Assembly: GCF_030548175.1 (NCBI RefSeq)
Contig: NZ_JAUORX010000003.1
Span: 124,001 to 188,000, forward strand
DNA length: 64,000 bases
Reading direction: 5' to 3'
Origin: Cognatishimia sp. 1_MG-2023
GTDB lineage: Bacteria; Pseudomonadota; Alphaproteobacteria; Rhodobacterales; Rhodobacteraceae
The notes beneath the pieces were generated by a model. The model saw nothing but the letters and a program-made list of their open reading frames with translations, was not told the DNA's origin and did not search any database. The position numbers were made by a program, and so were the translations under genes. Positions 1 to 64,000 of this stretch are shown piece after piece. Position 1 is the first letter of the stretch; every line of letters begins with the position of its first letter.

Positions 1-157
1 AGCACCGTAGGATGGTGGACTTGCCAGAACCAGAACTGCCAATCAGCGAAACGACGTCGCCTTTATGCGCTTTGATGTCGACGCCTTTGATAACTTCAAG
101 GTCGCCATACGCTTTGTGCAGGCCATTGATTTCCAGCACCGGCAGTGTGTCGGTCAA
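1..157 (-). CDS. Polar amino-acid ABC transporter ATP-binding protein (N-terminal part; runs off the left edge)
   Basis: Only the first ~52 residues are in the window. The reading frame gives a start typical of GlnQ/AapP-type ATPases, with residues LEINGLHKAYGD followed by the Walker A loop GSSGSGKST and then ILRC. The frame has a stop codon (TAA) just upstream and no ATG, so the start is inferred to be the TTG at 155-157, preceded by GGGGAA. It would energise a periplasmic-binding-protein-dependent amino-acid importer at the inner membrane. The permease and binding-protein genes are not in the window. The next gene upstream on this strand is the TerB-like gene, 177 nt away. Confidence 0.85.
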   Translation of the reverse strand, partial: MTDTLPVLEINGLHKAYGDLEVIKGVDIKAHKGDVVSLIGSSGSGKSTILRC

Positions 158-334
158 AGCAGCATTTCCCCAGTTGATGTCTTAGTCTATTTTTTTATTG
201 CTGACCAATTGGGACGAAAAGCCGGAGGATTGCAACTCGCAAAACGGAAGAAAGCGGTGTGAATCGTCCGAATTGCGCTAGGCTACTGGAATTTTGTTCA
301 AAGTTTAGCAACGAAACAAGATACTGCAGGATTC

Positions 335-775
335 TTACGACTGGCCAGTCACACGCTGCCGCGCGAGGGCGCTGTCACGGTCATTGATGCCTAATAGATT
401 GGCCGCAAGACGCACAATGGCGTCCTCTTCGGCATCCCGTTCCCCATCGGCCAAGACGACCTGCCACAGGGATTCTATCACACCAATGCGCTCTTCATGG
501 GCCACCGCATCCTTGATCGCGCGTGTGAACCGCACGGTGTCTGGTGCTTCGGTTTCCAAGGTCTCTGCCTCTTTGCGCAGGGCTGTCGCCTCGAATGGGG
601 ACAGGCCATAGCGGCTGGCAACAATGCGATCAATTCGTTCGATTTCCGCCGGGGCATAGTCCCCATCCGCACGGGCAATGCGCACCAAAAGGGCGGTCAA
701 CGCAAGACGCGCATCTGTGTCAGACAAAGGGGCCGGGGCGGGTGCGGTCAGGCGCTTTAGGAAATCAGCAAACAT
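335..775 (-). CDS. TerB-like protein (paralogue 1)
   Basis: This 146-residue protein matches the TerB/COG4103 helical family. An N-terminal half contains the typical LLVRIARADGDYAPAEIERID helix pair, with acidic residues that could bind metal, and the C-terminal half repeats the pattern (VVLADGERDAEEDAIVRLAANLLGI). No signal peptide or membrane segment is visible, so it is probably cytoplasmic. A second family member lies at 1746-2168 on the same strand, on the other side of a deacetylase gene. No other tellurite (ter) genes are present, so a role in tellurite resistance is not supported. The function is unknown. Confidence 0.85.
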   Translation of the reverse strand: MFADFLKRLTAPAPAPLSDTDARLALTALLVRIARADGDYAPAEIERIDRIVASRYGLSPFEATALRKEAETLETEAPDTVRFTRAIKDAVAHEERIGVIESLWQVVLADGERDAEEDAIVRLAANLLGINDRDSALARQRVTGQS

Positions 776-889
776 AAGCGATAGATCGGGCTTCTGACGC
801 GAAAGGTCAAGCGGTGGAGGGAAATGGTGTGGCCAAGTGAAACAAGCGATCCTATGGTCATAGCATTATCTGAATGTGAATTGATCCAT

Positions 890-1738
890 ATGCCTTTGAA
901 AACTGTGCTCTTTAGCCTTGCGATTTTGTTGATTGTTTTGAGCCAAGTGGCGTTTTCTGCCGAGGTTGCCATTACCTTGGACGACCTGCCGTACGTCAAC
1001 CCGTCCCAAAATTCGCCAGATGAGGGGCTGGCCATTGTGAAAGCTGTGAATGGGGCGCTTTCCCTGCACGGCATTACCGCGATAGGTTTTGTTGTTGGTG
1101 GGCAGATTTCCCGGAAAACCAAACCAGCTTTGCAGGCCTTTATTGATGACGGCCATCAGGTTGGGAACCACAGTTGGACCCATCCTGACTATGGAACATT
1201 GACTGTCAAAGAATTCCGCAAAGAGGTTCACAAGACGGATCGCGCCTTGCGAGGATGGATGGGGGACACCAAGTTCTTTCGGTTCCCTTATTTGCGTGAA
1301 GGGGAGACGCCAGAGGCAAAAGCCGCTGCCGAGAGCGTGTTGGCCGCATTGGGGTATGTGAATGCACCTGTTTCAATCGACAATGATGAGTGGCGATACA
1401 ATTCAGAATACGTAATGGCCTTGGCCGCAGGAGATGCCGCGCGCGCAAAGGCGATAGGGGCGGAGTATGTGGAACATATTCAGGAACGCACGGTTCATTT
1501 TCAAACCCTCGCGCAGGACGCTTTGGGCCACGATGTAAAACACATCCTTTTGCTGCATATGAACAAGATCAATGCGGATTATCTTGGCGATCTGCTGGAT
1601 TGGTATGCGGGCGAGGGGTGGTCCTTTATCTCTCTCAAAGAGGCGATGTCGGATCCCCTATATTCCGCACCAGACCTATATGCGGGCCCGCGCGGGCTGT
1701 CGCAAATTGAGCGCGTTGTCGGATTGAAAAGCAACTAA
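890..1738 (+). CDS. Secreted polysaccharide deacetylase-family protein (NodB-like)
   Basis: This is a 282-residue carbohydrate esterase 4-like hydrolase, expected to remove acyl groups from a polysaccharide or peptidoglycan sugar. The N-terminus (MPLKTVLFSLAILLIVLSQV) is a signal peptide ending near AFSA, so the product should be exported. NodB motifs follow: LDD with the catalytic base, HSWTH (metal-binding HxxxH), and RFPY. The start at 890 puts the signal peptide at the N-terminus. An in-frame ATG at 824 has a GGAGG motif only 3 nt upstream and would add 22 polar residues, so the start is not certain. It lies between two TerB-like genes on the other strand. Confidence 0.85.
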   Translation: MPLKTVLFSLAILLIVLSQVAFSAEVAITLDDLPYVNPSQNSPDEGLAIVKAVNGALSLHGITAIGFVVGGQISRKTKPALQAFIDDGHQVGNHSWTHPDYGTLTVKEFRKEVHKTDRALRGWMGDTKFFRFPYLREGETPEAKAAAESVLAALGYVNAPVSIDNDEWRYNSEYVMALAAGDAARAKAIGAEYVEHIQERTVHFQTLAQDALGHDVKHILLLHMNKINADYLGDLLDWYAGEGWSFISLKEAMSDPLYSAPDLYAGPRGLSQIERVVGLKSN

Positions 1739-1745
1739 GCGCCTT

Positions 1746-2168
1746 CTAAGGCGCCGGGCTGTCCTTTGGGTCGATTCCCATGACGCGTTCGATTTCGTGA
1801 AGTGCGGCGTCTTCTTCGGGGGTGTCGCGGCCATCGGCTAGGATGACTTTCCACATGGCGTTTACCATTTCCAAACGGTGGGCGTAGTCGACGTGTTCGC
1901 GGATGATCAGGCCGAAATCGGGGGTGCCGGGGGCTTGGGCCTCTAGCTTTTCGCAGGTGGCGCGCATTTTGGCGGCCTCTACGGCGTTGATTTCGAATGA
2001 TTTTGAAAGGATGGAGTCAATCTCGCTGATCTCTGTCACGTGGTATTCACGGTCAGATTTGGCAACGCGCACCAACAAGGCGCCAAGTGCCAGTTGTTCG
2101 TCTGGCTCTGGCAATGGTTGCTGCGTTTTTGGTGTGCCTTTTAGGCGTGCGATCAATCCGTCCCACAT
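1746..2168 (-). CDS. TerB-like protein (paralogue 2)
   Basis: This 140-residue protein is in the same TerB/COG4103 family as 335-775, with LGALLVRVAKSDREYHVTE in the first half and VILADGRDTPEEDAALHEI in the second. The start at 2168 (MWDGLIARLKG) is preceded by GGGGGAGACA and is preferred to an in-frame upstream start that would add 27 unrelated residues. It ends 7 nt from the convergent deacetylase gene. The two copies share their architecture but differ over most of their length, which suggests an old duplication. Function is unknown. Confidence 0.83.
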   Translation of the reverse strand: MWDGLIARLKGTPKTQQPLPEPDEQLALGALLVRVAKSDREYHVTEISEIDSILSKSFEINAVEAAKMRATCEKLEAQAPGTPDFGLIIREHVDYAHRLEMVNAMWKVILADGRDTPEEDAALHEIERVMGIDPKDSPAP

Positions 2169-2326
2169 GTGCTGTCTCCCCCGTTCGCTGGGGGACAATG
2201 TGAAAGAGTGGGCTGCGGAACACAATGGGGGGCTACGGGGAATTTGCATAAATTCGCCCCATTGTTGTACCTGTGTTTACATAGTTTTTTAGGAAACAGA
2301 GACCAAAGTTATCTGGGTGAGTCTGA

Positions 2327-3376
2327 ATGCCGTTTTTGTACGTTTATAGTCCAAGCGATTTTGTGGGTGGATTGCCAGATGAGCAGGGCGCACAGGCGCA
2401 GGGGTCTGGTCCATTCACGCTGACATTGGTCCCGGGCGCGACGCCGACGTTGATCGAAGTGAATGACAACGACGCGGTTTTCGACGAAGTTGATGGGAAC
2501 CAAACGCTTGCGGGTGGTGTGAACATCGATGGCGCCTCTTATGGCGCAGGAACCAGCATTCATTCGGCTTACGACCTTATTAATTCTGGTTCAGGCCATA
2601 AGGTCACCTCGCTTCATTTTGGCGGCGATGGCTATGAACAAGGTGCCGTTCACGGGTTGGTTTCAACCGAGCCATTGGTGGCCGGGCAAAGCTATACCTT
2701 TGATGTAGAACGCACGTCGCATCGCCAAGACAATGACTATGACGATTTTGTTGCCTGCTTTGCGGCTGGCAGCCGGATACGGACCAAACGGGGTGATATT
2801 GCGGTGCAGGATTTGCTGCCGGGGGATATGATCGCGACAGCGGATGAGACCTATCAACCGCTTCGTTTGCGGCTTAGCCGCCATGTTTCAGCGCAAGAGC
2901 TAGAGAGTTCACCAAAGCTGTGTCCTGTACGCATCACGGCAGGTTCGTTGGGGCAGGGATTGCCGACCCGTGATTTGGTGGTGTCCCCCCAGCATCGGAT
3001 GTTGGCAAATGGTCCTTTGTGCGAGCGGATGTTTGGGCAATCTGATGTGCTGCTATCCGCGCGCAAGTTGACCGAGCTGCCGGGGATTTATGTTGATCCG
3101 GATGTAGAGAACGTGACCTATTTCCATTTGGTCTTTGATGATCACCAAGTGGTCTATGCCGAGGGCGCGCCATCCGAAAGTTTTTATTGTGGGGCGCAGG
3201 CCATTGATGGTTTGCATTCAGAGGCGCGTGACGAATTGTTGACGCTGTTCCCTGAGCTGGCCCAAGCTGAAGCGTCGCCATCTATGGCACGCCTATCGCC
3301 GCGGTCCCGTGGGCAGCGCGTGCTGGTCCAACGGTTGCGCAAAAACGACCGTACGGTACTAGAGGCCGGGATTTAA
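2327..3376 (+). CDS. Hint-domain protein
   Basis: This 349-residue protein has a Hint (Hedgehog/intein-type) module beginning near residue 144 at CFAAGSRIRTKRGDIAVQDL, with GDMI and the block B-like VSPQHRML about 70 residues later. Such proteins are common and multi-copy in Rhodobacteraceae, often with calcium-binding or adhesin-like N-terminal parts. Here the first ~140 residues are acidic and glycine-rich with no clear repeat. A conserved Cys at the start of the module fits autoprocessing, but no downstream extein is visible, so cleavage is an inference. Its stop overlaps the convergent GNAT gene by 4 nt. Confidence 0.85.
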   Translation: MPFLYVYSPSDFVGGLPDEQGAQAQGSGPFTLTLVPGATPTLIEVNDNDAVFDEVDGNQTLAGGVNIDGASYGAGTSIHSAYDLINSGSGHKVTSLHFGGDGYEQGAVHGLVSTEPLVAGQSYTFDVERTSHRQDNDYDDFVACFAAGSRIRTKRGDIAVQDLLPGDMIATADETYQPLRLRLSRHVSAQELESSPKLCPVRITAGSLGQGLPTRDLVVSPQHRMLANGPLCERMFGQSDVLLSARKLTELPGIYVDPDVENVTYFHLVFDDHQVVYAEGAPSESFYCGAQAIDGLHSEARDELLTLFPELAQAEASPSMARLSPRSRGQRVLVQRLRKNDRTVLEAGI

Positions 3377-3861
3377 GCGCCGATCAAGCGCTTAGAGACC
3401 TCTGTTTTATGCAGTGGTAATGACAAGGTCGCATCCATTCGCAATCCTCGCGAGGTCACGTGATAGCCGCGATATTTGGTTAGGCCCAAAGTGCGGGTGT
3501 TGGATGTTAGGACTTCCAGCTTAACGTCCTCGTGGCCACGTTTGACCAACTCATTTTCCATCTCTTCAAGCAGGCGGCGGCCGATGCCTTGTCCTTCGTC
3601 TGCTTTGTTGACCCAAAGGTCCGTCACGATGTTTTCGCCGTTTGCAGCAGCGGCAAAACCAAGGACGTGATCGTCCTTTTCGGCAATCAAAATATTGTCC
3701 GGCTGAGTAACGGCAAAGTTTTCAAATACATCTGCGGTTACCCGGTTTTGCACCTCTTCGGGTAGGTTATTGGCATTCCCACGTTTCCAAGCCGCATGGC
3801 CGATGGCCGCAAGTGTTTTGGCGTCGGACGCGCGCGCCCAGCGAATTGTTACCTCTGTCAT
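3373..3861 (-). CDS. GNAT-family N-acetyltransferase
   Basis: This 162-residue protein has the GNAT acetyl-CoA site EGQGIGRRLLEEME (Q/RxxGxG/A) around residues 90-103, preceded by the beta-strand DLWVNKAD. The substrate cannot be predicted. The start at 3861 (MTEVTIRWARASD) has a strong GGGAGGACAT upstream. A longer frame to 4062 would run through the pyrG terminator hairpin and into pyrG, so it is rejected. It sits downstream of pyrG on the same strand but is separated from it by an intrinsic terminator. Confidence 0.85.
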   Translation of the reverse strand: MTEVTIRWARASDAKTLAAIGHAAWKRGNANNLPEEVQNRVTADVFENFAVTQPDNILIAEKDDHVLGFAAAANGENIVTDLWVNKADEGQGIGRRLLEEMENELVKRGHEDVKLEVLTSNTRTLGLTKYRGYHVTSRGLRMDATLSLPLHKTEVSKRLIGA

Positions 3862-3945
3862 ATGTCCTCCCATACGGTGGGCAGCCACCGTGCACAGCGC
3901 TATAGCACATTTTTGAGACTCGCGCGACGTGTGGGGCCAGCATAC

Positions 3946-3976
3946 GAAAAACGCCGCTGAAAAGCGGCGTTTTTGT
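3946..3976 (-). terminator. Intrinsic terminator of pyrG
   Basis: A perfect 12-bp stem (AAAAACGCCGCT / AGCGGCGTTTTT) with a GAAA tetraloop lies 22 nt downstream of the pyrG stop. The A-run on the plus strand becomes the U-tract for minus-strand transcripts. Confidence 0.85.
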
Positions 3977-3997
3977 AGGAGGAATTTAGCGTAAACT

Positions 3998-5641
3998 TTA
4001 AACGAGGCGCGAATTGTCTTTTGCGGCGCGGATAAAGTCTTTGAACAGCGGATGCGGATCAAATGGTTTGGATTTCAGTTCTGGATGGAACTGAACGCCG
4101 ATGAACCATGGGTGATCTTCCCATTCTACGATTTCTGGCAATTTGCCATCTGGGCTCATGCCAGAAAACTTAAGACCGGCTTTTTCAAGCTGTTCACGGT
4201 ATTTCGTGTCAACTTCGTAACGGTGACGGTGACGTTCGTCGATGGCGGTTGTGCCATAGACTTTCGCAACGTTGGAGCCTTCGGCCAAAGTGGCGTTATA
4301 GGCGCCAAGGCGCATGGTGCCGCCTTTGTCGTCATCTGCTTTGCGCTTGACCTTAGCGTTGCCCTGCACCCATTCCTTGAGGTGGTAAACAACTGGTTCG
4401 AAACGCTTTTTACCTGCTTCGTGATCGAATTCTTCGGAGCCCGCATCCGCAACGCCAGCAACGTTACGCGCCGCTTCGATCACGGCCATTTGCATGCCAA
4501 GGCAGATGCCAAGATAAGGCACTTTGTGTTCGCGCGCGAATTGCGCGGCTTTGATTTTACCTTCGGTGCCGCGCTCGCCAAAGCCGCCAGGCACGAGGAT
4601 GGCGTCATAGCCTTCCAAATGCGGAGCAGCTTCGCCTTTGTCAAAGACCTCGGCGTCGACCCAATTGACGTTCACTTTGACACGGTTGTGCATGCCGCCG
4701 TGGATCAGGGCCTCTTTGATGGATTTATACGCATCTTCGAGCTGGGTGTATTTGCCAACGATTGCAACGTTCACTTCACCATCGGTGTTGTGAATGCGGT
4801 CTTGGACGTCGTTCCAGCGCGCCAGGTTTGGTTTTGGGGCAGGGGCGATGCCAAAGGCATCCAGCACAGCCTGATCCAGACCTTCGTGGTGATAGGCCAG
4901 CGGCGCTTCGTAGATCGATTTCAGATCGTAAGCGGCCACAACGGCCTCTTTGCGCACGTTACAGAACAGAGCGATCTTTTCGCGCTCTTTGGCTGGGATA
5001 GGCTGCTCGGAGCGGCACACAAGGATGTCAGGCGCGATACCGATGGATTGCAGCTCTTTCACCGAGTGCTGGGTTGGCTTTGTCTTTAGCTCGCCAGAGG
5101 CCGCTAGGTAAGGCAGCAGTGTCAGATGCATGAACAAGCACTGGCCGCGTGGTTTGTCGTGGCTGAACTGGCGGATGGCTTCGAAGAATGGCAGGCCTTC
5201 GATGTCACCAACCGTACCGCCAATTTCACAAAGCATGAAATCAACTTCGTCTTCGCCGATGGAAATGAATTCTTTGATTTCGTTTGTGACGTGGGGAACC
5301 ACCTGAATGGTTTTGCCCAGATAATCACCGCGGCGCTCGCGTTCTAGAACGTTGGAATAGACGCGACCGGATGACACGGAATCGGTCATGCGGGCAGGGA
5401 CGCCGGTGAAGCGTTCGTAGTGACCAAGATCCAGATCGGTTTCCGCGCCATCATCGGTGACAAACACCTCGCCGTGCTCAAACGGGCTCATGGTGCCCGG
5501 ATCAACGTTGAGATAGGGGTCAAGTTTGCGCAGACGCACCGTGTAACCACGCGCCTGAAGCAGTGAGCCCAAAGCCGCAGATGCAAGGCCTTTGCCCAGC
5601 GACGAAACAACACCACCTGTGATGAAAATGAACCTTGCCAT
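3998..5641 (-). CDS. pyrG: CTP synthase
   Basis: This 547-residue enzyme makes CTP from UTP, ATP and glutamine. The N-terminal synthase domain starts [19 protein letters not shown] with the ATP loop SLGKG. The C-terminal class I glutamine amidotransferase domain carries the nucleophile in GICLGMQM and the His/Glu pair in QFHPEL. The start at 5641 is chosen because homologues begin at MARF and GGGGGT lies upstream. A start 9 codons further out has no ribosome binding site. secG is upstream on the same strand, and a sigma-70-like promoter lies between them. Confidence 0.98.
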
Positions 5642-5753
5642 AGGTTTGGCGACCCCCGTGATTGCCATGACGTCGCAGCGAAATGCGCGACGAAAAATTC
5701 AAAAAATGCGAGTACCGCCGGCATGATTTTTGCCGATGCATCACGGGACTCAA

Positions 5754-5782
5754 GATATAAAGGATTCGCTCGCGTTTGGCAA
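5754..5782 (-). promoter_or_regulatory. Probable sigma-70 promoter of pyrG
   Basis: On the minus strand a -35 box TTGCCA (plus 5777-5782) and a -10 box TATATC (plus 5754-5759) are separated by 17 nt. They lie 113-141 nt upstream of the pyrG start, in the secG-pyrG gap. This is pattern matching only. Confidence 0.45.
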
Positions 5783-5868
5783 TACGACCGCAAGATGCTG
5801 TTGCGGTCGCGCTCTAAAACTCAAGCTATAGTGGTTGGCCTCTTGGATGAGGCTACCGAATGTGCGGT

Positions 5869-6225
5869 TTAGTTTGCTTTTGGAACAAGCGGTGCATCAT
5901 CACCTTCTGCCGGTGGCAGAAGTGAATCAGCTGCAGGCACTGTAGTGTCGGCTGGTGTCAGCTCGGTGCCCAATGTGTCGATCACAGAGGTGCCCGCGGC
6001 GTTTGACGCAGCAATGACTGTCAGTGCGATGGATGTGCAGATAAAGCCCGCAGCAAGGATCCAGGTCACTTTGCCCAGTGCTGTTGCTGCTGAACGGCCG
6101 GCAACTGCGCCGCCGCCACCGCCGCCACCCATGCCAAGGCCTCCGCCTTCGGATCGTTGCATAAGCACGATGCCAATGAGGGCCAGCGCCAAAAGGAGGT
6201 GGATAATAAGGACGACGTTTTCCAT
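5869..6225 (-). CDS. secG: Preprotein translocase subunit SecG
   Basis: This 118-residue inner-membrane protein is the small partner of SecY/SecE. Two hydrophobic segments (about residues 3-22, and 50-72 starting VTWILAAGFICTSIALTVI) flank the family signature VLMQRSEGGGLG and a run of glycines. The C-terminal tail is longer and more acidic than in Escherichia coli and is typical of alphaproteobacteria. The start at 6225 is chosen by homology (MENVVLIIHLLLAL). The longer frame to 6450 would read through an intergenic repeat. It precedes pyrG on the same strand. Confidence 0.95.
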   Translation of the reverse strand: MENVVLIIHLLLALALIGIVLMQRSEGGGLGMGGGGGGGAVAGRSAATALGKVTWILAAGFICTSIALTVIAASNAAGTSVIDTLGTELTPADTTVPAADSLLPPAEGDDAPLVPKAN

Positions 6226-6320
6226 GGTGGCCTGTTCTTTACGAGCGTTCGGATACTTCAGCCGGGTATCTATGCATTTTCGCAGCCTAGGGCAAGGCGC
6301 TTTCTTGTGAAGATGGATTA

Positions 6321-6388
6321 GGGGCCTTGCCCCTCGGGCCGAAACTTTGTTTCGACCCTCACCCCAGAGTATTTTGGGAAAGATGAAG
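6321..6388. repeat. Double-hairpin intergenic repeat, copy 1
   Basis: Three parts are visible: a G/C hairpin GGGGCCTTGCCCC (6321-6333), a second stem GGGCCGAAAC/GTTTCGACCC with a TTT loop (6336-6358), and a tail CCCCAGAGTATTTTGGG followed by AAAGATGAAG. A second copy with the same layout lies at 48844-48914. The single mismatch in the second stem is C·A on the plus strand, which becomes a U·G wobble in minus-strand RNA. Confidence 0.7.
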
Positions 6389-6429
6389 TTTGTATGGACT
6401 CGAATTGTCTTTCGGTGTTGGCTCTGCCT

Positions 6430-7038
6430 ATGCCACATGATCATCCACATACAGTGCTGCCTGCGGACCCGGTTCTACGGGTGAAGGCGCTTGAGACGCT
6501 ATTGGTGAAAAAGGGGCTGGTTGATCCAGCTGCTTTGCAAGCCATCATAGACACGTATGAGCATAAGATTGGCCCGCAAAACGGCGCGCGGGTTGTGGCC
6601 AAGATGTGGAGCGATCCGGCGTTTCGGGCTGCGATGGTCGACGATCCCATGCCGCTGCTGAGCGAGCTTGGCTATTACGGTCGACAGGGCGAGCACATGG
6701 TAGTCGTAGAGAACACGCCAGATGTGCACAATATCGTCGTTTGCACGCTATGTTCTTGTTATCCTTGGCCTTTGCTGGGAATTCCGCCGGGTTGGTATAA
6801 ATCCGATGCCTATCGTTCGCGCGTTGTGCGAGAGCCGCGCAAGGTCTTGGCAGAGTTTGGTGTGACCTTGCCAGAGAGCACTTCGGTGCGCGTTTGGGAT
6901 TCCACTGCTGAGGTGCGCTATTTGGTGGTGCCAGAGCGGCCAGAGGGGACGGATGGGTTTTCAGAAAACGCATTGGCGGCACTTGTGACGCGGGATTCGA
7001 TGGTGGGTGTTGGCCTTGCCAAGGAGCCAAACACATGA
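6430..7038 (+). CDS. nthA: Nitrile hydratase alpha subunit (cobalt type)
   Basis: This 202-residue subunit hydrates nitriles to amides together with the beta subunit. The metal-claw motif is [11 protein letters not shown], with Cys105, Cys108, Ser109 and Cys110. Two of these cysteines are normally oxidised to sulfinic and sulfenic acid. Thr in CTLCSC, rather than Ser, is typical of cobalt enzymes and of no iron enzyme I know. The start at 6430 (MPHDHPHT) matches the His-rich N-terminus of homologues. An ATG at 6394 would add 12 residues. It overlaps nthB by 4 nt (ATGA), so translation is probably coupled. Confidence 0.95.
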
Positions 7039-7703
7039 GCCGCGTGCACGATATGGGTGGTCGATTTGGCGATGGGCCGGTGCGGGCGGAAGATGATTCC
7101 GTCTTTGCTCAAGAGTGGCACAAAACCGCGCTGGCGTTGAATTTGGCCGTGGGGGCCTTGGGGCAATGGAATATCGACAAGTCCCGCCATGCGCGGGAAT
7201 GTTTGGTGCCCAAAGATTACGCGCGGTTTTCCTACTATGAAAAATGGATGGCGGGCCTTGCGGATTTAATGGTGGCCGAAGGGGTTGTCACGGCTGACGA
7301 ACTGGCGGGCGGTGCGATTGAGCCATCGGAATTGGCGGAGCGTTGCTTAAAGGCGGATAAGGTTGCGGCGGCCTTGGCCTCGGGTGGCCCGGCGGATCGG
7401 GTATCCGAGATTGATCAGGTTTTTGCTATTGGTGATTTGGTGCAGGCCCGCAAGCCTGCGCGCAATCAGATGGTCGAGGGGGGGCATACACGCCTTCCCA
7501 GTTATGCGGCCGGGGCCGTAGGGCGCGTGGTGCTTTATCACGGCACACATGTGTTTCCTGACGCCAATGCGCACGGATTGGGCGAACGGCCCGAGCCGCT
7601 TTATGCCGTGGCCTTTTCTGCGGCCGCACTTTGGGGCACGGCAGAATCAGCCGGGGACGAAGTGATTATGGATCTGTGGCAAAGCTATCTGGTGCCAGTA
7701 TGA
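7035..7703 (+). CDS. nthB: Nitrile hydratase beta subunit
   Basis: This 222-residue partner of NthA starts with the family signature [16 protein letters not shown] and includes the helical N-terminal region with YYEKWMAGL. The C-terminal SH3-like barrel contains [12 protein letters not shown] and HGTHVFPD, followed by LYAVAF and ending DLWQSYLVP. It forms the alpha-beta dimer that holds the metal site. It overlaps the alpha-subunit gene by 4 nt, and the activator gene follows after 10 nt. Confidence 0.95.
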
Positions 7704-7713
7704 AGAGGCCAGT

Positions 7714-8031
7714 ATGAGCAAACCCGATCCCACATTCGAGGCCCCGTGGCACGCCGAAGTGTTCGCCATGACCGTACATTTGCAGGAAAGCGGATTGTTT
7801 TCGTGGGCCGATTGGACCCAATGCTTTGGCGCGACGCTTGCGGTGCATGGCTTGGACAAAGAATTGGACGGTGGCGATGATTATTTCATCGCTTGGGTTG
7901 AGGCATTGGAAAAGATGCTGGCCAACATCGGTCTGGCGGATGCGTCGATCTTGGGATCGCTCAAGGATGCTTGGGCTGATGCCTATTTGAAAACACCGCA
8001 TGGGCAGCCGGTAAAGATTGAAGACGATTGA
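7714..8031 (+). CDS. Nitrile hydratase activator / accessory protein (P14K-like)
   Basis: This 105-residue protein matches the small nitrile hydratase accessory family, which resembles the beta-subunit N-terminus and helps insert cobalt into the alpha subunit by subunit swapping. Visible features are PWHAEVFAMTVHLQESGLFSW, the WTQCFGATL segment, and YFIAWVEALEKML. Its position directly after nthB supports cobalt-type maturation. The gene is immediately preceded by GAGGCCAGT, a near-copy of the end of nthB (GTGCCAGTATGA). It ends abutting the next gene on the other strand. Confidence 0.9.
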   Translation: MSKPDPTFEAPWHAEVFAMTVHLQESGLFSWADWTQCFGATLAVHGLDKELDGGDDYFIAWVEALEKMLANIGLADASILGSLKDAWADAYLKTPHGQPVKIEDD

Positions 8032-8439
8032 TTATTCATCCACGTCGTCAATATCAGCCTGACCTGTCAACATACGGCGCACAAGGCTCCAGCTAAGACC
8101 AATGCCCAACACACATGACAGCGAAAAGATGCCCAGCCATGTGTTCAGGCTGCGGTTGGTCAGCGCCAAGATGCCCCAATCATACAGAACCCACAGCAAC
8201 GCTGCGACAACCGCAAGAATCAGGAACATGCCAAAGCCACCAATGGATCGCAGGGTGGCGCGTAGGTAGATGATATAACCGATGGTCAGGATCAAACCCA
8301 TCAGCACGGTGACGGGTAGCTCGGTGGCATAGTTATTCATGCTCCAGCGGACATAGTTGAAATCCGTCGGATTGAATGTGACTGCCAATAGCAGAAAGGC
8401 GAATATCCAGCGCAGGAAAAAGCCCATCCGGTCCCCCAT
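8032..8439 (-). CDS. Four-helix integral membrane protein, unknown function (possibly DUF6524)
   Basis: This 135-residue protein has four hydrophobic segments (about residues 6-22, 43-58, 69-87 and 99-119) and an acidic C-terminus ADIDDVDE. I associate the sequence with a small Rhodobacteraceae membrane family, DUF6524, but cannot confirm this. It has no enzymatic motif. It converges on the nitrile hydratase activator with zero intergenic bases. Confidence 0.75.
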   Translation of the reverse strand: MGDRMGFFLRWIFAFLLLAVTFNPTDFNYVRWSMNNYATELPVTVLMGLILTIGYIIYLRATLRSIGGFGMFLILAVVAALLWVLYDWGILALTNRSLNTWLGIFSLSCVLGIGLSWSLVRRMLTGQADIDDVDE

Positions 8440-8568
8440 CGTTTTTTACTAGCAATTGCGCAATATCAGGGGGCGTGTCTAGAGGGGACGGTGCGTATCT
8501 TTGGCTTTGTCACTGGAATTCAACGGCGCAGACACCCTGTGGGTTGTGCCACTTTTAATGCAGCACCG

Positions 8569-8868
8569 CTAAAGGGATACGGATTTTTCCAAGGCCTTGG
8601 CCCAAGAGAATATCCTAAAACTTCGGAATTCGGGGTTATAATAGGGGTCTTGTTGGACGATATCGACCACGTCTTCAAAATCGCAGCCTTTGACAATCCA
8701 CATACCACCGCTATAGGGCGCGCCGGGCATAGGGCGCAGACCACCGGCGATTTTGATGCGGTTCTCGTTCTTCTTAAGGAACTCAAGATGCGCAGAGCCA
8801 AATTCGCGGCGATGGGCCATCATTTCTGGGGCATCTTCGAACAATACAACCCAATAGGCGTTTGGCAT
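8569..8868 (-). CDS. YciI-family protein
   Basis: This 99-residue protein fits the YCII-related dimeric ferredoxin-like fold: it starts MPNAYWVVLFEDAPEMMAHR, with HLEFLKKNENRIKIAGGLRP as the His-containing core and FEDVVDIVQQDPYY near the end. Family members are small, often uncharacterised, and are sometimes linked to dehalogenation or oxidative chemistry. It is divergent from purA across a 197-bp gap in which I see no clear operator. Confidence 0.8.
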   Translation of the reverse strand: MPNAYWVVLFEDAPEMMAHRREFGSAHLEFLKKNENRIKIAGGLRPMPGAPYSGGMWIVKGCDFEDVVDIVQQDPYYNPEFRSFRIFSWAKALEKSVSL

Positions 8869-9065
8869 TGGTTAACTCCCCTTCACTGAGTCTGCAGCCT
8901 ATGCGGTCGTGACGCGATGCAAAGGGCCAGTTTGACGGGCGCGATCAGCCCAGTTCGCACAGAATAGCATGTATTAGATGACGCAGAAGTGCGATTTGCG
9001 GTTTCCCATACGAGAGTCTGTCGCTACAAGGGCGCGGGTTTGACATCTGAATTTAAGGACCGAAC

Positions 9066-10361
9066 ATGGCCAATGTTGTCGTCGTAGGCGCCCAGTGGGG
9101 CGATGAGGGTAAAGGTAAGATTGTGGACTGGCTCAGCGAACGCGCTGATGTCATCGCGCGATTCCAAGGTGGGCACAACGCTGGCCACACGCTCGTCATC
9201 GACGGCAAAGTGTACAAGCTGCACGCGCTGCCATCTGGTGTTGTGCGCGGCGGCAAGCTGTCTGTCATTGGTAACGGCGTTGTTCTAGACCCGTGGCACC
9301 TGATGAAAGAAATCGCGACCGTGCGTGAGCAGGGCGTTGATATCTCACCAGAGACTTTGATGATCGCGGAAAACACACCGCTGATCCTGCCGATCCACGG
9401 CGAGTTGGATCGCGCCCGTGAAGAAGCTGCAAGCAAGGGCACCAAGATCGGCACAACCGGTCGCGGCATTGGCCCAGCATATGAAGATAAAGTTGGCCGT
9501 CGCGCTGTACGTGTCGCTGACCTCGCAGACGAAGCAACTTTGGAAGCGCGTGTTGATCGCGCGTTGCAGCACCACGATCCACTGCGCAAAGGTCTGGGCA
9601 TCGAAGCCGTTGACCGTGATGCCTTGGTTGCGAAGCTTAAAGAAATTGCTGCCGAAATCCTGCCGTTCGCAGCACCTGTCTGGAAAGTTCTGGCCGAAAA
9701 GCGCAAGTCCGGTAAGCGGATCTTGTTCGAAGGCGCGCAGGGCGCATTGCTGGACATCGACTTTGGCACATACCCATTTGTGACATCCTCTAACGTGATT
9801 GCCGGCCAAGCGGCGACAGGTGTCGGCGTTGGTCCGGGCTCTATCGATTACGTTCTGGGCATCGTCAAAGCCTACACAACACGTGTGGGCGAAGGCCCAT
9901 TCCCAACAGAACTCGACGATGCCGATGGCAACCGTCTGGGTGAGCGCGGCCATGAATTCGGCACAACAACCGGCCGGAAACGCCGCTGTGGTTGGTTTGA
10001 TGCCTGCCTTGTGCGTCAAACATGCGCCACATCAGGTATCACCGGTATCTCTCTGACAAAGCTGGATGTTTTGGACGGCTTTGAAACGCTGAAAATCTGC
10101 ACCGGCTACGAGCTGGACGGCGAGCGTTTGGATTACCTGCCAACAGCCGCCGATCAACAGGCGCGTTGCACACCGATCTACGAAGAGATGCCAGGCTGGA
10201 GCGAATCCACCGAAGGCGCGCGCAGCTGGAACGACCTGCCAGCGAATGCGATCAAATACGTCAAACGCGTCGAAGAACTGATTGAATGCCCAGTGGCCTT
10301 GCTGTCCACCTCGCCAGAGCGGGACGATACCATTCTGGTCACCGACCCGTTCGCGGATTGA
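9066..10361 (+). CDS. purA: Adenylosuccinate synthetase
   Basis: This 431-residue enzyme catalyses the GTP-dependent first step from IMP to AMP. The GTP-binding loop GDEGKGK is at residues 12-18, the catalytic GHNAGHT motif follows, and the switch region [13 protein letters not shown] and the loop [12 protein letters not shown] are present. Length and start ([17 protein letters not shown]) are typical. The DUF2842 gene follows after 4 nt, an arrangement commonly kept in Rhodobacteraceae. Confidence 0.98.
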
Positions 10362-10365
10362 TCTG

Positions 10366-10617
10366 ATGGCTTTGTCCTACAAAGCCCGTCGCAGATGGGC
10401 CGCCTTTATCCTACTGGTGGGGCTGCCGATCTACATCATCCTAGCAACCGTGCTGGCCACCGCCGTGGTCGCATGGTTCGAACGCCCGGTGTTCCTGCTG
10501 CAACTGGCGATTTACATCGGATTGGGTGTGCTTTGGATTGTCCCATTCAAAGGTATTTTCCTAGGGGTCGGCCAAGCCGACCCGGATGCGCCGCCGGAAG
10601 ATGATAATTACAAATAA
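10366..10617 (+). CDS. DUF2842 small membrane protein
   Basis: This 83-residue protein has two transmembrane helices (about residues 12-33 and 41-60) after a basic N-terminus MALSYKARRRW, and ends in an acidic tail after GIGQADPD-like GVGQADPD. This matches DUF2842, found next to purA in related bacteria. The start at 10366 is preferred to an out-of-place upstream start inside purA. The function is unknown. A terminator follows. Confidence 0.88.
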   Translation: MALSYKARRRWAAFILLVGLPIYIILATVLATAVVAWFERPVFLLQLAIYIGLGVLWIVPFKGIFLGVGQADPDAPPEDDNYK

Positions 10618-10618
10618 A

Positions 10619-10651
10619 TAAAAACCGCGACCGAAGGGTGGCGGTTTTTTT
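10619..10651 (+). terminator. Intrinsic terminator of purA-DUF2842
   Basis: The stem AAAACCGCGACC / GGTGGCGGTTTT has one internal mismatch and a GAAG loop, followed by an uninterrupted T-run. It starts just after the DUF2842 stop codon. Confidence 0.85.
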
Positions 10652-10706
10652 GTTTTTGGGTGGGAGGTCCGCTATGTGGACGAACCCGCCGTTACCCTTA
10701 AGCAAC

Positions 10707-11087
10707 TCAATGGCTGCCGCTTAGGGTAGCCAGCCCATTTCTCAGTGTCGCAAGCCTTTCGAGGACAGCACTGCGCTTTTCGTCAAGTTCCGCTCTGAGT
10801 CGTTCTATATGTTCAAGCTTTTCGGTCAACTTCTCTATGCCGCCCTCACATGGGCCGGCTCCTTCGTCTGACAGACAAGCACTCATGGCGCGGATTTCTC
10901 GGGTCGAGAAACCCGTCGCGATAAAGTCGCGGATACGGCCTGCGCGTCGCAGGTCTGCCTCCTTGTAGCTGCGGTAGCCGTTCAGCGTTCGGCCAACCTC
11001 CAGCAAGCCTTCGTTTTCATAGTGGCGCAACATACGCTGCGTGATCCCCAGCCGTTCGGCCGCTTCTTTCGCCTGCATTTTCGTCAT
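10707..11087 (-). CDS. MerR-family transcriptional regulator
   Basis: This 126-residue regulator has an N-terminal winged helix-turn-helix (AAERLGITQRMLRHYENEGLL, residues 10-30), the typical GYRSY motif, and a C-terminal coiled coil (about residues 84-118). Two cysteines (C71 and C80) flank an acidic loop and could sense a metal, thiol or redox signal. It lies 90 nt downstream of the SDR gene on the same strand. The SDR promoter carries a MerR-type operator with a 19-nt spacer, so that gene is its likely target. Confidence 0.92.
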   Translation of the reverse strand: MTKMQAKEAAERLGITQRMLRHYENEGLLEVGRTLNGYRSYKEADLRRAGRIRDFIATGFSTREIRAMSACLSDEGAGPCEGGIEKLTEKLEHIERLRAELDEKRSAVLERLATLRNGLATLSGSH

Positions 11088-11177
11088 CCTCTACAAAGCC
11101 TGACCAACATGTAAATCGGGCAGATGTTTATCAAGAGGAACCGGGTGGTCAGAATTTACCACCCGGTTCACATGAGA

Positions 11178-11942
11178 TTAGGATCGCAAAGACCAGCCGC
11201 CATCAACGGTCAAAACCTGCCCAGTTAGCCATTCGTTTTCCGAACTGCCAAGGCGCAGAATCCATGGGGCGATGTCTGCGGTCACACCGCGACGGCCCAG
11301 CGGCACCTGTGCGGCCTCTTGCGCTTCAATCTGTTCGGCCATCTCTGCGGGCAGGCCCATCATGCCTGTCAACGCGTTGGTTTTCACAGGTCCGGGCGCA
11401 ACAGCATTAACCCGAATGCCGTCACCCGCCAATTCGACAGCCCAAGATTTTGTCAGATGCTCCAAAGCGGCTTTGGTGGCGGCGTAATGCGCCAACATCG
11501 GTGCTGCGTTTTGGGACACAGCGGTTCCAATATTCACGATTGCGCCTTTGCTTTCACGCAAAGCAGCACGTGCGGTCTTTACCAATAGCGAAGGCGCGAC
11601 AATGTTCACCGCAGACATATTTGCAATAACCTCAGCATCATAGGCATCTACGGGCGAGGGCTGACCAGCACCGGCATTGTTGATGATCAAATCAATGCGC
11701 CCCCATTCAGACATAGCAGTGTCAACGATCTGCGCTGCGCCAGTCATGTCGGAACTGTCCATTTGCAGCGCTTTGATATTGTCATTTGTGGCAGCGACTT
11801 CCGCCAGTTTGTCTGCATTGCGCCCTGTGATCAGAACGTTTGCACCGCGTTCTGCAAGCTCGGTCGCGGTCGCTTGACCAATGCCAGAGCTGCCACCAGT
11901 AACAATTGCGACTTTGCCGTGCCATGCATCATCATTTTTCAT
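11178..11942 (-). CDS. Short-chain dehydrogenase/reductase (SDR)
   Basis: This 254-residue NAD(P)-dependent oxidoreductase has the cofactor loop GGSSGIGQ near residue 17, NNAG, the catalytic YxxxK as YAATK, and the C-terminal signature GQVLTVDGGW. Substrate is not predictable. The start at 11942 is supported by GGAGA 9-13 nt upstream. A longer frame to 12086 would cross the promoter described here. The MerR regulator follows downstream. Confidence 0.93.
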   Translation of the reverse strand: MKNDDAWHGKVAIVTGGSSGIGQATATELAERGANVLITGRNADKLAEVAATNDNIKALQMDSSDMTGAAQIVDTAMSEWGRIDLIINNAGAGQPSPVDAYDAEVIANMSAVNIVAPSLLVKTARAALRESKGAIVNIGTAVSQNAAPMLAHYAATKAALEHLTKSWAVELAGDGIRVNAVAPGPVKTNALTGMMGLPAEMAEQIEAQEAAQVPLGRRGVTADIAPWILRLGSSENEWLTGQVLTVDGGWSLRS

Positions 11943-11991
11943 TTCGCTTAGTCTCCTATCTGCGAATCTTTCGAGGTTGATAGGGGGCAGG

Positions 11992-12024
11992 CTTAGAGCT
12001 TTGACACTAACGTCAGGGTCAAAG
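11992..12024 (-). promoter_or_regulatory. MerR-type promoter/operator of the SDR gene
   Basis: On the minus strand TTGACC (plus 12017-12022) and TCTAAG (plus 11992-11997) are separated by 19 nt, the long spacer characteristic of MerR-controlled promoters. The spacer and -35 box carry a dyad with perfect 7-bp arms CTTTGAC and GTCAAAG (11999-12024) and a partly symmetric centre. The site is 50 nt upstream of the SDR start. Confidence 0.75.
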
Positions 12025-12115
12025 ACTTTTTGTCGTTTGTGGGGAGTTCTGTTGCGCACCAGATTGCGGCTTCGCGATGTGGCCAAGATTGTTTGCGTAG
12101 AAGCCTAGACCGTAA

Positions 12116-12148
12116 ACAAAAAAGCCGCCGCAAGATGCGACGGCTTTT
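12116..12148 (-). terminator. Intrinsic terminator of the acidic protein gene
   Basis: AAAAGCCG...CGGCTTTT with an inner CGCA/TGCG pair and an AGA loop lies 19 nt past the stop of the 12167-13933 gene. The single C·A mismatch is a U·G wobble in the minus-strand RNA. An A-run gives the U-tract. Confidence 0.8.
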
Positions 12149-12166
12149 CTATTACTTTTCCAACCC

Positions 12167-13933
12167 TTAGCCCGCTGCGCGGTCGCCGGGTTTGAAGTTG
12201 ATGCTTTCGGAAACGGTGAAGCGTCCGCCAGCGATCTTTTCGATTTTCTTGTCACGCAGTAGCTGACCAAAGCTGCGCAGGCCTGCTTCGCGTTCAAAGC
12301 GTTCGTCGCCCACTTGATACGCCAAGCGCATCAACATCGGACGAGAGAAACGATTGCGGCCTTCGACGAAGGTCAGATAAGACGCCGCTGCTTCTAGAAC
12401 GTCTGGAAGCTGTGTCGCGCCCATGTTTTCTGCGAATTCAACGAAATCTGATGCGCCTTCGTTGGCTTCCACAGCAGTGACGTCTTCAACAGACACACGA
12501 CGCGGACGTACCGCTGATTGATCATGCTCAGCAGGGCCATCAATACGCTGTGCGGCCACCAATTTCAGCGGTGTCGCGCCACGGTCTTTCCTGTCGCCAT
12601 CTGTGTGACCCGGACGAACGGCATCGGCAAGATCATCACGGTATGCGCCGGACTGATCCGGTTTTTCCATTGATGCGCCTGCGTCTTTTTCCGCTTTCGT
12701 TGCTGCAACGGCTGCACGCAAATGTGCGATGGCGCTGCGACGGCGGTTGCCTTCAGGCTCGTCTAGTTTGGTGTTGGCTTCGTCGATCAAACGATCCATC
12801 GCTGCTTCTTCTGGCACTTGCTCTTCCAATGCGGCACGACGGGCGCGGCGCGGGCGAACAGGTTTCACAGGCTTGGCATCTTCTGGGATCGGTGATGCGG
12901 CTGGTTCCATTTCTGGCTCAACATCCGCCAAAGCCGCCATCAGGTCAGCCTCGACATCATCTGTAGGCGTATTAACAGGCGCAGCTTTCGTGACAGGCGC
13001 GTCTTCTACAGCTTCTGGCGCGTCATCTTCTTCAAGCAGGCCATCGGCAATTGCATCTTCAAACTCTGTGCGCTTCATACGAATGACGCGGGCACGTGGT
13101 TTTGGTGCGACAGCAACAGGCTCGTCGATTTCAACATCAGCGTCGTCAAAATCATCTTCGTCAATTTCAACGGCCAGGCTGTCTTCGAAAGAGCCGGTGT
13201 CAAACGTGTCGTCGATGGCCTCTGCGGTGACTTCAGTGATCTCTTCTTCGACCTCTTGAGTGGCCTCCATCATCATGTCATCGGCATGCTGATCTTCGAT
13301 AAAATCGTCTTCGTCGTTGTCTTGTGTTTCAACACGAGACACAACAGCACGGATGCGGCGCAGCTTGGCGGCGATGCTGTCTTCGACATCATTCTGAACA
13401 GGTTCAGCAATTTCTAGCGTGTCATCTGCTGCGGAAAGTGAATCATATGCGTCACCAAAGAGGTTATCAGTATCCTCTTCTTCGTCGTCATAATCGTCTT
13501 CGATCGCGGCTTCTACAACAGGCGCTTCTTCAACGACTGGTTCAGCCATTGGGGCAACCACCTCTTCGGCGATGACTTCAGACTCAGCAACAGGAGCCTC
13601 AGCTTCGATTGGTGCTTCGATCTCTGCAACGTCTTCTTGAACAGGGGCTTCTGCGGGGGCAGCTACCTCTGCGGCGGCTGGGGCCGCGCTTAAGACAATG
13701 GAACCCGATTCAAGACGGGTCTCAACGCGGCGCTCAATCTCGCGTTCAGCGATACGGCTCAGCATTTCTGCGTCTGGGGTTGGTGGCTCTGCACCAAAGT
13801 ACCGGTCGTCTGCGGCCAGATCACGGAAATATTCCGCAATTGCTTTCATGGTGTCGAAAGACTCGTCGAAACCCTCTAGGGTACACGAGAATGTCCCATA
13901 CGATACCGTCAGAACTTTGTTATTGGTAACCAT
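12167..13933 (-). CDS. Large acidic protein with conserved ends and a disordered centre, unknown function
   Basis: This 588-residue protein has three visible zones. Residues 1-75 are well structured (VLTVSYGTFSCTLEGFDESF, then MKAIAEYFRDLAADDRYFGAEPP). Residues ~85-490 are highly acidic and Ala/Pro/Glu-rich with runs such as EDDYDDEEEDTDN and a basic RPRRARRA patch. The last ~90 residues are again globular (FVEFAENMGA, SRPMLMRLAYQVGDERF, ending KPGDRAAG). I recall such proteins from Rhodobacteraceae, sometimes labelled CheA, but no histidine kinase motif is present. The start is the ATG at 13933 with AAGGAA upstream. An extension to 13960 would need TTG. Confidence 0.85.
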   Translation of the reverse strand: MVTNNKVLTVSYGTFSCTLEGFDESFDTMKAIAEYFRDLAADDRYFGAEPPTPDAEMLSRIAEREIERRVETRLESGSIVLSAAPAAAEVAAPAEAPVQEDVAEIEAPIEAEAPVAESEVIAEEVVAPMAEPVVEEAPVVEAAIEDDYDDEEEDTDNLFGDAYDSLSAADDTLEIAEPVQNDVEDSIAAKLRRIRAVVSRVETQDNDEDDFIEDQHADDMMMEATQEVEEEITEVTAEAIDDTFDTGSFEDSLAVEIDEDDFDDADVEIDEPVAVAPKPRARVIRMKRTEFEDAIADGLLEEDDAPEAVEDAPVTKAAPVNTPTDDVEADLMAALADVEPEMEPAASPIPEDAKPVKPVRPRRARRAALEEQVPEEAAMDRLIDEANTKLDEPEGNRRRSAIAHLRAAVAATKAEKDAGASMEKPDQSGAYRDDLADAVRPGHTDGDRKDRGATPLKLVAAQRIDGPAEHDQSAVRPRRVSVEDVTAVEANEGASDFVEFAENMGATQLPDVLEAAASYLTFVEGRNRFSRPMLMRLAYQVGDERFEREAGLRSFGQLLRDKKIEKIAGGRFTVSESINFKPGDRAAG

Positions 13934-14079
13934 TGGATTCGGTTCCTTTGCACTACTCAAGCCCTGTTTACCATGTGGAGGGTGGCCAAACGTGACCGAT
14001 TCTGTGCCATTGAGCGTATCATTTTGGGGCTAAAATGAGGCAGACTTCCTTAAGAGTTGCTTCAAAATAGGGGAAAGCA

Positions 14080-14754
14080 GTGATTGTTCGCAATACTGAA
14101 ATCGTAACGCTAGTAGGTGCCGGCATGGCCACCAAGGCGGAAATCACGCGCTGTTTGGCGATCGGTCCACGGCTGGTTGCGGCAGATGGCGGTGCGGCGC
14201 ATTGCCTGAACGCAGACCTTTTACCCGACGCCGTGATCGGAGACATGGACAGCCTAGAGACCGCCATCGCCCGCGGCATCCCCGAAAACCGGGTGCATAC
14301 GATAGCGGAACAAGACAGCACCGACTTTGACAAAGCGCTGCGTAACATCGAGGCACCTTTGGTCCTAGGCGTCGGCTTCACCGGCGCGCGGATGGACCAC
14401 CAACTGGCTTGCTATAACGTGCTGGTACGACGCCCAGAACGGCGGTGCATCCTGCTCAGTGACACAGACATCGCCTTTCTTGCGCCCCCGCGATTGGCAA
14501 TGCCCCTTGCCGAAGGCACGCGCGTGTCGCTCTTTCCCATGGGCTTGGTCGAAGGCGCATCTGATGGCCTGCGTTGGCCCATCAGCGGTTTAACCTTCAC
14601 TCCAGATGGCCGCATTGGCACATCAAACGAGGCGACAGGCCCATTAGACCTGACCATGACTGCGCCCAAAATGCTGGTGATCTTGCCTAAGGCTGAGCTG
14701 GAGAATGCGGCGTCGGCACTGCGCGCAACGACCGGTGCGTGGCCCGCTCTCTAA
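14080..14754 (+). CDS. Thiamine pyrophosphokinase
   Basis: This 224-residue enzyme transfers pyrophosphate from ATP to thiamine to make thiamine pyrophosphate. Family motifs are VAADGGA (residues 33-39), IGDMDS (53-58) and the catalytic EQDSTDFDKAL (76-86). The start codon is GTG, with AGGGGAAA just upstream. The last 68 nt overlap the convergent EamA transporter gene, a long overlap for a real gene pair. Both frames carry conserved sequence up to their ends. Confidence 0.93.
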   Translation: MIVRNTEIVTLVGAGMATKAEITRCLAIGPRLVAADGGAAHCLNADLLPDAVIGDMDSLETAIARGIPENRVHTIAEQDSTDFDKALRNIEAPLVLGVGFTGARMDHQLACYNVLVRRPERRCILLSDTDIAFLAPPRLAMPLAEGTRVSLFPMGLVEGASDGLRWPISGLTFTPDGRIGTSNEATGPLDLTMTAPKMLVILPKAELENAASALRATTGAWPAL

Positions 14755-15619
14755 AGATAATGTACAGCCCAGCGGCCATGGTGATGCATATTCCTAGCGC
14801 CGCCAATCCGTTGGGCAAATCGCCAAACACGATAAATCCCACCAAGGTGGTGATCGGGATCTCTATATAGGTCAGCGGTGCCAAAGTCGCTGATGGCGCA
14901 AACCGCAAGGACCATGTCATCAATAGATGCGCGACGGTTCCCAAGGCACCCGCCGCCAGCATTAACCAAAATGCCTGACCCTGCGGGATGGCAAAGGCGA
15001 CACCGTCCCACCCCAAAGTGCCACCGATCAACAGGATCGGCAGCAGAACCGCGCTGGCCATGCCGCCGCTGATCATCTGAATGGCAATCGGGTCCATCTC
15101 TTGGGCGATCTGCCGACCCACCAGCATAAACAAAGCAAAGGCCATCGCGGCCCCAAGCGGCCAAAGGGCGGCCATACCAACAACTGCGAAACTGGGTTGA
15201 ATCACCAGCAGTGTTCCCGAAAACCCGACGGCGCAGGCGATGATGCGATGTTTGCCAACAACCTCGTTCAGGAACAGCTTTCCAAGCATCAATTGGATAA
15301 AGGGCATCACAAAGGCAATGGCGATAGCATCAGCCAACGGCAAATACCGCAGCGCCATAAAGACCGATCCAAGCCCCACAAAATGAAACAGCGACCGCAA
15401 CAGGATCAATCCCAATTGCCGTGGCGTGGGACGCAAGGGCTGCTTAGATCCCAACACAATCGGCGCCAAAAACGCGGCCTGCAGGAAAAAGCGATAAAAC
15501 GAAAACAGCATCACCGGGATCAGCGGACCCAACAGCTTTACAATCGCATCCCCGATGGGGGCGATCATGCTAAAGCCAAGCATCAATAGAATGCCAAGAT
15601 AGGTGCGGTCCTGTGTCAT
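14687..15619 (-). CDS. EamA/DMT-family transporter
   Basis: This 310-residue inner-membrane protein has ten predicted hydrophobic helices in two five-helix EamA repeats, starting GILLMLGFSMIAPIGDAIVK and with a second repeat beginning near residue 150. The substrate is unknown; such carriers export metabolites. Its C-terminal ~20 residues are polar and overlap the convergent thiamine pyrophosphokinase gene. The AraC gene is 40 nt upstream on the same strand. Confidence 0.9.
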   Translation of the reverse strand: MTQDRTYLGILLMLGFSMIAPIGDAIVKLLGPLIPVMLFSFYRFFLQAAFLAPIVLGSKQPLRPTPRQLGLILLRSLFHFVGLGSVFMALRYLPLADAIAIAFVMPFIQLMLGKLFLNEVVGKHRIIACAVGFSGTLLVIQPSFAVVGMAALWPLGAAMAFALFMLVGRQIAQEMDPIAIQMISGGMASAVLLPILLIGGTLGWDGVAFAIPQGQAFWLMLAAGALGTVAHLLMTWSLRFAPSATLAPLTYIEIPITTLVGFIVFGDLPNGLAALGICITMAAGLYIIFRERATHRSLRAVPTPHSPAQP

Positions 15620-15659
15620 AAGCGGACGCTAGGCGCGTGCTGCTATATTGGCAAGGCCA

Positions 15660-16412
15660 CTAACTCGTGAAACTGGCGCGATACTCGGTTGGCGACATCT
15701 GCATTTGCTGCCGAAACGCCGCGTTAAAGCCGGATAGGGATCCGTAGCCTACGGACATCGCAATCTCGGTGACCTGCGCGTCAGTGGTCGCCAGCGCCTC
15801 GACTGCATTCATAATTCGAATTTGCCGCAAGACTTCGCGCCAAGTCATGCCCATCTCATCCGCAAACCTACGCGCCAGGGCGCGGGGGGATTGGTTCGTC
15901 TGTTTGGCAATCACTTCAAACGTAGGGGCGGCGGGAGCCAGCTCTTCTGTTAGGGCCACTGCCTTGCGCAATGCCTCTGATTTGGGCGAGGGCAAGACGC
16001 ATTTGCTTGGCGTCATGGCCAAACGCTGCACAACATCGGCCAATGTCCTGAATATACGCTCAGAAAAGGGCGAAAGCGGCCCGCTTTCAGCCCCCCAATC
16101 CCGACACTCTCGCACCAGCTCGCGGGCAAGGGGCGACATGTCAAACACCGTCAGCACGTTTTCCGGCTCTTCCATAAACTGTGTTGAAAACAGAACCGAG
16201 GCAGAGGTCAGCCGCGACAAGACTGTAATGTTGATCGGATGATCCGCCTTGATCAAGGCAGCCCGCGCCGGTGGCAATGTCCACCTTTGGCCCCCAGCTT
16301 CTAACCGCAACGTGCCTTCAAGCGCATATAGCAGATAATGACGATCCACTTGAAACTGCGATGCGGGTGCAGGTTCAAAGCTGCGATGAAAACAATAAGC
16401 GTCTGGCTGCAT
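15660..16412 (-). CDS. AraC-family transcriptional regulator
   Basis: This 250-residue protein has an N-terminal cupin-like sensor half (YLLYALEGTLRLEAGGQRWTL) and a C-terminal double helix-turn-helix with FEVIAKQTNQSPRALARRF and the signature IAMSVGYGSLSGFNAAFRQQ followed by MSPTEYR. It follows the monooxygenase gene by 4 nt and is probably the last gene of a three-gene unit with the methyltransferase. It may also act on the adjacent EamA gene. The ligand is unknown. Confidence 0.92.
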   Translation of the reverse strand: MQPDAYCFHRSFEPAPASQFQVDRHYLLYALEGTLRLEAGGQRWTLPPARAALIKADHPINITVLSRLTSASVLFSTQFMEEPENVLTVFDMSPLARELVRECRDWGAESGPLSPFSERIFRTLADVVQRLAMTPSKCVLPSPKSEALRKAVALTEELAPAAPTFEVIAKQTNQSPRALARRFADEMGMTWREVLRQIRIMNAVEALATTDAQVTEIAMSVGYGSLSGFNAAFRQQMQMSPTEYRASFTS

Positions 16413-16416
16413 GGTT

Positions 16417-16719
16417 TTAGTTTAGGGCCTCGATCAAACTTGCGTCAAACCGTTTACTCACAGGCGGGGCCGTCATGACGGGGCGCAGGGTCTGACCAAC
16501 TTTGGCAAATGCATCCGACTCTGTGTAGGCAGCAAAAGCCTCGGCGCTGTCCCATTCATGCAAAACACCCAATCTGGTGTGGTTTGTAGGATCAACAAAC
16601 GGGATAAAGGCAATGCACCCTTGCATCCTGCGCACGGCGTCGCATTCGTCTAACAAGGTTTGCAAGGCTGCGGCGCGATCTGTGGCGGCGACTTGGAACA
16701 TAACGTGAGCAATAAGCAT
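16417..16719 (-). CDS. Antibiotic biosynthesis monooxygenase (ABM)-family protein
   Basis: This 100-residue protein has the ferredoxin-like ABM fold: it starts MLIAHVMFQVAATDRAAAL, and carries the HEWDSAEAFAAYTESDAF block that forms the dimer interface. Family members are cofactor-free quinol oxygenases or simple stress-response dimers, so the activity is not fixed. The start at 16719 removes a spurious 61-residue extension that lies inside the methyltransferase gene. It sits between the methyltransferase (11 nt) and AraC (4 nt) genes. Confidence 0.85.
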   Translation of the reverse strand: MLIAHVMFQVAATDRAAALQTLLDECDAVRRMQGCIAFIPFVDPTNHTRLGVLHEWDSAEAFAAYTESDAFAKVGQTLRPVMTAPPVSKRFDASLIEALN

Positions 16720-16730
16720 ATGAGTGCTTT

Positions 16731-17333
16731 CTAATGTTGAGGTTTCTGAAAGATGTAGCCAAGGCTGGTACGCTTTGGTGGGCCAGAGCGAAACGCATGG
16801 GTTCGGATCACCTGCAACCCCGCACGTTCGGCAAAATGACAGACAGTTTCGGCGCTGTACCAGCGATGACGGAACCGCAGCCAAATTGGCCAATTGCACC
16901 AATGTGGTTTCGAGACGACCATGAACAATTGCCCACCCGGTTTCAGCCGTAGGGCAAGGCCGCGCATGGCCTCGAAAGGATCGGCGAAATGTTCGATAAC
17001 ATGCGAGGCCAAGATGGCGTCATACTGCGCGTCGCATGACAAATCATCCAATCCGCACTTTAAAAGCGTAGGGGCATACCCAGCTTCTGCAAATTGCGCG
17101 GCAGCATGGTTTAGCATCGCGGCACTGGGATCAAGCAACGTCAAATCCGTGCTCCCCCCGGCCGCAACCCAAGACAGCGCGAAATCCCCGCTACCGGTTC
17201 CAACATCTAGGACGGGTCCAGACGTTATCGCAGACCGTTTCAGGAAGCCGATATAAGCATCCGTATATCCAAGACGGCGGGCCTTTTTGCTCCATGTCGG
17301 CGCAGCGTGTTCGTATCGGGTCAAAGTGTTCAT
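16731..17333 (-). CDS. Class I SAM-dependent methyltransferase
   Basis: This 200-residue protein has the S-adenosylmethionine loop VLDVGTGSGDFAL (residues 41-53), motif II LTLLDPSAAM, and ASHVIEHFADPFEAM, with a small acceptor-side region LRFRHRWYSAETV near the C-terminus. It belongs to the methyltransferase type 11/25 group. The substrate is unknown. It begins an apparent operon with the ABM and AraC genes. A 43-bp palindromic element lies 92 nt upstream of its start. Confidence 0.88.
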   Translation of the reverse strand: MNTLTRYEHAAPTWSKKARRLGYTDAYIGFLKRSAITSGPVLDVGTGSGDFALSWVAAGGSTDLTLLDPSAAMLNHAAAQFAEAGYAPTLLKCGLDDLSCDAQYDAILASHVIEHFADPFEAMRGLALRLKPGGQLFMVVSKPHWCNWPIWLRFRHRWYSAETVCHFAERAGLQVIRTHAFRSGPPKRTSLGYIFQKPQH

Positions 17334-17424
17334 GAGGCGAGGGTAGAGCGGACCACAGCGGCGGGCTTCCGTCGGTGTGCCAAGTTTGGCCGCCTATCTG
17401 CCAAATCGCCCAGAACCGGAAAAT

Positions 17425-17467
17425 GAATCGTACGTTTCAACCCGTGAATCGTACGAATTTCCACATT
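17425..17467. repeat. 43-bp palindromic dispersed element, copy 1
   Basis: The element starts GAATCGTACGTTTCA, has arms TCGTACGTTTCA / TGAATCGTACGA with one mismatch and a 5-nt spacer, and ends CGTACGAATTTCCACATT. Copy 2 at 54710-54752 matches at 39 of 43 positions. Here it lies upstream of the methyltransferase gene and downstream of the STAS-like gene. Confidence 0.85.
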
Positions 17468-17521
17468 AACCAGATGTTCGGTATCCGTGCGCAGGACGCG
17501 CAACCGTTTCGTCGCGAAACC

Positions 17522-17887
17522 TCAGGCGGCCAGCCAATCCTCGGCGGCTTTTACGTCATCAAGCGGGAAACTCTTAATCTCGATCCCCGGAAAAATGGCG
17601 CCCTCAATCTCGGCGGCGGTGCGTATCCAGCTTGCGTCGCTTAGGACCGCGCATTTGTCGAACTTGCCAAGTAGGCCAAAAAGCTTGGACAATCGCGTGA
17701 ACTCTACACCAATCGCGCCAATCGTTGGCATGGTGAAGTCTTTGATCTTATAAAGCATTTTTCCATTTTTGATGTCTTCGGATTGCTCAATCAGCTCATC
17801 CAATCCAAGACGCATATCGTCCGTATTCAATGTGCCAAACAGTTCTATATCAAGGCGGTCTGGACTTTGTTTCGTGATGTTAAACAC
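17522..17887 (-). CDS. STAS/SpoIIAA-like protein
   Basis: This 121-residue protein matches the SpoIIAA-like/STAS fold, with SPDRLDIELFGTLNTDDM near the start, YKIKDFTMPTIGAIGVEF in the middle, and FDKCAVLSDASWIRTAAEIE before a C-terminal DDVKAAEDWLAA helix. The GTG start at 17887 is chosen because GGAGGG lies 7 nt upstream and homologues start at this point. The ATG at 17956 would add 23 residues and has no such site. It is probably cytoplasmic and of unknown partner. It lies downstream of acs, after the acs terminator. Confidence 0.85.
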   Translation of the reverse strand: MFNITKQSPDRLDIELFGTLNTDDMRLGLDELIEQSEDIKNGKMLYKIKDFTMPTIGAIGVEFTRLSKLFGLLGKFDKCAVLSDASWIRTAAEIEGAIFPGIEIKSFPLDDVKAAEDWLAA

Positions 17888-17957
17888 GGTGATCCCTCCG
17901 TTTTCTGATGAGGTCACTCTAACAGAAAACGCATCAATCGTATTGATACGGATCAAT

Positions 17958-17986
17958 AAAAAAGGGCCAGCATGAAAGCTGGCCCT
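17958..17986 (-). terminator. Intrinsic terminator of acs
   Basis: An 8-bp stem GGGCCAGC / GCTGGCCC with an ATGAAA loop and a preceding A-run on the plus strand (a U-tract for minus-strand RNA) lies 44 nt past the acs stop. Confidence 0.85.
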
Positions 17987-18029
17987 CAGGATGACACTTG
18001 GTCTGGAATGCCCAAGCGTCGGGGAATGC

Positions 18030-19976
18030 TTAGCGGTTCATACGGTTTTCGATCAGATCATCCACAACAGACGGATCGGCTAAGGTGGATGTATCGCCCA
18101 ACGCGCCATAATCGTTTTCCGCAATCTTACGCAGAATACGACGCATGATTTTGCCAGAACGAGTCTTTGGCAAACCCGGTGCCCATTGGATCAAATCAGG
18201 TGAAGCAATCGGCCCAATTTCGCTGCGAACCCAAGTACGTAGCTCTTTGCGCAACTCTTCGGTTGGTTCTTCGCCCGACATCAAAGTCACGTAGCAATAG
18301 ATGCCTTGCCCTTTAATATCATGAGGATACCCAACTACCGCCGCCTCAGCGACCTGCGCATGTGCCACCAACGCGCTTTCGACTTCGGCGGTGCCCATAC
18401 GGTGCCCAGAGACGTTGATCACGTCATCGACACGACCCGTAATCCAGTAATCGCCGTCTTCGTCACGACGACAACCGTCACCGGTAAAGTAGTAGCCTTT
18501 GTAGTCAGAGAAGTAGGTCTTCTCAAACCGCTCATGGTCACCCCAAACAGTCCGCATCTGACCGGGCCAACTGTCTTTGATGCACAAAACACCTTCGACG
18601 CCATTGCCAGAGATTTCCGCACCAGAAGCAGGTTCCAACACAACAGGCTCAATACCAAAGAACGGCTTCATCGCAGAACCCGGCTTCATCGCATGCGCGC
18701 CGGGCAGGGGAGTCATGAGGTGACCACCCGTTTCCGTTTGCCACCAGGTATCAACAATCGGACAACGCCCGCCGCCAACGACGTCGTTGTACCAATTCCA
18801 CGCTTCGGGGTTGATCGGCTCGCCTACGGTTCCAAGGATACGCAGACTGGATAGATCTGCGTCTTTGACGAAATGATCGCCTTGCCCCATCAACGCACGG
18901 ATCGCGGTCGGAGCGGTGTAGAATTGGTTGACCTTGTGCTTTTCACAGACCTGCCAGAACCGGCTGGCGTCTGGATAGGTTGGGGTGCCTTCAAACATCA
19001 CAGTCGTCGCGCCATTGGCCAATGGACCATAGACAATATAGCTGTGGCCCGTGACCCAACCGACATCCGCCGTACACCAAAAGATGTCGCCGTCTTTGTA
19101 ATCAAAGGTCGTTTCGTGGGTCAGCGAGGCATAAACCAAATAGCCGCCCGTTGTGTGAACCACACCTTTTGGCATTCCGGTGGATCCAGAGGTGTAGAGG
19201 ATAAACAGCGGATCTTCGGCGTTCATTTCCTCGGGCGCGCAATCGGTGGATGCTTCTGCCGCTTTTGCGTTGTAATCCACATCGCGCGCATCGTTCCAAG
19301 CGGTTTCGCCACCGGTGCGTTTGACCACCAGGCACTTCACGCTATCCGCGCAGTTTTCCAACGCGATGTCCGCATTTGTTTTCAATGGCGTCGGTTTGCC
19401 GCCGCGTGGGGCGAAGTCGGCTGTGACAACGACTTTGGCTTCAGACCCATTGACCCGAGCGGCTAGTGCGTCTGGTGAAAACCCTGCGAAAACAATCGAA
19501 TGGATCGCGCCAATACGCGTGCAGGCCAACATGGCATAGGCCGCTTCGGGGATCATCGGCATGTACAGAACAACACGGTCGCCTTTGCCTACACCCAAGT
19601 CTTTTAATACATTGGCCATGCGGCAGGTGTTGGCGTGCAGCTCCTTGTAGCTGATGTGTTTTGCGCCCTCTTCAGGGGAGTCTGGCTCCCAGATGATGGC
19701 GGTTTGGTCGCCGCGCGTCGCAAGGTGGCGATCAATACAGTTAGCAGAGACGTTCAAGGTGCCGTCGGCATACCAATTGATGTTCACATTGCCAAAATCA
19801 TAGCTGACGTCTTTGACCTGTGTGAACGGTTTGATCCAATCCACGCGCTTGCCTTGCTCGCGCCAGAACCCTTCGGGGTCGGCCAGCGAAGCGGCATACA
19901 TCTCTTGGTATTTGGCTGCATCAACATGCGCCGCGGCTGCAAGTTCAGCCGAAGGGGGGTAAGTTGGAGATGTCAT
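18030..19976 (-). CDS. acs: Acetyl-CoA synthetase (acetate-CoA ligase)
   Basis: This 648-residue AMP-forming enzyme activates acetate to acetyl-CoA by way of acetyl-AMP. The P-loop [14 protein letters not shown], the core WWQTETGG, the hinge region [13 protein letters not shown], and the lysine motif [11 protein letters not shown] (where the Lys is acetylated in related enzymes) are all present. Length is standard for Acs. It lies 59 nt downstream of livF on the same strand and is probably transcribed with the transporter genes. A stem-loop in the gap may set relative levels. Confidence 0.98.
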
Positions 19977-19999
19977 TGTTTGGTCCTATGTCTTATTTT

Positions 20000-20026
20000 G
20001 CGGCGCACTCAATAGGCCTGCGCCGC
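20000..20026 (-). other. Stem-loop between livF and acs
   Basis: Perfect 8-bp arms GCGGCGCA and TGCGCCGC are separated by 11 nt. On the minus strand the stem is followed by AAAATAAG rather than a U-run, so it is not a normal terminator. It may be a processing or stability signal, or a partial attenuator. Confidence 0.55.
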
Positions 20027-20035
20027 TCCTCCCAA

Positions 20036-20791
20036 TTAGATAGCCAGATACTCTGCGCGGAGTTCCGCGTTTTCAAGCACTTCTTGGGCTGTTCCATCGA
20101 ATACAATGCCACCAGTATCCAAGATCACCGCACGATCCGCCAGTTCCAATGCGCGAATGGCGTTCTGTTCAACGATGATCGTGGTGATACCTTGCTCTTT
20201 GATGATGCGCAGTGTCTTTTCGATTTCGTCAACGATCACCGGTGCAAGACCTTCGTAAGGTTCATCCAGCAGCAACACTTTGATGTCGCGCGCCAGTGCT
20301 CGGGCGATGGCTAGCATTTGCTGCTCACCGCCCGAGAGTGTGACCCCCTCCTGTTTCCGGCGTTCCCCTAGCCGGGGGAAAAGGTCATATAGCCGCTCGA
20401 TGGACCACCCAATCGGCGGCGCGATTTGCGCCAGTTGCAAGTTCTCTTCGACAGTTAAACCGGGAATGATAGACCGATCTTCGGGGACGAGGGCGATGCC
20501 CTCTGCTGACGCTTCGTGACTGCGCATTTTGTGCAGCGGTTTGTGATCTAGCCAGATTTCACCATGGGTGACTTGAGGTGCATCCATGCGGGCGATAGAG
20601 CGCAGGGTCGATGTTTTGCCCGCACCGTTACGGCCCAAAAGGGCAAGGATTTCGCCCTCGTGGACATTAAAGCTGATGTTTTGAACGATATAGCTTTCGC
20701 CGTAATAGCTTTCCATATTCCAGACGGACAGAAAGGCGGGGCTGGATTTCGTGTTGCCTTGGGATTGCAACAGATCGCTTTGGATATTCAT
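20036..20791 (-). CDS. livF: Branched-chain-type ABC transporter ATP-binding protein
   Basis: This 251-residue ATPase is LivF-like. Walker A is GRNGAGKTSTL, the signature is LSGGEQQMLAIARAL, Walker B is VLLLDEPYEGLAP. The start is the ATG at 20791 with GGAGG 8 nt upstream; the longer frame depends on a GTG. It is the last transporter gene in the operon, followed by acs. Confidence 0.93.
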   Translation of the reverse strand: MNIQSDLLQSQGNTKSSPAFLSVWNMESYYGESYIVQNISFNVHEGEILALLGRNGAGKTSTLRSIARMDAPQVTHGEIWLDHKPLHKMRSHEASAEGIALVPEDRSIIPGLTVEENLQLAQIAPPIGWSIERLYDLFPRLGERRKQEGVTLSGGEQQMLAIARALARDIKVLLLDEPYEGLAPVIVDEIEKTLRIIKEQGITTIIVEQNAIRALELADRAVILDTGGIVFDGTAQEVLENAELRAEYLAI

Positions 20792-20807
20792 TTTATTGTC
20801 CTCCACC

Positions 20808-21563
20808 TTACGCTGCCTCGCCTAAGTACGCTTCGCGCACTTTCGGATGGCCTTTGATGTTCTCTGGTGTGTCTTCGACAAGCGGGGTCCCCTGCGCCAA
20901 CACGGTGATGCGCTCTGCCAGGGAAAAGACCACATGCATGTCGTGTTCGATGATGGCGATGGTGATGTCCCGCTCGTCTTTGATCTGTTTGAGCAGATCA
21001 ATGGTGTTGTTGGTATCCGCCCGCGCCATGCCGGCTGTGGGTTCATCCAATAGCAACAGCCGCGGTTCCTGCGCCAAACACATGCCAATTTCGAGCCGCC
21101 GTTTATCACCGCGCGACATAGAGGCCGCGTGCATATGGCGTTTCTCTGCCATGTTCATATCAACCAGCATTTTTTCTGCTGTTTCAACGATGTCCCGCTC
21201 TGCCATCATGTTTTCGATAGCATGCATACGGAAAGCACCGTCGCGTTTGGCAAAGACCGGGATCATCATGTTTTCCATGACAGTCAGATCGCCAAAGATC
21301 TCAGGTGTTTGGAAAACACGTGAAATGCCCATTTGGTTGATTTCATGCGGGCTGCGGCCCAGCACGGATTGCCCATCAAACATGACGGACCCGGTGTCTG
21401 GTACCAGCTTGCCCACTAAACAGTTGAGCAGGGTGGATTTACCGGCCCCATTCGGGCCGATAATGGCGTGTACCGAGTTTTCGGCGACGCTTAGGTTTAC
21501 GTTGCCAAGCGCTTGAAGCCCGCCGAACCGTTTGCCTACGTCTTTGACGTCTAGAATACCCAT
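20808..21563 (-). CDS. livG: Branched-chain-type ABC transporter ATP-binding protein
   Basis: This 251-residue ATPase is LivG-like. Walker A is GPNGAGKSTLLNCL, and the signature position reads MSRGDKRRLEIGMCL, an LSxGD-type variant often seen in this subfamily. Walker B is LLLLDEPTAGMA. It pairs with the LivF-like ATPase and the two permeases. Confidence 0.93.
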   Translation of the reverse strand: MGILDVKDVGKRFGGLQALGNVNLSVAENSVHAIIGPNGAGKSTLLNCLVGKLVPDTGSVMFDGQSVLGRSPHEINQMGISRVFQTPEIFGDLTVMENMMIPVFAKRDGAFRMHAIENMMAERDIVETAEKMLVDMNMAEKRHMHAASMSRGDKRRLEIGMCLAQEPRLLLLDEPTAGMARADTNNTIDLLKQIKDERDITIAIIEHDMHVVFSLAERITVLAQGTPLVEDTPENIKGHPKVREAYLGEAA

Positions 21564-21575
21564 CTGTCTGTCTCC

Positions 21576-22778
21576 TTATTCTGCAGGTTCGGTTTTAGGG
21601 GCTTTGTCGTCGGCTTTGTTCTTGCCGCCGGACACCCATTTTTTGATGCGTTGGCCACCTTCGACCAGACCGCCAGGTAGGAAGATCACAACCAACATGA
21701 ACAGAATGCCCAAGGTCAGGTGCCAGCCTTTGCCGATGAACGGGTGGATCAGGAAAACAACCGCGTCTTCGATGCCATCCGGCAGAAAGCTGAACCAGCT
21801 GTGCAGGATGCTGTCGTTGATCTTGGAAAAGATGTTTTCAAAGTACTTGATAAAGCCCGCGCCCAAGACTGGACCAATCAAAGTGCCCGCACCGCCAAGG
21901 ATGGTCATTAGAACAACTTCGCCAGAGGCCGTCCATTGCATCCGTTCCGCACCGGCGAGAGGGTCCATTGAGGCCATCAAGCCACCAGCCAAACCTGCGT
22001 ACATGCCAGAGATGACAAAGGCGGCGAGTGTGTATGGCTTTGGGTTCAAGCCCGTGTAGTTCAAACGCGTTTGGTTTGATTTCACCGCACGCAACATCAT
22101 GCCAAACGGGCTGCGGAAGATGCGTAGGGATAGGTAGAAGGCAGCCAATAGGATGATGCCACACAGGTAGTAGCCTGCGTTGAACTGAAAGGTCCAAGGG
22201 CCAACAATCATCTCATAAGTCGACCGCATTTCCAGACCGAACAGGCTGGTGACCGGGATGCCGCCATCTGCTGTGGCTGACACGCCCAAGATACGCGGAT
22301 CATCCAGCGTTAGCTGCAAACCGGTTTCGCCATTGGTGATCGGCGTTAGAACCGAATAGGCGAGGTTAAAGCTCATCTGTGCGAAAGCGAGCGTCAGGAT
22401 CGAAAAGTAGATACCCGAACGACGCAGACTGACGAAACCAATCAATAGAGCAAAGAGACCCGAGATGACGACCGACAGTAGGATGGCTGGGATCACGTTC
22501 ATGCTCAGCAGTTTGAACATCCAGACCGCGGAGTATGATCCGACACCCAGAAAGGCCGCGTGGCCAAAGCTGAGGTAGCCGGTCAAGCCAAACAGAATGT
22601 TAAATCCAACCGCAAAGATGCCAAAGATTACAAAGCGCTGCATCAGGTCAGGATAACCCGCGTTGAACTGCGCCATGGCGCTGCCGGTTGGGAAAGGGTT
22701 GAGGATAAATGGCGCGAATAGAACAAGCACCGCCACGATGATCATGAGTGTTTTGTCGTGTTTTTGTAGGTTCAACAT
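21576..22778 (-). CDS. livM: Branched-chain-type ABC transporter permease
   Basis: This 400-residue inner-membrane permease is LivM-like, with about ten hydrophobic segments, the [21 protein letters not shown] motif near residue 65, and a polar, charged C-terminal tail. It ends 12 nt before livG. The cognate substrate is suggested only by the binding protein, which resembles the urea/amide subgroup. Confidence 0.92.
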
Positions 22779-22781
22779 GGC

Positions 22782-23813
22782 TTAGTCCTCCATCACGCCT
22801 TTGCGGCCCATGAGGCCTCGGGGGCGTGTGAGTAGAATGATGATGGCCACCAGATAGATGATGATTTGGTCGATGCCGGGGATCAGGGATTTGACCTCGT
22901 TCATAGAGGCAAAGCTTTCCAAGATACCCAGCAAGAAGCCCGCCAAGACAGCGCCGGGCAGGGAGCCCATGCCGCCCACAACCACAACCACAAAGCTAAG
23001 AACCAAGAAGTCCATGCCCATATGGTAATTCGGCGAGTTGATAGGCGCGTACATGACACCGGCGAGGCCAGCCACCGCGGCGGCGATGCCGAACATGATG
23101 GTAAAGCGTTTGTCGATGTTGATGCCCAATAGGCCCACGGTTTCACGGTCTGCCATGCCAGCACGGACAACCATCCCAAAGGTGGTGAATTGCAAGAAGG
23201 CAAAGACGCCGCCAATGATCAGGGCCGAGAAGCCAAAGTACACAAGACGCCAGTAGGGGTAGATGATCGCGTTTGGATCAAAGCCCAGTAGGACGCCAAA
23301 GTCATAGCTGCCCTTAAAGACTTCTGGTGCGCCTGTTGGAATAGGGTTCGCGCCGTAGAAGTATTTGATGATCTCTTGCAGAACGATCGCAAGACCGAAG
23401 GTCACAAGGATCTGGTCCGCATGGGGGCGTTTGTAGAAATGTTTGATCAACCCGCGTTCCATGATGAAGCCGATGGCAATCATGATTGGGATTGAGAAAA
23501 GGATCGCCAAGGGAACGGCCCAGTCGATGATCGTGGCACCGACTTCGGGGCCGAACCAGCTTTCGACATAAGGGGTTTTGATCTTGGCAGGATTGCCAAG
23601 GAAATCCAGCTTGGTCTCATCCACCGTCTCAAAGCTGAGGTTCAGGATTTTGCTGAGTGTGACTGCGCAGAAGGCACCGATCATAAACAGCGCGCCGTGG
23701 GCAAAGTTAACCACTCCGAGCGTGCCGAAAATCAGCGTTAGCCCCAGCGCGATCAGCGCGTAGGCAGAGCCTTTGTCGAGGCCGTTTAGAATTTGAAGAA
23801 TAATTGCGTCCAT
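22782..23813 (-). CDS. livH: Branched-chain-type ABC transporter permease
   Basis: This 343-residue inner-membrane permease is LivH-like, beginning MDAIILQILNGLDKGSAYALIALGL and carrying GLTLIFGTLGVVNFAHGALF. Eight or more hydrophobic segments are visible, with a periplasmic loop around residues 40-65. The start is the ATG at 23813 with GGTGGGG upstream; the longer frame needs GTG. The livM gene follows after 3 nt. Confidence 0.92.
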   Translation of the reverse strand: MDAIILQILNGLDKGSAYALIALGLTLIFGTLGVVNFAHGALFMIGAFCAVTLSKILNLSFETVDETKLDFLGNPAKIKTPYVESWFGPEVGATIIDWAVPLAILFSIPIMIAIGFIMERGLIKHFYKRPHADQILVTFGLAIVLQEIIKYFYGANPIPTGAPEVFKGSYDFGVLLGFDPNAIIYPYWRLVYFGFSALIIGGVFAFLQFTTFGMVVRAGMADRETVGLLGINIDKRFTIMFGIAAAVAGLAGVMYAPINSPNYHMGMDFLVLSFVVVVVGGMGSLPGAVLAGFLLGILESFASMNEVKSLIPGIDQIIIYLVAIIILLTRPRGLMGRKGVMED

Positions 23814-23916
23814 GATCCCCACCGTGGGTTGGGTTGCGGCGTCCTCTGGCTATAGGGACCAGAAGACGCCATTAGGAGCGGGCTGATGCTTGTCGGAATA
23901 TCAACCCGCGCCTGAC

Positions 23917-25263
23917 TTATGCGCCTGGGTTACAAGACCCGAGCTGACCACCTGCAAACATTGGGTGATCTGGCGCGTATGTCACTTGTTCTGCTGGTGT
24001 GACTTCGACGATTTCCAGCAAGTCGAACTCGGATGTTGGGTTCTCTTTACCCTTCACAACAAGCACGTCTTTGAAGCACTGGTGATCTTCGGCACGGTAA
24101 AGTGTTTTACCATTGCCCAAGCCATCGAACTCAAAGCCTTCAAGCGCTTCGGCAACCGCACATGGGTTATGAGAGCCTGCGCGCTCACATGCATCTGCAT
24201 ACAGAAGTGTCTGACAATAAACGGTATGTGCCGCCTGAGATGGTGGGAAGCCGTATTTGGTACCGAATGACTTAACGAATGCTTTTGAGCCTTCGTCGGT
24301 CAGGGACCAGTGCCAGTTTGTGGAACCAAAGATACCCTTAACGTTCGCACCCGCACCGCGCGCCATTAGGCGAGAGTACAGAGGCACAACGATTTCAAAG
24401 TTCTTACCGTTCACAACCTTTTCACGCAGGCCAAACTGAACCGCGTTGGTCAGTGAGTTCACCATGTTCCCGCCGTAGTGGTTCAGAACCAGAACGTCGG
24501 CACCAGAGTTAAGAACCGGCGCGATATAGGACGAGAAGTCAGTCGCAGCCAATGGCGTACGGACTTTGTTCACAGTGTTCCAACCCAGCGCTTCTGTCGA
24601 TGCTGCGATGGATTCTTCTTGTGTCCAACCCCATGTGTAGTCAGCGGTCAGGTGATAGGCAGTACGGTCTTTACCGTACATCTTTTCAAGCACTGGGGCC
24701 AAAGCGGCACCAGACATGTAACCGTTAAAGAAGTGACGGAAACCGTTCGCTTTTTTGTCTTTACCAGTTGTATCGTTAGAGTGGGTAAGACCCGCCATAA
24801 AGATAACGCCGGCCTCTTGGCAAAGGCCCTGAACCGCAATCGCCACACCGGAAGACGAGCCGCCAGTGATCATCACTGCGCCGTCTTTTTCGATCATGGA
24901 TTTCGCAGAGGCCCGTGCGGCGTCTGATTTTGTTTGAGTGTCACCGGTGACGAATTCAACCTTGCGACCCAAGATGCCGTTACCTTGCAACGACTTAGAG
25001 CTAAAGGTGTTCATCATGCCGCCGTCGCCGCCGCCATTCAGGTGCTCTACCGCTAGCTCGTAGGCGCGCAGTTCGTCAGCGCCTTCGTCAGCGTAGGGGC
25101 CAGTTTGTGGCACGTTAAAGCCCAGCGTTACTGTCGAGCCGGATGGCGCGTTGGTGTAAGCTGCGGCAGAACTTGCCGTAAAGATCGTCGGCAACGCAAG
25201 GCCGGCACCAGCAACGGCACCAGATTTCAGCACGCCACGACGGGTCAGTGTCGATTTAGACAT
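23917..25263 (-). CDS. ABC transporter substrate-binding protein with Tat-type signal (urea/amide-like)
   Basis: This 448-residue protein starts MSKSTLTRRGVLKSGAVAGA, a twin-arginine signal (RRGVLK) with cleavage near SSAAAY. The rest is the Periplasmic-binding-protein type 1 fold typical of UrtA/AmiC/LivJ relatives, with the ligand-binding region TGGSSSGVAIAVQGL. The closest group by eye is urea or short-chain amide binding, not leucine. The start at 25263 has GGGAGGATAATAA upstream. It is the first gene of the transporter-acs unit and faces the ScfR-type gene across a 230-bp gap. Confidence 0.9.
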   Translation of the reverse strand: MSKSTLTRRGVLKSGAVAGAGLALPTIFTASSAAAYTNAPSGSTVTLGFNVPQTGPYADEGADELRAYELAVEHLNGGGDGGMMNTFSSKSLQGNGILGRKVEFVTGDTQTKSDAARASAKSMIEKDGAVMITGGSSSGVAIAVQGLCQEAGVIFMAGLTHSNDTTGKDKKANGFRHFFNGYMSGAALAPVLEKMYGKDRTAYHLTADYTWGWTQEESIAASTEALGWNTVNKVRTPLAATDFSSYIAPVLNSGADVLVLNHYGGNMVNSLTNAVQFGLREKVVNGKNFEIVVPLYSRLMARGAGANVKGIFGSTNWHWSLTDEGSKAFVKSFGTKYGFPPSQAAHTVYCQTLLYADACERAGSHNPCAVAEALEGFEFDGLGNGKTLYRAEDHQCFKDVLVVKGKENPTSEFDLLEIVEVTPAEQVTYAPDHPMFAGGQLGSCNPGA

Positions 25264-25395
25264 TCTTATTATCCTCCCATTTGAATGGTACGCTGGACGG
25301 CTCCTCTTCCGACCGGCGCAAGCATTTACATGCAAGACCATTATCCAGTGGAGTCAGAAAATTTCTCAACAACTGCTTTTAATTAAACAATTTTT

Positions 25396-25435
25396 TTGTA
25401 AAGAAACTCACGGAATTACGTGCTATGTTGTAAAG
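25396..25435. promoter_or_regulatory. Candidate operator: two direct TTGTAAAG repeats
   Basis: TTGTAAAG occurs at 25396-25403 and 25428-25435, 32 bp apart (about three helical turns), in the divergent gap between the ABC binding protein and the ScfR-type gene. ScfR/RamB proteins bind TTTGCAAA-like boxes, to which these are related but not identical. The assignment is an inference. Confidence 0.35.
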
Positions 25436-25493
25436 GAATTTTGTTGCGGCGCAGAATGCCGTTGAAAACACTGCGAAATACCGGAGACAGGAT

Positions 25494-26792
25494 ATGATCA
25501 GGGATAGCCTTGTTGGCAGCCGTATTCGCGAGCGTCGAGTGATGGCTGGGCTAAAGCAGGCAGAGCTTGCGGCAACTGTTAATATATCGGCCTCTTACTT
25601 AAATCTGATTGAGCACAATAAGCGCAGAATCGGCGGTAAGCTTTTGGTCGATTTGGCGGGCGCGCTGGGCGTGGAACCGTCATTGCTAAGTGAAGGGGCC
25701 GAAGCCGCGTTAATCGCGACCTTGCGCGAAGCGGCCGCAGATGCGCCCAAGGCTGAACCAGAGCTGGACCGTACGGATGAATTTGCAGGCCGGTTTCCCG
25801 GTTGGGCGCGGTTGGTGGCGGAGCGACATCAGCAGGTACAATCGTTGGAGCGGACCGTGGAGGCTTTGAGTGATCGGTTCGCGCATGATCCGCATTTGGC
25901 AACATCCATGCACGAGCTGCTTTCGATGGTCACGGCGATCCGGTCGACTGCGGGCATCTTGCATGAAAGCAAAGACATTGAGCCAGAGTGGCAAGGGCGG
26001 TTTCATCGGAATCTAAACGAAGACAGTCAGCGGCTTGCCGATAGTGCGCAATCCTTGGTGGATTTTCTGGACACCACACAGCAAGACACGACACGAGGCA
26101 CGTCGCCCCAAGATGAAATGGACGCTTTTCTGAAAGAACAGTCCTATCACTTTCCAGCACTTGAACAGTCCGGTGGTTGGCCAGACCAAATTATTGACGC
26201 AACAACTACTTTGAAAAGCACTGCGGCGCGCAGCATGGCGCGACACCTTCTTGCCACCTATCAACGTGATGCGCAGGCCATGCCAAAACATGTGTTTCTG
26301 GAGGCCATAAAAGACATCGGCGTGCGGCCAGATGCTTTGGCACAGCGTTTTGGCGTCTCATTGCCCGCAGCGATGCGTCGGTGTGCGGCGATGCCCGCAG
26401 AGGACATGCCCATGGCTGTTGGTTTGGTCGTCAGCGATGGCGCGGGTGCTTTGCTGGTGCGTCACGAGGTCGAAGGATTTCCAGTTCCACGTTTCAGCGC
26501 GGCTTGCGCCAAATGGCCGCTATTTCATGCGCTGACCCGGCCCATGCAACCGGTTCGGGCCACCGTCGAAATGGCCGGGCGGGATGGGCTACAGTTTGAT
26601 TGCCTTGCTGTTGCAGAGCCTGTCGGCCCAGTTAGCTTTGAAAAAGATCCGCTTTATCAAGCCTCTATGTTGATCTTGCCAAACGACGAAAAGTCTAATG
26701 AACCAAGGCTGATTGGATCAACCTGCCGCATCTGTCCGCGCCGTAAATGCCAAGGTCGCAGTGTGCATTCGATCCTAACAGACGGAATTTAG
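25494..26792 (+). CDS. ScfR/RamB-type XRE transcriptional regulator
   Basis: This 432-residue protein has an N-terminal helix-turn-helix (residues 7-62, QAELAATVNISASYLNLIEHNKR), a middle domain without an HExxH zinc-protease motif, and a C-terminal cysteine-rich end CRICPRRKC. This layout matches short-chain fatty acyl-CoA regulators, which control acetate, propionate and glyoxylate genes. Its position opposite the transporter-acs operon suggests that operon as target. It is followed by a two-component system. Confidence 0.85.
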   Translation: MIRDSLVGSRIRERRVMAGLKQAELAATVNISASYLNLIEHNKRRIGGKLLVDLAGALGVEPSLLSEGAEAALIATLREAAADAPKAEPELDRTDEFAGRFPGWARLVAERHQQVQSLERTVEALSDRFAHDPHLATSMHELLSMVTAIRSTAGILHESKDIEPEWQGRFHRNLNEDSQRLADSAQSLVDFLDTTQQDTTRGTSPQDEMDAFLKEQSYHFPALEQSGGWPDQIIDATTTLKSTAARSMARHLLATYQRDAQAMPKHVFLEAIKDIGVRPDALAQRFGVSLPAAMRRCAAMPAEDMPMAVGLVVSDGAGALLVRHEVEGFPVPRFSAACAKWPLFHALTRPMQPVRATVEMAGRDGLQFDCLAVAEPVGPVSFEKDPLYQASMLILPNDEKSNEPRLIGSTCRICPRRKCQGRSVHSILTDGI

Positions 26793-26857
26793 CTTGGTTT
26801 TTTTACATGCCTTGTTAAGAATATGATAACGCGAACTATGCCGACGGGGAGGGAAGC

Positions 26858-27226
26858 ATGAGTAAGCGAGTTCTTCTGATAGAAGATGAACCGAACATAA
26901 TTGAAGCCATCAGCTTCATCCTATCGCGTGACGGGTGGGATGTTTGCACGCATTCTAATGGGCATGATGCCGTGGATGCGGTGCTGCGCCGTGCGCCGGA
27001 TGTCTTGATACTGGACGTCATGCTACCGGGGCGCAGTGGGTATGACATTTTGACCGAGCTGCGCGCCAATTCAGAAACACAGGCATTGCCGGTTCTGATG
27101 CTAACAGCCCGTGGTCAGACCAAAGATCGCGAAATGGCAGAGCGGGCAGGGGCGAGCCGCTTTATGACCAAGCCGTTTTCAAACTGCGAAGTCTTGCAGG
27201 CCGTCAAAGAATTGGTGGCGTCTTGA
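26858..27226 (+). CDS. Single-domain response regulator
   Basis: This 122-residue protein is a lone receiver domain. The acidic pair is E9/D10, the phosphoacceptor is D53 (LDVMLPGRSG), the switch Thr is T83 (MLTAR), and the conserved Lys is K105 (TKPFS). No output domain is fused. It is followed, with overlapping stop and start codons, by a small membrane protein and the SLC5-type histidine kinase, the likely phosphodonor. Confidence 0.9.
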   Translation: MSKRVLLIEDEPNIIEAISFILSRDGWDVCTHSNGHDAVDAVLRRAPDVLILDVMLPGRSGYDILTELRANSETQALPVLMLTARGQTKDREMAERAGASRFMTKPFSNCEVLQAVKELVAS

Positions 27227-27513
27227 ACACCCGCCGCTCCCTCGTCTTTCTAGAGCGGCAAACCTATCGCCGCCGTCGCTTGATTGACTGGATTCGATTT
27301 CTGCCGATTATTGGGCTGATGCTGTGGATGGTGCCATTGCTTTGGCCGATTGAGGGCGACAAGCAAGTCTCATCAGCGAATGCGATTATTTACATCTTCG
27401 CCATTTGGTTTGCGTTGGTCTTTCTAAAAGCACTATCAGCGCAGGCGCTGCGTCATACGGCCGATCAGACAGATCATGCCGCAGGGGGTGATCCCAAGCA
27501 GGAGACATCCTGA
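27223..27513 (+). CDS. Small two-helix membrane protein between receiver and kinase
   Basis: This 96-residue protein starts with TTG, overlapping the stop of the receiver gene, and its own TGA overlaps the start of the kinase (TGATG). Two hydrophobic segments (about residues 22-41 and 48-68) are surrounded by polar ends. This coupling suggests a partner of the kinase. No family was recognised. Confidence 0.75.
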   Translation: MNTRRSLVFLERQTYRRRRLIDWIRFLPIIGLMLWMVPLLWPIEGDKQVSSANAIIYIFAIWFALVFLKALSAQALRHTADQTDHAAGGDPKQETS

Positions 27514-30194
27514 TGGGCAGTTTGAACGCGCTTATCGCCGTTAGTCTGATTTATGTGACGTTCCTTTTTGCTGTCGCGTTTGCCGCTGAACGCGCCGCGA
27601 TACGGGGGCGCGGGGGCTGGCTACAATTGCCGCTGGTCTACACGCTATCCCTGTCAATCTATTGTACCGCTTGGACTTTTTACGGAGCAGTCGGGTATGC
27701 CGCCCGTTCAGGGTTAGAATATCTGACGATCTATATCGGCCCATCATTGGTGTTGTTTAGCTGGTGGTGGGGCCTGCGGAAGCTGGTCAGAATTGGACGC
27801 AGTCAGCGGATCACGTCTATCGCGGATATGATTTCGTCGCGGTATGGTAAGTCAAACCTGCTGGCGATTGGCGTGACAATCTTGGCTGTCATTGGCACCA
27901 CGCCCTATATCGCACTGCAACTGCAATCGGTCACCACAAGCTTTGCCGTTTTTGCGGGCACAGGCACCAATTCGATTGACCTGTCCGCCACAGCACTTTG
28001 GGTCGCAGCGGGTCTTGCGATTTTCACGATCCTGTTCGGTACACGGAACCTTGACGCAAACGAGCGTCACTATGGTGTGGTTATGGCCATCGCGGTTGAA
28101 GCGGTTGTGAAGCTGTTTGCGTTGTTGGCTGTTGGGGTCTTTGTCGTTTGGGGGATTGCGGATGGTCCGGCTGACATTCTTGCCCGGATCGAGACTTCTG
28201 ATATGGCAAAATGGCAGATCAATGGGGGGCGCTGGGCTGGGTTGATATTCCTCTCTGCTGCGGCTGTTTTATGCCTGCCACGTATGTTTCAAGTGATGGT
28301 TGTCGAAAATGACAACGAAGATCACCTGCGCACCGCCAGCTGGGCCTTTCCGGCCTATCTGATGGTGATGAGCCTGTTTGTTGTGCCCATCGCCGTTGTC
28401 GGCCTTGATCTGCTGCCCGAGGGATCAAATCCGGACCTCTTTGTTCTGACGCTACCGCTTGCCACAGGCAACGAAGGCTTGGCGATGTTGTCGTTTCTAG
28501 GCGGCTTTAGTTCGGCGACCTCTATGGTGATTGTCGCGGCGATTGCGCTGTCGACGATGGTGTCAAACCATGTGGTCATGCCAATTTGGTTGTCAGCAAC
28601 GGGGGGTGGGCGTGCCTCTGTGTCTGGCGATGTTCGGAATGTTGTGATCCTATCGCGCCGGTTGTCGATCATTGCGGTTTTGGTGTTGGGCTACCTTTAT
28701 TATCGCCTATCGGGGGGCGGCACGGCGCTTGCGTCGATTGGTTTGATTTCCTTCACAGGTGTCGCGCAGTTCTTGCCGGTCTTGTTGGGCGGTATCTTTT
28801 GGCGGGGTGCGACGCGGAACGGGGCCTTTGTGGGTCTGACCGTTGGCTTTGTGTTGTGGGCGTATTGTCTGTTGCTGCCCAGCTTTGGGCCAGGTGTTTT
28901 ACTGCCAGCCTCTGTTATTGAAAACGGTCCGCTCGGTATTACCTGGCTCATGCCCCAAGCGCTGTTTGGCATCCAAGGGTTAGATCCGCTGATCCACGCT
29001 GTGCTTTGGTCGATCTCTTTGAATGCACTTAGCTTTTTCGCGGTGTCACTGGTTGGATTTCCGTCGCCCTTGGAACGCCTTCAAGGCGCGCAATTTGTTA
29101 ATATCTTTGAACACTCCTCAAGCGCCCCAAGCTGGGCTGGGGGTGTCGCCAAATCCGAAGATTTGATGATTATGGCGCAGCGTATCCTTGGCGCCCGCGA
29201 GGCGCAGCGGTTGTTTGAGGCTGAAGCAGAACGGCAGGGAATAACTGGTCTGTTGCCCGAACCGAGTGCTGACTTCCTGCAAGTTTTAGAGCGCGAGTTG
29301 TCCGGCTCTGTCGGGGCAGCAACGGCTCATGCGATGATTGGTCAGATCGTGGGCGGGGCCTCTGTTTCCGTTCAGGATTTAATGGCCGTGGCCAATGAGA
29401 CGGCGCAGATGATGGAGTACTCCAGCAAGCTGGAGGCGCAATCAGAAGAGCTTTCGCGCACTGCACGTCAATTGCGGCGTGCCAATGATAAGCTGCTGCA
29501 GGTCTCTGAGCAAAAGGATGAATTTCTAAGCCAAATTAGCCATGAGTTGCGCACGCCCATGACCTCGATCCGAGCGTTTTCCGAAATTTTGCGAGATAGC
29601 GAACGGCTGAGCAATCGCGAAAAGCGCAAATATAGTGGCATCATTCATGACGAGGCTGTGCGGCTTACACGTCTGCTAGATGACTTGCTGGATCTTAGCG
29701 TATTGGAAAATGGGCAGGTCAGTTTGAATACACAATCTGCGCCGCTCAGCGCCGTATTGGATAGCGCGTTGGATGCTGCGTTAAGCGGCGAGGACACACC
29801 GCTGGATGTGCGTAGATCGCGGCGCGAGGAAGAGATAGAAATTAACACGGATATTGACCGGCTTAGTCAGGTTTTCATCAATTTAATTCGAAATGCGCAG
29901 AAATACTGTGATGCGGATCAGCCTGAACTGACCATCACCAGCCATATGATTGACGAGGCGATTATCATCGACTTTATCGACAATGGCACAGCAATTCCTG
30001 AAGACGCCCAAGAGATGGTTTTTGATAAGTTTTCACGGGTTAGCCCACAAAAAGCAGGTGGGGCAGGGCTTGGTTTGGCCATTTGCCGTGAGGTGATGCA
30101 CCGTTTAGGTGGCGAGATTACTTACTTGCCCGGACAAGGCGGCAGCGCGTTTCGCATCACGGTGCCGCGTCGTGCAAGACTTGCTGCACAATAG
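27513..30194 (+). CDS. SLC5-type sensor histidine kinase (CbrA/CrbS-like)
   Basis: This 893-residue inner-membrane protein has an N-terminal SLC5/sodium-symporter-like domain of about 13 helices to residue ~520, a coiled-coil linker (YSSKLEAQSEELSRTARQLRR), the dimerisation box with H677 in SHELRTP, and a C-terminal ATPase with N-box INLIRNAQKY, G1 DNG, and GLGLAICREVM. Related proteins (CbrA, CrbS) sense or transport small organic nutrients and, in other bacteria, control acs. Here it is near acs. Confidence 0.92.
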   Translation: MGSLNALIAVSLIYVTFLFAVAFAAERAAIRGRGGWLQLPLVYTLSLSIYCTAWTFYGAVGYAARSGLEYLTIYIGPSLVLFSWWWGLRKLVRIGRSQRITSIADMISSRYGKSNLLAIGVTILAVIGTTPYIALQLQSVTTSFAVFAGTGTNSIDLSATALWVAAGLAIFTILFGTRNLDANERHYGVVMAIAVEAVVKLFALLAVGVFVVWGIADGPADILARIETSDMAKWQINGGRWAGLIFLSAAAVLCLPRMFQVMVVENDNEDHLRTASWAFPAYLMVMSLFVVPIAVVGLDLLPEGSNPDLFVLTLPLATGNEGLAMLSFLGGFSSATSMVIVAAIALSTMVSNHVVMPIWLSATGGGRASVSGDVRNVVILSRRLSIIAVLVLGYLYYRLSGGGTALASIGLISFTGVAQFLPVLLGGIFWRGATRNGAFVGLTVGFVLWAYCLLLPSFGPGVLLPASVIENGPLGITWLMPQALFGIQGLDPLIHAVLWSISLNALSFFAVSLVGFPSPLERLQGAQFVNIFEHSSSAPSWAGGVAKSEDLMIMAQRILGAREAQRLFEAEAERQGITGLLPEPSADFLQVLERELSGSVGAATAHAMIGQIVGGASVSVQDLMAVANETAQMMEYSSKLEAQSEELSRTARQLRRANDKLLQVSEQKDEFLSQISHELRTPMTSIRAFSEILRDSERLSNREKRKYSGIIHDEAVRLTRLLDDLLDLSVLENGQVSLNTQSAPLSAVLDSALDAALSGEDTPLDVRRSRREEEIEINTDIDRLSQVFINLIRNAQKYCDADQPELTITSHMIDEAIIIDFIDNGTAIPEDAQEMVFDKFSRVSPQKAGGAGLGLAICREVMHRLGGEITYLPGQGGSAFRITVPRRARLAAQ

Positions 30195-30275
30195 CAGAAT
30201 GTCGCGCGCATAAAGATATTCGTAACCGTCTGAGTCTTATGGTCGTCTTGCGCCAGGAAAAATTCGGCGGGGACC

Positions 30276-31310
30276 ATGGGCGAAATACAAAGACAAACAT
30301 TGTTGCGCAAATCTAATGATGCAACACGCGGAACAGGATCGGCGATTGAACGTGGCTTGCCGCTGGTTTTCTCACGCGCTGCCGAGGATCAGTTCGCCTT
30401 GCCACTTTTGGTGAGTTCCGTTCGCATGTCCGCGTATCGCATGGATGATCTGCAATCCAACCTGGATGAGGTTGGGCTGTTTCTATTGCTCGAAGGACCA
30501 GAAGGCGCGACGGGCGCTGCTATTGTTAGTTTTGAATGCATGCGTGCATTGCTAGAGCATCTGACAATGGGTCGTGTTCTGGGAAAGGCTGTTGATGCAA
30601 CACGCACGCCAACGGCGGTGGACGCGGCGCTGATGTCTTCAGTCTTGGATGGGATGTTGGGTGCTTGTGATCGGGCGTTTGGCGCGCTTGAGTCGTCTGA
30701 TTGGGGCGCGGGCCATCATTTCGGAAGCATGGTTGAGGATCGGCGCACGCTGGTTCTGTCTTTGGCGGGTAACGGTTTTAGCATCTATGACATTGAATTA
30801 TCGCTTGGCGAGATTGGCCAAAAAGGCCGGATGCAATTGGTATTACCCAACGACAAAGTTGCTGCAGTTGATGAGTTTAGCGATGAGGCCCGCGAGGCGA
30901 AAGCACAGCTGTTTCGTGAAAACGTCATGCTGGCTCCAGCTGAGATGCGCGCGGTTTTACACCGGATTACAATGCCTTATGACAAATTCAAATCTCTTGC
31001 CCCGGGGGATTTGTTAGAGGTTCCGAAGATGGCCTTGCAGGAAACGTCGCTGGAAATTCACTGTGGGGATGTCATGGCGAGCGGCGCGCTTGGGCAAATG
31101 AATGGTCAACGTGCTGTGAGATTGGTTTTGCCAGATATCACCGCAGAGCCAGAGGCATTACCAGCTAAGAAGCCCAAACCAAAAGAGGAAAAGCTACCCG
31201 CTGTTCACGCTGAACCAGCACCTCTGCAAGTGACGCAAGCAACCGAAAGTCAGGTGGATGAGTTTGACCTAGGCCTCGACGACCTAGATCAATTGACGCA
31301 ATTGCCTTAG
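30276..31310 (+). CDS. FliM/FliN-family (SpoA-domain) protein
   Basis: This 344-residue protein resembles the C-ring switch family: residues ~235-285 form a SpoA-like domain (SLAPGDLLEVPKMALQETSLEI, then MNGQRAVRLVL), preceded by a FliM-like middle part and followed by a Pro/Lys-rich tail and acidic C-terminus. No other flagellar genes are nearby. It follows the kinase by 81 nt. A role in motility would be an inference from family only. Confidence 0.82.
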   Translation: MGEIQRQTLLRKSNDATRGTGSAIERGLPLVFSRAAEDQFALPLLVSSVRMSAYRMDDLQSNLDEVGLFLLLEGPEGATGAAIVSFECMRALLEHLTMGRVLGKAVDATRTPTAVDAALMSSVLDGMLGACDRAFGALESSDWGAGHHFGSMVEDRRTLVLSLAGNGFSIYDIELSLGEIGQKGRMQLVLPNDKVAAVDEFSDEAREAKAQLFRENVMLAPAEMRAVLHRITMPYDKFKSLAPGDLLEVPKMALQETSLEIHCGDVMASGALGQMNGQRAVRLVLPDITAEPEALPAKKPKPKEEKLPAVHAEPAPLQVTQATESQVDEFDLGLDDLDQLTQLP

Positions 31311-31747
31311 CTCTGGCCGCCCGATTTCTGAGCGAGATATTCGACCTGTGGGCGCAGCGCATCCAGCTGATACCCACCCTGTGCGGCCGCTAGAAACAGA
31401 TCATCCGTCGGCACGCTGCCGGCATGCCCCAATATCCACGCGACAGTGGACCGCGTGCCAGACGCACAATAGGCCAATACTTTGCCCGGTGACTCTTCAA
31501 GCACCTGACGTTGTAGGCCAAGCCGTTCTTCGGTCATAGAATCATGGGTCAGCGGATTGATCACAAACTTTAACCCAGCCGCCTCAGCCGCCGCTTGCAT
31601 CGTTGCCGCCTGATGAGACGGTGGAATTTCAACGTCGGGGCGGTTGCAGATAAGGCATGTGAAACCAAACTCAACGAGCGACGGTATGTCCTCCACAGAA
31701 ATCTGCGGGGAGACACAATAGCGGGGGGTGATCTCGCGAATATCCAT
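31307..31747 (-). CDS. TIGR01244-type sulfurtransferase/phosphatase-fold protein
   Basis: This 146-residue protein has the Cys loop YCASGTRS (C94-like position) of the beta-lactamase-hydrolase-associated phosphatase-like family, ending with QLDALRPQVEYLAQ. It starts MDIREITPRYCVSPQIS. It is the last gene of a persulfide operon: MBL-fold dioxygenase, two YeeE/YedE halves, then this gene. It overlaps the convergent FliM-like gene by 4 nt. Confidence 0.85.
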   Translation of the reverse strand: MDIREITPRYCVSPQISVEDIPSLVEFGFTCLICNRPDVEIPPSHQAATMQAAAEAAGLKFVINPLTHDSMTEERLGLQRQVLEESPGKVLAYCASGTRSTVAWILGHAGSVPTDDLFLAAAQGGYQLDALRPQVEYLAQKSGGQS

Positions 31748-31756
31748 AGGTGCTGC

Positions 31757-32191
31757 TTACTCGGCTGGAATGCGTCTGTCCAGTTCGCCGCGCACCATTG
31801 GTGCGGCCCACATGCCTAGGATCATTGCTGCAAAGAACACCAGATGCGGCCAACCCCCGTAACTTAACGATGCCACGGCAGGCCCAGGGCATAGCCCGGC
31901 CAATCCCCAACCCATGCCAAAGAGGACGGAACCAACCACCAAATTTCGGCCTAATTTCTGATCCGGCTTAGCTGGGAATTCACCCCCAACAATCGGTTTG
32001 CGCCCCTCTGTCAGACGCCAAGCAATGGCCATGGGGATAATCGCGCCGCCCATCACAAAGGCCAGCGTTGGGTCCCAATTTCCAAAAATATCCAGCCATC
32101 CTTGCACCTTGGCTGTGTCGGTCATGCCTGACACACGCAATCCCATGCCAAACAATCCGCCCGCCAAAAGTGCGAAAATCAAACGCTGCAT
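31757..32191 (-). CDS. YeeE/YedE half-transporter B (DUF6691-like)
   Basis: This 144-residue membrane protein has four hydrophobic segments and the motif GLCPGPAV, typical of the second half of YeeE/YedE sulfur transporters. The start at 32191 (MQRLIFALLAGGLFGMGL) shares its A with the stop of the upstream half. It probably forms a complex with its partner to move thiosulfate or another sulfur compound, by analogy with TsuA. Confidence 0.9.
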   Translation of the reverse strand: MQRLIFALLAGGLFGMGLRVSGMTDTAKVQGWLDIFGNWDPTLAFVMGGAIIPMAIAWRLTEGRKPIVGGEFPAKPDQKLGRNLVVGSVLFGMGWGLAGLCPGPAVASLSYGGWPHLVFFAAMILGMWAAPMVRGELDRRIPAE

Positions 32192-32616
32192 TAGATCACT
32201 CCTAGAATGTGACGGAATAGGATGACGGTCAGACCGCCCGCTAAGATGTAGAAAACAGTTGCCACAATTCCACGTAGGTTCATCCGCGAAATGCCGCAAA
32301 CGCCGTGCCCCGAAGTGCAGCCATTTGCGATCCGTGTGCCAACGCCAACCAGCAATCCACCCGCAACAAGCACGGCAATATTAGTCGGCGCATGTGTATC
32401 AATTGGCCCAAAGAGCGGTGTCATCAAAAGCGGCAACAGAAAAACACCTGCCAGAAACACCAACCGTTCACGGGCTGTGTTTCGACCCGACCCATCTACC
32501 AAACCACCCAGAATGCCGCTGGCACCCATAATACGGCCATTGGCTAGCAGAAACACTGCGCCACCCATGCCAATCATCAACCCGCCAAGCAGGCCATATA
32601 TCCAATCTGTCTGCAT
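32191..32616 (-). CDS. YeeE/YedE half-transporter A
   Basis: This 141-residue membrane protein carries NGCTSGHGVCGI, the conserved cysteine motif of the YeeE/YedE family, with four hydrophobic segments. It lies between the MBL-fold gene (12 nt upstream) and its partner half (1-nt overlap). Confidence 0.92.
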   Translation of the reverse strand: MQTDWIYGLLGGLMIGMGGAVFLLANGRIMGASGILGGLVDGSGRNTARERLVFLAGVFLLPLLMTPLFGPIDTHAPTNIAVLVAGGLLVGVGTRIANGCTSGHGVCGISRMNLRGIVATVFYILAGGLTVILFRHILGVI

Positions 32617-32628
32617 TCTTTGCCTCAG

Positions 32629-33492
32629 TTAGAGTTTATTCAGTGGAACCTTTAGATAGACATCCCCATCTGCATCTGGTTCCGGCATGTTGCCTGCGCG
32701 CATGTTTACTTGCAGGGATGGGATGATCAGCTTGGGCTTTGACAATGTCGCATCCCGCGCATCGCGCATCGCAATAAAGCGCTCTTTTGAAGCATCGCCA
32801 CCAATATGAACATTGCTGGCTTTCTCTTCGGCCACCGTGGTTTCCCATGCAAATTGATCGCGCCCCGGAGCTTTGTAGTCGTGGCCAACGAAAACCCGTG
32901 TTTCGTCGGGCAGGGACAGAATACGTTGGATCGACTGGAACAGCAGCTCGGATGACCCACCCGGAAAATCACAGCGGGCCGTGCCGAAATCGGGCATAAA
33001 CAACGTGTCACCAACAAAGGCGCAATCACCGATCACAAATGTCATACAGGCAGGGGTGTGGCCCGGCGTATGCATGATGTCACAGCGCATTTGCCCGATC
33101 ATCAAGCTGTCGCCATCCACAAACAGCCGGTCGAATTGGCTGCCATCCCGTTGAAACTCTGTGCCTTCGTTGAACACTTTGCCGAATGTGTCTTGAACCA
33201 CTGTGATCCGGTCGCCAATGCCGATTTGACCACCCAGCTTTTCCTGCAAATAGGGCGCCGCAGATAGGTGATCTGCATGCACATGCGTTTCCAGGAGCCA
33301 TTCAACCGTAAGCCCCGAGTCACGCACAAAGGCAATCACCGCATCAGCGGATTTGGTATCCGTGTTGCCCGACGCATAGTCAAAATCCAGCACGCTATCG
33401 ATCACCGCGCAGGCGCTGCCGTTTGGGTCCGCTACGACGTAGGACACTGTATTGGTCGCTTCATCAAAAAATGCCGTCACATTCGGGGTCAT
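32629..33492 (-). CDS. MBL-fold persulfide dioxygenase-like hydrolase
   Basis: This 287-residue protein has the metal motif THVHADHLS near residues 76-84, then HTPGHTPAC, and FVGDTLF with a following DFGTARCDF, the pattern of ETHE1/CstB/BLH-type persulfide dioxygenases, which oxidise glutathione persulfide to sulfite. The start at 33492 follows AAGGAGAGGCCC. It heads the sulfur operon, and its upstream region carries an AT-rich dyad. Confidence 0.9.
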   Translation of the reverse strand: MTPNVTAFFDEATNTVSYVVADPNGSACAVIDSVLDFDYASGNTDTKSADAVIAFVRDSGLTVEWLLETHVHADHLSAAPYLQEKLGGQIGIGDRITVVQDTFGKVFNEGTEFQRDGSQFDRLFVDGDSLMIGQMRCDIMHTPGHTPACMTFVIGDCAFVGDTLFMPDFGTARCDFPGGSSELLFQSIQRILSLPDETRVFVGHDYKAPGRDQFAWETTVAEEKASNVHIGGDASKERFIAMRDARDATLSKPKLIIPSLQVNMRAGNMPEPDADGDVYLKVPLNKL

Positions 33493-33512
33493 GGGCCTCT
33501 CCTTTGTTGAAT

Positions 33513-33536
33513 ACATATTTCATTTATTGAATATGT
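33513..33536 (-). promoter_or_regulatory. AT-rich dyad upstream of the persulfide operon
   Basis: Perfect arms ACATATT and AATATGT are separated by 10 nt, 21-44 nt upstream of the MBL-fold start. The position and AT-rich symmetry resemble operators of ArsR-family persulfide sensors (BigR/SqrR), but no such regulator is encoded here. Confidence 0.5.
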
Positions 33537-33805
33537 AAAGGGGAACAGAGCAACTTTGCGCCAGATCAAGGCGCTTCGTCAGAAAGTCGTGGAAATGTTA
33601 CGTCACAAGTGTAAGGTTTGAAGTTAACATAATGATAGCTTTCGGCCGATTAAGAGTCCAAGCTTAAACTTTAAGCGCCTGATCTTAGGGAGGTCAGGTT
33701 TTCCAGAAGGGGGGCATATTACACTTGTAATTTAAAAAACCGTTTCACAGCATAAGCGTGCTGGATTCGCGCTTAAGTTGAATTCGCTTAGGGGAGGATA
33801 AGCAA
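33537..33805. other. Gene-free stretch with short palindromes
   Basis: No convincing gene is seen. It holds a perfect 15-nt palindrome GCTTAAA-C-TTTAAGC (33662-33676) and a 10-bp inverted repeat ACAAGTGTAA (33605-33614) / TTACACTTGT (33719-33728). It probably contains the promoter of the small gene at 33806, but no -35/-10 pair could be fixed. Confidence 0.5.
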
Positions 33806-34021
33806 TTGAACGTATCAGAACTCGTTGAAAAGGCTCAAGGAATAGCAACACTCATTCCAGAGACCGATGGCCCAGATAGATTTGCTCTACATGACCAATT
33901 ACATCGTACGCTAGAAACGATCCGGCGACAGGGTGGCACAGTTCCAAGACCGCTTTCGCGATTAGATATGGAACTGGTGGACGAGGCCGTAGAGGCGTCA
34001 TTCGACAATATGCCAGTGTGA
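33806..34021 (+). CDS. Small hypothetical protein
   Basis: This 71-residue, acidic, probably helical protein starts with TTG behind an excellent GGGGAGG. Sequence: starts NVSELVEKAQGIATLIPE and ends EASFDNMPV. No family was recognised. Its good ribosome binding site and position upstream of the FadB-like gene on the same strand support it as real. Confidence 0.65.
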   Translation: MNVSELVEKAQGIATLIPETDGPDRFALHDQLHRTLETIRRQGGTVPRPLSRLDMELVDEAVEASFDNMPV

Positions 34022-34104
34022 CCAATCACTTAGATGCTTGCCAGATGGCTCCGGGTCCGTACTAATAGGAACAATTAAGGTTTTTGATTGGTTCGGAGGG
34101 GACA

Positions 34105-36168
34105 GTGGCGACATTGGTCAACTGCAGGCGTCACGGCGCTGTTGAGATTTTGAACATTAGCCACGGGCGCGACAACGCGGTGTCGCGCCTTCTTTGTACG
34201 CAACTCACTGCTGCACTTCAGGCCGCGATCGCGGAGCCCGAGGTTGCGGTTATTTTGCTTTCCGCATCTGGCGAACATTTTTCGCGCGGAATTGATTTAA
34301 ATTGGCTCGACGAAGATCCAAGCCGCCAAGCGCTGCTTGATCTGTGTGACCAAATCGAAAACAGCCCCAAACCTGTCATTGCCGCACTTCAGGGTGACGT
34401 GCTGGGCGCTGGGTTCGAACTTGCGCTTGCGGCGCATTATCGTTTGGCAGCCCCTGATCTGCGTATTGGGTTCCCCGGCATCACCATTGGCCTGCCGCCC
34501 ATCTGTGGCGGCACACAGCGGTTGCCCCGTCTGATTGGGGCAGAGGCGACGTTGCATTTAATGCTAAGCGGTCGCGCTGTGTCTGGTGCAGCGCTTGGGC
34601 CTGTCTTTGATGCGGAAATTACGGGTGATTTTGCGTCAGGCGCAGAACGCTTTGCGGTTAGCTTGGCCGAGCAAGACACAACACCCTTGCCCAGTGCGGA
34701 CCGTCGTGAGGGGTTTGCTGATCCTTTCGCCTATCAAGACGCGGTCGCCAATTTGAAAACCATGGCCCAAAGCAAAGGCCAAGCAGGCTTGGATATTCTT
34801 CGATGCGTCGAAGCCGCGCCGCTCTTGCCATTCGAAGCCGGATTAGACCTTGAACACGAGGCGTTCAATGCCTGCCTGCGTCGTGATCGTCCGGCGGCAT
34901 TGCGTCATGTTTTAATAGCCGAACGACACCTTGCACACGTGGGCGAGCAACTGGCGCAAAACTATGCCAAACTTGGCCATGTCGCGATTCTGGGCGAAAC
35001 CGCCGTGGGCATTGGCCTTGCTGCGGATTGCCTATTGCACGCAATTACGGTGACCTTTGTGTCGCCAGCGACAACAGATATTGCTGATACTCACGACAAA
35101 ATCCAAATGGTCTTAGAGCAAGAGTTTCAGCGCCGTCGGATCACTGATGTCGAAATCGAAGACCTGATCGACAATCTAGAAGTCTCGCGCGATGTGGCGG
35201 ATTGTGCAGGCGCCGATCTGGTGATCGAAACCACCTACGGCAATCGCGATGCCAAGTTAAAGATGTTCAGCGAATTGGGTCATATTCTGCCGGGCCACGC
35301 GGTATTAGCCAGCACCAGCACCTTGGTTGATCTCGCCGAATGTGCCGAGGCCGCAGGCCGTGCACAGCAAGTCATCGGCCTGCACATTCCGTCTCCGGCG
35401 CAGGTCAAACCCGCCGTCGAGCTTGTCGCAGGGGCAGAGGCCAGTAGCTTTGCCGTAGCCGCAGGTGCACGATTTGCCGGTCAGCTTGGCAAAACCGTGA
35501 TCCCAGTCCGCAACTGTCCCGGCCTTGCCGCGGGCACCATTCTGGTCGCCTTGTGGCAAATGGCGGACCAGCTGCTGCGCGAGGGCGCCGATTTTGCGGC
35601 TATTGATGCCGCCATGCGCGACTACGGTTTCCCGATGGGTCCGTTCCAAGCGCTCGACCTGCGCGGCATTCCCGCCGCATTGGCGCTTGCTCTGCGTGTT
35701 ACCGATGGCAGCGATCCGCAGTTGCCCGTGCTGACCAGCCTGTCTGAGGCAGGGTTTTTAGGCAAAGACAGCGGGGCAGGGTTCTACAATTACGAACCGG
35801 GTCAACGCAGCCGCCCTGCCAATGACATGGCCAACGAGGCCATTGCAGCGTTACGCGACGCAGGTGCGCGGGATATTCCAGATGCAGAAATCCAACTGCG
35901 GCTTGCAGCTGCTATGGCCAACGCAGGGGCAAAGCTGGTGCGTGATAAGGTGGTTGAACGCCCCGCAGACATTGATGTGTTGATGATCAAGGGCTACGGC
36001 TTTCCACGTCATCGCGGTGGCCCGCTTAAGGCCGCTGATCTGACCGGGCTTTTATCACTGCGCAACGTGTTAAACGGACAAACCGATTTGCTTGCCCCTG
36101 ATCCACTGCTGCTGGATCTCATCAAAAACGGCAAACAATTCGCCAGTTTGAATGATGTGGTTAGCTAA
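34105..36168 (+). CDS. FadB/FadJ-like enoyl-CoA hydratase/3-hydroxyacyl-CoA dehydrogenase paralogue with altered active sites
   Basis: This 687-residue protein has an N-terminal crotonase domain (residues 1-190) and a dehydrogenase domain (about 290-690). Several key positions differ from active enzymes: the second hydratase Glu is Gly (FPGI, G125) though E105 in GAGFELAL is kept; the NAD loop GxGxMG reads GETAVG (297-302); the dehydrogenase Asn is G477 (PGLAAG). H427 (GLH) and E439 remain. The GTG start at 34105 follows GGAGG; the TTG at 34084 has no such site. Function in beta-oxidation is therefore doubtful. Another possibility is a diverged multifunctional enzyme with other substrates. 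Confidence 0.85.
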   Translation: MATLVNCRRHGAVEILNISHGRDNAVSRLLCTQLTAALQAAIAEPEVAVILLSASGEHFSRGIDLNWLDEDPSRQALLDLCDQIENSPKPVIAALQGDVLGAGFELALAAHYRLAAPDLRIGFPGITIGLPPICGGTQRLPRLIGAEATLHLMLSGRAVSGAALGPVFDAEITGDFASGAERFAVSLAEQDTTPLPSADRREGFADPFAYQDAVANLKTMAQSKGQAGLDILRCVEAAPLLPFEAGLDLEHEAFNACLRRDRPAALRHVLIAERHLAHVGEQLAQNYAKLGHVAILGETAVGIGLAADCLLHAITVTFVSPATTDIADTHDKIQMVLEQEFQRRRITDVEIEDLIDNLEVSRDVADCAGADLVIETTYGNRDAKLKMFSELGHILPGHAVLASTSTLVDLAECAEAAGRAQQVIGLHIPSPAQVKPAVELVAGAEASSFAVAAGARFAGQLGKTVIPVRNCPGLAAGTILVALWQMADQLLREGADFAAIDAAMRDYGFPMGPFQALDLRGIPAALALALRVTDGSDPQLPVLTSLSEAGFLGKDSGAGFYNYEPGQRSRPANDMANEAIAALRDAGARDIPDAEIQLRLAAAMANAGAKLVRDKVVERPADIDVLMIKGYGFPRHRGGPLKAADLTGLLSLRNVLNGQTDLLAPDPLLLDLIKNGKQFASLNDVVS

Positions 36169-36382
36169 AGAAAATACCCAGCATCACAACCATCAGGCCG
36201 ATCACGGATAGAAACAAGGAACCAAGGTTCAGCGGCATGACCTTTTGGATCGCGTCACGCATCTCTTCGTCAGGCAAACCCTGTTTGCGCAGCTTAAAGA
36301 CTTTGACGACTGACAGCATCAAGCCTGCCAAACCCACAACCGAAATAAATGTGCCAACCCAGATGAGCCATCCCATAGCCAC
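36161..36382 (-). CDS. Small two-helix membrane protein
   Basis: This 73-residue protein has two hydrophobic segments (residues ~4-26 and 50-72) joined by a basic, polar loop with [16 protein letters not shown]. It overlaps the convergent FadB-like gene by 8 nt. No function is known to me. It is probably real because similar small proteins occur next to GapR-type genes. Confidence 0.7.
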
Positions 36383-36516
36383 ACGCCCTTTTTCCTTTGG
36401 TGTGCTGTCGCCTAAAGGATTGCATTGCCGCTCGCAAGTCTTTGATGGCGATTGCCGGCTTGCAGGGAATTAATCGCGTCGTTAGGGTGCCCGCAAAAGA
36501 GAGACAGGAGCAAAGA

Positions 36517-36777
36517 ATGTCCGACGACGTCACAGAGGCAAGTTACCGGGTTACAGCCGACGAGCTGCGCCAGTTCATTGAACGCATTGAGCGTCTTGAG
36601 CAGGAAAAGAAAGACATCATGGATCACCAAAAAGAGGTGATGGCCGAAGCCAAGGGGCGCGGCTATGACACCAAGGTGATGCGAAAGCTGATCGCGCTGC
36701 GCAAACGCGACGAGAATGACATTGCCGAAGAAGAGGCGGTTCTCGAAATGTACAAAGAAGCGCTTGGCATGTCCTAA
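36517..36777 (+). CDS. DUF2312/GapR-family nucleoid-associated protein
   Basis: This 86-residue protein matches GapR-like DUF2312 proteins, with the coiled-coil core [20 protein letters not shown] and the basic, conserved [19 protein letters not shown]. Family members bind AT-rich, overtwisted DNA in alphaproteobacteria. The start at 36517 has ACAGGAG upstream; the longer frame has no support. A strong terminator follows. Confidence 0.92.
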
Positions 36778-36807
36778 ACCTTGGAGTTCCCAAGGTGTCA
36801 GCCAGCG

Positions 36808-36834
36808 AAAAGCCCCGGACATCCGGGGCTTTTG
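36808..36834 (+). terminator. Intrinsic terminator after the GapR-like gene
   Basis: The stem AAAAGCCCCGG / CCGGGGCTTTT with an ACAT loop is a perfect 11-bp hairpin with flanking A- and T-runs, 30 nt past the stop. Confidence 0.88.
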
Positions 36835-37046
36835 TCGTTTCTGCAGGGACGCGCTTCGTAAATCTCCATTAAGGGATAGCTGCTTTAAGGGGGCTATCAT
36901 CTGCGGCAGGGCCTTATATATAGACGTCTTGCATCCATAATCTGCTTCGTATACTACGGCATACAACGCAGTTGAGCTTTGGCCAGACAGAGGTGTCTTA
37001 GACCCAAAGCTTGAATTCAATCTGGCAGCTAACCGTTGGAAACATC

Positions 37047-39833
37047 ATGAGCTTGTACACTGACTACCTAAATGAAATTGCTACCCGTAAAGAGCAAGAT
37101 TTGAAACCAAAGCCCATCGATGACGGCGCGCTGGTAAAAGAACTTATCGCTCAGATCAAAGACACTGGTAACGAGCACCGCGACGACTCTTTGAACTTCT
37201 TTATTTACAACACGCTGCCCGGCACCACGAGCGCGGCTGTTGAAAAGGCGCAGTTCCTGAAAGAGATCATCCTAGGCACAGAAACCGTCGCCGAAATCAC
37301 GCCAACTTTCGCGTTTGAACTGCTGTCCCACATGAAGGGTGGCCCATCCGTTGATGCACTTCTCGAACTGGCACTGGGTGATGACGCATCTGTTGCAAAA
37401 CAAGCGGCAGAGGTTCTGAAAACGCAGTTCTTCCTATACGAAGCAGACACCGATCGTCTGGCCGCAGCCCATGCTGCTGGCAACGCCATCGCAACAGAGA
37501 TCCTGGAAAGCTACGCCAAGGCAGAGTTCTTTACTAAGCTGCCTGAGATCGACGAAGAGATCAAAGTCGTTACTTATATCGCTGCCGAAGGCGACATCTC
37601 GACTGACCTTTTGTCACCGGGCAACCAAGCGCACTCGCGTTCTGACCGTGAATTGCACGGCAAATGCATGATTTCCCCAGAAGCGCAGGCCGAAATCCAA
37701 GAACTGCAAAAAGCAAACCCAGACGCACGCGTCATGCTGATCGCGGAAAAAGGCACCATGGGTGTTGGCTCTTCCCGTATGTCCGGCGTGAACAACGTGG
37801 CTCTGTGGACCGGTAAGCAAGCCAGCCCATATGTTCCATTTGTGAACTTCGCCCCAATCGTTGCGGGCACAAACGGCATTTCCCCGATCTTTTTGACCAC
37901 CGTTGGCGTGACCGGCGGCATCGGTCTTGACCTGAAAAACTGGGTTAAGAAAAAAGATGCAGACGGCAACACCGTTCTGGATGCAAATGGCGACGCGGTT
38001 CTCGAACAGACCTATTCTGTTGAAACCGGCAAAGTGCTGACCATCAACACCAAAACCAAAAAACTGTACGAAGGCGACAAAGAGCTGGTGGACATCTCCT
38101 CTGCTCTGACACCGCAAAAGGTTGAATTCATCAAAGCAGGCGGCTCTTACGCCATCGTCTTTGGTAAAAAGCTTCAGACATTCGCAGCCGAAACTCTGGG
38201 CCAAGAGCTGAAATCAGCCTTTGCACCATCCAAAGAGATTTCGCACGAGGGCCAAGGCCTGACAGCAGTTGAAAAGATCTTCAACAAAAACGCACGTGGC
38301 GTCTTTGCTAAAACTGCGCTGCACGCGGGCTCCGACGTTCGTGTCAAAGTGAACATCGTTGGCTCCCAAGACACCACTGGCCTGATGACCTCGCAAGAGC
38401 TCGAGGCGATGGCGGCAACCGTGATCTCCCCATCCGTGGATGGCGCGTATCAGTCTGGCTGTCACACAGCCTCTGTTTGGGACAAAAAGGCACAAGCCAA
38501 CATCCCTAAGCTGATGAGCTTCATGAACAAATTCGGTCTGATCACCGCGCGTGATCCAAAAGGCGAATACCACGCCATGACCGACGTTATTCACAAGGTT
38601 CTGAACGACATCACCGTGGATGACTGGGACATCACCATTGGCGGCGACAGCCACACACGTATGTCCAAAGGCGTCGCATTCGGTGCGGACTCTGGCACCG
38701 TGGCTCTGGCCTTGGCGACTGGCGAAGCAACCATGCCAATCCCTGAATCTGTCAAAGTCACCTTCAAAGGTGAAATGAAAGATTACATGGACTTCCGCGA
38801 CGTGGTGCACGCCACACAATCGCAGATGCTTAAGCAATTCGGCGATAACGTCTTCCAAGGCCGCATCATCGAAGTCCACATCGGCACATTGCTCGCGGAC
38901 CAAGCGTTCACCTTCACTGACTGGACTGCAGAGATGAAGGCCAAAGCGTCTATCTGTATATCAGAAGATGAAACGCTGATCGGCTCTCTGGAACTGGCCA
39001 AAGGCCGCATCCAGATCATGATCGACAAAGGCATGGATAACCAAGCGCAAACACTGCAGGGTCTGATCAACAAAGCAGACAAGCGTATCGCTGAAATCCA
39101 ATCCGGTGATAAGCCTGCGCTGACACCTGATGACAACGCGAAATACTTTGCCGAAGTTGTAGTTGATCTGGATGAGATCAACGAACCAATGATTGCTGAC
39201 CCAGACGTAAACAACGCTGATGTGTCCAAACGCTATACCCACGACACCATCCGCCCTGTGTCCTACTACGGTGGCGACAAAAAGGTTGATCTGGGCTTTG
39301 TTGGCTCTTGCATGGTCCACAAAGGCGACATGAAAATCGTTGCTCAGATGCTGAAGAACCTCGAAGAAGCCTCTGGCAAAGTCGAGTTCAACGCACCTTT
39401 GGTTGTTGCGGCTCCGACCTACAACATCATCGACGAGCTTAAGGCCGAAGGCGATTGGGACATCCTGCAGAAATACTCTGGCTTTGAATTCGATGACCTT
39501 TTCCCAAAAGGCGAAGCGCGCACCGAATACGAGAACATCATGTATCTCGAACGTCCGGGCTGTAACCTTTGCATGGGTAACCAGGAAAAAGCCGCCAAAG
39601 GCGACACAGTGCTGGCAACATCTACACGCCTGTTCCAAGGTCGCGTTGTAGAAGATACATCAGAGAAAAAAGGTGAATCGCTGCTGGCGTCAACACCGGT
39701 TGTTGTTCTGTCTGCCATCCTTGGCCGCACCCCAACAGTCGAAGAATACAAAGCTGCGGTTAAAGGCATCGACCTGACAAAGTTCGCGCCACCAATCGAA
39801 AAACCAGCAGGCGCGCGCTCAGCGCACTTCTAA
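37047..39833 (+). CDS. acnB: Aconitate hydratase B / 2-methylisocitrate dehydratase
   Basis: This 928-residue enzyme interconverts citrate and isocitrate. It is AcnB-type: HEAT-like N-terminal domain, GKCMISPEAQAE, and [4Fe-4S] cysteines in LGFVGSCMVHKGD and PGCNLCMGN. It is about 60 residues longer than Escherichia coli AcnB, with an inserted stretch around residues 300-380 rich in charged residues. The start at 37047 (MSLYTDYLNEIA) is by homology, behind GGA. Acn type B is less usual than AcnA in Roseobacter relatives that I recall. A long hairpin follows. Confidence 0.95.
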   Translation: MSLYTDYLNEIATRKEQDLKPKPIDDGALVKELIAQIKDTGNEHRDDSLNFFIYNTLPGTTSAAVEKAQFLKEIILGTETVAEITPTFAFELLSHMKGGPSVDALLELALGDDASVAKQAAEVLKTQFFLYEADTDRLAAAHAAGNAIATEILESYAKAEFFTKLPEIDEEIKVVTYIAAEGDISTDLLSPGNQAHSRSDRELHGKCMISPEAQAEIQELQKANPDARVMLIAEKGTMGVGSSRMSGVNNVALWTGKQASPYVPFVNFAPIVAGTNGISPIFLTTVGVTGGIGLDLKNWVKKKDADGNTVLDANGDAVLEQTYSVETGKVLTINTKTKKLYEGDKELVDISSALTPQKVEFIKAGGSYAIVFGKKLQTFAAETLGQELKSAFAPSKEISHEGQGLTAVEKIFNKNARGVFAKTALHAGSDVRVKVNIVGSQDTTGLMTSQELEAMAATVISPSVDGAYQSGCHTASVWDKKAQANIPKLMSFMNKFGLITARDPKGEYHAMTDVIHKVLNDITVDDWDITIGGDSHTRMSKGVAFGADSGTVALALATGEATMPIPESVKVTFKGEMKDYMDFRDVVHATQSQMLKQFGDNVFQGRIIEVHIGTLLADQAFTFTDWTAEMKAKASICISEDETLIGSLELAKGRIQIMIDKGMDNQAQTLQGLINKADKRIAEIQSGDKPALTPDDNAKYFAEVVVDLDEINEPMIADPDVNNADVSKRYTHDTIRPVSYYGGDKKVDLGFVGSCMVHKGDMKIVAQMLKNLEEASGKVEFNAPLVVAAPTYNIIDELKAEGDWDILQKYSGFEFDDLFPKGEARTEYENIMYLERPGCNLCMGNQEKAAKGDTVLATSTRLFQGRVVEDTSEKKGESLLASTPVVVLSAILGRTPTVEEYKAAVKGIDLTKFAPPIEKPAGARSAHF

Positions 39834-39849
39834 GCTAAACCTAAATGAC

Positions 39850-39882
39850 GATCTGGACCGTAGAGCCCCTACGGTCCAGATC
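39850..39882 (+). other. Long perfect hairpin after acnB
   Basis: Arms GATCTGGACCGTAG / CTACGGTCCAGATC pair perfectly over 14 bp around AGCCC, 17 nt after the acnB stop. No U-tract follows, so it is either a non-canonical terminator or an mRNA-stabilising 3' structure. Confidence 0.65.
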
Positions 39883-40051
39883 ACGACTACAGATACCCGC
39901 CACCACGGCGCGCGTTCTGTCTTGCTGCTTAAGCACCCCCACACAAATTCAAGCCAAACCACAAATGACGGCCAAAGCAGCCCTCATTTCTGCACAGCAA
40001 TGTGAAATCCCTCTGGGCAAATCACTTGCGCTGTTCTAACAAAAGCGCAGC

Positions 40052-40128
40052 GGTCCCTTAGCTCAACTGGATAGAGCAGCTGACTTCTAATCAGCAGGTT
40101 GAGGGTTCGAGTCCTTCAGGGATCGCCA
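40052..40128 (+). tRNA. tRNA-Arg (UCU)
   Basis: The full cloverleaf can be drawn: acceptor GGTCCCT/AGGGATC with one G·U, discriminator G and encoded CCA, anticodon stem GCTGA/TCAGC, and loop CTTCTAA giving anticodon TCT. The T-loop is TTCGAGT. It decodes AGA/AGG. Confidence 0.93.
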
Positions 40129-40231
40129 CTACCGAAAACAACATTGAAAACACTTGGGTTTTCCGCGCTTTTGTCTAACGTCCTCTGACCTTAGACGAGG
40201 CTGGGAACTGCTACATCAGATCGCTTATGCT

Positions 40232-41296
40232 TTATTGCCCGCGGCCTCTGCGCAGAAGCCAAATGAAGAATACGCCACCAATCAGGCCAGTTAGGATGCC
40301 GATAGGCATGTCTTCAGGCGCCATGATCGTGCGGGCTGCAATGTCGGCCCAGATCAAAAACAGTGCCCCACAAAGTGCCGAGGCAGGCAAGACGCGTGTG
40401 TAGTCGCCGCCAACGACCAGACGCACGATATGGGGAACCATCAGGCCCACAAATCCGATGACGCCGGAAAAGGCAACGAGGGTTCCAGTGATCAACGCGC
40501 CAAGCACGAAAATCTGAAGCCTGAACCGTTTGACCGGAATGCCAAGTGTCGTCGCCGTTTCATCGCCAATTGTCATCGCGTTCAGATCCGCGCTGCGAAG
40601 CCAAATCCAAAGCGTGCAGGGCAGTAGCACAATCAGCGGATAAATCAGATGCGCCCATTGTGCGAGGCCAAGCCCGCCCAGCATCCAAAAGATCACCGTA
40701 TGCGCCGCTTTTGGATCGCCAAGGAAAATCAACAGATTTGCACCCGCCATCACAATAAAGGACACCGCAACCCCAACAAGGACCAGACGATCAGCCCCCG
40801 AAGCCCCGGTGAAGCCCACCAAGGCAAGCACGATCAGGGTGGCCAACAACGCGCCCGCAAAGGCCATCAGCGGCACTGTTAAAAGCCCAAGGAACAGGCC
40901 CGTGTGCAGCAATGCTAGAATGGCGCCAAAGGCCGCGCCGGATGAAATACCCAGTAGGTGAGGGTCCGCCAATGGGTTGCGCGTGACCGCCTGTAACGCG
41001 GCCCCCACAATCGCCAATCCGGCCCCAACCAAGGCGGCAAGCAATGTGCGTGGAAACCGGATGTCCCAAACGATGGCCGCGCGCCCCTTAGACCACGTAG
41101 GTTCAATCAGGTCAGGGCTAAGCTGGTTCAGCAACACGCCCCAAACGGTACTCAACGGAATAGGAACCGCCCCAACAGAAACCGCAAAACTAACCGACGC
41201 AAGAAACGCCACAAGCCCACCTACGATCCATGCAAACCGCAAAGACCGCAGGCGCATCGGGCGTGTTTCTTGTATTCCTGCGTCAGTCATTTTCAT
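40232..41296 (-). CDS. btuC: Vitamin B12-type ABC transporter permease (FecCD family)
   Basis: This 354-residue permease has about nine or ten hydrophobic segments and FecCD/BtuC motifs, including GAALQAVTRNPLADPHLLG and GVIGFVGLMVPHIVRL. The start (ATG 41296) is 13 nt after the btuF-like stop; ATG 41290 is equally possible. It is the last gene of the riboswitch-controlled importer, which decides B12 or cobinamide over iron as the substrate, though the protein alone cannot. Confidence 0.9.
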   Translation of the reverse strand: MKMTDAGIQETRPMRLRSLRFAWIVGGLVAFLASVSFAVSVGAVPIPLSTVWGVLLNQLSPDLIEPTWSKGRAAIVWDIRFPRTLLAALVGAGLAIVGAALQAVTRNPLADPHLLGISSGAAFGAILALLHTGLFLGLLTVPLMAFAGALLATLIVLALVGFTGASGADRLVLVGVAVSFIVMAGANLLIFLGDPKAAHTVIFWMLGGLGLAQWAHLIYPLIVLLPCTLWIWLRSADLNAMTIGDETATTLGIPVKRFRLQIFVLGALITGTLVAFSGVIGFVGLMVPHIVRLVVGGDYTRVLPASALCGALFLIWADIAARTIMAPEDMPIGILTGLIGGVFFIWLLRRGRGQ

Positions 41297-41309
41297 CAAT
41301 CTCTGCTGA

Positions 41310-42254
41310 TCAATTCACAGCTTGCGGCCAGAACGCGGCCGCCAATGATTTGATCGCCTTGATGTTACGCGGACCAGGGGTGGCCTCGACATATTCCAAG
41401 GTGACAAAGCGGTCATTCTTTACGGCATCAATATCTGCAAAGGCTGGGTTGTTGATCATAAACGCGCGCTTTTGCTCGGCGGTGACATTGCCGTAGTTCA
41501 CGATCACAATGACCTCTGGGTTACGTTCCACAACTTCTTCCCAAGTCACCGTCGCCCAGCTTTTCTCGAAATCTTCCATGATGTTTTGGCCACCCGCGGC
41601 TTCGATCATCGCCGTTGGCATCGCGTAACGACCTGCCGTAAATGGGCTTTCTTCGCCGCTGTCGTAAACAAACACACGCAGTGGTTCGTCACCTTTGTTC
41701 AGCGAAGAAGTGAACTCTGCCAATTCCGCCTTATAGCCGTCGATCAATGCCGTTGCCTTGTCTTCGACATCAAAGATGCGACCAAGATTTGCGATGTCAT
41801 TGTACATGTCATCAATCGACACTTTTGGTTTTTCGCCAACGAAAATGCAGCTTTCAGTCAGCTCATAAACTTTGATACCAAACGGCTCCAGCGTTTCAGG
41901 CGTCACTTCGCCGCCAACCTTCATGCCGTAATTCCAACCCGCAAAGAAAAAATCAGCATCTGCACCCAGCAGAACTTCTTTGGTTGGGTATTTTGCACTT
42001 AGCTCTGGCAGCTCTTCAACGCCAGCACGCATCTCTTCGTCCAAGGTTTTCCAACCCGAAATGCCGGTGTAACCCACCATGCGATCCGCAAGGCCAAGCA
42101 CCAACATCATCTCAGTCAGATTGACGTCGTTAGAAATCGCAGCCTTTGGCGGCGCGTCAAATGTGACTTGGCGATTGCAGCTATCAACAGTCGTTTCAGC
42201 AAAAGCCGCAGTAGAGCTGGCCATCACGGCCAATGCGCTAAAGATATGTTTCAT
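41310..42254 (-). CDS. btuF: Periplasmic binding protein of the B12-type importer
   Basis: This 314-residue protein starts with a Sec signal (MKHIFSALAVMASSTAAFA) and folds as a type III periplasmic binding protein of the BtuF/FepB group, with FDAPPKAAIS and EEVVERNPEVIVI. It would capture the ligand in the periplasm for the BtuC/BtuD pair. Its start overlaps the ATPase stop by 4 nt. Confidence 0.88.
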   Translation of the reverse strand: MKHIFSALAVMASSTAAFAETTVDSCNRQVTFDAPPKAAISNDVNLTEMMLVLGLADRMVGYTGISGWKTLDEEMRAGVEELPELSAKYPTKEVLLGADADFFFAGWNYGMKVGGEVTPETLEPFGIKVYELTESCIFVGEKPKVSIDDMYNDIANLGRIFDVEDKATALIDGYKAELAEFTSSLNKGDEPLRVFVYDSGEESPFTAGRYAMPTAMIEAAGGQNIMEDFEKSWATVTWEEVVERNPEVIVIVNYGNVTAEQKRAFMINNPAFADIDAVKNDRFVTLEYVEATPGPRNIKAIKSLAAAFWPQAVN

Positions 42255-43054
42255 GGGTTTGGTCCCGTATCAGAAGTATGAAGATCAAAGGTAAGGTGCT
42301 GCCGATCACTCACCGAAAGCGTTTCAACTTTCGTATGAACACCAAAGGCTTTGGCAACACGGTCAGACGTAAGAACATCAGTAGGGGGGCCGAACGCGAT
42401 TTGTTCGCCCCGATGTAAAAGCAGAATATCGTCGCAGACGCTCGCCGCCATGTTCAAGTCATGCAGCGAGGTCACAATCGTAACTTCAAGATCGCCAATC
42501 AGCTTGAGAACCTCAAGCTGATGCCGAATGTCCAAGTGATTGGTTGGCTCGTCCAAAACCAAAACACTCGGTTCCTGCGCTAGGGCGCGCGCAACCATGG
42601 TGCGCTGACGTTCACCGCCCGATAGCGTGCCAAAGGCACGATCCGCCAGGTCACTCAGCTCCATTCGGGTCAGGCTGGCATCCACCGCTTCCGCGCATCG
42701 TTTACTCAGCGCGCCAAATCCCTGACGATGCGGAATACGTCCCAGCGAAACAACATCGCGCACGCTTAGGGCAAAATCATTCGGTTGTTCTTGCAGTACG
42801 GCCGCGATCTTACGGGCACAGGCGCGTGGCGACATCGCCCAAATTTCTTCGCCGCCCACTTCAACCGTGCCAGATAAGGGCCGAGCGTGGCGATAGATCA
42901 TGCGCAATAGCGTGGTCTTGCCCGCGCCATTGGCTCCAACAACCCCCATGACCCGTCCGGCCTCTAGATGAAAAGACGTGGATTTTAGGATCAAAGGCGC
43001 AGAACGGCTTTGTCCCCAACTGACATTGTCTACGGTTAAACTGGCCGCTTTCAT
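42251..43054 (-). CDS. btuD: ATP-binding protein of the B12-type importer
   Basis: This 267-residue ATPase has Walker A GANGAGKTTLLR, signature LSGGERQRTMVARAL, and Walker B VLVLDEPTNHLD. It is FecE/BtuD-like. It overlaps the DUF1636 gene by 4 nt and the btuF-like gene by 4 nt. Confidence 0.9.
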   Translation of the reverse strand: MKAASLTVDNVSWGQSRSAPLILKSTSFHLEAGRVMGVVGANGAGKTTLLRMIYRHARPLSGTVEVGGEEIWAMSPRACARKIAAVLQEQPNDFALSVRDVVSLGRIPHRQGFGALSKRCAEAVDASLTRMELSDLADRAFGTLSGGERQRTMVARALAQEPSVLVLDEPTNHLDIRHQLEVLKLIGDLEVTIVTSLHDLNMAASVCDDILLLHRGEQIAFGPPTDVLTSDRVAKAFGVHTKVETLSVSDRQHLTFDLHTSDTGPNP

Positions 43055-43455
43055 TCCGCGGCCTCCGCAGACATCGGATGGCTAAACAGCGTCGCAGGAA
43101 TGCGCGCCAACGTGGACTTACGCAGCTTTCCGGGACGATCAACAGAAGAACACCAACCATCCTGTAACGTCGCATATTGCTTCGCAAAGGCGACAATATC
43201 CGCCACATCCTGCTCAGAAGTCATGTCACCAAACAGGTAGCTTGCCTTGCCCTGACCATGAAACCCAACCGTACACGGCCGGTCGCACCCCGCCATGCAG
43301 GCAACACCAGATACTTGAAATTGCGCATCAATCTGCGGGTCAGCAGCAATGGACGCTCGAAGCGTCTCAATCAAAGCATAGCCTTGGCGTTCGCCAGACT
43401 GTTTGTCTTTGCAACTCGTGCAAACCGCGATCCTACACGCCTTCTGGTCGAACAT
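43051..43455 (-). CDS. DUF1636 cysteine-rich protein
   Basis: This 134-residue protein has CTSCK near the start and GVACMAGCDRPCTVGFHGQGKASYLFGD, the DUF1636 signature with four cysteines that could hold a metal or cluster (thioredoxin-like ferredoxin style). The start at 43455 follows GGAGGGCAGA. It is the first gene after the cobalamin riboswitch and is co-translated with the importer, so a role in B12 or cobalt handling is likely. Confidence 0.85.
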   Translation of the reverse strand: MFDQKACRIAVCTSCKDKQSGERQGYALIETLRASIAADPQIDAQFQVSGVACMAGCDRPCTVGFHGQGKASYLFGDMTSEQDVADIVAFAKQYATLQDGWCSSVDRPGKLRKSTLARIPATLFSHPMSAEAAE

Positions 43456-43579
43456 TCTGCCCTCCGCAGATTGACGAAACACTGGGCGAAAAGTTGACTG
43501 GATGTCTGAGGACCGCTCCCCGTTGCACATCTCAAGTATCAACCCCGCCCAGACACCCCGCCTGGGTTAAAAGTCATCT

Positions 43580-43735
43580 GGATGGCAGGTCTCCTGACTT
43601 ACGGCGTTACACTCTGTCCCTTCCCAGCCCGAACAGGCCAGTGGTTATGACAAAGCGCATACCGCTCACAGTTGCGGGGGCAGTCGTGGACTATGCACAT
43701 TCAGCGATGCAGCACCACGTTCCCTTTTCATCCAA
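43580..43735 (-). promoter_or_regulatory. Cobalamin (adenosylcobalamin) riboswitch
   Basis: On the minus strand the class I features are present in order: P1 strand TGGATG, AAAAGGGAACGTGGTGC, the conserved GCCCCCGCAACTGTGAGCGG, ACCACTGGCC, CTGGGAAGG, and the 3' part GTCAGGAGACCTGCC followed by CATCCA that closes P1. It lies 125 nt upstream of the DUF1636 gene and should repress the importer when coenzyme B12 is abundant. Confidence 0.93.
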
Positions 43736-43971
43736 GTTTGCCTTACGCATCCCCGGAACCATCCCCGAAGACGTGCACTTTCAGCCTTATGCTGTCAAGG
43801 GTGGAAGCATCCCGGTTAGCGCCATCAGAGCGCCTCCGCTGCAATGTTGATCATATCCAGCTTTAACAAGCAAAAGCCTGTGCCATCTAATCCTGCCGCG
43901 CTCAGTTATCCGCTTTCACAAAACCACCGGACAACGTAAGCATTCGCAACGCTGCTATTCTGGGAACCGTC

Positions 43972-44520
43972 ATGGCGCAAAAATCCACGATCTATAAAGT
44001 TGAACTGTCCGTGTCTGATATGGATCGTCACTATTACGAAACCCACAAACTCACCGTAGCCAAACATCCGTCAGAAACGGACGAGCGGATGATGGTGCGC
44101 ATTCTAGCCTTTGCGCTGAATGCACATGAGCAGTTGGAACTGACCAAAGGCCTGTCCACAGATGACGAGCCTGACATCTGGCAGAAAAGCCTTAGCGGCG
44201 AGCTTGAACTATGGATCGCGCTGGGCCTACCTAGCGAAAAGATTGTGCGCCAATCCTGTGCCAAAGCCAAGAATGTGATGATCTACAGCTATGGTGGTCG
44301 CACAGCAGAGATGTGGTGGGATAAACTCAAAAACAGCACCACGCGCTTTGACAACCTCCAAGTCTTCAACATCCCAGAGGACGCCACCCGTGAACTAGAG
44401 AAACTCGCCAGCCGTTCAATGAAGTTGCAAGTGAACATTCAAGACGGTGACGTGATGCTTAGTGTGGATGACAGCATTGTCTATGTGACGCCCGTCACAT
44501 GGAAAGGCACTGATCACTAG
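43972..44520 (+). CDS. YaeQ-family protein
   Basis: This 182-residue protein matches YaeQ, a PD-(D/E)XK-like fold of unknown function, with YETHKLTVAKHPSETDERMM, KSLSGELELWIALGLPSE, and VMIYSYGGRTAEMWW. The ATG at 43972 lies in a gap with no other start nearby. It stands alone, between the riboswitch unit and a hypothetical gene. Confidence 0.92.
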   Translation: MAQKSTIYKVELSVSDMDRHYYETHKLTVAKHPSETDERMMVRILAFALNAHEQLELTKGLSTDDEPDIWQKSLSGELELWIALGLPSEKIVRQSCAKAKNVMIYSYGGRTAEMWWDKLKNSTTRFDNLQVFNIPEDATRELEKLASRSMKLQVNIQDGDVMLSVDDSIVYVTPVTWKGTDH

Positions 44521-44645
44521 GGGGCAACCCCGTCATGATCGACGCAGACAACCCTTTCGTGCAGTGATGCGGAATTTCTACCGCACCCCACTATCTTTCC
44601 CAGCCATTTAGCGTAATGGGGGAGAAACACTCAGGAGTATGAACA

Positions 44646-45146
44646 ATGGGATCTTTGCAAAGCTTGCCAGAACTGGTCGCAGCGGCACAGGCGAATGCAA
44701 AAGCGTTAGAAGATCGCATTGCAGGTAATGCAACGCAGACAGACGGGCAGGGCGAAACCACCGATCATCACGCAGCGGTCAAAGCGCTAGAGCTGGCCGC
44801 CGTCGACATCCATTCTGTCTTTGAATCCCGCATGCAGCACCATTTCAAACGCGGCCCATTCTCGCGTAAGCTCAAAGCATTGCTGCTCGAAAACGGCAAA
44901 GCTGACCTCGCGGATCGGGCCTATCAGTCCTATCTGGCCATTAACGTGCTGAAACACGGCAAAGGCGCAAGCTATCGCGAGCTGCTGACCACACGCAAAG
45001 CCCGCTTCGCTGTTACACCTTCAGATAAGATAGCCACCGAAGGCCCAGACGCAGAGCTTGGCTTGGTTGATGTGACAAAACCCGGTTTCTTTGACGATCT
45101 CACCGCGACGATCCTAGAAGCGATTGATTTCCTCGAGGGTAAGTAA
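44646..45146 (+). CDS. Hypothetical helical protein
   Basis: This 166-residue protein is largely alpha-helical by composition with no signal peptide. Visible blocks are LELAAVDIHSVFESRMQHHFKRGPF and KALLLENGKADLADRAYQSY. No family was recognised. The start has AGGAGTATGAACA upstream, a good ribosome binding site, which supports the gene. Confidence 0.8.
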   Translation: MGSLQSLPELVAAAQANAKALEDRIAGNATQTDGQGETTDHHAAVKALELAAVDIHSVFESRMQHHFKRGPFSRKLKALLLENGKADLADRAYQSYLAINVLKHGKGASYRELLTTRKARFAVTPSDKIATEGPDAELGLVDVTKPGFFDDLTATILEAIDFLEGK

Positions 45147-45166
45147 CCCCCATATCGCCAATCGCG

Positions 45167-46006
45167 TTACCCCAAAAAGCTGGCCTTGATTTTGTCCTGT
45201 GTCGCGCGATCCTCAAACGCAAAGGCCCACAATGGCCCCTTAGGGTCCGTCGGATCATAGGGCAGGCCGTCATGGCTTTCGACGCGGCCCCCGCATTCCT
45301 CTAGCGCCAATATACCTGCCATGTGATCCCAAGGCTTTGACATCGGATTCAACGTAAAATCTGAATGCCCTGTCGCCATCATGCGATACTCATGGCACGA
45401 ACACCGCAATGTCGTGATGCGTTTGAATTTCGGATAAGCCTGCGCAATGATCGGCTGCTGATCTTTCGGAAACAGATAAAGCGGTACGTATCCCTGCATT
45501 TGATCCATCGGCTTAACCGCTGGCACACGCAATTGCCGCGACTTCCCAGCCGCATTCACAAACTGCGTACCCTGGCCGCGCTCTGCAACCACCCAATCAT
45601 CCATGATGGGATCATAAAGCAGCCCATATTCGGTTTGCCCATTCACGCGCACGGCCAACAGCACCCCAAAGGTGGCCAAGCCACTGACAAAAGCAGACGT
45701 TCCGTCAATCGGATCAATCACAACAGACACATCCGCATCCGCCATTTTCCCCAACAACGCGGGGTCGTCCGCCACTGCTTCCTCACCAATAATCAAGGCG
45801 CTGGGCAACAGCTTTGCGGCGCGCTCTGCAATCAGTAACTCAGATCGCTTATCGGCAATCGTCACCAAATCATCCGCATGGGCTTTGCTTTCAATCGACC
45901 CTTCAGGCAGGTTGCGAAACCGCGGCATAATCTCCGTTTTACCGGCCTCGCGCACGGCCGCCAGCAACCCATCTTTGACAGTCTGTGACAAAATCATATG
46001 CGTCAT
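45167..46006 (-). CDS. Inositol monophosphatase-family phosphatase
   Basis: This 279-residue enzyme has the metal-binding GEE, IDPIDGTSAF, and WDHMAG motifs of the IMPase family. It could be an inositol phosphatase, a histidinol-phosphatase (HisN) or a nucleotide phosphatase; the his genes nearby are not adjacent, so I leave the substrate open. It lies downstream of the tRNA-Tyr terminator. Confidence 0.9.
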   Translation of the reverse strand: MTHMILSQTVKDGLLAAVREAGKTEIMPRFRNLPEGSIESKAHADDLVTIADKRSELLIAERAAKLLPSALIIGEEAVADDPALLGKMADADVSVVIDPIDGTSAFVSGLATFGVLLAVRVNGQTEYGLLYDPIMDDWVVAERGQGTQFVNAAGKSRQLRVPAVKPMDQMQGYVPLYLFPKDQQPIIAQAYPKFKRITTLRCSCHEYRMMATGHSDFTLNPMSKPWDHMAGILALEECGGRVESHDGLPYDPTDPKGPLWAFAFEDRATQDKIKASFLG

Positions 46007-46115
46007 CCCATGCAGCTCTTCTTTCGCCAGACCATGCGCAAAAGGGCCAAGGCATACAAGCCCGCAAGCACCAGTTTAACAAAACGATCACAGAAGAATG
46101 GCAACTTATGAAAAC

Positions 46116-46146
46116 AAAAAACGGACCCCGAAGGATCCGTCTTTTT
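46116..46146 (-). terminator. Terminator of tRNA-Tyr
   Basis: ACGGACCCCGAAGGATCCGT-type hairpin with flanking A- and T-runs; one C·A mismatch becomes a wobble in minus-strand RNA. It lies 36 nt past the tRNA-Tyr 3' end. Confidence 0.7.
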
Positions 46147-46181
46147 GCATTTAGAATAAGCACTTATCGTGCTTAGTTAAA

Positions 46182-46265
46182 TGGTGGGCGACCCTGGAAT
46201 CGAACCAGGCGTGAGTCGCCTCGAGGGAGTTACAGTCCCCTGCCACACCTTGCGGCCTGTCGCCC
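46182..46265 (-). tRNA. tRNA-Tyr (GUA)
   Basis: Acceptor stem GGGCGAC/GTCGCCC, discriminator A, encoded CCA, anticodon loop CTGTAAC (GTA) and a variable arm fit a class II tRNA-Tyr of 84 nt. A small hairpin AAGCAC-ttatc-GTGCTT lies between it and its terminator. Confidence 0.92.
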
Positions 46266-46511
46266 ACTGTCCAACGTTAAACGCTGAATGTGAGGCGCTG
46301 ATTACAGGCCTTGTCTGGGGCCGTCAACAAGAAAATCTCTTGAAGATCGTCCGTCTTCACTGCATTGGTATGCCTCGCGTTTAAAGCGTTTCGAAATAGC
46401 CCTGAGGCACAGGGGGATTTCCAAACGCCCACACGGTCAAATGGGTCCAAACCGCTGTTGAAAAACAAGTGTTTTGGGATTCAAACAACGCTTTAGATAA
46501 GGCTTAAGACA

Positions 46512-47297
46512 ATGAAAAAACCCAAGTGGGTCGTAGAGAAAGAGCAGGCGAAAAAAGTTGCAGCCGCTGAAACCGTTTGGCTATTTGGCCTCCATGCGGT
46601 GCGCGATGCGCTTTTAAACCCAGCCCGTGAAAAGCTTCGCCTTATCGTAACGCGCAACGCAGGCGATAAATTGGCCGAAGCAATCACCGAATCCGGCATG
46701 GAGCCTGAAATGGTCGATCCGCGCCGTTTCCCAAAGGTGTTGGACCCACAGTCCGTACACCAAGGCGCAGCACTAGAGGTGAAGCCGCTGAATTGGGGCT
46801 CTTTGCAAGACCGCGCCATCGGTGGCAATGCCGACCTTCCACCGCGTCTTGTGCTGCTGGATCGGGTCACTGATCCACATAATGTGGGCGCAATCCTACG
46901 ATCTGCCGAAGTTTTTGGCGCCCAAGCCGTGATCGGCACACGCCACCATTCCGCGCCAGAAACCGGCGCCTTGGCAAAAACCGCCTCTGGCGCGCTGGAA
47001 AGACAGCCTTACCTACGGTTGCGCAATCTGTCTGACACCATCGTAGAGCTGCAAAACATGGGTTACATCGTGCTGGGGCTTGATGGCGAAGCAGAAACCA
47101 CAATCGACGACGCCATGGAAGGCAAGCGCGACCGCGCGGTTGCATTGGTCATGGGCGCCGAAGGTCCCGGCCTGCGCGAAAAGACCAAAGAGACCGTGGA
47201 TCAACTGGTGAAAATCGACTTCGCCAACAGCTTTGGGTCCCTAAACGTTTCCAACGCTGCCGCCGTCGCCCTTTATGCGGCACGCGCCAAAGGCTAA
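46512..47297 (+). CDS. rlmB: 23S rRNA 2'-O-methyltransferase RlmB (SpoU family)
   Basis: This 261-residue enzyme methylates G2251 of 23S rRNA. SPOUT motifs are LLDRVTDPHNVGAILRSAE, VMGAEGPGL, and FGSLNVSNAAAVALY. The N-terminal substrate-binding domain begins with GLHAVRDAL. The tRNA-Tyr gene is upstream on the other strand. Confidence 0.95.
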   Translation: MKKPKWVVEKEQAKKVAAAETVWLFGLHAVRDALLNPAREKLRLIVTRNAGDKLAEAITESGMEPEMVDPRRFPKVLDPQSVHQGAALEVKPLNWGSLQDRAIGGNADLPPRLVLLDRVTDPHNVGAILRSAEVFGAQAVIGTRHHSAPETGALAKTASGALERQPYLRLRNLSDTIVELQNMGYIVLGLDGEAETTIDDAMEGKRDRAVALVMGAEGPGLREKTKETVDQLVKIDFANSFGSLNVSNAAAVALYAARAKG

Positions 47298-47362
47298 CGT
47301 CTTGAAAGCGATGCCGCCGATGGCAATATCGGCGGCAACAATCAGGCAGAACAGGGCAGACC

Positions 47363-47647
47363 ATGGGCACCAAAATCGCAACCTGCTGTTATTGCGGCAC
47401 CCGCGCAGCACTTCGTTTGGGCGGAAAAGTGCAACATGAGCTGGCCTGCAGCTCTTGCGGCGCGCCCTTGCATGAATTGAAACAGATGCCGATCGAACCG
47501 CGCCGTGTTGAAAAACAACAGCACTACGACAAACCGCGATCCTACTCTAAGCCCTTGAAGAAAAACAAATACTACAAGAAGAAAAAGAAGAGTTGGAGCA
47601 AGCAGCTCTTTGATGGTCTCGACGACATCATTGATATTTTCGACTGA
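47363..47647 (+). CDS. Small zinc-ribbon-like basic protein
   Basis: This 94-residue protein has two CxxC pairs, CCYCG near residue 8 and CSSCG near residue 29, consistent with a small zinc ribbon, then a highly basic stretch KPLKKNKYYKKKKKS and an acidic end LFDGLDDIIDIFD. It might bind nucleic acid. No family was recognised. Confidence 0.75.
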   Translation: MGTKIATCCYCGTRAALRLGGKVQHELACSSCGAPLHELKQMPIEPRRVEKQQHYDKPRSYSKPLKKNKYYKKKKKSWSKQLFDGLDDIIDIFD

Positions 47648-47744
47648 AACATTCGCTCGCGCACGATCACATCCGCGTAAGACCCCTTTGGGCCGGGGCA
47701 ATGCCTGCCTATTCTCCAATCAGACACGAATGATGGAGACAGTC

Positions 47745-48203
47745 ATGCTTAACCGCCGTACCTTTTTGATCAGCGCCGCCGCAGCGCCCGCCGCATTTAC
47801 TTTGGCCACACCTGCGCTGGCCGCAAAACCCGAAATTTACGCCCCAAATGGCATCGCCATCAAAGGCTATGACACGGTCGCCTTTTTCACCCAGAAAACC
47901 CACGTAAAAGGCGATGCAGCCTTTGCCGTGAACCACAAAGGTGCGACATGGCACTTTGCCTCTGCCGATAATATGAAGGCCTTCCAAGCTGATCCATCTG
48001 CCTATGCCCCACAATACGGCGGCTACTGCGCCTTTGCCGTTGCCCATGGCGCAACTGCCAAAACAGATGCTGATGCTTGGACGATCCATGATGGCAAACT
48101 TTACCTGAATTTCAACAAATCTGTCCGCGCAAAATGGCGCAAAGACATTCCCGGATTCGTTGAACGCGCGGACGCAAATTGGCCGACAGTCCTAGAGGCC
48201 TGA
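47745..48203 (+). CDS. YHS-domain protein with Tat-type signal
   Basis: This 152-residue protein has a twin-arginine signal NRRTFLISAAAAPAAF ending near ALAA, followed by a YHS domain (GIAIKGYDTVAFF, AVNHKGATWHFASADN, YGGYCAFAVA), typical of small exported metal-binding proteins. The start at 47745 follows GGAGACA; the frame from 47610 is not supported. Confidence 0.88.
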   Translation: MLNRRTFLISAAAAPAAFTLATPALAAKPEIYAPNGIAIKGYDTVAFFTQKTHVKGDAAFAVNHKGATWHFASADNMKAFQADPSAYAPQYGGYCAFAVAHGATAKTDADAWTIHDGKLYLNFNKSVRAKWRKDIPGFVERADANWPTVLEA

Positions 48204-48264
48204 GGCTAAATTGGAAAACTTGCTGAATTAACAAGTTGTTCACAAGTTTCTTACATCCTCTTTA

Positions 48265-48377
48265 AAGATCGAGATTAAGGCATATCTCAGTAACAGGAGG
48301 GCAAGACCGGAACTCTTGCTCTCACTTCACTGTCCCTCGTTCCGCACTGCGCCCGGAGTTTTTCCGGGCGCTTTTTT
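48265..48377 (+). ncRNA. Candidate small RNA with intrinsic terminator
   Basis: No gene lies here, but three hairpins are visible in order: GAGAT/ATCTC (48271-48288), GCAAGA/TCTTGC (48301-48319), and a strong terminator GCGCCCGGA/TCCGGGCGC with a T-run (48349-48377). The terminator is 146 nt past the YHS stop, too far to be simply its end. No family was recognised. Confidence 0.45.
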
Positions 48378-48406
48378 GTGCAGCCAATATGCAATAGCTA
48401 GGACTC

Positions 48407-48835
48407 ATGGAAAATTATTCTGATTCTGATCTCTTAGAGATCTTTGAAAACACCAAAACCATCGCAGTTGTTGGCTTTTCAATGAACCCCTCGCGGCCCA
48501 GCCATTATGTGGCGAAGTACCTTGTGTCCCAAGGTTATAAGGTGATTCCGGTTAATCCCGGCCACGCAGGCACCGAAGTCTTTGGCACCACGATCCGCGC
48601 CTCGCTGGCGGATATTGATGAACCCGTAGACATGGTCGACGTCTTCCGCCGCTCTGATGCGGTGCCAGAGGTTGTGGATGCCGCGTTGGAACACCTACCG
48701 GGGCTTAAAACCATCTGGATGCAGCTTGGTGTGGAACACGAGGGTGCCGCCAAAAAAGCGCGCGCGCGCAAGGTGACAGTGGTGATGAACCGTTGCCCGA
48801 AAATCGAATACCCTCGGGTTATGCTAGGTCTTTAG
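48407..48835 (+). CDS. CoA-binding-domain protein
   Basis: This 142-residue protein matches the small CoA-binding (YccU-like) family: Rossmann VVGFSMNPSRPSHYVAKYL near residue 20, IPVNPGH, VDVFRRSDAVPEVV, and IWMQLGVEHEGA. It likely binds CoA or a nucleotide. It is followed by a double-hairpin repeat. Confidence 0.9.
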   Translation: MENYSDSDLLEIFENTKTIAVVGFSMNPSRPSHYVAKYLVSQGYKVIPVNPGHAGTEVFGTTIRASLADIDEPVDMVDVFRRSDAVPEVVDAALEHLPGLKTIWMQLGVEHEGAAKKARARKVTVVMNRCPKIEYPRVMLGL

Positions 48836-48843
48836 GCCGGGCA

Positions 48844-48914
48844 GGGGGGCGTTGCCCCCCACGGCGAACCTGTGGTTCACCGCTCCCCCCAAGGTATTTG
48901 GATCAAGAAAAATC
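48844..48914. repeat. Double-hairpin intergenic repeat, copy 2
   Basis: Same layout as 6321-6388: GGGGGGC...GCCCCCC (48844-48860), then CGGCGAACC/GGTTCACCG with a TGT loop (48862-48882) carrying one C·A mismatch that is a U·G wobble in the minus RNA, then CTCCCCCCAAGGTATTTGG and AAGA. It lies just past the hisE stop on the minus strand. Confidence 0.7.
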
Positions 48915-49230
48915 AGGACTTAGGGCGCGCAGCCTTTTCGGCGATGCCGCTGGTGCCTTGACGGCGGTCGAGTTCCGCCAGCACCTCGTCCAAGGCGATG
49001 CCGCGCGATTGCAGCATGACCAGCAGGTGAAAGAGCACGTCTGCGGATTCAGAGATCAGCCCCTCGCGGTTGTCTTTCACTGCTTCGATGATGGCTTCAA
49101 CGGCTTCTTCGCCAAACTTTTCGGCACATTTTTCTGGGCCTTTGGCTAACAACTTGGCTGTCCAGCTGCTATCAGGGTCCGCTTTCGCGCGTTCGGTGAT
49201 GGTTTGGGCAAGGGTATCTAGCGTGTTCAT
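48913..49230 (-). CDS. hisE: Phosphoribosyl-ATP pyrophosphatase
   Basis: This 105-residue enzyme catalyses the second step of histidine synthesis. It has the MazG-like acidic helices [15 protein letters not shown] and [13 protein letters not shown]. It overlaps hisF by 4 nt and ends the his gene group. Confidence 0.95.
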
Positions 49231-49988
49231 TGCAGCCTCATCGGAATGCCGTTGGCGATCATGTGTTCTTTGGCTTCTTGTACCGTGTATTCGCCAAAGT
49301 GGAAAATAGACGCGGCCAGCACAGCGGATGCACCGCCTTTGGTCACACCTTCGACGAGGTGATCCAAATTGCCAACACCACCCGAGGCAATCACCGGCAC
49401 ATTCACCGCATCAGAAATCGCTTTGGTCAGCGGCAGGTTAAAGCCAGACTTGGTGCCATCGCGATCCATGCTGGTCAGCAGGATTTCACCAGCCCCCTTG
49501 CTGGCCACAAGACGCGCAAATTCAACCGCATCAATGCCGGTTTCTTTTCGTCCGCCATGTGTGAAAATCTCCCACTTGCCGGGAGAGACGGTTTTGGCAT
49601 CAATCGCGCAGACAATACATTGGCTGCCAAATTGATCGGCGCTTTCGGCGATCACATCAGGATTTGCGACTGCTGCAGAGTTAAACGACACCTTGTCAGC
49701 ACCCGACAAAAGCAAGGCCCGCACATCATCTTTGGTGCGTACACCGCCACCAACTGTCAGCGGTACAAAACACTGTTCCGCCGTGCGACGCACCATATCA
49801 AACATCGTGCCGCGATTTTCATGAGTCGCGTGGATATCCAGAAAACAAATCTCGTCAGCGCCAGCCGCGTCATAGGCGCGGGCCGCTTCAACAGGGTCGC
49901 CAGCGTCACGCAGGCCGACAAAGTTCACGCCTTTGACCACACGGCCATCAGCAACATCCAGACAGGGGATCAGACGGGTTTTTAGCAT
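49227..49988 (-). CDS. hisF: Imidazole glycerol phosphate synthase, cyclase subunit
   Basis: This 253-residue TIM barrel starts [21 protein letters not shown] and carries the second catalytic Asp in [14 protein letters not shown]. It forms the HisF-HisH synthase that makes IGP and AICAR. HisH is encoded about 5 kb away in this window. Confidence 0.96.
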
Positions 49989-50019
49989 TTGGGCACCTCT
50001 TGGGCGCCCTCATACCTGC

Positions 50020-50502
50020 TTATGGGGCGGTCGCCAATGGCGGAGTTTGCGCCGCAGCCGCCCGCGCGACACCATTGCGCGCAATCAAGATATGAAACGG
50101 TAAGATCGTCGCCAAATACAGCCGCCCGCCAAAATTATGCGGATGCACCCAAGTGGCCAGTGACAATCGCCCATCCCGGCACATCACGCTGACGCGAAAG
50201 TTCAGATGTTTGTCGTCAAAGCCTGCGATAATCTCATGCTCTGTTTCTTGATCAACTGGAAAAGGGCCCAGCTTATCTGCGGCTTCTGGTCCATCCTGAC
50301 TTAGCCCAAAGGGCGATGTGATCAGGCTGCGCAGCTTTAACAGCGGTTGCGCCCAGCCGGGAAATTCCACGATGATCTCTGCCGCCTGCCGCGGGGAAAT
50401 TGTGGCCGGGGCGGCAAAACAATCCACGAAGTCATCGCCAGACATATAGCCATGCAAAAGGCTATTGGTGGGCAAAGCAATTTTCCGAACACGCGTAGGC
50501 AT
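50020..50502 (-). CDS. DUF2867-family protein
   Basis: This 160-residue protein fits DUF2867, starting MPTRVRKIALP and with the EHEIIAGFDDKHLNFRVSV and WVHPHNFGGRLYL blocks. No signal peptide is seen. It lies upstream of hisF on the same strand by 31 nt. Confidence 0.8.
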   Translation of the reverse strand: MPTRVRKIALPTNSLLHGYMSGDDFVDCFAAPATISPRQAAEIIVEFPGWAQPLLKLRSLITSPFGLSQDGPEAADKLGPFPVDQETEHEIIAGFDDKHLNFRVSVMCRDGRLSLATWVHPHNFGGRLYLATILPFHILIARNGVARAAAAQTPPLATAP

Positions 50503-50681
50503 GGCTTATCTCTGGTTGTGGTCTTTTAAAACAGATCACCCTGAAACCGGTTGATTTCAAGCCCATGCGCGCCCGTGTCGCAGCTTTATCGGTGGGACAT
50601 TGCCCATGCCAAAAACGTGATTGGAAATCGTGCAAGTAGCCACTGAAAAAGGCACAGTGCATTCTTATTTGGAGATAGAAA

Positions 50682-51125
50682 ATGAAGTCATTCTTACTTG
50701 CAGGAGTCATCGCCATGACCGCAGCCATCCCAGCCGCCGCAGAGCTGATCAAAGTGCCGACCGAAAAAACCGTGACCGCCGCACTTGATGCGCTTGAAGT
50801 CGCGCTTGGTAATGCCGGGGCCACCGTATTTGCGCGCGTCGATCACGCAGCCGGTGCCGCGAAAGTGGATCTAGAACTGGATGACGCGCAGGTCTTGATT
50901 TTCGGGAACCCAAAACTGGGCACGCCAGCGATGCAAGCTGATCCGCGTGCCGGTCTTTACCTGCCGCTCAAAGCGCTGGCGTACAAAGATGCCGATGGCC
51001 AGGTGTGGATCACTTACGAAGACCCAGCAGACATGTTTGCCGGTCTAGACATCGCAGCCGACGCCCCATTTGTTGCTAAAATGCAGGGCGCCTTGGGCAA
51101 GTTGACAGCCGCAGCTGCCAACTAA
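50682..51125 (+). CDS. Exported DUF302 protein
   Basis: This 147-residue protein has a signal peptide (MKSFLLAGVIAMTAAIPAAA) and a DUF302 fold with LDALEVALGNAGATVFARVDHAAGA, LIFGNPKLGTPAMQADPRAGLYL, and ALAYKDADGQVWITY. It is probably periplasmic. Function unknown. Confidence 0.88.
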   Translation: MKSFLLAGVIAMTAAIPAAAELIKVPTEKTVTAALDALEVALGNAGATVFARVDHAAGAAKVDLELDDAQVLIFGNPKLGTPAMQADPRAGLYLPLKALAYKDADGQVWITYEDPADMFAGLDIAADAPFVAKMQGALGKLTAAAAN

Positions 51126-51245
51126 GTCGGCGAGTGCATGAAAAGACTGTTGTGAAATTGTTCTTCGCTAAAGTTTCCCAAGTTATGTCGTTGCTCTCAA
51201 AACTAACTTTGGTATCAATCACGTATTAATATTGGGAAAAGAATA

Positions 51246-51635
51246 ATGATTTTACGCTCTCTTTTTGCAGCTAGTCTGGTTTGTGTAACAGTAGGGCAAC
51301 CGCTCGCAGCGGCGTCCGCTGGGGTAGTTGCCGAATGCAAGCTGGCTGAAGCTGCTTACAAGGCTGTTCAAAAATCTGGCAGCTCACCGCTAAACGACAT
51401 TTTGGTGGGTTGCCCGGGCTATGAAAGCTGGAAAGCTCAAATGACCTCGCGCCAAGACAGCAAAGCCTTTCGCAAGGCTGCGTTCGCAAAAAAACCGGCA
51501 GCTGTCAAAGCAGCTGGAAAACCAGGTACCTTAATTTTTCAACGCATGATTGCGCGTGGTGTGCCTGTTAAAGTCGCTCAAGAAATGACGGCAACCAAAG
51601 AATTCAAAAATGCGGTTGCCCAATTTGGGAAGTGA
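51246..51635 (+). CDS. Small exported protein, unknown function
   Basis: This 129-residue protein has a signal peptide cleaved near LAAASA and a basic C-terminal half rich in lysine. Two cysteines (near residues 31 and 56) could form a disulfide. No family was recognised. A terminator follows the stop. Confidence 0.72.
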   Translation: MILRSLFAASLVCVTVGQPLAAASAGVVAECKLAEAAYKAVQKSGSSPLNDILVGCPGYESWKAQMTSRQDSKAFRKAAFAKKPAAVKAAGKPGTLIFQRMIARGVPVKVAQEMTATKEFKNAVAQFGK

Positions 51636-51636
51636 T

Positions 51637-51665
51637 AAAAAAAGGCGCCAATCTCGGCGCCTTTT
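51637..51665. terminator. Bidirectional terminator between the exported protein and hisA
   Basis: GGCGCC-aatctc(g)-GGCGCC stem with A-run on one side and TTTT on the other. It can end transcripts on both strands. Confidence 0.82.
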
Positions 51666-51684
51666 CAATTACGAAGGTGTCGGC

Positions 51685-52407
51685 TTAACCTTTGATCACC
51701 TTCAACGCTTCGGCCAGATCAATCGCACCATCATAGAGCGCCCGGCCAGAGATCGCGCCGTTCAGATCAGCACCACAGGATTTCAACGCGCGTAAGTCGT
51801 CCAAGGACGACACGCCACCAGAGGCAATCACCGGAATAGATACCGCATTCGCCAAATCAGCCGTCGCCTGAACGTTCGGTCCTTTCATCGCGCCATCGCG
51901 CAGAATGTCGGTGTAGATAATCGCCGCAACGCCAGCGTCCTCAAATGACTTCGCAAGGTCCGTCACCATCACGTCGGTCTCTTCAGCCCAACCTTTGGTC
52001 GCCACTTTGCCGTTGCGCGCGTCAATGCCCACAGCAACCTTACCTGGGAATTCACGCGCCGCTTCGCGCACCAGATCCGGGTTTTCCACGGCGACCGTGC
52101 CCAGAATAACCCGTGCCAATCCGCGATCAATCCAGCGCTCAATCGTGGCCATGTCACGAATACCGCCACCCAATTGGGCTGGCACTTTGCACTGTTTCAA
52201 AATCTCTTCGACGGGTGCGGCGTTCACTGGTTCCCCAGCAAAAGCGCCATTCAAATCCACCAAATGCAACCAGTCACAACCGGCTTCAACAAACTCAAGC
52301 GCTTGCGCGGCTGGGTTGTCATTGAACACGGTCGTTTTTTCCATATCCCCATGCAGCAATCGTACCGCTTGGCCGTCTTTCAGATCAATTGCAGGATAGA
52401 GGATCAT
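51685..52407 (-). CDS. hisA: HisA isomerase (ProFAR isomerase)
   Basis: This 240-residue TIM barrel has [20 protein letters not shown] at the start, and [14 protein letters not shown] with the catalytic Asp. It follows hisH in the pathway. The start at 52407 is chosen by homology, behind AGGAA; the frame to 52470 would add 21 residues. It is one of several his genes, separated from hisH by five other genes. Confidence 0.94.
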
Positions 52408-52545
52408 GGCGCATTCCTTATGCATATCAACTGTTGCCGACCCTTTGGCATGACGCCACGCAAATTGCAACGTGACCCCAAGTCAATCTTGATCCAAAGC
52501 ACCCGCCCAAGCCACCTTTCCCTCGTCAAACGGGAGAGAGACCAC

Positions 52546-52941
52546 ATGAAACGCGCATTTTTAGCAGTCACACTGTGCTTCGCAGCCACAACCGCACTGG
52601 CGGATAACGCGACCGGTACTTGGAAAACCGAAGCAGGCGATACAGGCGGCTATCTGCATGTGTCCATCGCCAAATGCGGCGCGGCGCTTTGCGGAACTAT
52701 CGCCAAAGCCTTTGAAAAGGGCGGGGCGGCATCCAACACATACGAACACCTTGGCAAGAAAATGATCTGGGACATGCAGGCGGATGGCAATAACAGCTAT
52801 TCCGGCGGCAAAATCTGGGCGCCAGACAAGGACAAAACCTACAAATCCAAGATGTCACTGAATGGCAATTCACTGACCGTCAAAGGCTGCGTCGCAGGTG
52901 GTGCTATTTGCAGGGGCCAAACATGGTCGCGGGTTAATTAA
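52546..52941 (+). CDS. Exported DUF2147 protein
   Basis: This 131-residue protein has a signal peptide (MKRAFLAVTLCFAATTALA) and DUF2147-like blocks GTWKTEAGDTGGYLHVSIAKCG, and SMKSLNG-like KMSLNGNSLTVKGCV, ending GQTWSRV. It has three cysteines. It overlaps the WGR gene by 8 nt. The frame from 52174 is rejected because of the signal peptide and GGGAGAGA upstream of 52546. Confidence 0.85.
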   Translation: MKRAFLAVTLCFAATTALADNATGTWKTEAGDTGGYLHVSIAKCGAALCGTIAKAFEKGGAASNTYEHLGKKMIWDMQADGNNSYSGGKIWAPDKDKTYKSKMSLNGNSLTVKGCVAGGAICRGQTWSRVN

Positions 52942-53185
52942 ACATACCCAATTGCACAGGGATAACCGCATAACCATTCTTCAACTTGAGCGCCTTAAGC
53001 CGCTCAAGTTCTTTCACAGCCAAATCCGAGGCCGTCAGATAATCGCGCTGTTCTTGGCCAACACCATCAATCACACCCCATTCCCGCTCTAGGCAAAACT
53101 CACCAAACAACGTCTGCGTCAGTCGCAGGGCGTAGTACCGCTTTTGCTTGCGGGTGTGGTTGAATTTTTCAAGACGAATATGCAC
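52934..53185 (-). CDS. WGR-domain protein
   Basis: This 83-residue protein is a lone WGR domain: RLEKFNHTRKQKRYYALRLTQTLFGEF, EREWG, then a helix ending KNGYAVIP. WGR domains bind nucleic acid ends in PARPs and occur as stand-alone proteins in bacteria. Its upstream region carries mutually exclusive hairpins. It overlaps the DUF2147 gene by 8 nt. Confidence 0.85.
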   Translation of the reverse strand: MHIRLEKFNHTRKQKRYYALRLTQTLFGEFCLEREWGVIDGVGQEQRDYLTASDLAVKELERLKALKLKNGYAVIPVQLGMFN

Positions 53186-53236
53186 GAGATTGCCGAGGTT
53201 GATTCAGAGTATTGATCATATGCCCGGCGCGGCTGG

Positions 53237-53317
53237 CGCTGTCTATGTCACAAGAACACGTAACATAGACAGCGTCACCATTTGGTGACAGGGGATGGAA
53301 ACTGCTCTGTCACCAAA
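53237..53317 (-). promoter_or_regulatory. Nested inverted repeats upstream of the WGR gene
   Basis: Three inverted repeats are visible. A: CGCTGTCTATGT / ACATAGACAGCG (12 bp, 14-nt loop, 53237-53274). B: GTCACCA-TT-TGGTGAC (53274-53289). C: TTTGGTGACAG / CTGTCACCAAA (11 bp, 53281-53317). B and C share TTTGGTGAC, so only one can form at a time, as in a switch or attenuator. On the minus strand they lie between prx and WGR. Confidence 0.6.
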
Positions 53318-53322
53318 TAACA

Positions 53323-53859
53323 TTAAACGGGGCCGGTATACTCGCCGCGCGCCGGATAGTTCTTGTCGATCGCGAAATCCAACGCGCCTAGCAATTCTTT
53401 GAAATGAGGGCGGACAAACGGCATCGTTTGAACCGCGCCGTAATACAGCGTCTGCTCTTGTGTTACCATGAACAGACCCGGTTCAGAGAACAGTGCAGGC
53501 TCTTCGATACCGATTGACGTCTTGCCGCGAGAGGTCGAAATATACAGGCCCCAATCCTTGGCTTGGCTCAACGGCAGATCATAGGCAAACCGCAAACCTT
53601 TTGCTTCGATCTTTTCAGCCATAGCAGCTGCGCGCTCTTCGCCATCGGAACTCACAGCAATGCAATTGACGCCACGCTCAGCAAAGTCTGCAACCAGCTT
53701 TTCAAACTCTTTCAAATAGGTCGCGCAAAGCGGGCAATGCAAACCGCGGTAGAAACAGATTACCGTGCCGCGTTCGCTGCCTTCAGTGGCCAGATCGAAT
53801 GTTCCACCACCGACAAGTGGTAACGTGAGGCCAGGTGTTTTTTCGCGAGGGATCAGCAT
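53323..53859 (-). CDS. AhpC/TSA-family peroxiredoxin-like protein
   Basis: This 178-residue protein has a thioredoxin-like fold with CPLC (residues ~42-45), FYRGLHCPLCATYLKEFEKL, and an end ARGEYTGPV, as in redoxin-domain proteins. The catalytic Cys is likely the first of the pair. It is divergent from an AraC-type regulator, which may control it. Confidence 0.88.
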   Translation of the reverse strand: MLIPREKTPGLTLPLVGGGTFDLATEGSERGTVICFYRGLHCPLCATYLKEFEKLVADFAERGVNCIAVSSDGEERAAAMAEKIEAKGLRFAYDLPLSQAKDWGLYISTSRGKTSIGIEEPALFSEPGLFMVTQEQTLYYGAVQTMPFVRPHFKELLGALDFAIDKNYPARGEYTGPV

Positions 53860-53954
53860 TTGGAAGTCTCCTGTTAGGTGCTTGCATTGAATAATATCAG
53901 AGTTTAATGTTTGAAAATTCCAATTTATCTAACCTAAAAGCCGAAAGTGACCCG

Positions 53955-54695
53955 ATGGACCGCATCACAACCCTTATGAACCGGTTTCACCGTCATGTGC
54001 ATGTCGCCACCTTAGATGGCGCGGATTTGGTGATTTTGGGGGATGCCAACAATCAACCCGCGCATATTCTGTTTTACCCGCGCAGCAAGGGTGCCCATCG
54101 CCCTACAGGGGCCGAGCTTTGGTACGCCAGCGTGGATTGGGCAGGGGACAACAATCCGATCCGCACGGCCTTACCCGAGGTCGTGGATTTCGACCTCACC
54201 CAAGATGTACAAACTCAGGCGCTGGTCAGCGTTATTTTGCAGGAAAGCGGTCAATCCCGTTGTGGCGCGCAATGGGTGTTGAACCGGTTGGGGGATGTGT
54301 TGTTGGTGCGTCTTCTGCGCGATCAATTGCAACGTGGGTCAACAGAGCCGGGCCTGATTGCTGGCCTCGCAGATGAACGCCTAAGCCGCGCGATTGTTGC
54401 CATGCATGATCACCCCGGAAAGATCTGGACGAATGCTGATCTCGCGACTGAAGCAGGCCTATCTTTATCAAGATTTAATGAACTCTTCGCACGCCAAGTT
54501 GGTGAAACCCCAATGAGTTATCTGCGCCGCTGGCGTCTGGCCTTAGCACAGCAAGATCTTGCACAGGGTCATCGCGTTGATAGCGTCGCTCGCCGCTATG
54601 GCTATTCCTCACCAGAGGCCTTTTCGCGGGCGTTCAAAAAATCCTACGGAACAACGCCGATCACCATGCGTGTGACATCACTAGCGGCAGAGTAG
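53955..54695 (+). CDS. AraC-family regulator (cupin_6 type)
   Basis: This 246-residue regulator has an N-terminal cupin-like domain and a C-terminal AraC helix-turn-helix: LATEAGLSLSRFNELFARQVGETPMSYL and VARRYGYSSPEAFSRAFKKSYGTTP. The start at 53955 (MDRITTLMNRF) fits homologues; an ATG at 53907 adds 16 residues. It is divergent from the peroxiredoxin-like gene and followed by a 43-bp palindromic element. Confidence 0.9.
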   Translation: MDRITTLMNRFHRHVHVATLDGADLVILGDANNQPAHILFYPRSKGAHRPTGAELWYASVDWAGDNNPIRTALPEVVDFDLTQDVQTQALVSVILQESGQSRCGAQWVLNRLGDVLLVRLLRDQLQRGSTEPGLIAGLADERLSRAIVAMHDHPGKIWTNADLATEAGLSLSRFNELFARQVGETPMSYLRRWRLALAQQDLAQGHRVDSVARRYGYSSPEAFSRAFKKSYGTTPITMRVTSLAAE

Positions 54696-54709
54696 GGCGC
54701 AGCAAAAAG

Positions 54710-54752
54710 GAATCGTACGTTTCAGCGCGCGAAACGTACGAATTTCCACATT
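54710..54752. repeat. 43-bp palindromic dispersed element, copy 2
   Basis: Perfect arms TCGTACGTTTC / GAAACGTACGA with a 7-nt spacer, ending AATTTCCACATT, in the convergent gap between AraC and hisH. It matches copy 1 (17425-17467) at 39 of 43 positions; the differences lie in the spacer and inner arm. Confidence 0.85.
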
Positions 54753-54787
54753 TTTCAACCGTTAAGTCACCGCGCGTTAAAGCGCAA

Positions 54788-55426
54788 TTAAGGTTTCCAC
54801 GTCAGGAAATTGCCGATCATCCGCAGGCCAACATGTTGGCTCTTTTCCGGGTGAAACTGCATGCCAACCATCGTGTCACGGCCAATAATTGCAGTAATAT
54901 CACCAGCATAGTCCACATGGGCGATCCGCTCTTCGGGTTTTGCGACCTGAAACTGGTAGCTGTGCACAAAATATACGTGCTGCCCGCTTTCAACCCCATC
55001 CAAAAGCGCATGCGGTTGATCAATCACAAGGTCATTCCAACCCATGTGCGGAACCTTAAGGCTTTGATCTTTAGGGGAAATTTTAACAACATCACCCGCA
55101 ACCCAGCCAAGGCCCTTGGTCTCTTCATACTCATGACCGGTTGTGGCCATCAGCTGCATTCCGACACAAATTCCCAGGAACGGACGGCCTTTTTGCTCCA
55201 CCGCTTCAACCATTGCGTCATAAATTCCCTTATGACCCCGCAATTCTTCCGCACAGGCCGGAAACGCACCGTCACCCGGCAAAACCAAACGATCCGCTTT
55301 CGCAACAACATCCGCATCAGATGTAACAACCACATCCCCCGCATCAACCTCTAAGGCCATGCGTTGAAACGCTTTTTCCGCACTATGCAGGTTGCCGCTT
55401 TCGTAATCGATGATCGCTGTGAGCAT
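54788..55426 (-). CDS. hisH: Imidazole glycerol phosphate synthase, glutaminase subunit
   Basis: This 212-residue class I amidotransferase has GICVGMQLMA with the nucleophile Cys, and the His/Glu pair in QFHPEKSQ. It works with HisF. The start at 55426 (MLTAIIDYESGNLHS) is by homology; the frame to 55495 adds 23 residues. The TetR gene lies 55 nt upstream on the same strand. Confidence 0.94.
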   Translation of the reverse strand: MLTAIIDYESGNLHSAEKAFQRMALEVDAGDVVVTSDADVVAKADRLVLPGDGAFPACAEELRGHKGIYDAMVEAVEQKGRPFLGICVGMQLMATTGHEYEETKGLGWVAGDVVKISPKDQSLKVPHMGWNDLVIDQPHALLDGVESGQHVYFVHSYQFQVAKPEERIAHVDYAGDITAIIGRDTMVGMQFHPEKSQHVGLRMIGNFLTWKP

Positions 55427-55481
55427 GTGATTTACCCGAATTTTTGTGATGTCTTTCAACTGACGCCAAATCCGCTTCGGG

Positions 55482-56075
55482 TCAAGAGGGTGCAAGCCGA
55501 TCCAGCAAAGCCATCACCTGATCAAACGGCCCATCGTCAATCTGAGTAACCTCACCTTGGTTCAAACGCCCCGAAAGGAACAATTGCGTGTACCCATGGA
55601 TCAAGGACCAAACCTGAAACTCGACAATATGCGGCTCAACACCTTCTGGAACAAAGGGCGCGCAAGCCTGTCTAAGTACTTGATAAGAATTGGAATCCCC
55701 AAGGTCACCACGCAGCTTTGCAATCTCTGCAGGGGCGATGCCAAACATCACATCCAGCCAAGATTTGTGGTCGATCCCAAACTGAACGTAACCCCGGCAA
55801 ATCCCTTTAAGTCGCGCAATGTCAGAGTCCCCCTCACGCGCGGCGGCATCCTGCATGTATTTGGAAAATATGGTAAAAACCTCAAATCCAATCGCACCTT
55901 TCAGCCCCGCAAGATTGCCAAAGTGATGGGCCGGCGCCGCATGCGACACCCCAGCCTTTGCCGCACATTTGCGCAAGCTCAGCCCCTCAAGGCCTTCTTC
56001 GTCAAGCAACGCCAGACCCGCTTTTACCAATGCGTTCTTTAGATCGCCATGATGATGTTTGGTTTTTGTCGTCAT
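55482..56075 (-). CDS. TetR-family regulator
   Basis: This 197-residue regulator has an N-terminal helix-turn-helix (LSLRKCAAKAGVSHAAPAHHFGNLAGL) and a helical ligand domain. Two perfect palindromes lie just upstream, in the divergent gap with the DUF2306 gene, so it probably controls both itself and that gene. The ligand is unknown. Confidence 0.92.
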   Translation of the reverse strand: MTTKTKHHHGDLKNALVKAGLALLDEEGLEGLSLRKCAAKAGVSHAAPAHHFGNLAGLKGAIGFEVFTIFSKYMQDAAAREGDSDIARLKGICRGYVQFGIDHKSWLDVMFGIAPAEIAKLRGDLGDSNSYQVLRQACAPFVPEGVEPHIVEFQVWSLIHGYTQLFLSGRLNQGEVTQIDDGPFDQVMALLDRLAPS

Positions 56076-56090
56076 GGGCGCACCGTACTT

Positions 56091-56140
56091 GCAAACTTGA
56101 CAGTGTCAAGGGAATCGTATCTTTACAGTGTAAAGTTTGC
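56091..56140. promoter_or_regulatory. Paired TetR operators
   Basis: CTTGACAGTGTCAAG (56096-56110) and CTTTACAGTGTAAAG (56121-56135) are perfect 15-nt palindromes, centres 25 bp apart, and the outer bases GCAAACTT / AAGTTTGC extend the symmetry over the whole region. The left one contains TTGACA, a -35 box for the plus strand. Confidence 0.85.
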
Positions 56141-56164
56141 ATTCACACAACGCAGGAGGCAGCC

Positions 56165-56773
56165 ATGCTGACCCGTCAAAATATTACCCGCGCAATCGGT
56201 TTGTGGTTGTTTCCCATCCTTATCTCTTTGGTTTCATGGAGATTTATTGTCGGCGGCGTTGAGGTGACCATGCCGCATATGCTCTATCATTCGCTGGAGC
56301 GACCACTTGCATTCTACTTCCACGTCGGCTTCGCACCTGTCGCTTTGGCGCTGTTACCCTTCCAATTTTGGTCAAACCTACGCTTCCGCCGCCCACAGGT
56401 GCACCGCTGGCTTGGCCGTCTTTACGGCGTCTCAATCCTGTTTTCCGGAGTAGGGGGCCTGTTCATGGCTCTCGGAACAGAGGCAGGCCCCTTTGCCGCA
56501 TGGGGATTTGGCTTGCTTGCCGTGCTGTGGTTGGCCGTCACCGCCAACGCCGTCTGGCTGGCCACACAACGCCGTATTTCAGAACACCGCGTTTGGATGA
56601 TGCGGTCTGCCGCACTGACCTTTGCCGCCGTCACACTGCGGCTTTACCTGCCGTTCCTAATCATGGGGTTTGGATTTGAGCTGGGGTATTCCCTAGTTTC
56701 ATGGCTTTGCTGGGTGCCGAATGTCTTAGTGATGGAATGGTTTTTGCGCCGCCGCGGGAAACAGTACGCATAA
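56165..56773 (+). CDS. DUF2306-family membrane protein
   Basis: This 202-residue protein has five or six hydrophobic segments, the HRWLGRLYG motif and the HRVWMMRSAALTFAAVTLRLY segment of DUF2306. It starts MLTRQNITRA behind AGGAGGCAGCC; the frame from 55958 is rejected. It is divergent from TetR. A palindromic terminator follows. Confidence 0.88.
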   Translation: MLTRQNITRAIGLWLFPILISLVSWRFIVGGVEVTMPHMLYHSLERPLAFYFHVGFAPVALALLPFQFWSNLRFRRPQVHRWLGRLYGVSILFSGVGGLFMALGTEAGPFAAWGFGLLAVLWLAVTANAVWLATQRRISEHRVWMMRSAALTFAAVTLRLYLPFLIMGFGFELGYSLVSWLCWVPNVLVMEWFLRRRGKQYA

Positions 56774-56799
56774 AAAAGGCCTGCAATTGCAGGCCTTTA
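56774..56799. terminator. Bidirectional palindromic terminator
   Basis: AAAGGCCTGC-AATT-GCAGGCCTTT with flanking A-run lies directly after the DUF2306 stop and before hisB on the other strand. It can serve both. Confidence 0.83.
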
Positions 56800-56820
56800 A
56801 TCAACATAGTTCTTGTAAAT

Positions 56821-57408
56821 TCACAATGCGCCTTTGGTCGAGGGAATATCCTCGGCCTTACGCGGATCTGTTTCAACAGCGGTCCGCAACGCCCGCGCCA
56901 CAGCCTTGAACGCAGCCTCCACAATGTGGTGGCTGTTCACGCCGTGCAGCTGATCAATGTGCAAGGTAATGCCGCCATGCGTCGCAAAGGCAGTAAAGAA
57001 CTCGCGCACCAGTTCCGTATCAAAGGTGCCAATTTTTTGCGTCGGAATATCAACATTCCACACCAGAAACGGACGCGCCGACAAATCCAAAGCCGCACGC
57101 ACCTGCGCATCATCCATCGGTAAGTGACATTCGCCATACCGATTGATTCCGCGTTTATCCCCAAGGGCTTGCACTAAAGCCTGTCCCAAAGCGATACCGG
57201 TGTCTTCGACGGTGTGGTGGTCATCAATGTGGTAATCGCCTTTGGCTCGGATCGTGAAGTCGATCAACGAGTGGCGCGAAAGCTGATCCAGCATATGGTC
57301 AAAGAACCCAACACCCGTTTGGTTGTCGTAGGTTCCTGTTCCATCCAGATTGATTTCAACGGAAATCTCTGTTTCCGCCGTCTGGCGTTTGACGCTGGCA
57401 GTCCGCAT
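56821..57408 (-). CDS. hisB: Imidazoleglycerol-phosphate dehydratase
   Basis: This 195-residue enzyme removes water from IGP. Motifs [14 protein letters not shown] and [11 protein letters not shown] carry the metal-binding His/Glu residues. It lacks the phosphatase domain found in enteric HisB, as is usual in alphaproteobacteria. hisH is downstream after the DUF2306/TetR pair. Confidence 0.96.
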
Positions 57409-57524
57409 GCGCTTTATCCTTATTAAGAGTCAGCGCGCTTATACAAGGGCAGGGGCCACACGCCAAGACACCGGGTGAGTGTCTTTGTTACTGCGTGTCT
57501 ATTTTGACAATGAAAACAACATTT

Positions 57525-57599
57525 TGGAGCGGGCGAGGCGATTCGAACGCCCGACCCTAACCTTGGCAAGGTTATGCTCTACCCCTGAGCTACGCCCGC
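57525..57599 (-). tRNA. tRNA-Gly (GCC), copy 1
   Basis: Acceptor GCGGGCG/CGCCCGC, T discriminator, encoded CCA, anticodon loop with GCC, T-loop TTCGAAT. It is identical to the next two copies, from which it is separated by 22-nt spacers. Confidence 0.94.
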
Positions 57600-57621
57600 G
57601 CTACAAAATGTCTGGAACCGA

Positions 57622-57696
57622 TGGAGCGGGCGAGGCGATTCGAACGCCCGACCCTAACCTTGGCAAGGTTATGCTCTACCCCTGAGCTACGCCCGC
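57622..57696 (-). tRNA. tRNA-Gly (GCC), copy 2
   Basis: Same sequence as copy 1, 75 nt including CCA, second of three tandem copies. Confidence 0.94.
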
Positions 57697-57718
57697 ACCG
57701 TCAGTTCTAGTTACTCGT

Positions 57719-57793
57719 TGGAGCGGGCGAGGCGATTCGAACGCCCGACCCTAACCTTGGCAAGGTTATGCTCTACCCCTGAGCTACGCCCGC
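57719..57793 (-). tRNA. tRNA-Gly (GCC), copy 3
   Basis: Same sequence as copies 1 and 2, first in the direction of transcription. The promoter probably lies in 57794-57913. Confidence 0.94.
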
Positions 57794-57913
57794 TTCCTTG
57801 AGTGAGGCGTGAAATATAAACTCTATCCCCGCGCCGCAAGAGGAAAATAGCATTGCTGGGAAAAAAATACAAAACATGCGACGGAAATTGATCTGGCGCT
57901 CGTAATACTTGCC

Positions 57914-58297
57914 ATGAGAAACGCAAAACTTATCCTATTTCGGCCCATTTTATCTTTGATAATAACGACATGGCTGACCTTAATCCCTTTGATTGTTAAG
58001 GCCCACCAGGGCCACGGCCAAATTTCGGTGGTTGCAGATGCCATAAACATCAAAGTGACCGAGCAATCGCTAGAGTTTGAGATTCAGCTCACAAACTATG
58101 GGCATAACGACGTCACTCTTGGAAACCTCACTGTCCCAGATGGCAAAGCTGAGCAGTTTACCCCCGAAACTTTAAGTGGCGGCGAGGCAAAGGTGATTCC
58201 TGTGCGTGTGATCTTTGATGGGCCAATGCCGGGGATATTTACCGCGATTCTTGATTTTGGCGAAGACGGGCAGGGCCCGCTTTTGGTGATGCCCTAG
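57914..58297 (+). CDS. Exported protein of unknown function
   Basis: This 127-residue protein has an N-terminal hydrophobic signal (LILFRPILSLIITTWLTLIP) and a beta-rich, His-containing mature part (HQGHGQ, LEFEIQLTNYGHNDVTLGNL). It could be a copper-binding PCuAC-like protein but the Met/His motif is not present in full. It lies 15 nt before the YHYH gene. Confidence 0.75.
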   Translation: MRNAKLILFRPILSLIITTWLTLIPLIVKAHQGHGQISVVADAINIKVTEQSLEFEIQLTNYGHNDVTLGNLTVPDGKAEQFTPETLSGGEAKVIPVRVIFDGPMPGIFTAILDFGEDGQGPLLVMP

Positions 58298-58312
58298 CAA
58301 ACAGGTGGAACG

Positions 58313-59218
58313 ATGATGATGAAATCAAAAGATAATATCCGAGTTGCGGTGCTTGTGATTGCGATTCTGACAGCCTTTGGCATTCAAGCGGATGCACAAG
58401 GCCGTCCAACACCTCGGAGGCACACGGTCACAGAGGCAGAGCCGCTTAACTTGGTCAAAGCCACCCAAAGCAATTCAAACGCGCGCGTGTCGATACAGGT
58501 AACGAATGGTCGGCGGATTATTCGATCCAACGGGCTACCGGATCACGCAGTAGGCCGTTTCCCGAACCGGGGAAATCCCCACAGGATCAAGGCGCAAAAC
58601 TATTCGTTTTCTATGCCGATGACGCCAAGGGTTGGTCAAAGCAAGAGCATTAGCCGCAGTAGCTTGTTTGGCGTCGCTGTAAATGGCGTTCCATTTGATC
58701 CGGGCACCGCGGAGGTCTGGAAGGGCAACCGCCGCAGTGGATGGCACTATGAGGCGTTAGGAGGGGCTATCAGCCTTGGTCTGGACAGCAACTATGCCCA
58801 CGTACAACCAAATGGCGCTTATCACTATCACGGGCTGCCTGTGGGGCTTATGCAAGAGCTTGGATGGACTTCGAAGGCGGCATCTCCGTTGATTGGATAT
58901 GCGGCAGATGGGTTTCCGATTTATGCTGTGACGGCGACCGTGAATGGGGCGGTTCAGAAAATGACCAGCTCTTATCAGCTTAAATCGGGGGCACGGCCGA
59001 GGGGCAGTGGCCCATCCGGGCGGTATGATGGTGCGTTTGTTGAGGATTATACATTTGTTGCGGGATCGGGGACGTTAGATCAGTGCAACGGTACAACGCT
59101 GAAAACGGCTGAATATCCGAATGGAACCTATGCCTATTTCCTGACAGAGCATTTCCCTGTGGTGCCGAGATGCTTGGTAGGTCAGGCCAATGCGAGCTTC
59201 TCCAAGCGTCCACGGTAA
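58313..59218 (+). CDS. YHYH-domain secreted protein
   Basis: This 301-residue protein has a signal peptide (IRVAVLVIAILTAFG, cleavage near ADA) and the domain signature GAYHYHGLP near residue 165, preceded by GVPFDPGTAEVW and followed by GYAADGFPIYA. Such proteins are exported and of unknown function, perhaps metal-binding. It forms a pair with the preceding exported protein. Terminator follows. Confidence 0.9.
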   Translation: MMMKSKDNIRVAVLVIAILTAFGIQADAQGRPTPRRHTVTEAEPLNLVKATQSNSNARVSIQVTNGRRIIRSNGLPDHAVGRFPNRGNPHRIKAQNYSFSMPMTPRVGQSKSISRSSLFGVAVNGVPFDPGTAEVWKGNRRSGWHYEALGGAISLGLDSNYAHVQPNGAYHYHGLPVGLMQELGWTSKAASPLIGYAADGFPIYAVTATVNGAVQKMTSSYQLKSGARPRGSGPSGRYDGAFVEDYTFVAGSGTLDQCNGTTLKTAEYPNGTYAYFLTEHFPVVPRCLVGQANASFSKRPR

Positions 59219-59221
59219 AAG

Positions 59222-59252
59222 AAAACGCCCCTCACATTGTAAGGGGCGTTTC
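59222..59252. terminator. Terminator between YHYH gene and pyruvate carboxylase
   Basis: Stem AAACGCCCCT / AGGGGCGTTT with a 9-nt loop. It can act for both convergent genes. Confidence 0.8.
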
Positions 59253-59277
59253 CTTGATCATTCTACGAAGAGTTCGA

Positions 59278-62200
59278 TTACTCGAGTTCGACAAGTAGGT
59301 CTTTTGCGTCAATCTGGCCGCCGGCTGTTGCGTGAACGGCTTTGACAACCGCATCGCGTTCCGCGTGAATGCCAGTTTCCATTTTCATGGCTTCGATGGT
59401 CAGCAATAGATCACCTTCACAGACCTTCTGACCAGCTGTCACGCCAACAGATGCGACAACACCCGGCATAGGTGCGCCGATGTGGTTTGCGTTGCCGATC
59501 TCGGCTTTTGGACGTTGTGCCGTGGATGCTTTGACCAAGCGGTTTGGCACACGGATGACTCGTGGCTGACCGTTGAGTTCAAAGAACACTTTCACTTCGC
59601 CATCTTCACCGGTTTCACCGATGGCCTGCAGGCGAATTTCCAGTTTCTTACCCGGGTCGATTTCCGCAGTGATTTCTTCACCCGGTTCCATACCGTAGAA
59701 GAACGTCCGCGTTGGCAGGGTCCGAACTGGACCATACTGGCGATGACGCCCCATGTAATCCAAGAACACCTTTGGATACATAAGGTAGCCGTTCAGGTCC
59801 TCATCATCGACAGCAAAGCCGTTGAGTTCTTTGGACAATTCAGCGCGTGTGGCCTCTAGATCAACGGGTTCTAAGTGTTTGCCCGGACGCTCAACATTCG
59901 GTGCTTCGCCCTTGAGAACCTTGTTCACGATACCTGCAGGGAAACCACCCGGAGGCTGACCCAGGTTACCACGCATCATGTCGACAACTGAATCTGGGAA
60001 CGCGACCTCTTTGTCAGCACTTTCAACGTCTTCGCGGGACAGACCTTGGCTAACCATCATTAGGGCCATGTCACCCACAACTTTGGATGATGGTGTGACT
60101 TTGACGATGTCGCCAAACATCTGGTTCACATCCGCATAGGTCTGCGCCACTTCGTGCCAACGCTCTTCAAGGCCTAGGCTGCGCGCTTGTGCCTTGAGGT
60201 TGGTGAACTGGCCACCTGGCATTTCGTGCAAGTAAACCTCAGAGGCTGGTGCCGCGAGACCGCTTTCAAAGGCCGCGTATTGTGCACGAACGCCTTCCCA
60301 ATATTCACTGATTTCGCGGATGGATTTGATATCCAGTCCTGTGTCGCGGTCAGTATTGCGCAGGCCTTCGACGATTGAACCTAGGCAAGGCTGTGATGTC
60401 CCGCCTGAGAACGCATCCATCGCCGCATCAACCGCATCTACGCCCGCATCTGCAGCCGCTAGAATGGTCGCGCCGGCAATGCCAGAGGTATCATGCGTGT
60501 GGAAGTGGATTGGCAAGCCAGTCTCTTCTTTCAAGGCGCGGATCAGAACCTTGGCAGCCGCTGGTTTCAGCAAACCAGACATGTCCTTTAGGCCAAGGAC
60601 ATGTGCACCTGCTGCTTCAAGCTCTTTTGCCATGCCGACATAGTATTTTACGTCGTACTTCGCGCGGTTCGGATCAAGGATGTCGCCGGTGTAGCAAATT
60701 GTACCTTCGCAAACCTTGTTGGACTCGATCACGGCATCCATCGCAACGCGCATGTTTTCAACCCAGTTCAGGCTGTCAAATACGCGGAAGACGTCGATGC
60801 CCGAAGTCGCGGCTTGTTTAACAAAAGATTCAACAACGTTGTCTGGGTAGTTGGTGTAACCCACGCCATTGCTTGCGCGCAGCAACATCTGCGTCATGAC
60901 GTTGGGCAAACGAGAGCGCAGATCACGCAAACGCTGCCATGGGCATTCTTGCAAGAAACGATAGGCTACATCGAATGTCGCACCGCCCCAGCATTCGACA
61001 GAGAAAAGCTGCGGCAGGTTCGCGGCATAGCTTGGCGCGACTTGCAACATATCAACGGAGCGCATGCGGGTCGCCAGCAATGACTGATGACCATCGCGCA
61101 TGGTTGTGTCGGTCAACAACAGTTGCTTTTGTTGCTTCATCCAATCCGCAACCGCTTTTGGACCTTTTTGTTCCAAAAGATTGCGTGTGCCCATTGCCGG
61201 ATCAGCCTTTGCCGCAGGTGCGACTGGTAATTTCAGATCCTCTGCAGGTGCTGGACGGTTTTCCGTTTCTGGGTGACCATTCACGGAAATATCGGCGATG
61301 TAGGTTAGAACCTTGGTGCCACGGTCCCGGCGCTTTTCAAATTTGAAAAGATCGGGCGTGTTGTCGATAAACTTGGTTGTATAGGAATAATCCAAGAATG
61401 TCGGGTGCTTTAAAAGGTTTTCCACAAAGGCGATATTGGTGGAAACCCCCCGAATACGGAATTCGCGCAGGGCCCGATCCATACGTTTGATTGCCTTTTC
61501 TGGGGTGGGGGCCCAGGCCGTTACTTTGGTCAGTAGCGAGTCATAGTAGCGCGTAATAACGCCGCCCGCATAAGCGGTGCCGCCGTCCAAACGGATGCCC
61601 ATGCCCGTCGCTGAGCGATAAGCGGTAATGCGACCGTAATCAGGAATGAAGTTGTTGGATGGGTCTTCTGTGGTCACACGCGTTTGTAGAGCATGACCAT
61701 TCAAGCGAATTTCGTCTTGAGAGTCTTTGCCCGTCGCTTCGGCAATGGATTTGCCTTCGGCAATTAGGATTTGCGCTTGGACGATATCAATGCCTGTCAC
61801 TTCTTCAGTGACTGTGTGCTCTACCTGTACGCGGGGGTTCACTTCGATGAAATAGAACTTACCCGTTTCCATATCCATCAGGAATTCAACGGTACCTGCA
61901 CACTCATAGTTTACATGTTTACAGATTTTGTAACCAAGATCGCAGACTTCAGCGCGTTGTGCTTCAGTCAGATACGGTGCAGGCGCACGTTCCACGACTT
62001 TTTGGTTGCGCCGCTGAACGGAACAGTCACGCTCAAACAGGTGGTACATGCCGCCATGTTTGTCGCCAAGAATTTGCACTTCGACATGGCGTGCCTTGAT
62101 GATCATCTTTTCCAGATAACCTTCGCCATTGCCAAAGGCCGCTTCCGCTTCGCGGCGACCTTCTAGGACTTTTTCTTCGACTTCGTCTTCACTTAGGATG

Positions 62201-62718
62201 GGGCGCATACCCCGTCCGCCGCCACCCCATGATGCTTTGAGCATCAGCGGGTAACCCACTTCTGCGGCTTCTTTCTTGATCGCCGCCATGTCATTGCCAA
62301 GCACTTCGGTCGCTGGGATAACGGGTACGCCAGCCTTCATCGCAACACGACGCGCGCTGGCTTTGTCGCCAAGGGAGCGCATGGTTTCGGCTTTCGGGCC
62401 GATGAATGTGATACCATTTGCAGCACAAGCGTCCACAAAATCGGGGTTTTCCGAAAGTAGACCATACCCGGGGTGGATCGCATCGGCGCCACATTCCCGT
62501 GCGACGCGGATAATCTCTTCGATACTCAAGTAAGCGGCCACTGGCCCCATGCCCTCGCCGATGCGATAGGCCTCGTCAGCCTTAAAGCGGTGAAGACTCA
62601 ATTTGTCTTCTTCAGCGTATATGGCAACCGTCTGTTTCCCCATTTCATTCGCGGCGCGCATTACACGAATTGCAATTTCGCCGCGGTTGGCAATGAGGAT
62701 CTTTTTGAAGTCTGTCAT
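59278..62718 (-). CDS. pyc: Pyruvate carboxylase
   Basis: This 1146-residue enzyme carboxylates pyruvate to oxaloacetate, refilling the TCA cycle. Domains in order: biotin carboxylase (residues 1-450, with GGGGRGMR and EVNPRVQVEHTVTEE), carboxyltransferase (about 530-800, with TTMRDGHQSLLATRMR), PYC tetramerisation region, and the biotinyl domain with EAMKMET (Lys 1112). Length and order match the single-chain alpha4 type. Confidence 0.97.
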   Translation of the reverse strand: MTDFKKILIANRGEIAIRVMRAANEMGKQTVAIYAEEDKLSLHRFKADEAYRIGEGMGPVAAYLSIEEIIRVARECGADAIHPGYGLLSENPDFVDACAANGITFIGPKAETMRSLGDKASARRVAMKAGVPVIPATEVLGNDMAAIKKEAAEVGYPLMLKASWGGGGRGMRPILSEDEVEEKVLEGRREAEAAFGNGEGYLEKMIIKARHVEVQILGDKHGGMYHLFERDCSVQRRNQKVVERAPAPYLTEAQRAEVCDLGYKICKHVNYECAGTVEFLMDMETGKFYFIEVNPRVQVEHTVTEEVTGIDIVQAQILIAEGKSIAEATGKDSQDEIRLNGHALQTRVTTEDPSNNFIPDYGRITAYRSATGMGIRLDGGTAYAGGVITRYYDSLLTKVTAWAPTPEKAIKRMDRALREFRIRGVSTNIAFVENLLKHPTFLDYSYTTKFIDNTPDLFKFEKRRDRGTKVLTYIADISVNGHPETENRPAPAEDLKLPVAPAAKADPAMGTRNLLEQKGPKAVADWMKQQKQLLLTDTTMRDGHQSLLATRMRSVDMLQVAPSYAANLPQLFSVECWGGATFDVAYRFLQECPWQRLRDLRSRLPNVMTQMLLRASNGVGYTNYPDNVVESFVKQAATSGIDVFRVFDSLNWVENMRVAMDAVIESNKVCEGTICYTGDILDPNRAKYDVKYYVGMAKELEAAGAHVLGLKDMSGLLKPAAAKVLIRALKEETGLPIHFHTHDTSGIAGATILAAADAGVDAVDAAMDAFSGGTSQPCLGSIVEGLRNTDRDTGLDIKSIREISEYWEGVRAQYAAFESGLAAPASEVYLHEMPGGQFTNLKAQARSLGLEERWHEVAQTYADVNQMFGDIVKVTPSSKVVGDMALMMVSQGLSREDVESADKEVAFPDSVVDMMRGNLGQPPGGFPAGIVNKVLKGEAPNVERPGKHLEPVDLEATRAELSKELNGFAVDDEDLNGYLMYPKVFLDYMGRHRQYGPVRTLPTRTFFYGMEPGEEITAEIDPGKKLEIRLQAIGETGEDGEVKVFFELNGQPRVIRVPNRLVKASTAQRPKAEIGNANHIGAPMPGVVASVGVTAGQKVCEGDLLLTIEAMKMETGIHAERDAVVKAVHATAGGQIDAKDLLVELE

Positions 62719-62996
62719 CGGGTGGAGGCCCTTCCTGAGTAACCGTCTAATTCAGATCGTTCTTGGCTAGGGCGCGGAGGGCACCGGAATCAATACCAAG
62801 GAATACGGATCGGTGACGGATTTGTGGCGGTTTTCGAACCTTTTTCCACCCCCAAATTAAGAAATAGCTCAAAAAAACATTACCAAAATCGGAAAGTAGT
62901 TACATTTTCTGAATTTAGGTCAGCTTTGGTGTCTTAAATTTGTATGATCATCGTGCAGAAATCGTCTTTCTTTGTCGTTCAGAATGACCTGTTTCT

Positions 62997-64000
62997 CTAT
63001 TCTGCTGCCATGTCTGTTGCGCAGATATCCTCATTTTCCAAGGATTCGGCAGGATTGGTCGGCATCTGTTCTCCAGCATACTCGACCCGATTACGGCCAT
63101 TTGCTTTTGCAAGATACATCGCGTCATCCGCGGCGCGCATCAGCGTTTGCGGTATGTAGCCTTGCTCAGGGGAGGACGCCACGCCCAAGGATGCTGTGAT
63201 CTTTGGCAAATGTTGGTCGCTATATTTTAGTGAAATGTCAGAGATTGCTTGTAGTAAAGATGATGTTCTTTTGCGAAGCTCTTCATCAGCCGCATTTGGC
63301 CAAATCAGCATGAATTCTTCGCCGCCCATGCGACAGGCAACATCTTCGCCTGAGCAGGCATTTTCTAACACTTCGCCAACTGCACGAAGCACATAGTCGC
63401 CAGCATCATGGCCATGTGTGTCGTTAAAACGTTTGAAGTGATCAATGTCCAGGTAAACAAGGTGGACTTGCCGCCCAGATTCACCACCAAGGTCAAGAAG
63501 TCGGCGGAGCCTGTCTAGCATATGACGGCGGTTATAGAGTCCGGTTAATGGATCGCGAATGGATTGTTCTTGAAGCTGATCGCGCATGCGGACGTTTGCA
63601 ACCGCCATCGAAATTTGTTCGGCACTCATTTGTGCCAGCTTTTTTACGGAAAAAAATTGCTCTTTATCGACACCCATGAGCTTCTTTAGGTGCATTAAAC
63701 CGACCGTTTCGCCGTGGGCGAGGATGGGAAAACAGAAATAGGGTTGGTCATCATGAGGTTCAGCGTGTTCACAAACAAAGTCAACTTCACTGGTGCCAAA
63801 TGTATAGGTGCGACCGCGGCGAAGGCCCCAACAGCCTTCGGGGTGAATGTGCTTTTTGCAATTGCCGTCGTTCCATGATGCCACGCCATCTAGTACGTCT
63901 CGAGAGTTTGAATAAACGTATATCGAGCCAGAACATTCCGGAAGCATATGGGTCATGAAGCGGATGACCATCTGAAACAATTCGCTTAGGGATCGGCTGG
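62997..64000 (-). CDS. GAF-GGDEF diguanylate cyclase (partial; N-terminus beyond the right edge)
   Basis: About 334 residues are in the window and the frame stays open to the edge, so the real start is outside; a TTG at 63980 is unlikely to be the start. A GAF-like sensor part (HPEGCWGLRRGRTYTF) precedes a GGDEF domain with DPLTGLYNRRHMLDRL, the active motif RMGGEEF, and DIDHFKRFNDTHGHDAGD. The inhibitory RxxD site 5 residues before GGEEF is replaced by GEDV, so product inhibition is probably absent. It synthesises cyclic di-GMP. Confidence 0.9.
   Translation of the reverse strand, partial: SRSLSELFQMVIRFMTHMLPECSGSIYVYSNSRDVLDGVASWNDGNCKKHIHPEGCWGLRRGRTYTFGTSEVDFVCEHAEPHDDQPYFCFPILAHGETVGLMHLKKLMGVDKEQFFSVKKLAQMSAEQISMAVANVRMRDQLQEQSIRDPLTGLYNRRHMLDRLRRLLDLGGESGRQVHLVYLDIDHFKRFNDTHGHDAGDYVLRAVGEVLENACSGEDVACRMGGEEFMLIWPNAADEELRKRTSSLLQAISDISLKYSDQHLPKITASLGVASSPEQGYIPQTLMRAADDAMYLAKANGRNRVEYAGEQMPTNPAESLENEDICATDMAAE

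Follow-up and report, generated by a model that had tools for sequence, protein, structure and literature searches.

A lineage-restricted family of evenly spaced palindromic elements in Cognatishimia: candidate docking sites for a co-evolving DNA-binding protein

We describe a family of short palindromic elements that occupies about 73 sites in the genome of Cognatishimia sp. 1_MG-2023 and is found in three of the nine genus genomes searched, this one included. The family is real, restricted to a lineage, evenly spaced, inherited in position and dialect-forming. We are more tentative about its mechanism: with a probability of roughly 0.43, judged from sequence comparison, the elements would be docking sites for a putative, co-evolving DNA-binding protein, probably one that organises the chromosome. 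Precisely, we propose that the element is a double-stranded-DNA docking site for a sequence-specific protein complex in three sister species, that one trans-acting DNA-binding protein would read all the sites, and that the specificity of this reader may have shifted between species, dragging the sites along. Its role might lie at the level of the whole chromosome (its spacing, compaction or segregation, or the exclusion of division from the nucleoid, as for Noc and SlmA) rather than in the regulation of neighbouring genes; this last step is put forward with more reserve. In the common ancestor the family was probably a mobile element of ~94 bp that spread and has since been retained.

In the three carriers a single scattered site family occupies shared loci in three dialects, and six element-free congeners serve as control. 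This makes testable the joint change in specificity of a DNA-binding protein and dozens of its sites, as well as the organisation of a bacterial chromosome by evenly spaced sites, in a lineage for which no such system is named in the literature searched. In the titles and abstract openings of the papers listed we found no description of such a repeat for Roseobacter, Rhodobacterales or alphaproteobacteria, and a search for regularly spaced nucleoid-occlusion sites brought up only work on Streptomyces ParAB.

Genomes and searches

The window is the whole stretch of 64,000 nt that was analysed. Its source genome (3.16 Mb, 20 contigs) is denoted G000, and the other genomes of the genus G001-G008; the carriers are G000, G002 and G008. 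Genes were called by our own codon-usage script, which misses some, for example the methyltransferase gene beside copy 1.

The 73 sites of G000 are the distinct places left from 135 rows of a covariance model built from 26 copies, taken with E up to 1 and after removal of opposite-strand repeats; the weakest has an E of 0.07. A pattern search with at most three mismatches gave 67 places per strand in G000 and none with the reversed control. G002 and G008 were incompletely sampled, and we reckon with about 50-75 sites per carrier genome. The spacing analysis took in 52 sites of G002, omitting one on contig C9, and 57 of G008, omitting one on C7 as well as weak rows. Sites were called orthologous when their flanking reading frames were reciprocal matches and agreed in side and strand; this comparison covered 53 sites of G002 and 47 of the ~58 of G008.

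The two copies in the window and the anatomy of the element

A sequence-only reading of the window had pointed out a 43-bp palindrome present twice, and this was reproduced: the copies at 17425-17467 and 54710-54752 agree at 39 of 43 positions, with the four mismatches in the centre and the inner arm. The contexts that it gave were also right, copy 1 lying between the methyltransferase and the SpoIIAA-like gene, both on the (-) strand, and copy 2 in the convergent gap between the AraC-type gene and hisH. The gapped motif with at most three mismatches produced four strand-hits, at two places of the window, whereas 100 dinucleotide-preserving shuffles produced none. The 43 bp are only the core of the element, since copy 1 runs on to a second palindrome and, at 94 bp in total, extends up to the SpoIIAA-like stop codon (Table 1).

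Table 1. Positions of the two copies and of their flanking genes in the window
Feature	Position	Strand	Remarks
Copy 1, long form (94 bp)	17429..17522	+	Comprises head, tail, spacer and distal palindrome; belongs to a set of four near-identical long copies in G000
Copy 1, head	17429..17455	+	Arms CGTACGTTTCA and TGAATCGTACG, free 5-bp centre; GTAC cores 21 bp apart
Copy 1, tail	17456..17467	+	AATTTCCACATT; in the relative G002, AATTGTACAA
Copy 1, distal palindrome	17506..17520	.	GTTTCGTCGCGAAAC
Copy 2, core only (left end, head, tail)	54710..54757	+	Same gap occupied in G002 and G008
Copy 2, head	54714..54740	+	CGTACGTTTCA-GCGCG-CGAAACGTACG
Methyltransferase, PF13489	16731..17333	-	Flanks copy 1
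SpoIIAA-like, PF11964	17522..17956	-	Stop codon directly adjoins copy 1 at its distal end
AraC-type regulator, PF12833	53907..54695	+	Flanks copy 2
hisH, TIGR01855 (over cut-off)	54788..55459	-	Convergent with the AraC-type gene

The G000 consensus is GAAT-CGTACGTTTCA-n5-TGAAACGTACG-AATTTCCACATT. The architecture common to the three species comprises a GTAC box, a dyad of TTTC, 7-bp centre and GAAA, a second box and a fixed tail that contains AATT. In two of the three species the second box starts 21 bp after the first. Of the G000 sites, 61 have a second GTAC, which starts at a distance of 21 bp from the first in 57 and of 30 bp in four, and 12 have none; in G002 the distance is 21 bp in 53 of 53. 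In G008 it is at 21 bp in seven of the 47 copies, at 30 bp in two and at 31 bp in one; the other 37 lack it. This weighs against the docking reading, and so does the symmetry of box 2, which is poor beyond CGTACG.

The distal palindrome (GTTTCGCNGCGAAAC or close) was found at 13 of 73 sites in G000, 8 of 40 in G002 and 8 of 20 in G008. Among long copies, four, including copy 1, are near-identical and two others are identical to each other. The long forms fall into length classes of 86, 93-95 and 103-104 bp. Helical phasing of the distal palindrome was considered and rejected, because these classes step by 9 and not by 10.5. Three long copies of G000 (C1:164379, C14:219751 and C17:30824) share some 20-25 bp of extra homology on their left (GGGCAAAGCCCCAC...), which suggests a composite repeat. 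The ends of 29 long copies were also looked at for the marks of a MITE: one end does not repeat the other in inverted form, and no target-site duplication was evident by eye.

Spacing and gene context

The sequence-only reading had asked for all copies to be counted and mapped, and would have been abandoned had there been no further copies or had they been distributed at random. The count of about 73 disposes of the first possibility. As for the second, the 61 intervals of G000 have a mean of 38.4 kb and a coefficient of variation (CV) of 0.516, against 0.944 for random placement, and none of 5,000 placements gave a value as low. Only 8 intervals were shorter than 15 kb (20.4 expected) and none exceeded 100 kb. 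Without the four recent copies the CV was 0.529, still over-regular, and the 63 strongest sites led to the same result. The CV was 0.631 in G002 (P 0.0006) and 0.66 in G008 (P 0.0008), random placement giving ~0.95 across the comparisons for the three species; short intervals numbered 6 against 9.8 expected in G002 (P 0.09, not significant) and 6 against 13.8 in G008 (P 0.002), and intervals above 100 kb numbered six and five, respectively. The non-significant deficit in G002 and the long intervals in both genomes speak against the docking reading, and even spacing could also come from transposon target immunity.

None of the 73 G000 sites lies inside a gene called by our script; 32 are in convergent, 29 in tandem and 12 in divergent gaps. 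This is a preference for convergent gaps: among 307 gaps of 40-600 bp that hold no element, 45 are convergent (binomial P 2e-9). Hence, the sites are not scattered at random: their spacing is over-regular and convergent gaps are favoured. Against the docking reading it must be said that such a bias is usual for REP-type repeats, as these are presented in the REP account of PMC3733652.

The orientation of the elements along the contigs is mixed, and so are the neighbouring genes, which are largely housekeeping genes (eight named: pheT, mltG, gyrB, metG, rplS, hslV, pth and cobQ). A promoter or regulon role was set aside on account of these mixed neighbours. We also set aside an avoided restriction site, since CGTACG occurs at 0.87 of expectation.

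E. coli BIMEs are proposed absorbers of positive supercoils between convergent genes, and a site for gyrase or another topology enzyme with this task would agree with the convergent and 3′ placement and with the mean spacing of 38-61 kb over the carriers. However, 41 of the 73 sites are outside convergent gaps, and a strict conservation of bases that changes with the species would misfit a conserved and weakly specific enzyme. We therefore hold a topology-enzyme site to be very improbable.

Distribution among relatives

The covariance model gave no match at E 0.01 in G001 and G003-G007. A sequence model made from G008 copies, run on G008 itself, returned 69 rows at E 0.1; in the 11 other genomes tried no row had an E below 0.01. 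Among 394 genomes of the family, searched with stricter filters at E 1e-4, matches came only from G000 and G008, G002 being evidently outside this sample. The exact gapped pattern had no match in viral contigs nor in a genome contig collection of 84,980 species, from which the nearest relatives may be absent.

The gap behind hisH, that is, the locus of copy 2, holds an element in the three carriers and none in the six other genus genomes. The gap behind pheT holds one in the same three carriers and none elsewhere in the genus, with the exception of G006, where it was unread. In a tree from two genes, with G006 placed by HisH alone, the three carriers fell on one side of a split with a support of 92. 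The best named matches of HisH were from Epibacterium (83%) and Ruegeria (80%), followed by Planktotalea and Loktanella, which places the source in the Rhodobacteraceae, although nearer records may be hidden.

Inherited positions and concerted sequence change

We found 46 of 53 G002 sites and 38 of 47 G008 sites orthologous to G000 sites, with 29 G000 sites shared by all three species; when fewer loci were counted under stricter rules, the figures were 31 of 40 and 15 of 20, respectively. Over the 114 orthologous pairs the smallest offset difference had a median of 6 bp and was at most 20 bp in 75, and homologues were present on both flanks in 48. Copy 2 is an ancestral site, paired by flanking-frame orthology with G002 only, the G008 site being outside the fetched set and seen behind hisH. 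Copy 1 is apparently a recent 94-bp copy: it has no orthologue among the G002 and G008 sites examined, and the G002 gene that matches its right neighbour has no element behind it.

The sequence at shared positions follows the species and not the locus. Arm and tail identity between orthologues was 0.771, 0.717 and 0.662 in the three comparisons, against 0.759, 0.704 and 0.658 for random cross-species pairs, whereas within species it was 0.825, 0.912 and 0.809. The centre reached only 0.44, 0.53 and 0.46 within species. Box 1 is CGTACG in the consensus of G000 and G002 and TGTACA in that of G008, and the tail is AATTTCCACATT in G000, AATTGTACAA in G002 and AATTGCCACATT in G008. Since orthologues are no more alike than random cross-species pairs and copies within a species are more alike, the arms are constrained and the constraint is species-specific. 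From this we infer co-evolution of the arms with a trans-acting reader. The rival account is conversion between copies, and concerted change could indeed be such conversion rather than selection, which counts against the docking reading.

Dialects at shared positions would also be expected of a DNA-uptake-type signal kept uniform by molecular drive. The DUS of Neisseriaceae have dialects and form inverted pairs at the 3′ ends of genes, which the inverted pairs of the element resemble. In contrast with a dense set of single copies, the box GTACGTTTC occurs outside elements once in 618,626 bases of G000 (seven times for the reversed control), and the elements are even at about one per 40 kb. A DNA uptake sequence was accordingly set aside, isolated boxes being absent, and we find an uptake-type signal hardly credible.

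Double-stranded DNA or RNA hairpin

The sequence-only reading had also offered an RNA structure, and this option came out weakened: the hairpin is kept in two species, while two of its six outer pairs are broken in most copies of the third, even when G-U pairs are counted. The G000 heads fold with means of -15.4 and -17.4 kcal/mol on the two strands, below the -8.3 kcal/mol of shuffles. Over ten stem positions, the Watson-Crick fraction is 0.90 in G000 (73 copies), 0.84 in G002 (53) and 0.63 in G008 (47), and with G-U pairs on the better strand the values become 0.92, 0.94 and 0.77. For G008 the count was repeated on 47 copies because an earlier set of 20 came from the hairpin model and so favours a hairpin. 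In these 47 the inner TTTC/GAAA pairs are kept at 0.81-1.0. Of the four weak outer pairs, two are replaced by G-U on one strand (0.83 and 0.91), and only 0.17 of copies form stem pairs 4 and 6, G-U on that strand included. RNAalifold found no covarying pair within G000.

An RNA hairpin, or a transcription terminator that works in both directions at gene 3′ ends, would make use of the low fold energy, of the dyad (well kept in G000 and G002 and partly through G-U in G008, which we also count against the docking reading) and of the bias to convergent gaps. Moreover, a subset of G000 copies is terminator-like, as the left A-run (A5GGAAT in 8 of 73 copies, A4GGAAT in 13) and the tail form a stem that, on one strand, has a T-run behind it. 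However, the A-run of the A4GGAAT copies is kept at 0 of 9 orthologues in G002 and 0 of 8 in G008, which is not the behaviour of an intrinsic terminator. At pheT, the three carriers have a separate GC-rich hairpin with a T-run, and the element stands between it and the stop codon; several relatives without the element also have such a hairpin. Furthermore, 12 of 73 sites are in divergent gaps, and the spacer length is fixed, though hairpin loops usually tolerate change. For these reasons we consider an RNA or terminator role unlikely; the fixed spacer length, the even spacing and the species code favour DNA as the active form.

A mobile repeat without host function

The family could instead be a REP- or MITE-like selfish repeat, that is, a non-autonomous mobile element of ~94 bp that spread in the ancestor and has no host function. 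It would be tolerated at 3′ ends and in convergent gaps, kept uniform by continued copying or conversion, and spaced by target immunity or by loss through recombination between close copies. The near-identical and the identical long copies agree with this, and so does copy 1, which has no counterpart behind the orthologous G002 gene; that some copies are recent also tells against the docking reading. REPs are short dispersed intergenic palindromes that, in the REP account cited above (PMC3733652), lie for the most part 3′ of genes and where the two neighbours are convergent or unidirectional, and the G000 sites are likewise intergenic and mostly 3′ or convergent.

Unlike REPs and BIMEs of the GTAG and CGTC families, the element has neither tag, the head being flanked by GAAT on its left and by AATT on its right in the consensus of all three species. 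It has a fixed-length centre, is evenly spaced and keeps its positions in three species with concerted change of sequence. No Y1/RAYT transposase (PF01797) was matched in G000, the only carrier in which this was sought, while the same search had matches in 5 of 14 control genomes. Copy 1 had no match in phage and plasmid records. Most sites are common to the species with the centre randomised and the arms intact, a pattern that neutral decay does not give; conversion, for its part, would be expected to make the centre as uniform as the arms. We thus regard a purely selfish repeat as rather unlikely, though a serious competitor of the docking reading.

Candidate readers and known site systems

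A chromosome-organising or partition protein had been the first suggestion of the sequence-only reading. Copy number, convergent bias, even spacing and inherited positions fit such a putative protein. Matches to PF02195 (ParB_N) number four, five and four in the carriers and 1-6 in the six other genus genomes, so these counts do not single out the carriers, which is a point against the docking reading. Clustering 30 of the 33 matches gave no cluster confined to the three carriers. One plasmid-type ParB cluster (63-79% identity) was present in the three carriers and G006 only.

The 15-bp core of the distal palindrome occurs, as GGTTTCGCNGCGAAACC, three times around a plasmid-type parAB in each of G000, G002 and G008, and this triplet is probably its centromere. 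The ParB encoded there matches the TIGR00180 and RepB models below their cut-offs. In G000 (locus L420 on contig C19) the three occurrences are at 4922, 5930 and 7501; loci L421 and L422 show them too. Long chromosomal elements terminate in this core palindrome, and GTTTCGCNGCGAAAC, which differs by one base from the distal palindrome of copy 1, is what surrounds the parAB of G000 three times. This differs from the plasmid partition palindromes of Rhodobacteraceae in that the element is dispersed on the chromosome, is joined to a head and has the distal part only in long copies. The RepABC palindromes quoted in PMC5613091, a source in which reciprocal base changes are stated to set the specificity of such palindromes, differ in sequence from the distal palindrome.

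The consensus given in PMC7383237 is TGTTTCACGTGAAACA for parS and TATTTCCCGGGAAATA for NBS, with RTTTC as half-site. Like the NBS of Noc in Bacillus subtilis, the elements are palindromes scattered over the chromosome with half-site RTTTC; ahead of TTTC the consensus has G in G000 and G002 and A in G008, and parS and NBS differ by G and A in the same way. Unlike them, the half-sites are 5 bp and not 2 bp apart, the sequences depart from the parS and NBS consensus, a GTAC box and a tail are conserved as well, and no cognate ParB or Noc paralogue was found. Taken with the plasmid-type distal palindrome, the RTTTC half-site points to the ParB/RepB family as a possible reader, which is a lead and not a result.

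A more specific version supposes that a plasmid partition system of ParB/RepB type was dispersed over the chromosome and became an alphaproteobacterial system of nucleoid occlusion or chromosome spacing, whose protein would read RTTTCA half-sites in the head, with some sites still carrying the plasmid centromere palindrome and the three sister species using different codes at the same sites. In this specific form we find it distinctly unlikely.

The SlmA sites of E. coli are also palindromes scattered on the chromosome with a central GTAC (GTGAGTACTCAC), and in this the element is similar; its flanks differ and it has two or three boxes per site. With the core of dif-like tyrosine-recombinase sites it shares conserved arms and a free centre of fixed length, a resemblance only.

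Other observations in the window

An Rfam scan of the window gave five matches over the gathering threshold, none of them on either copy. A cobalamin riboswitch is at 43567-43778 (-), with 117.8 bits. Three tandem tRNA-Gly(gcc) genes are at 57525-57793 (-), with starts 97 bp apart. Between ~14687 and 17333 several open frames were uncalled or scored low by the codon-usage script, unlike the rest of the window, and this part is possibly acquired DNA.
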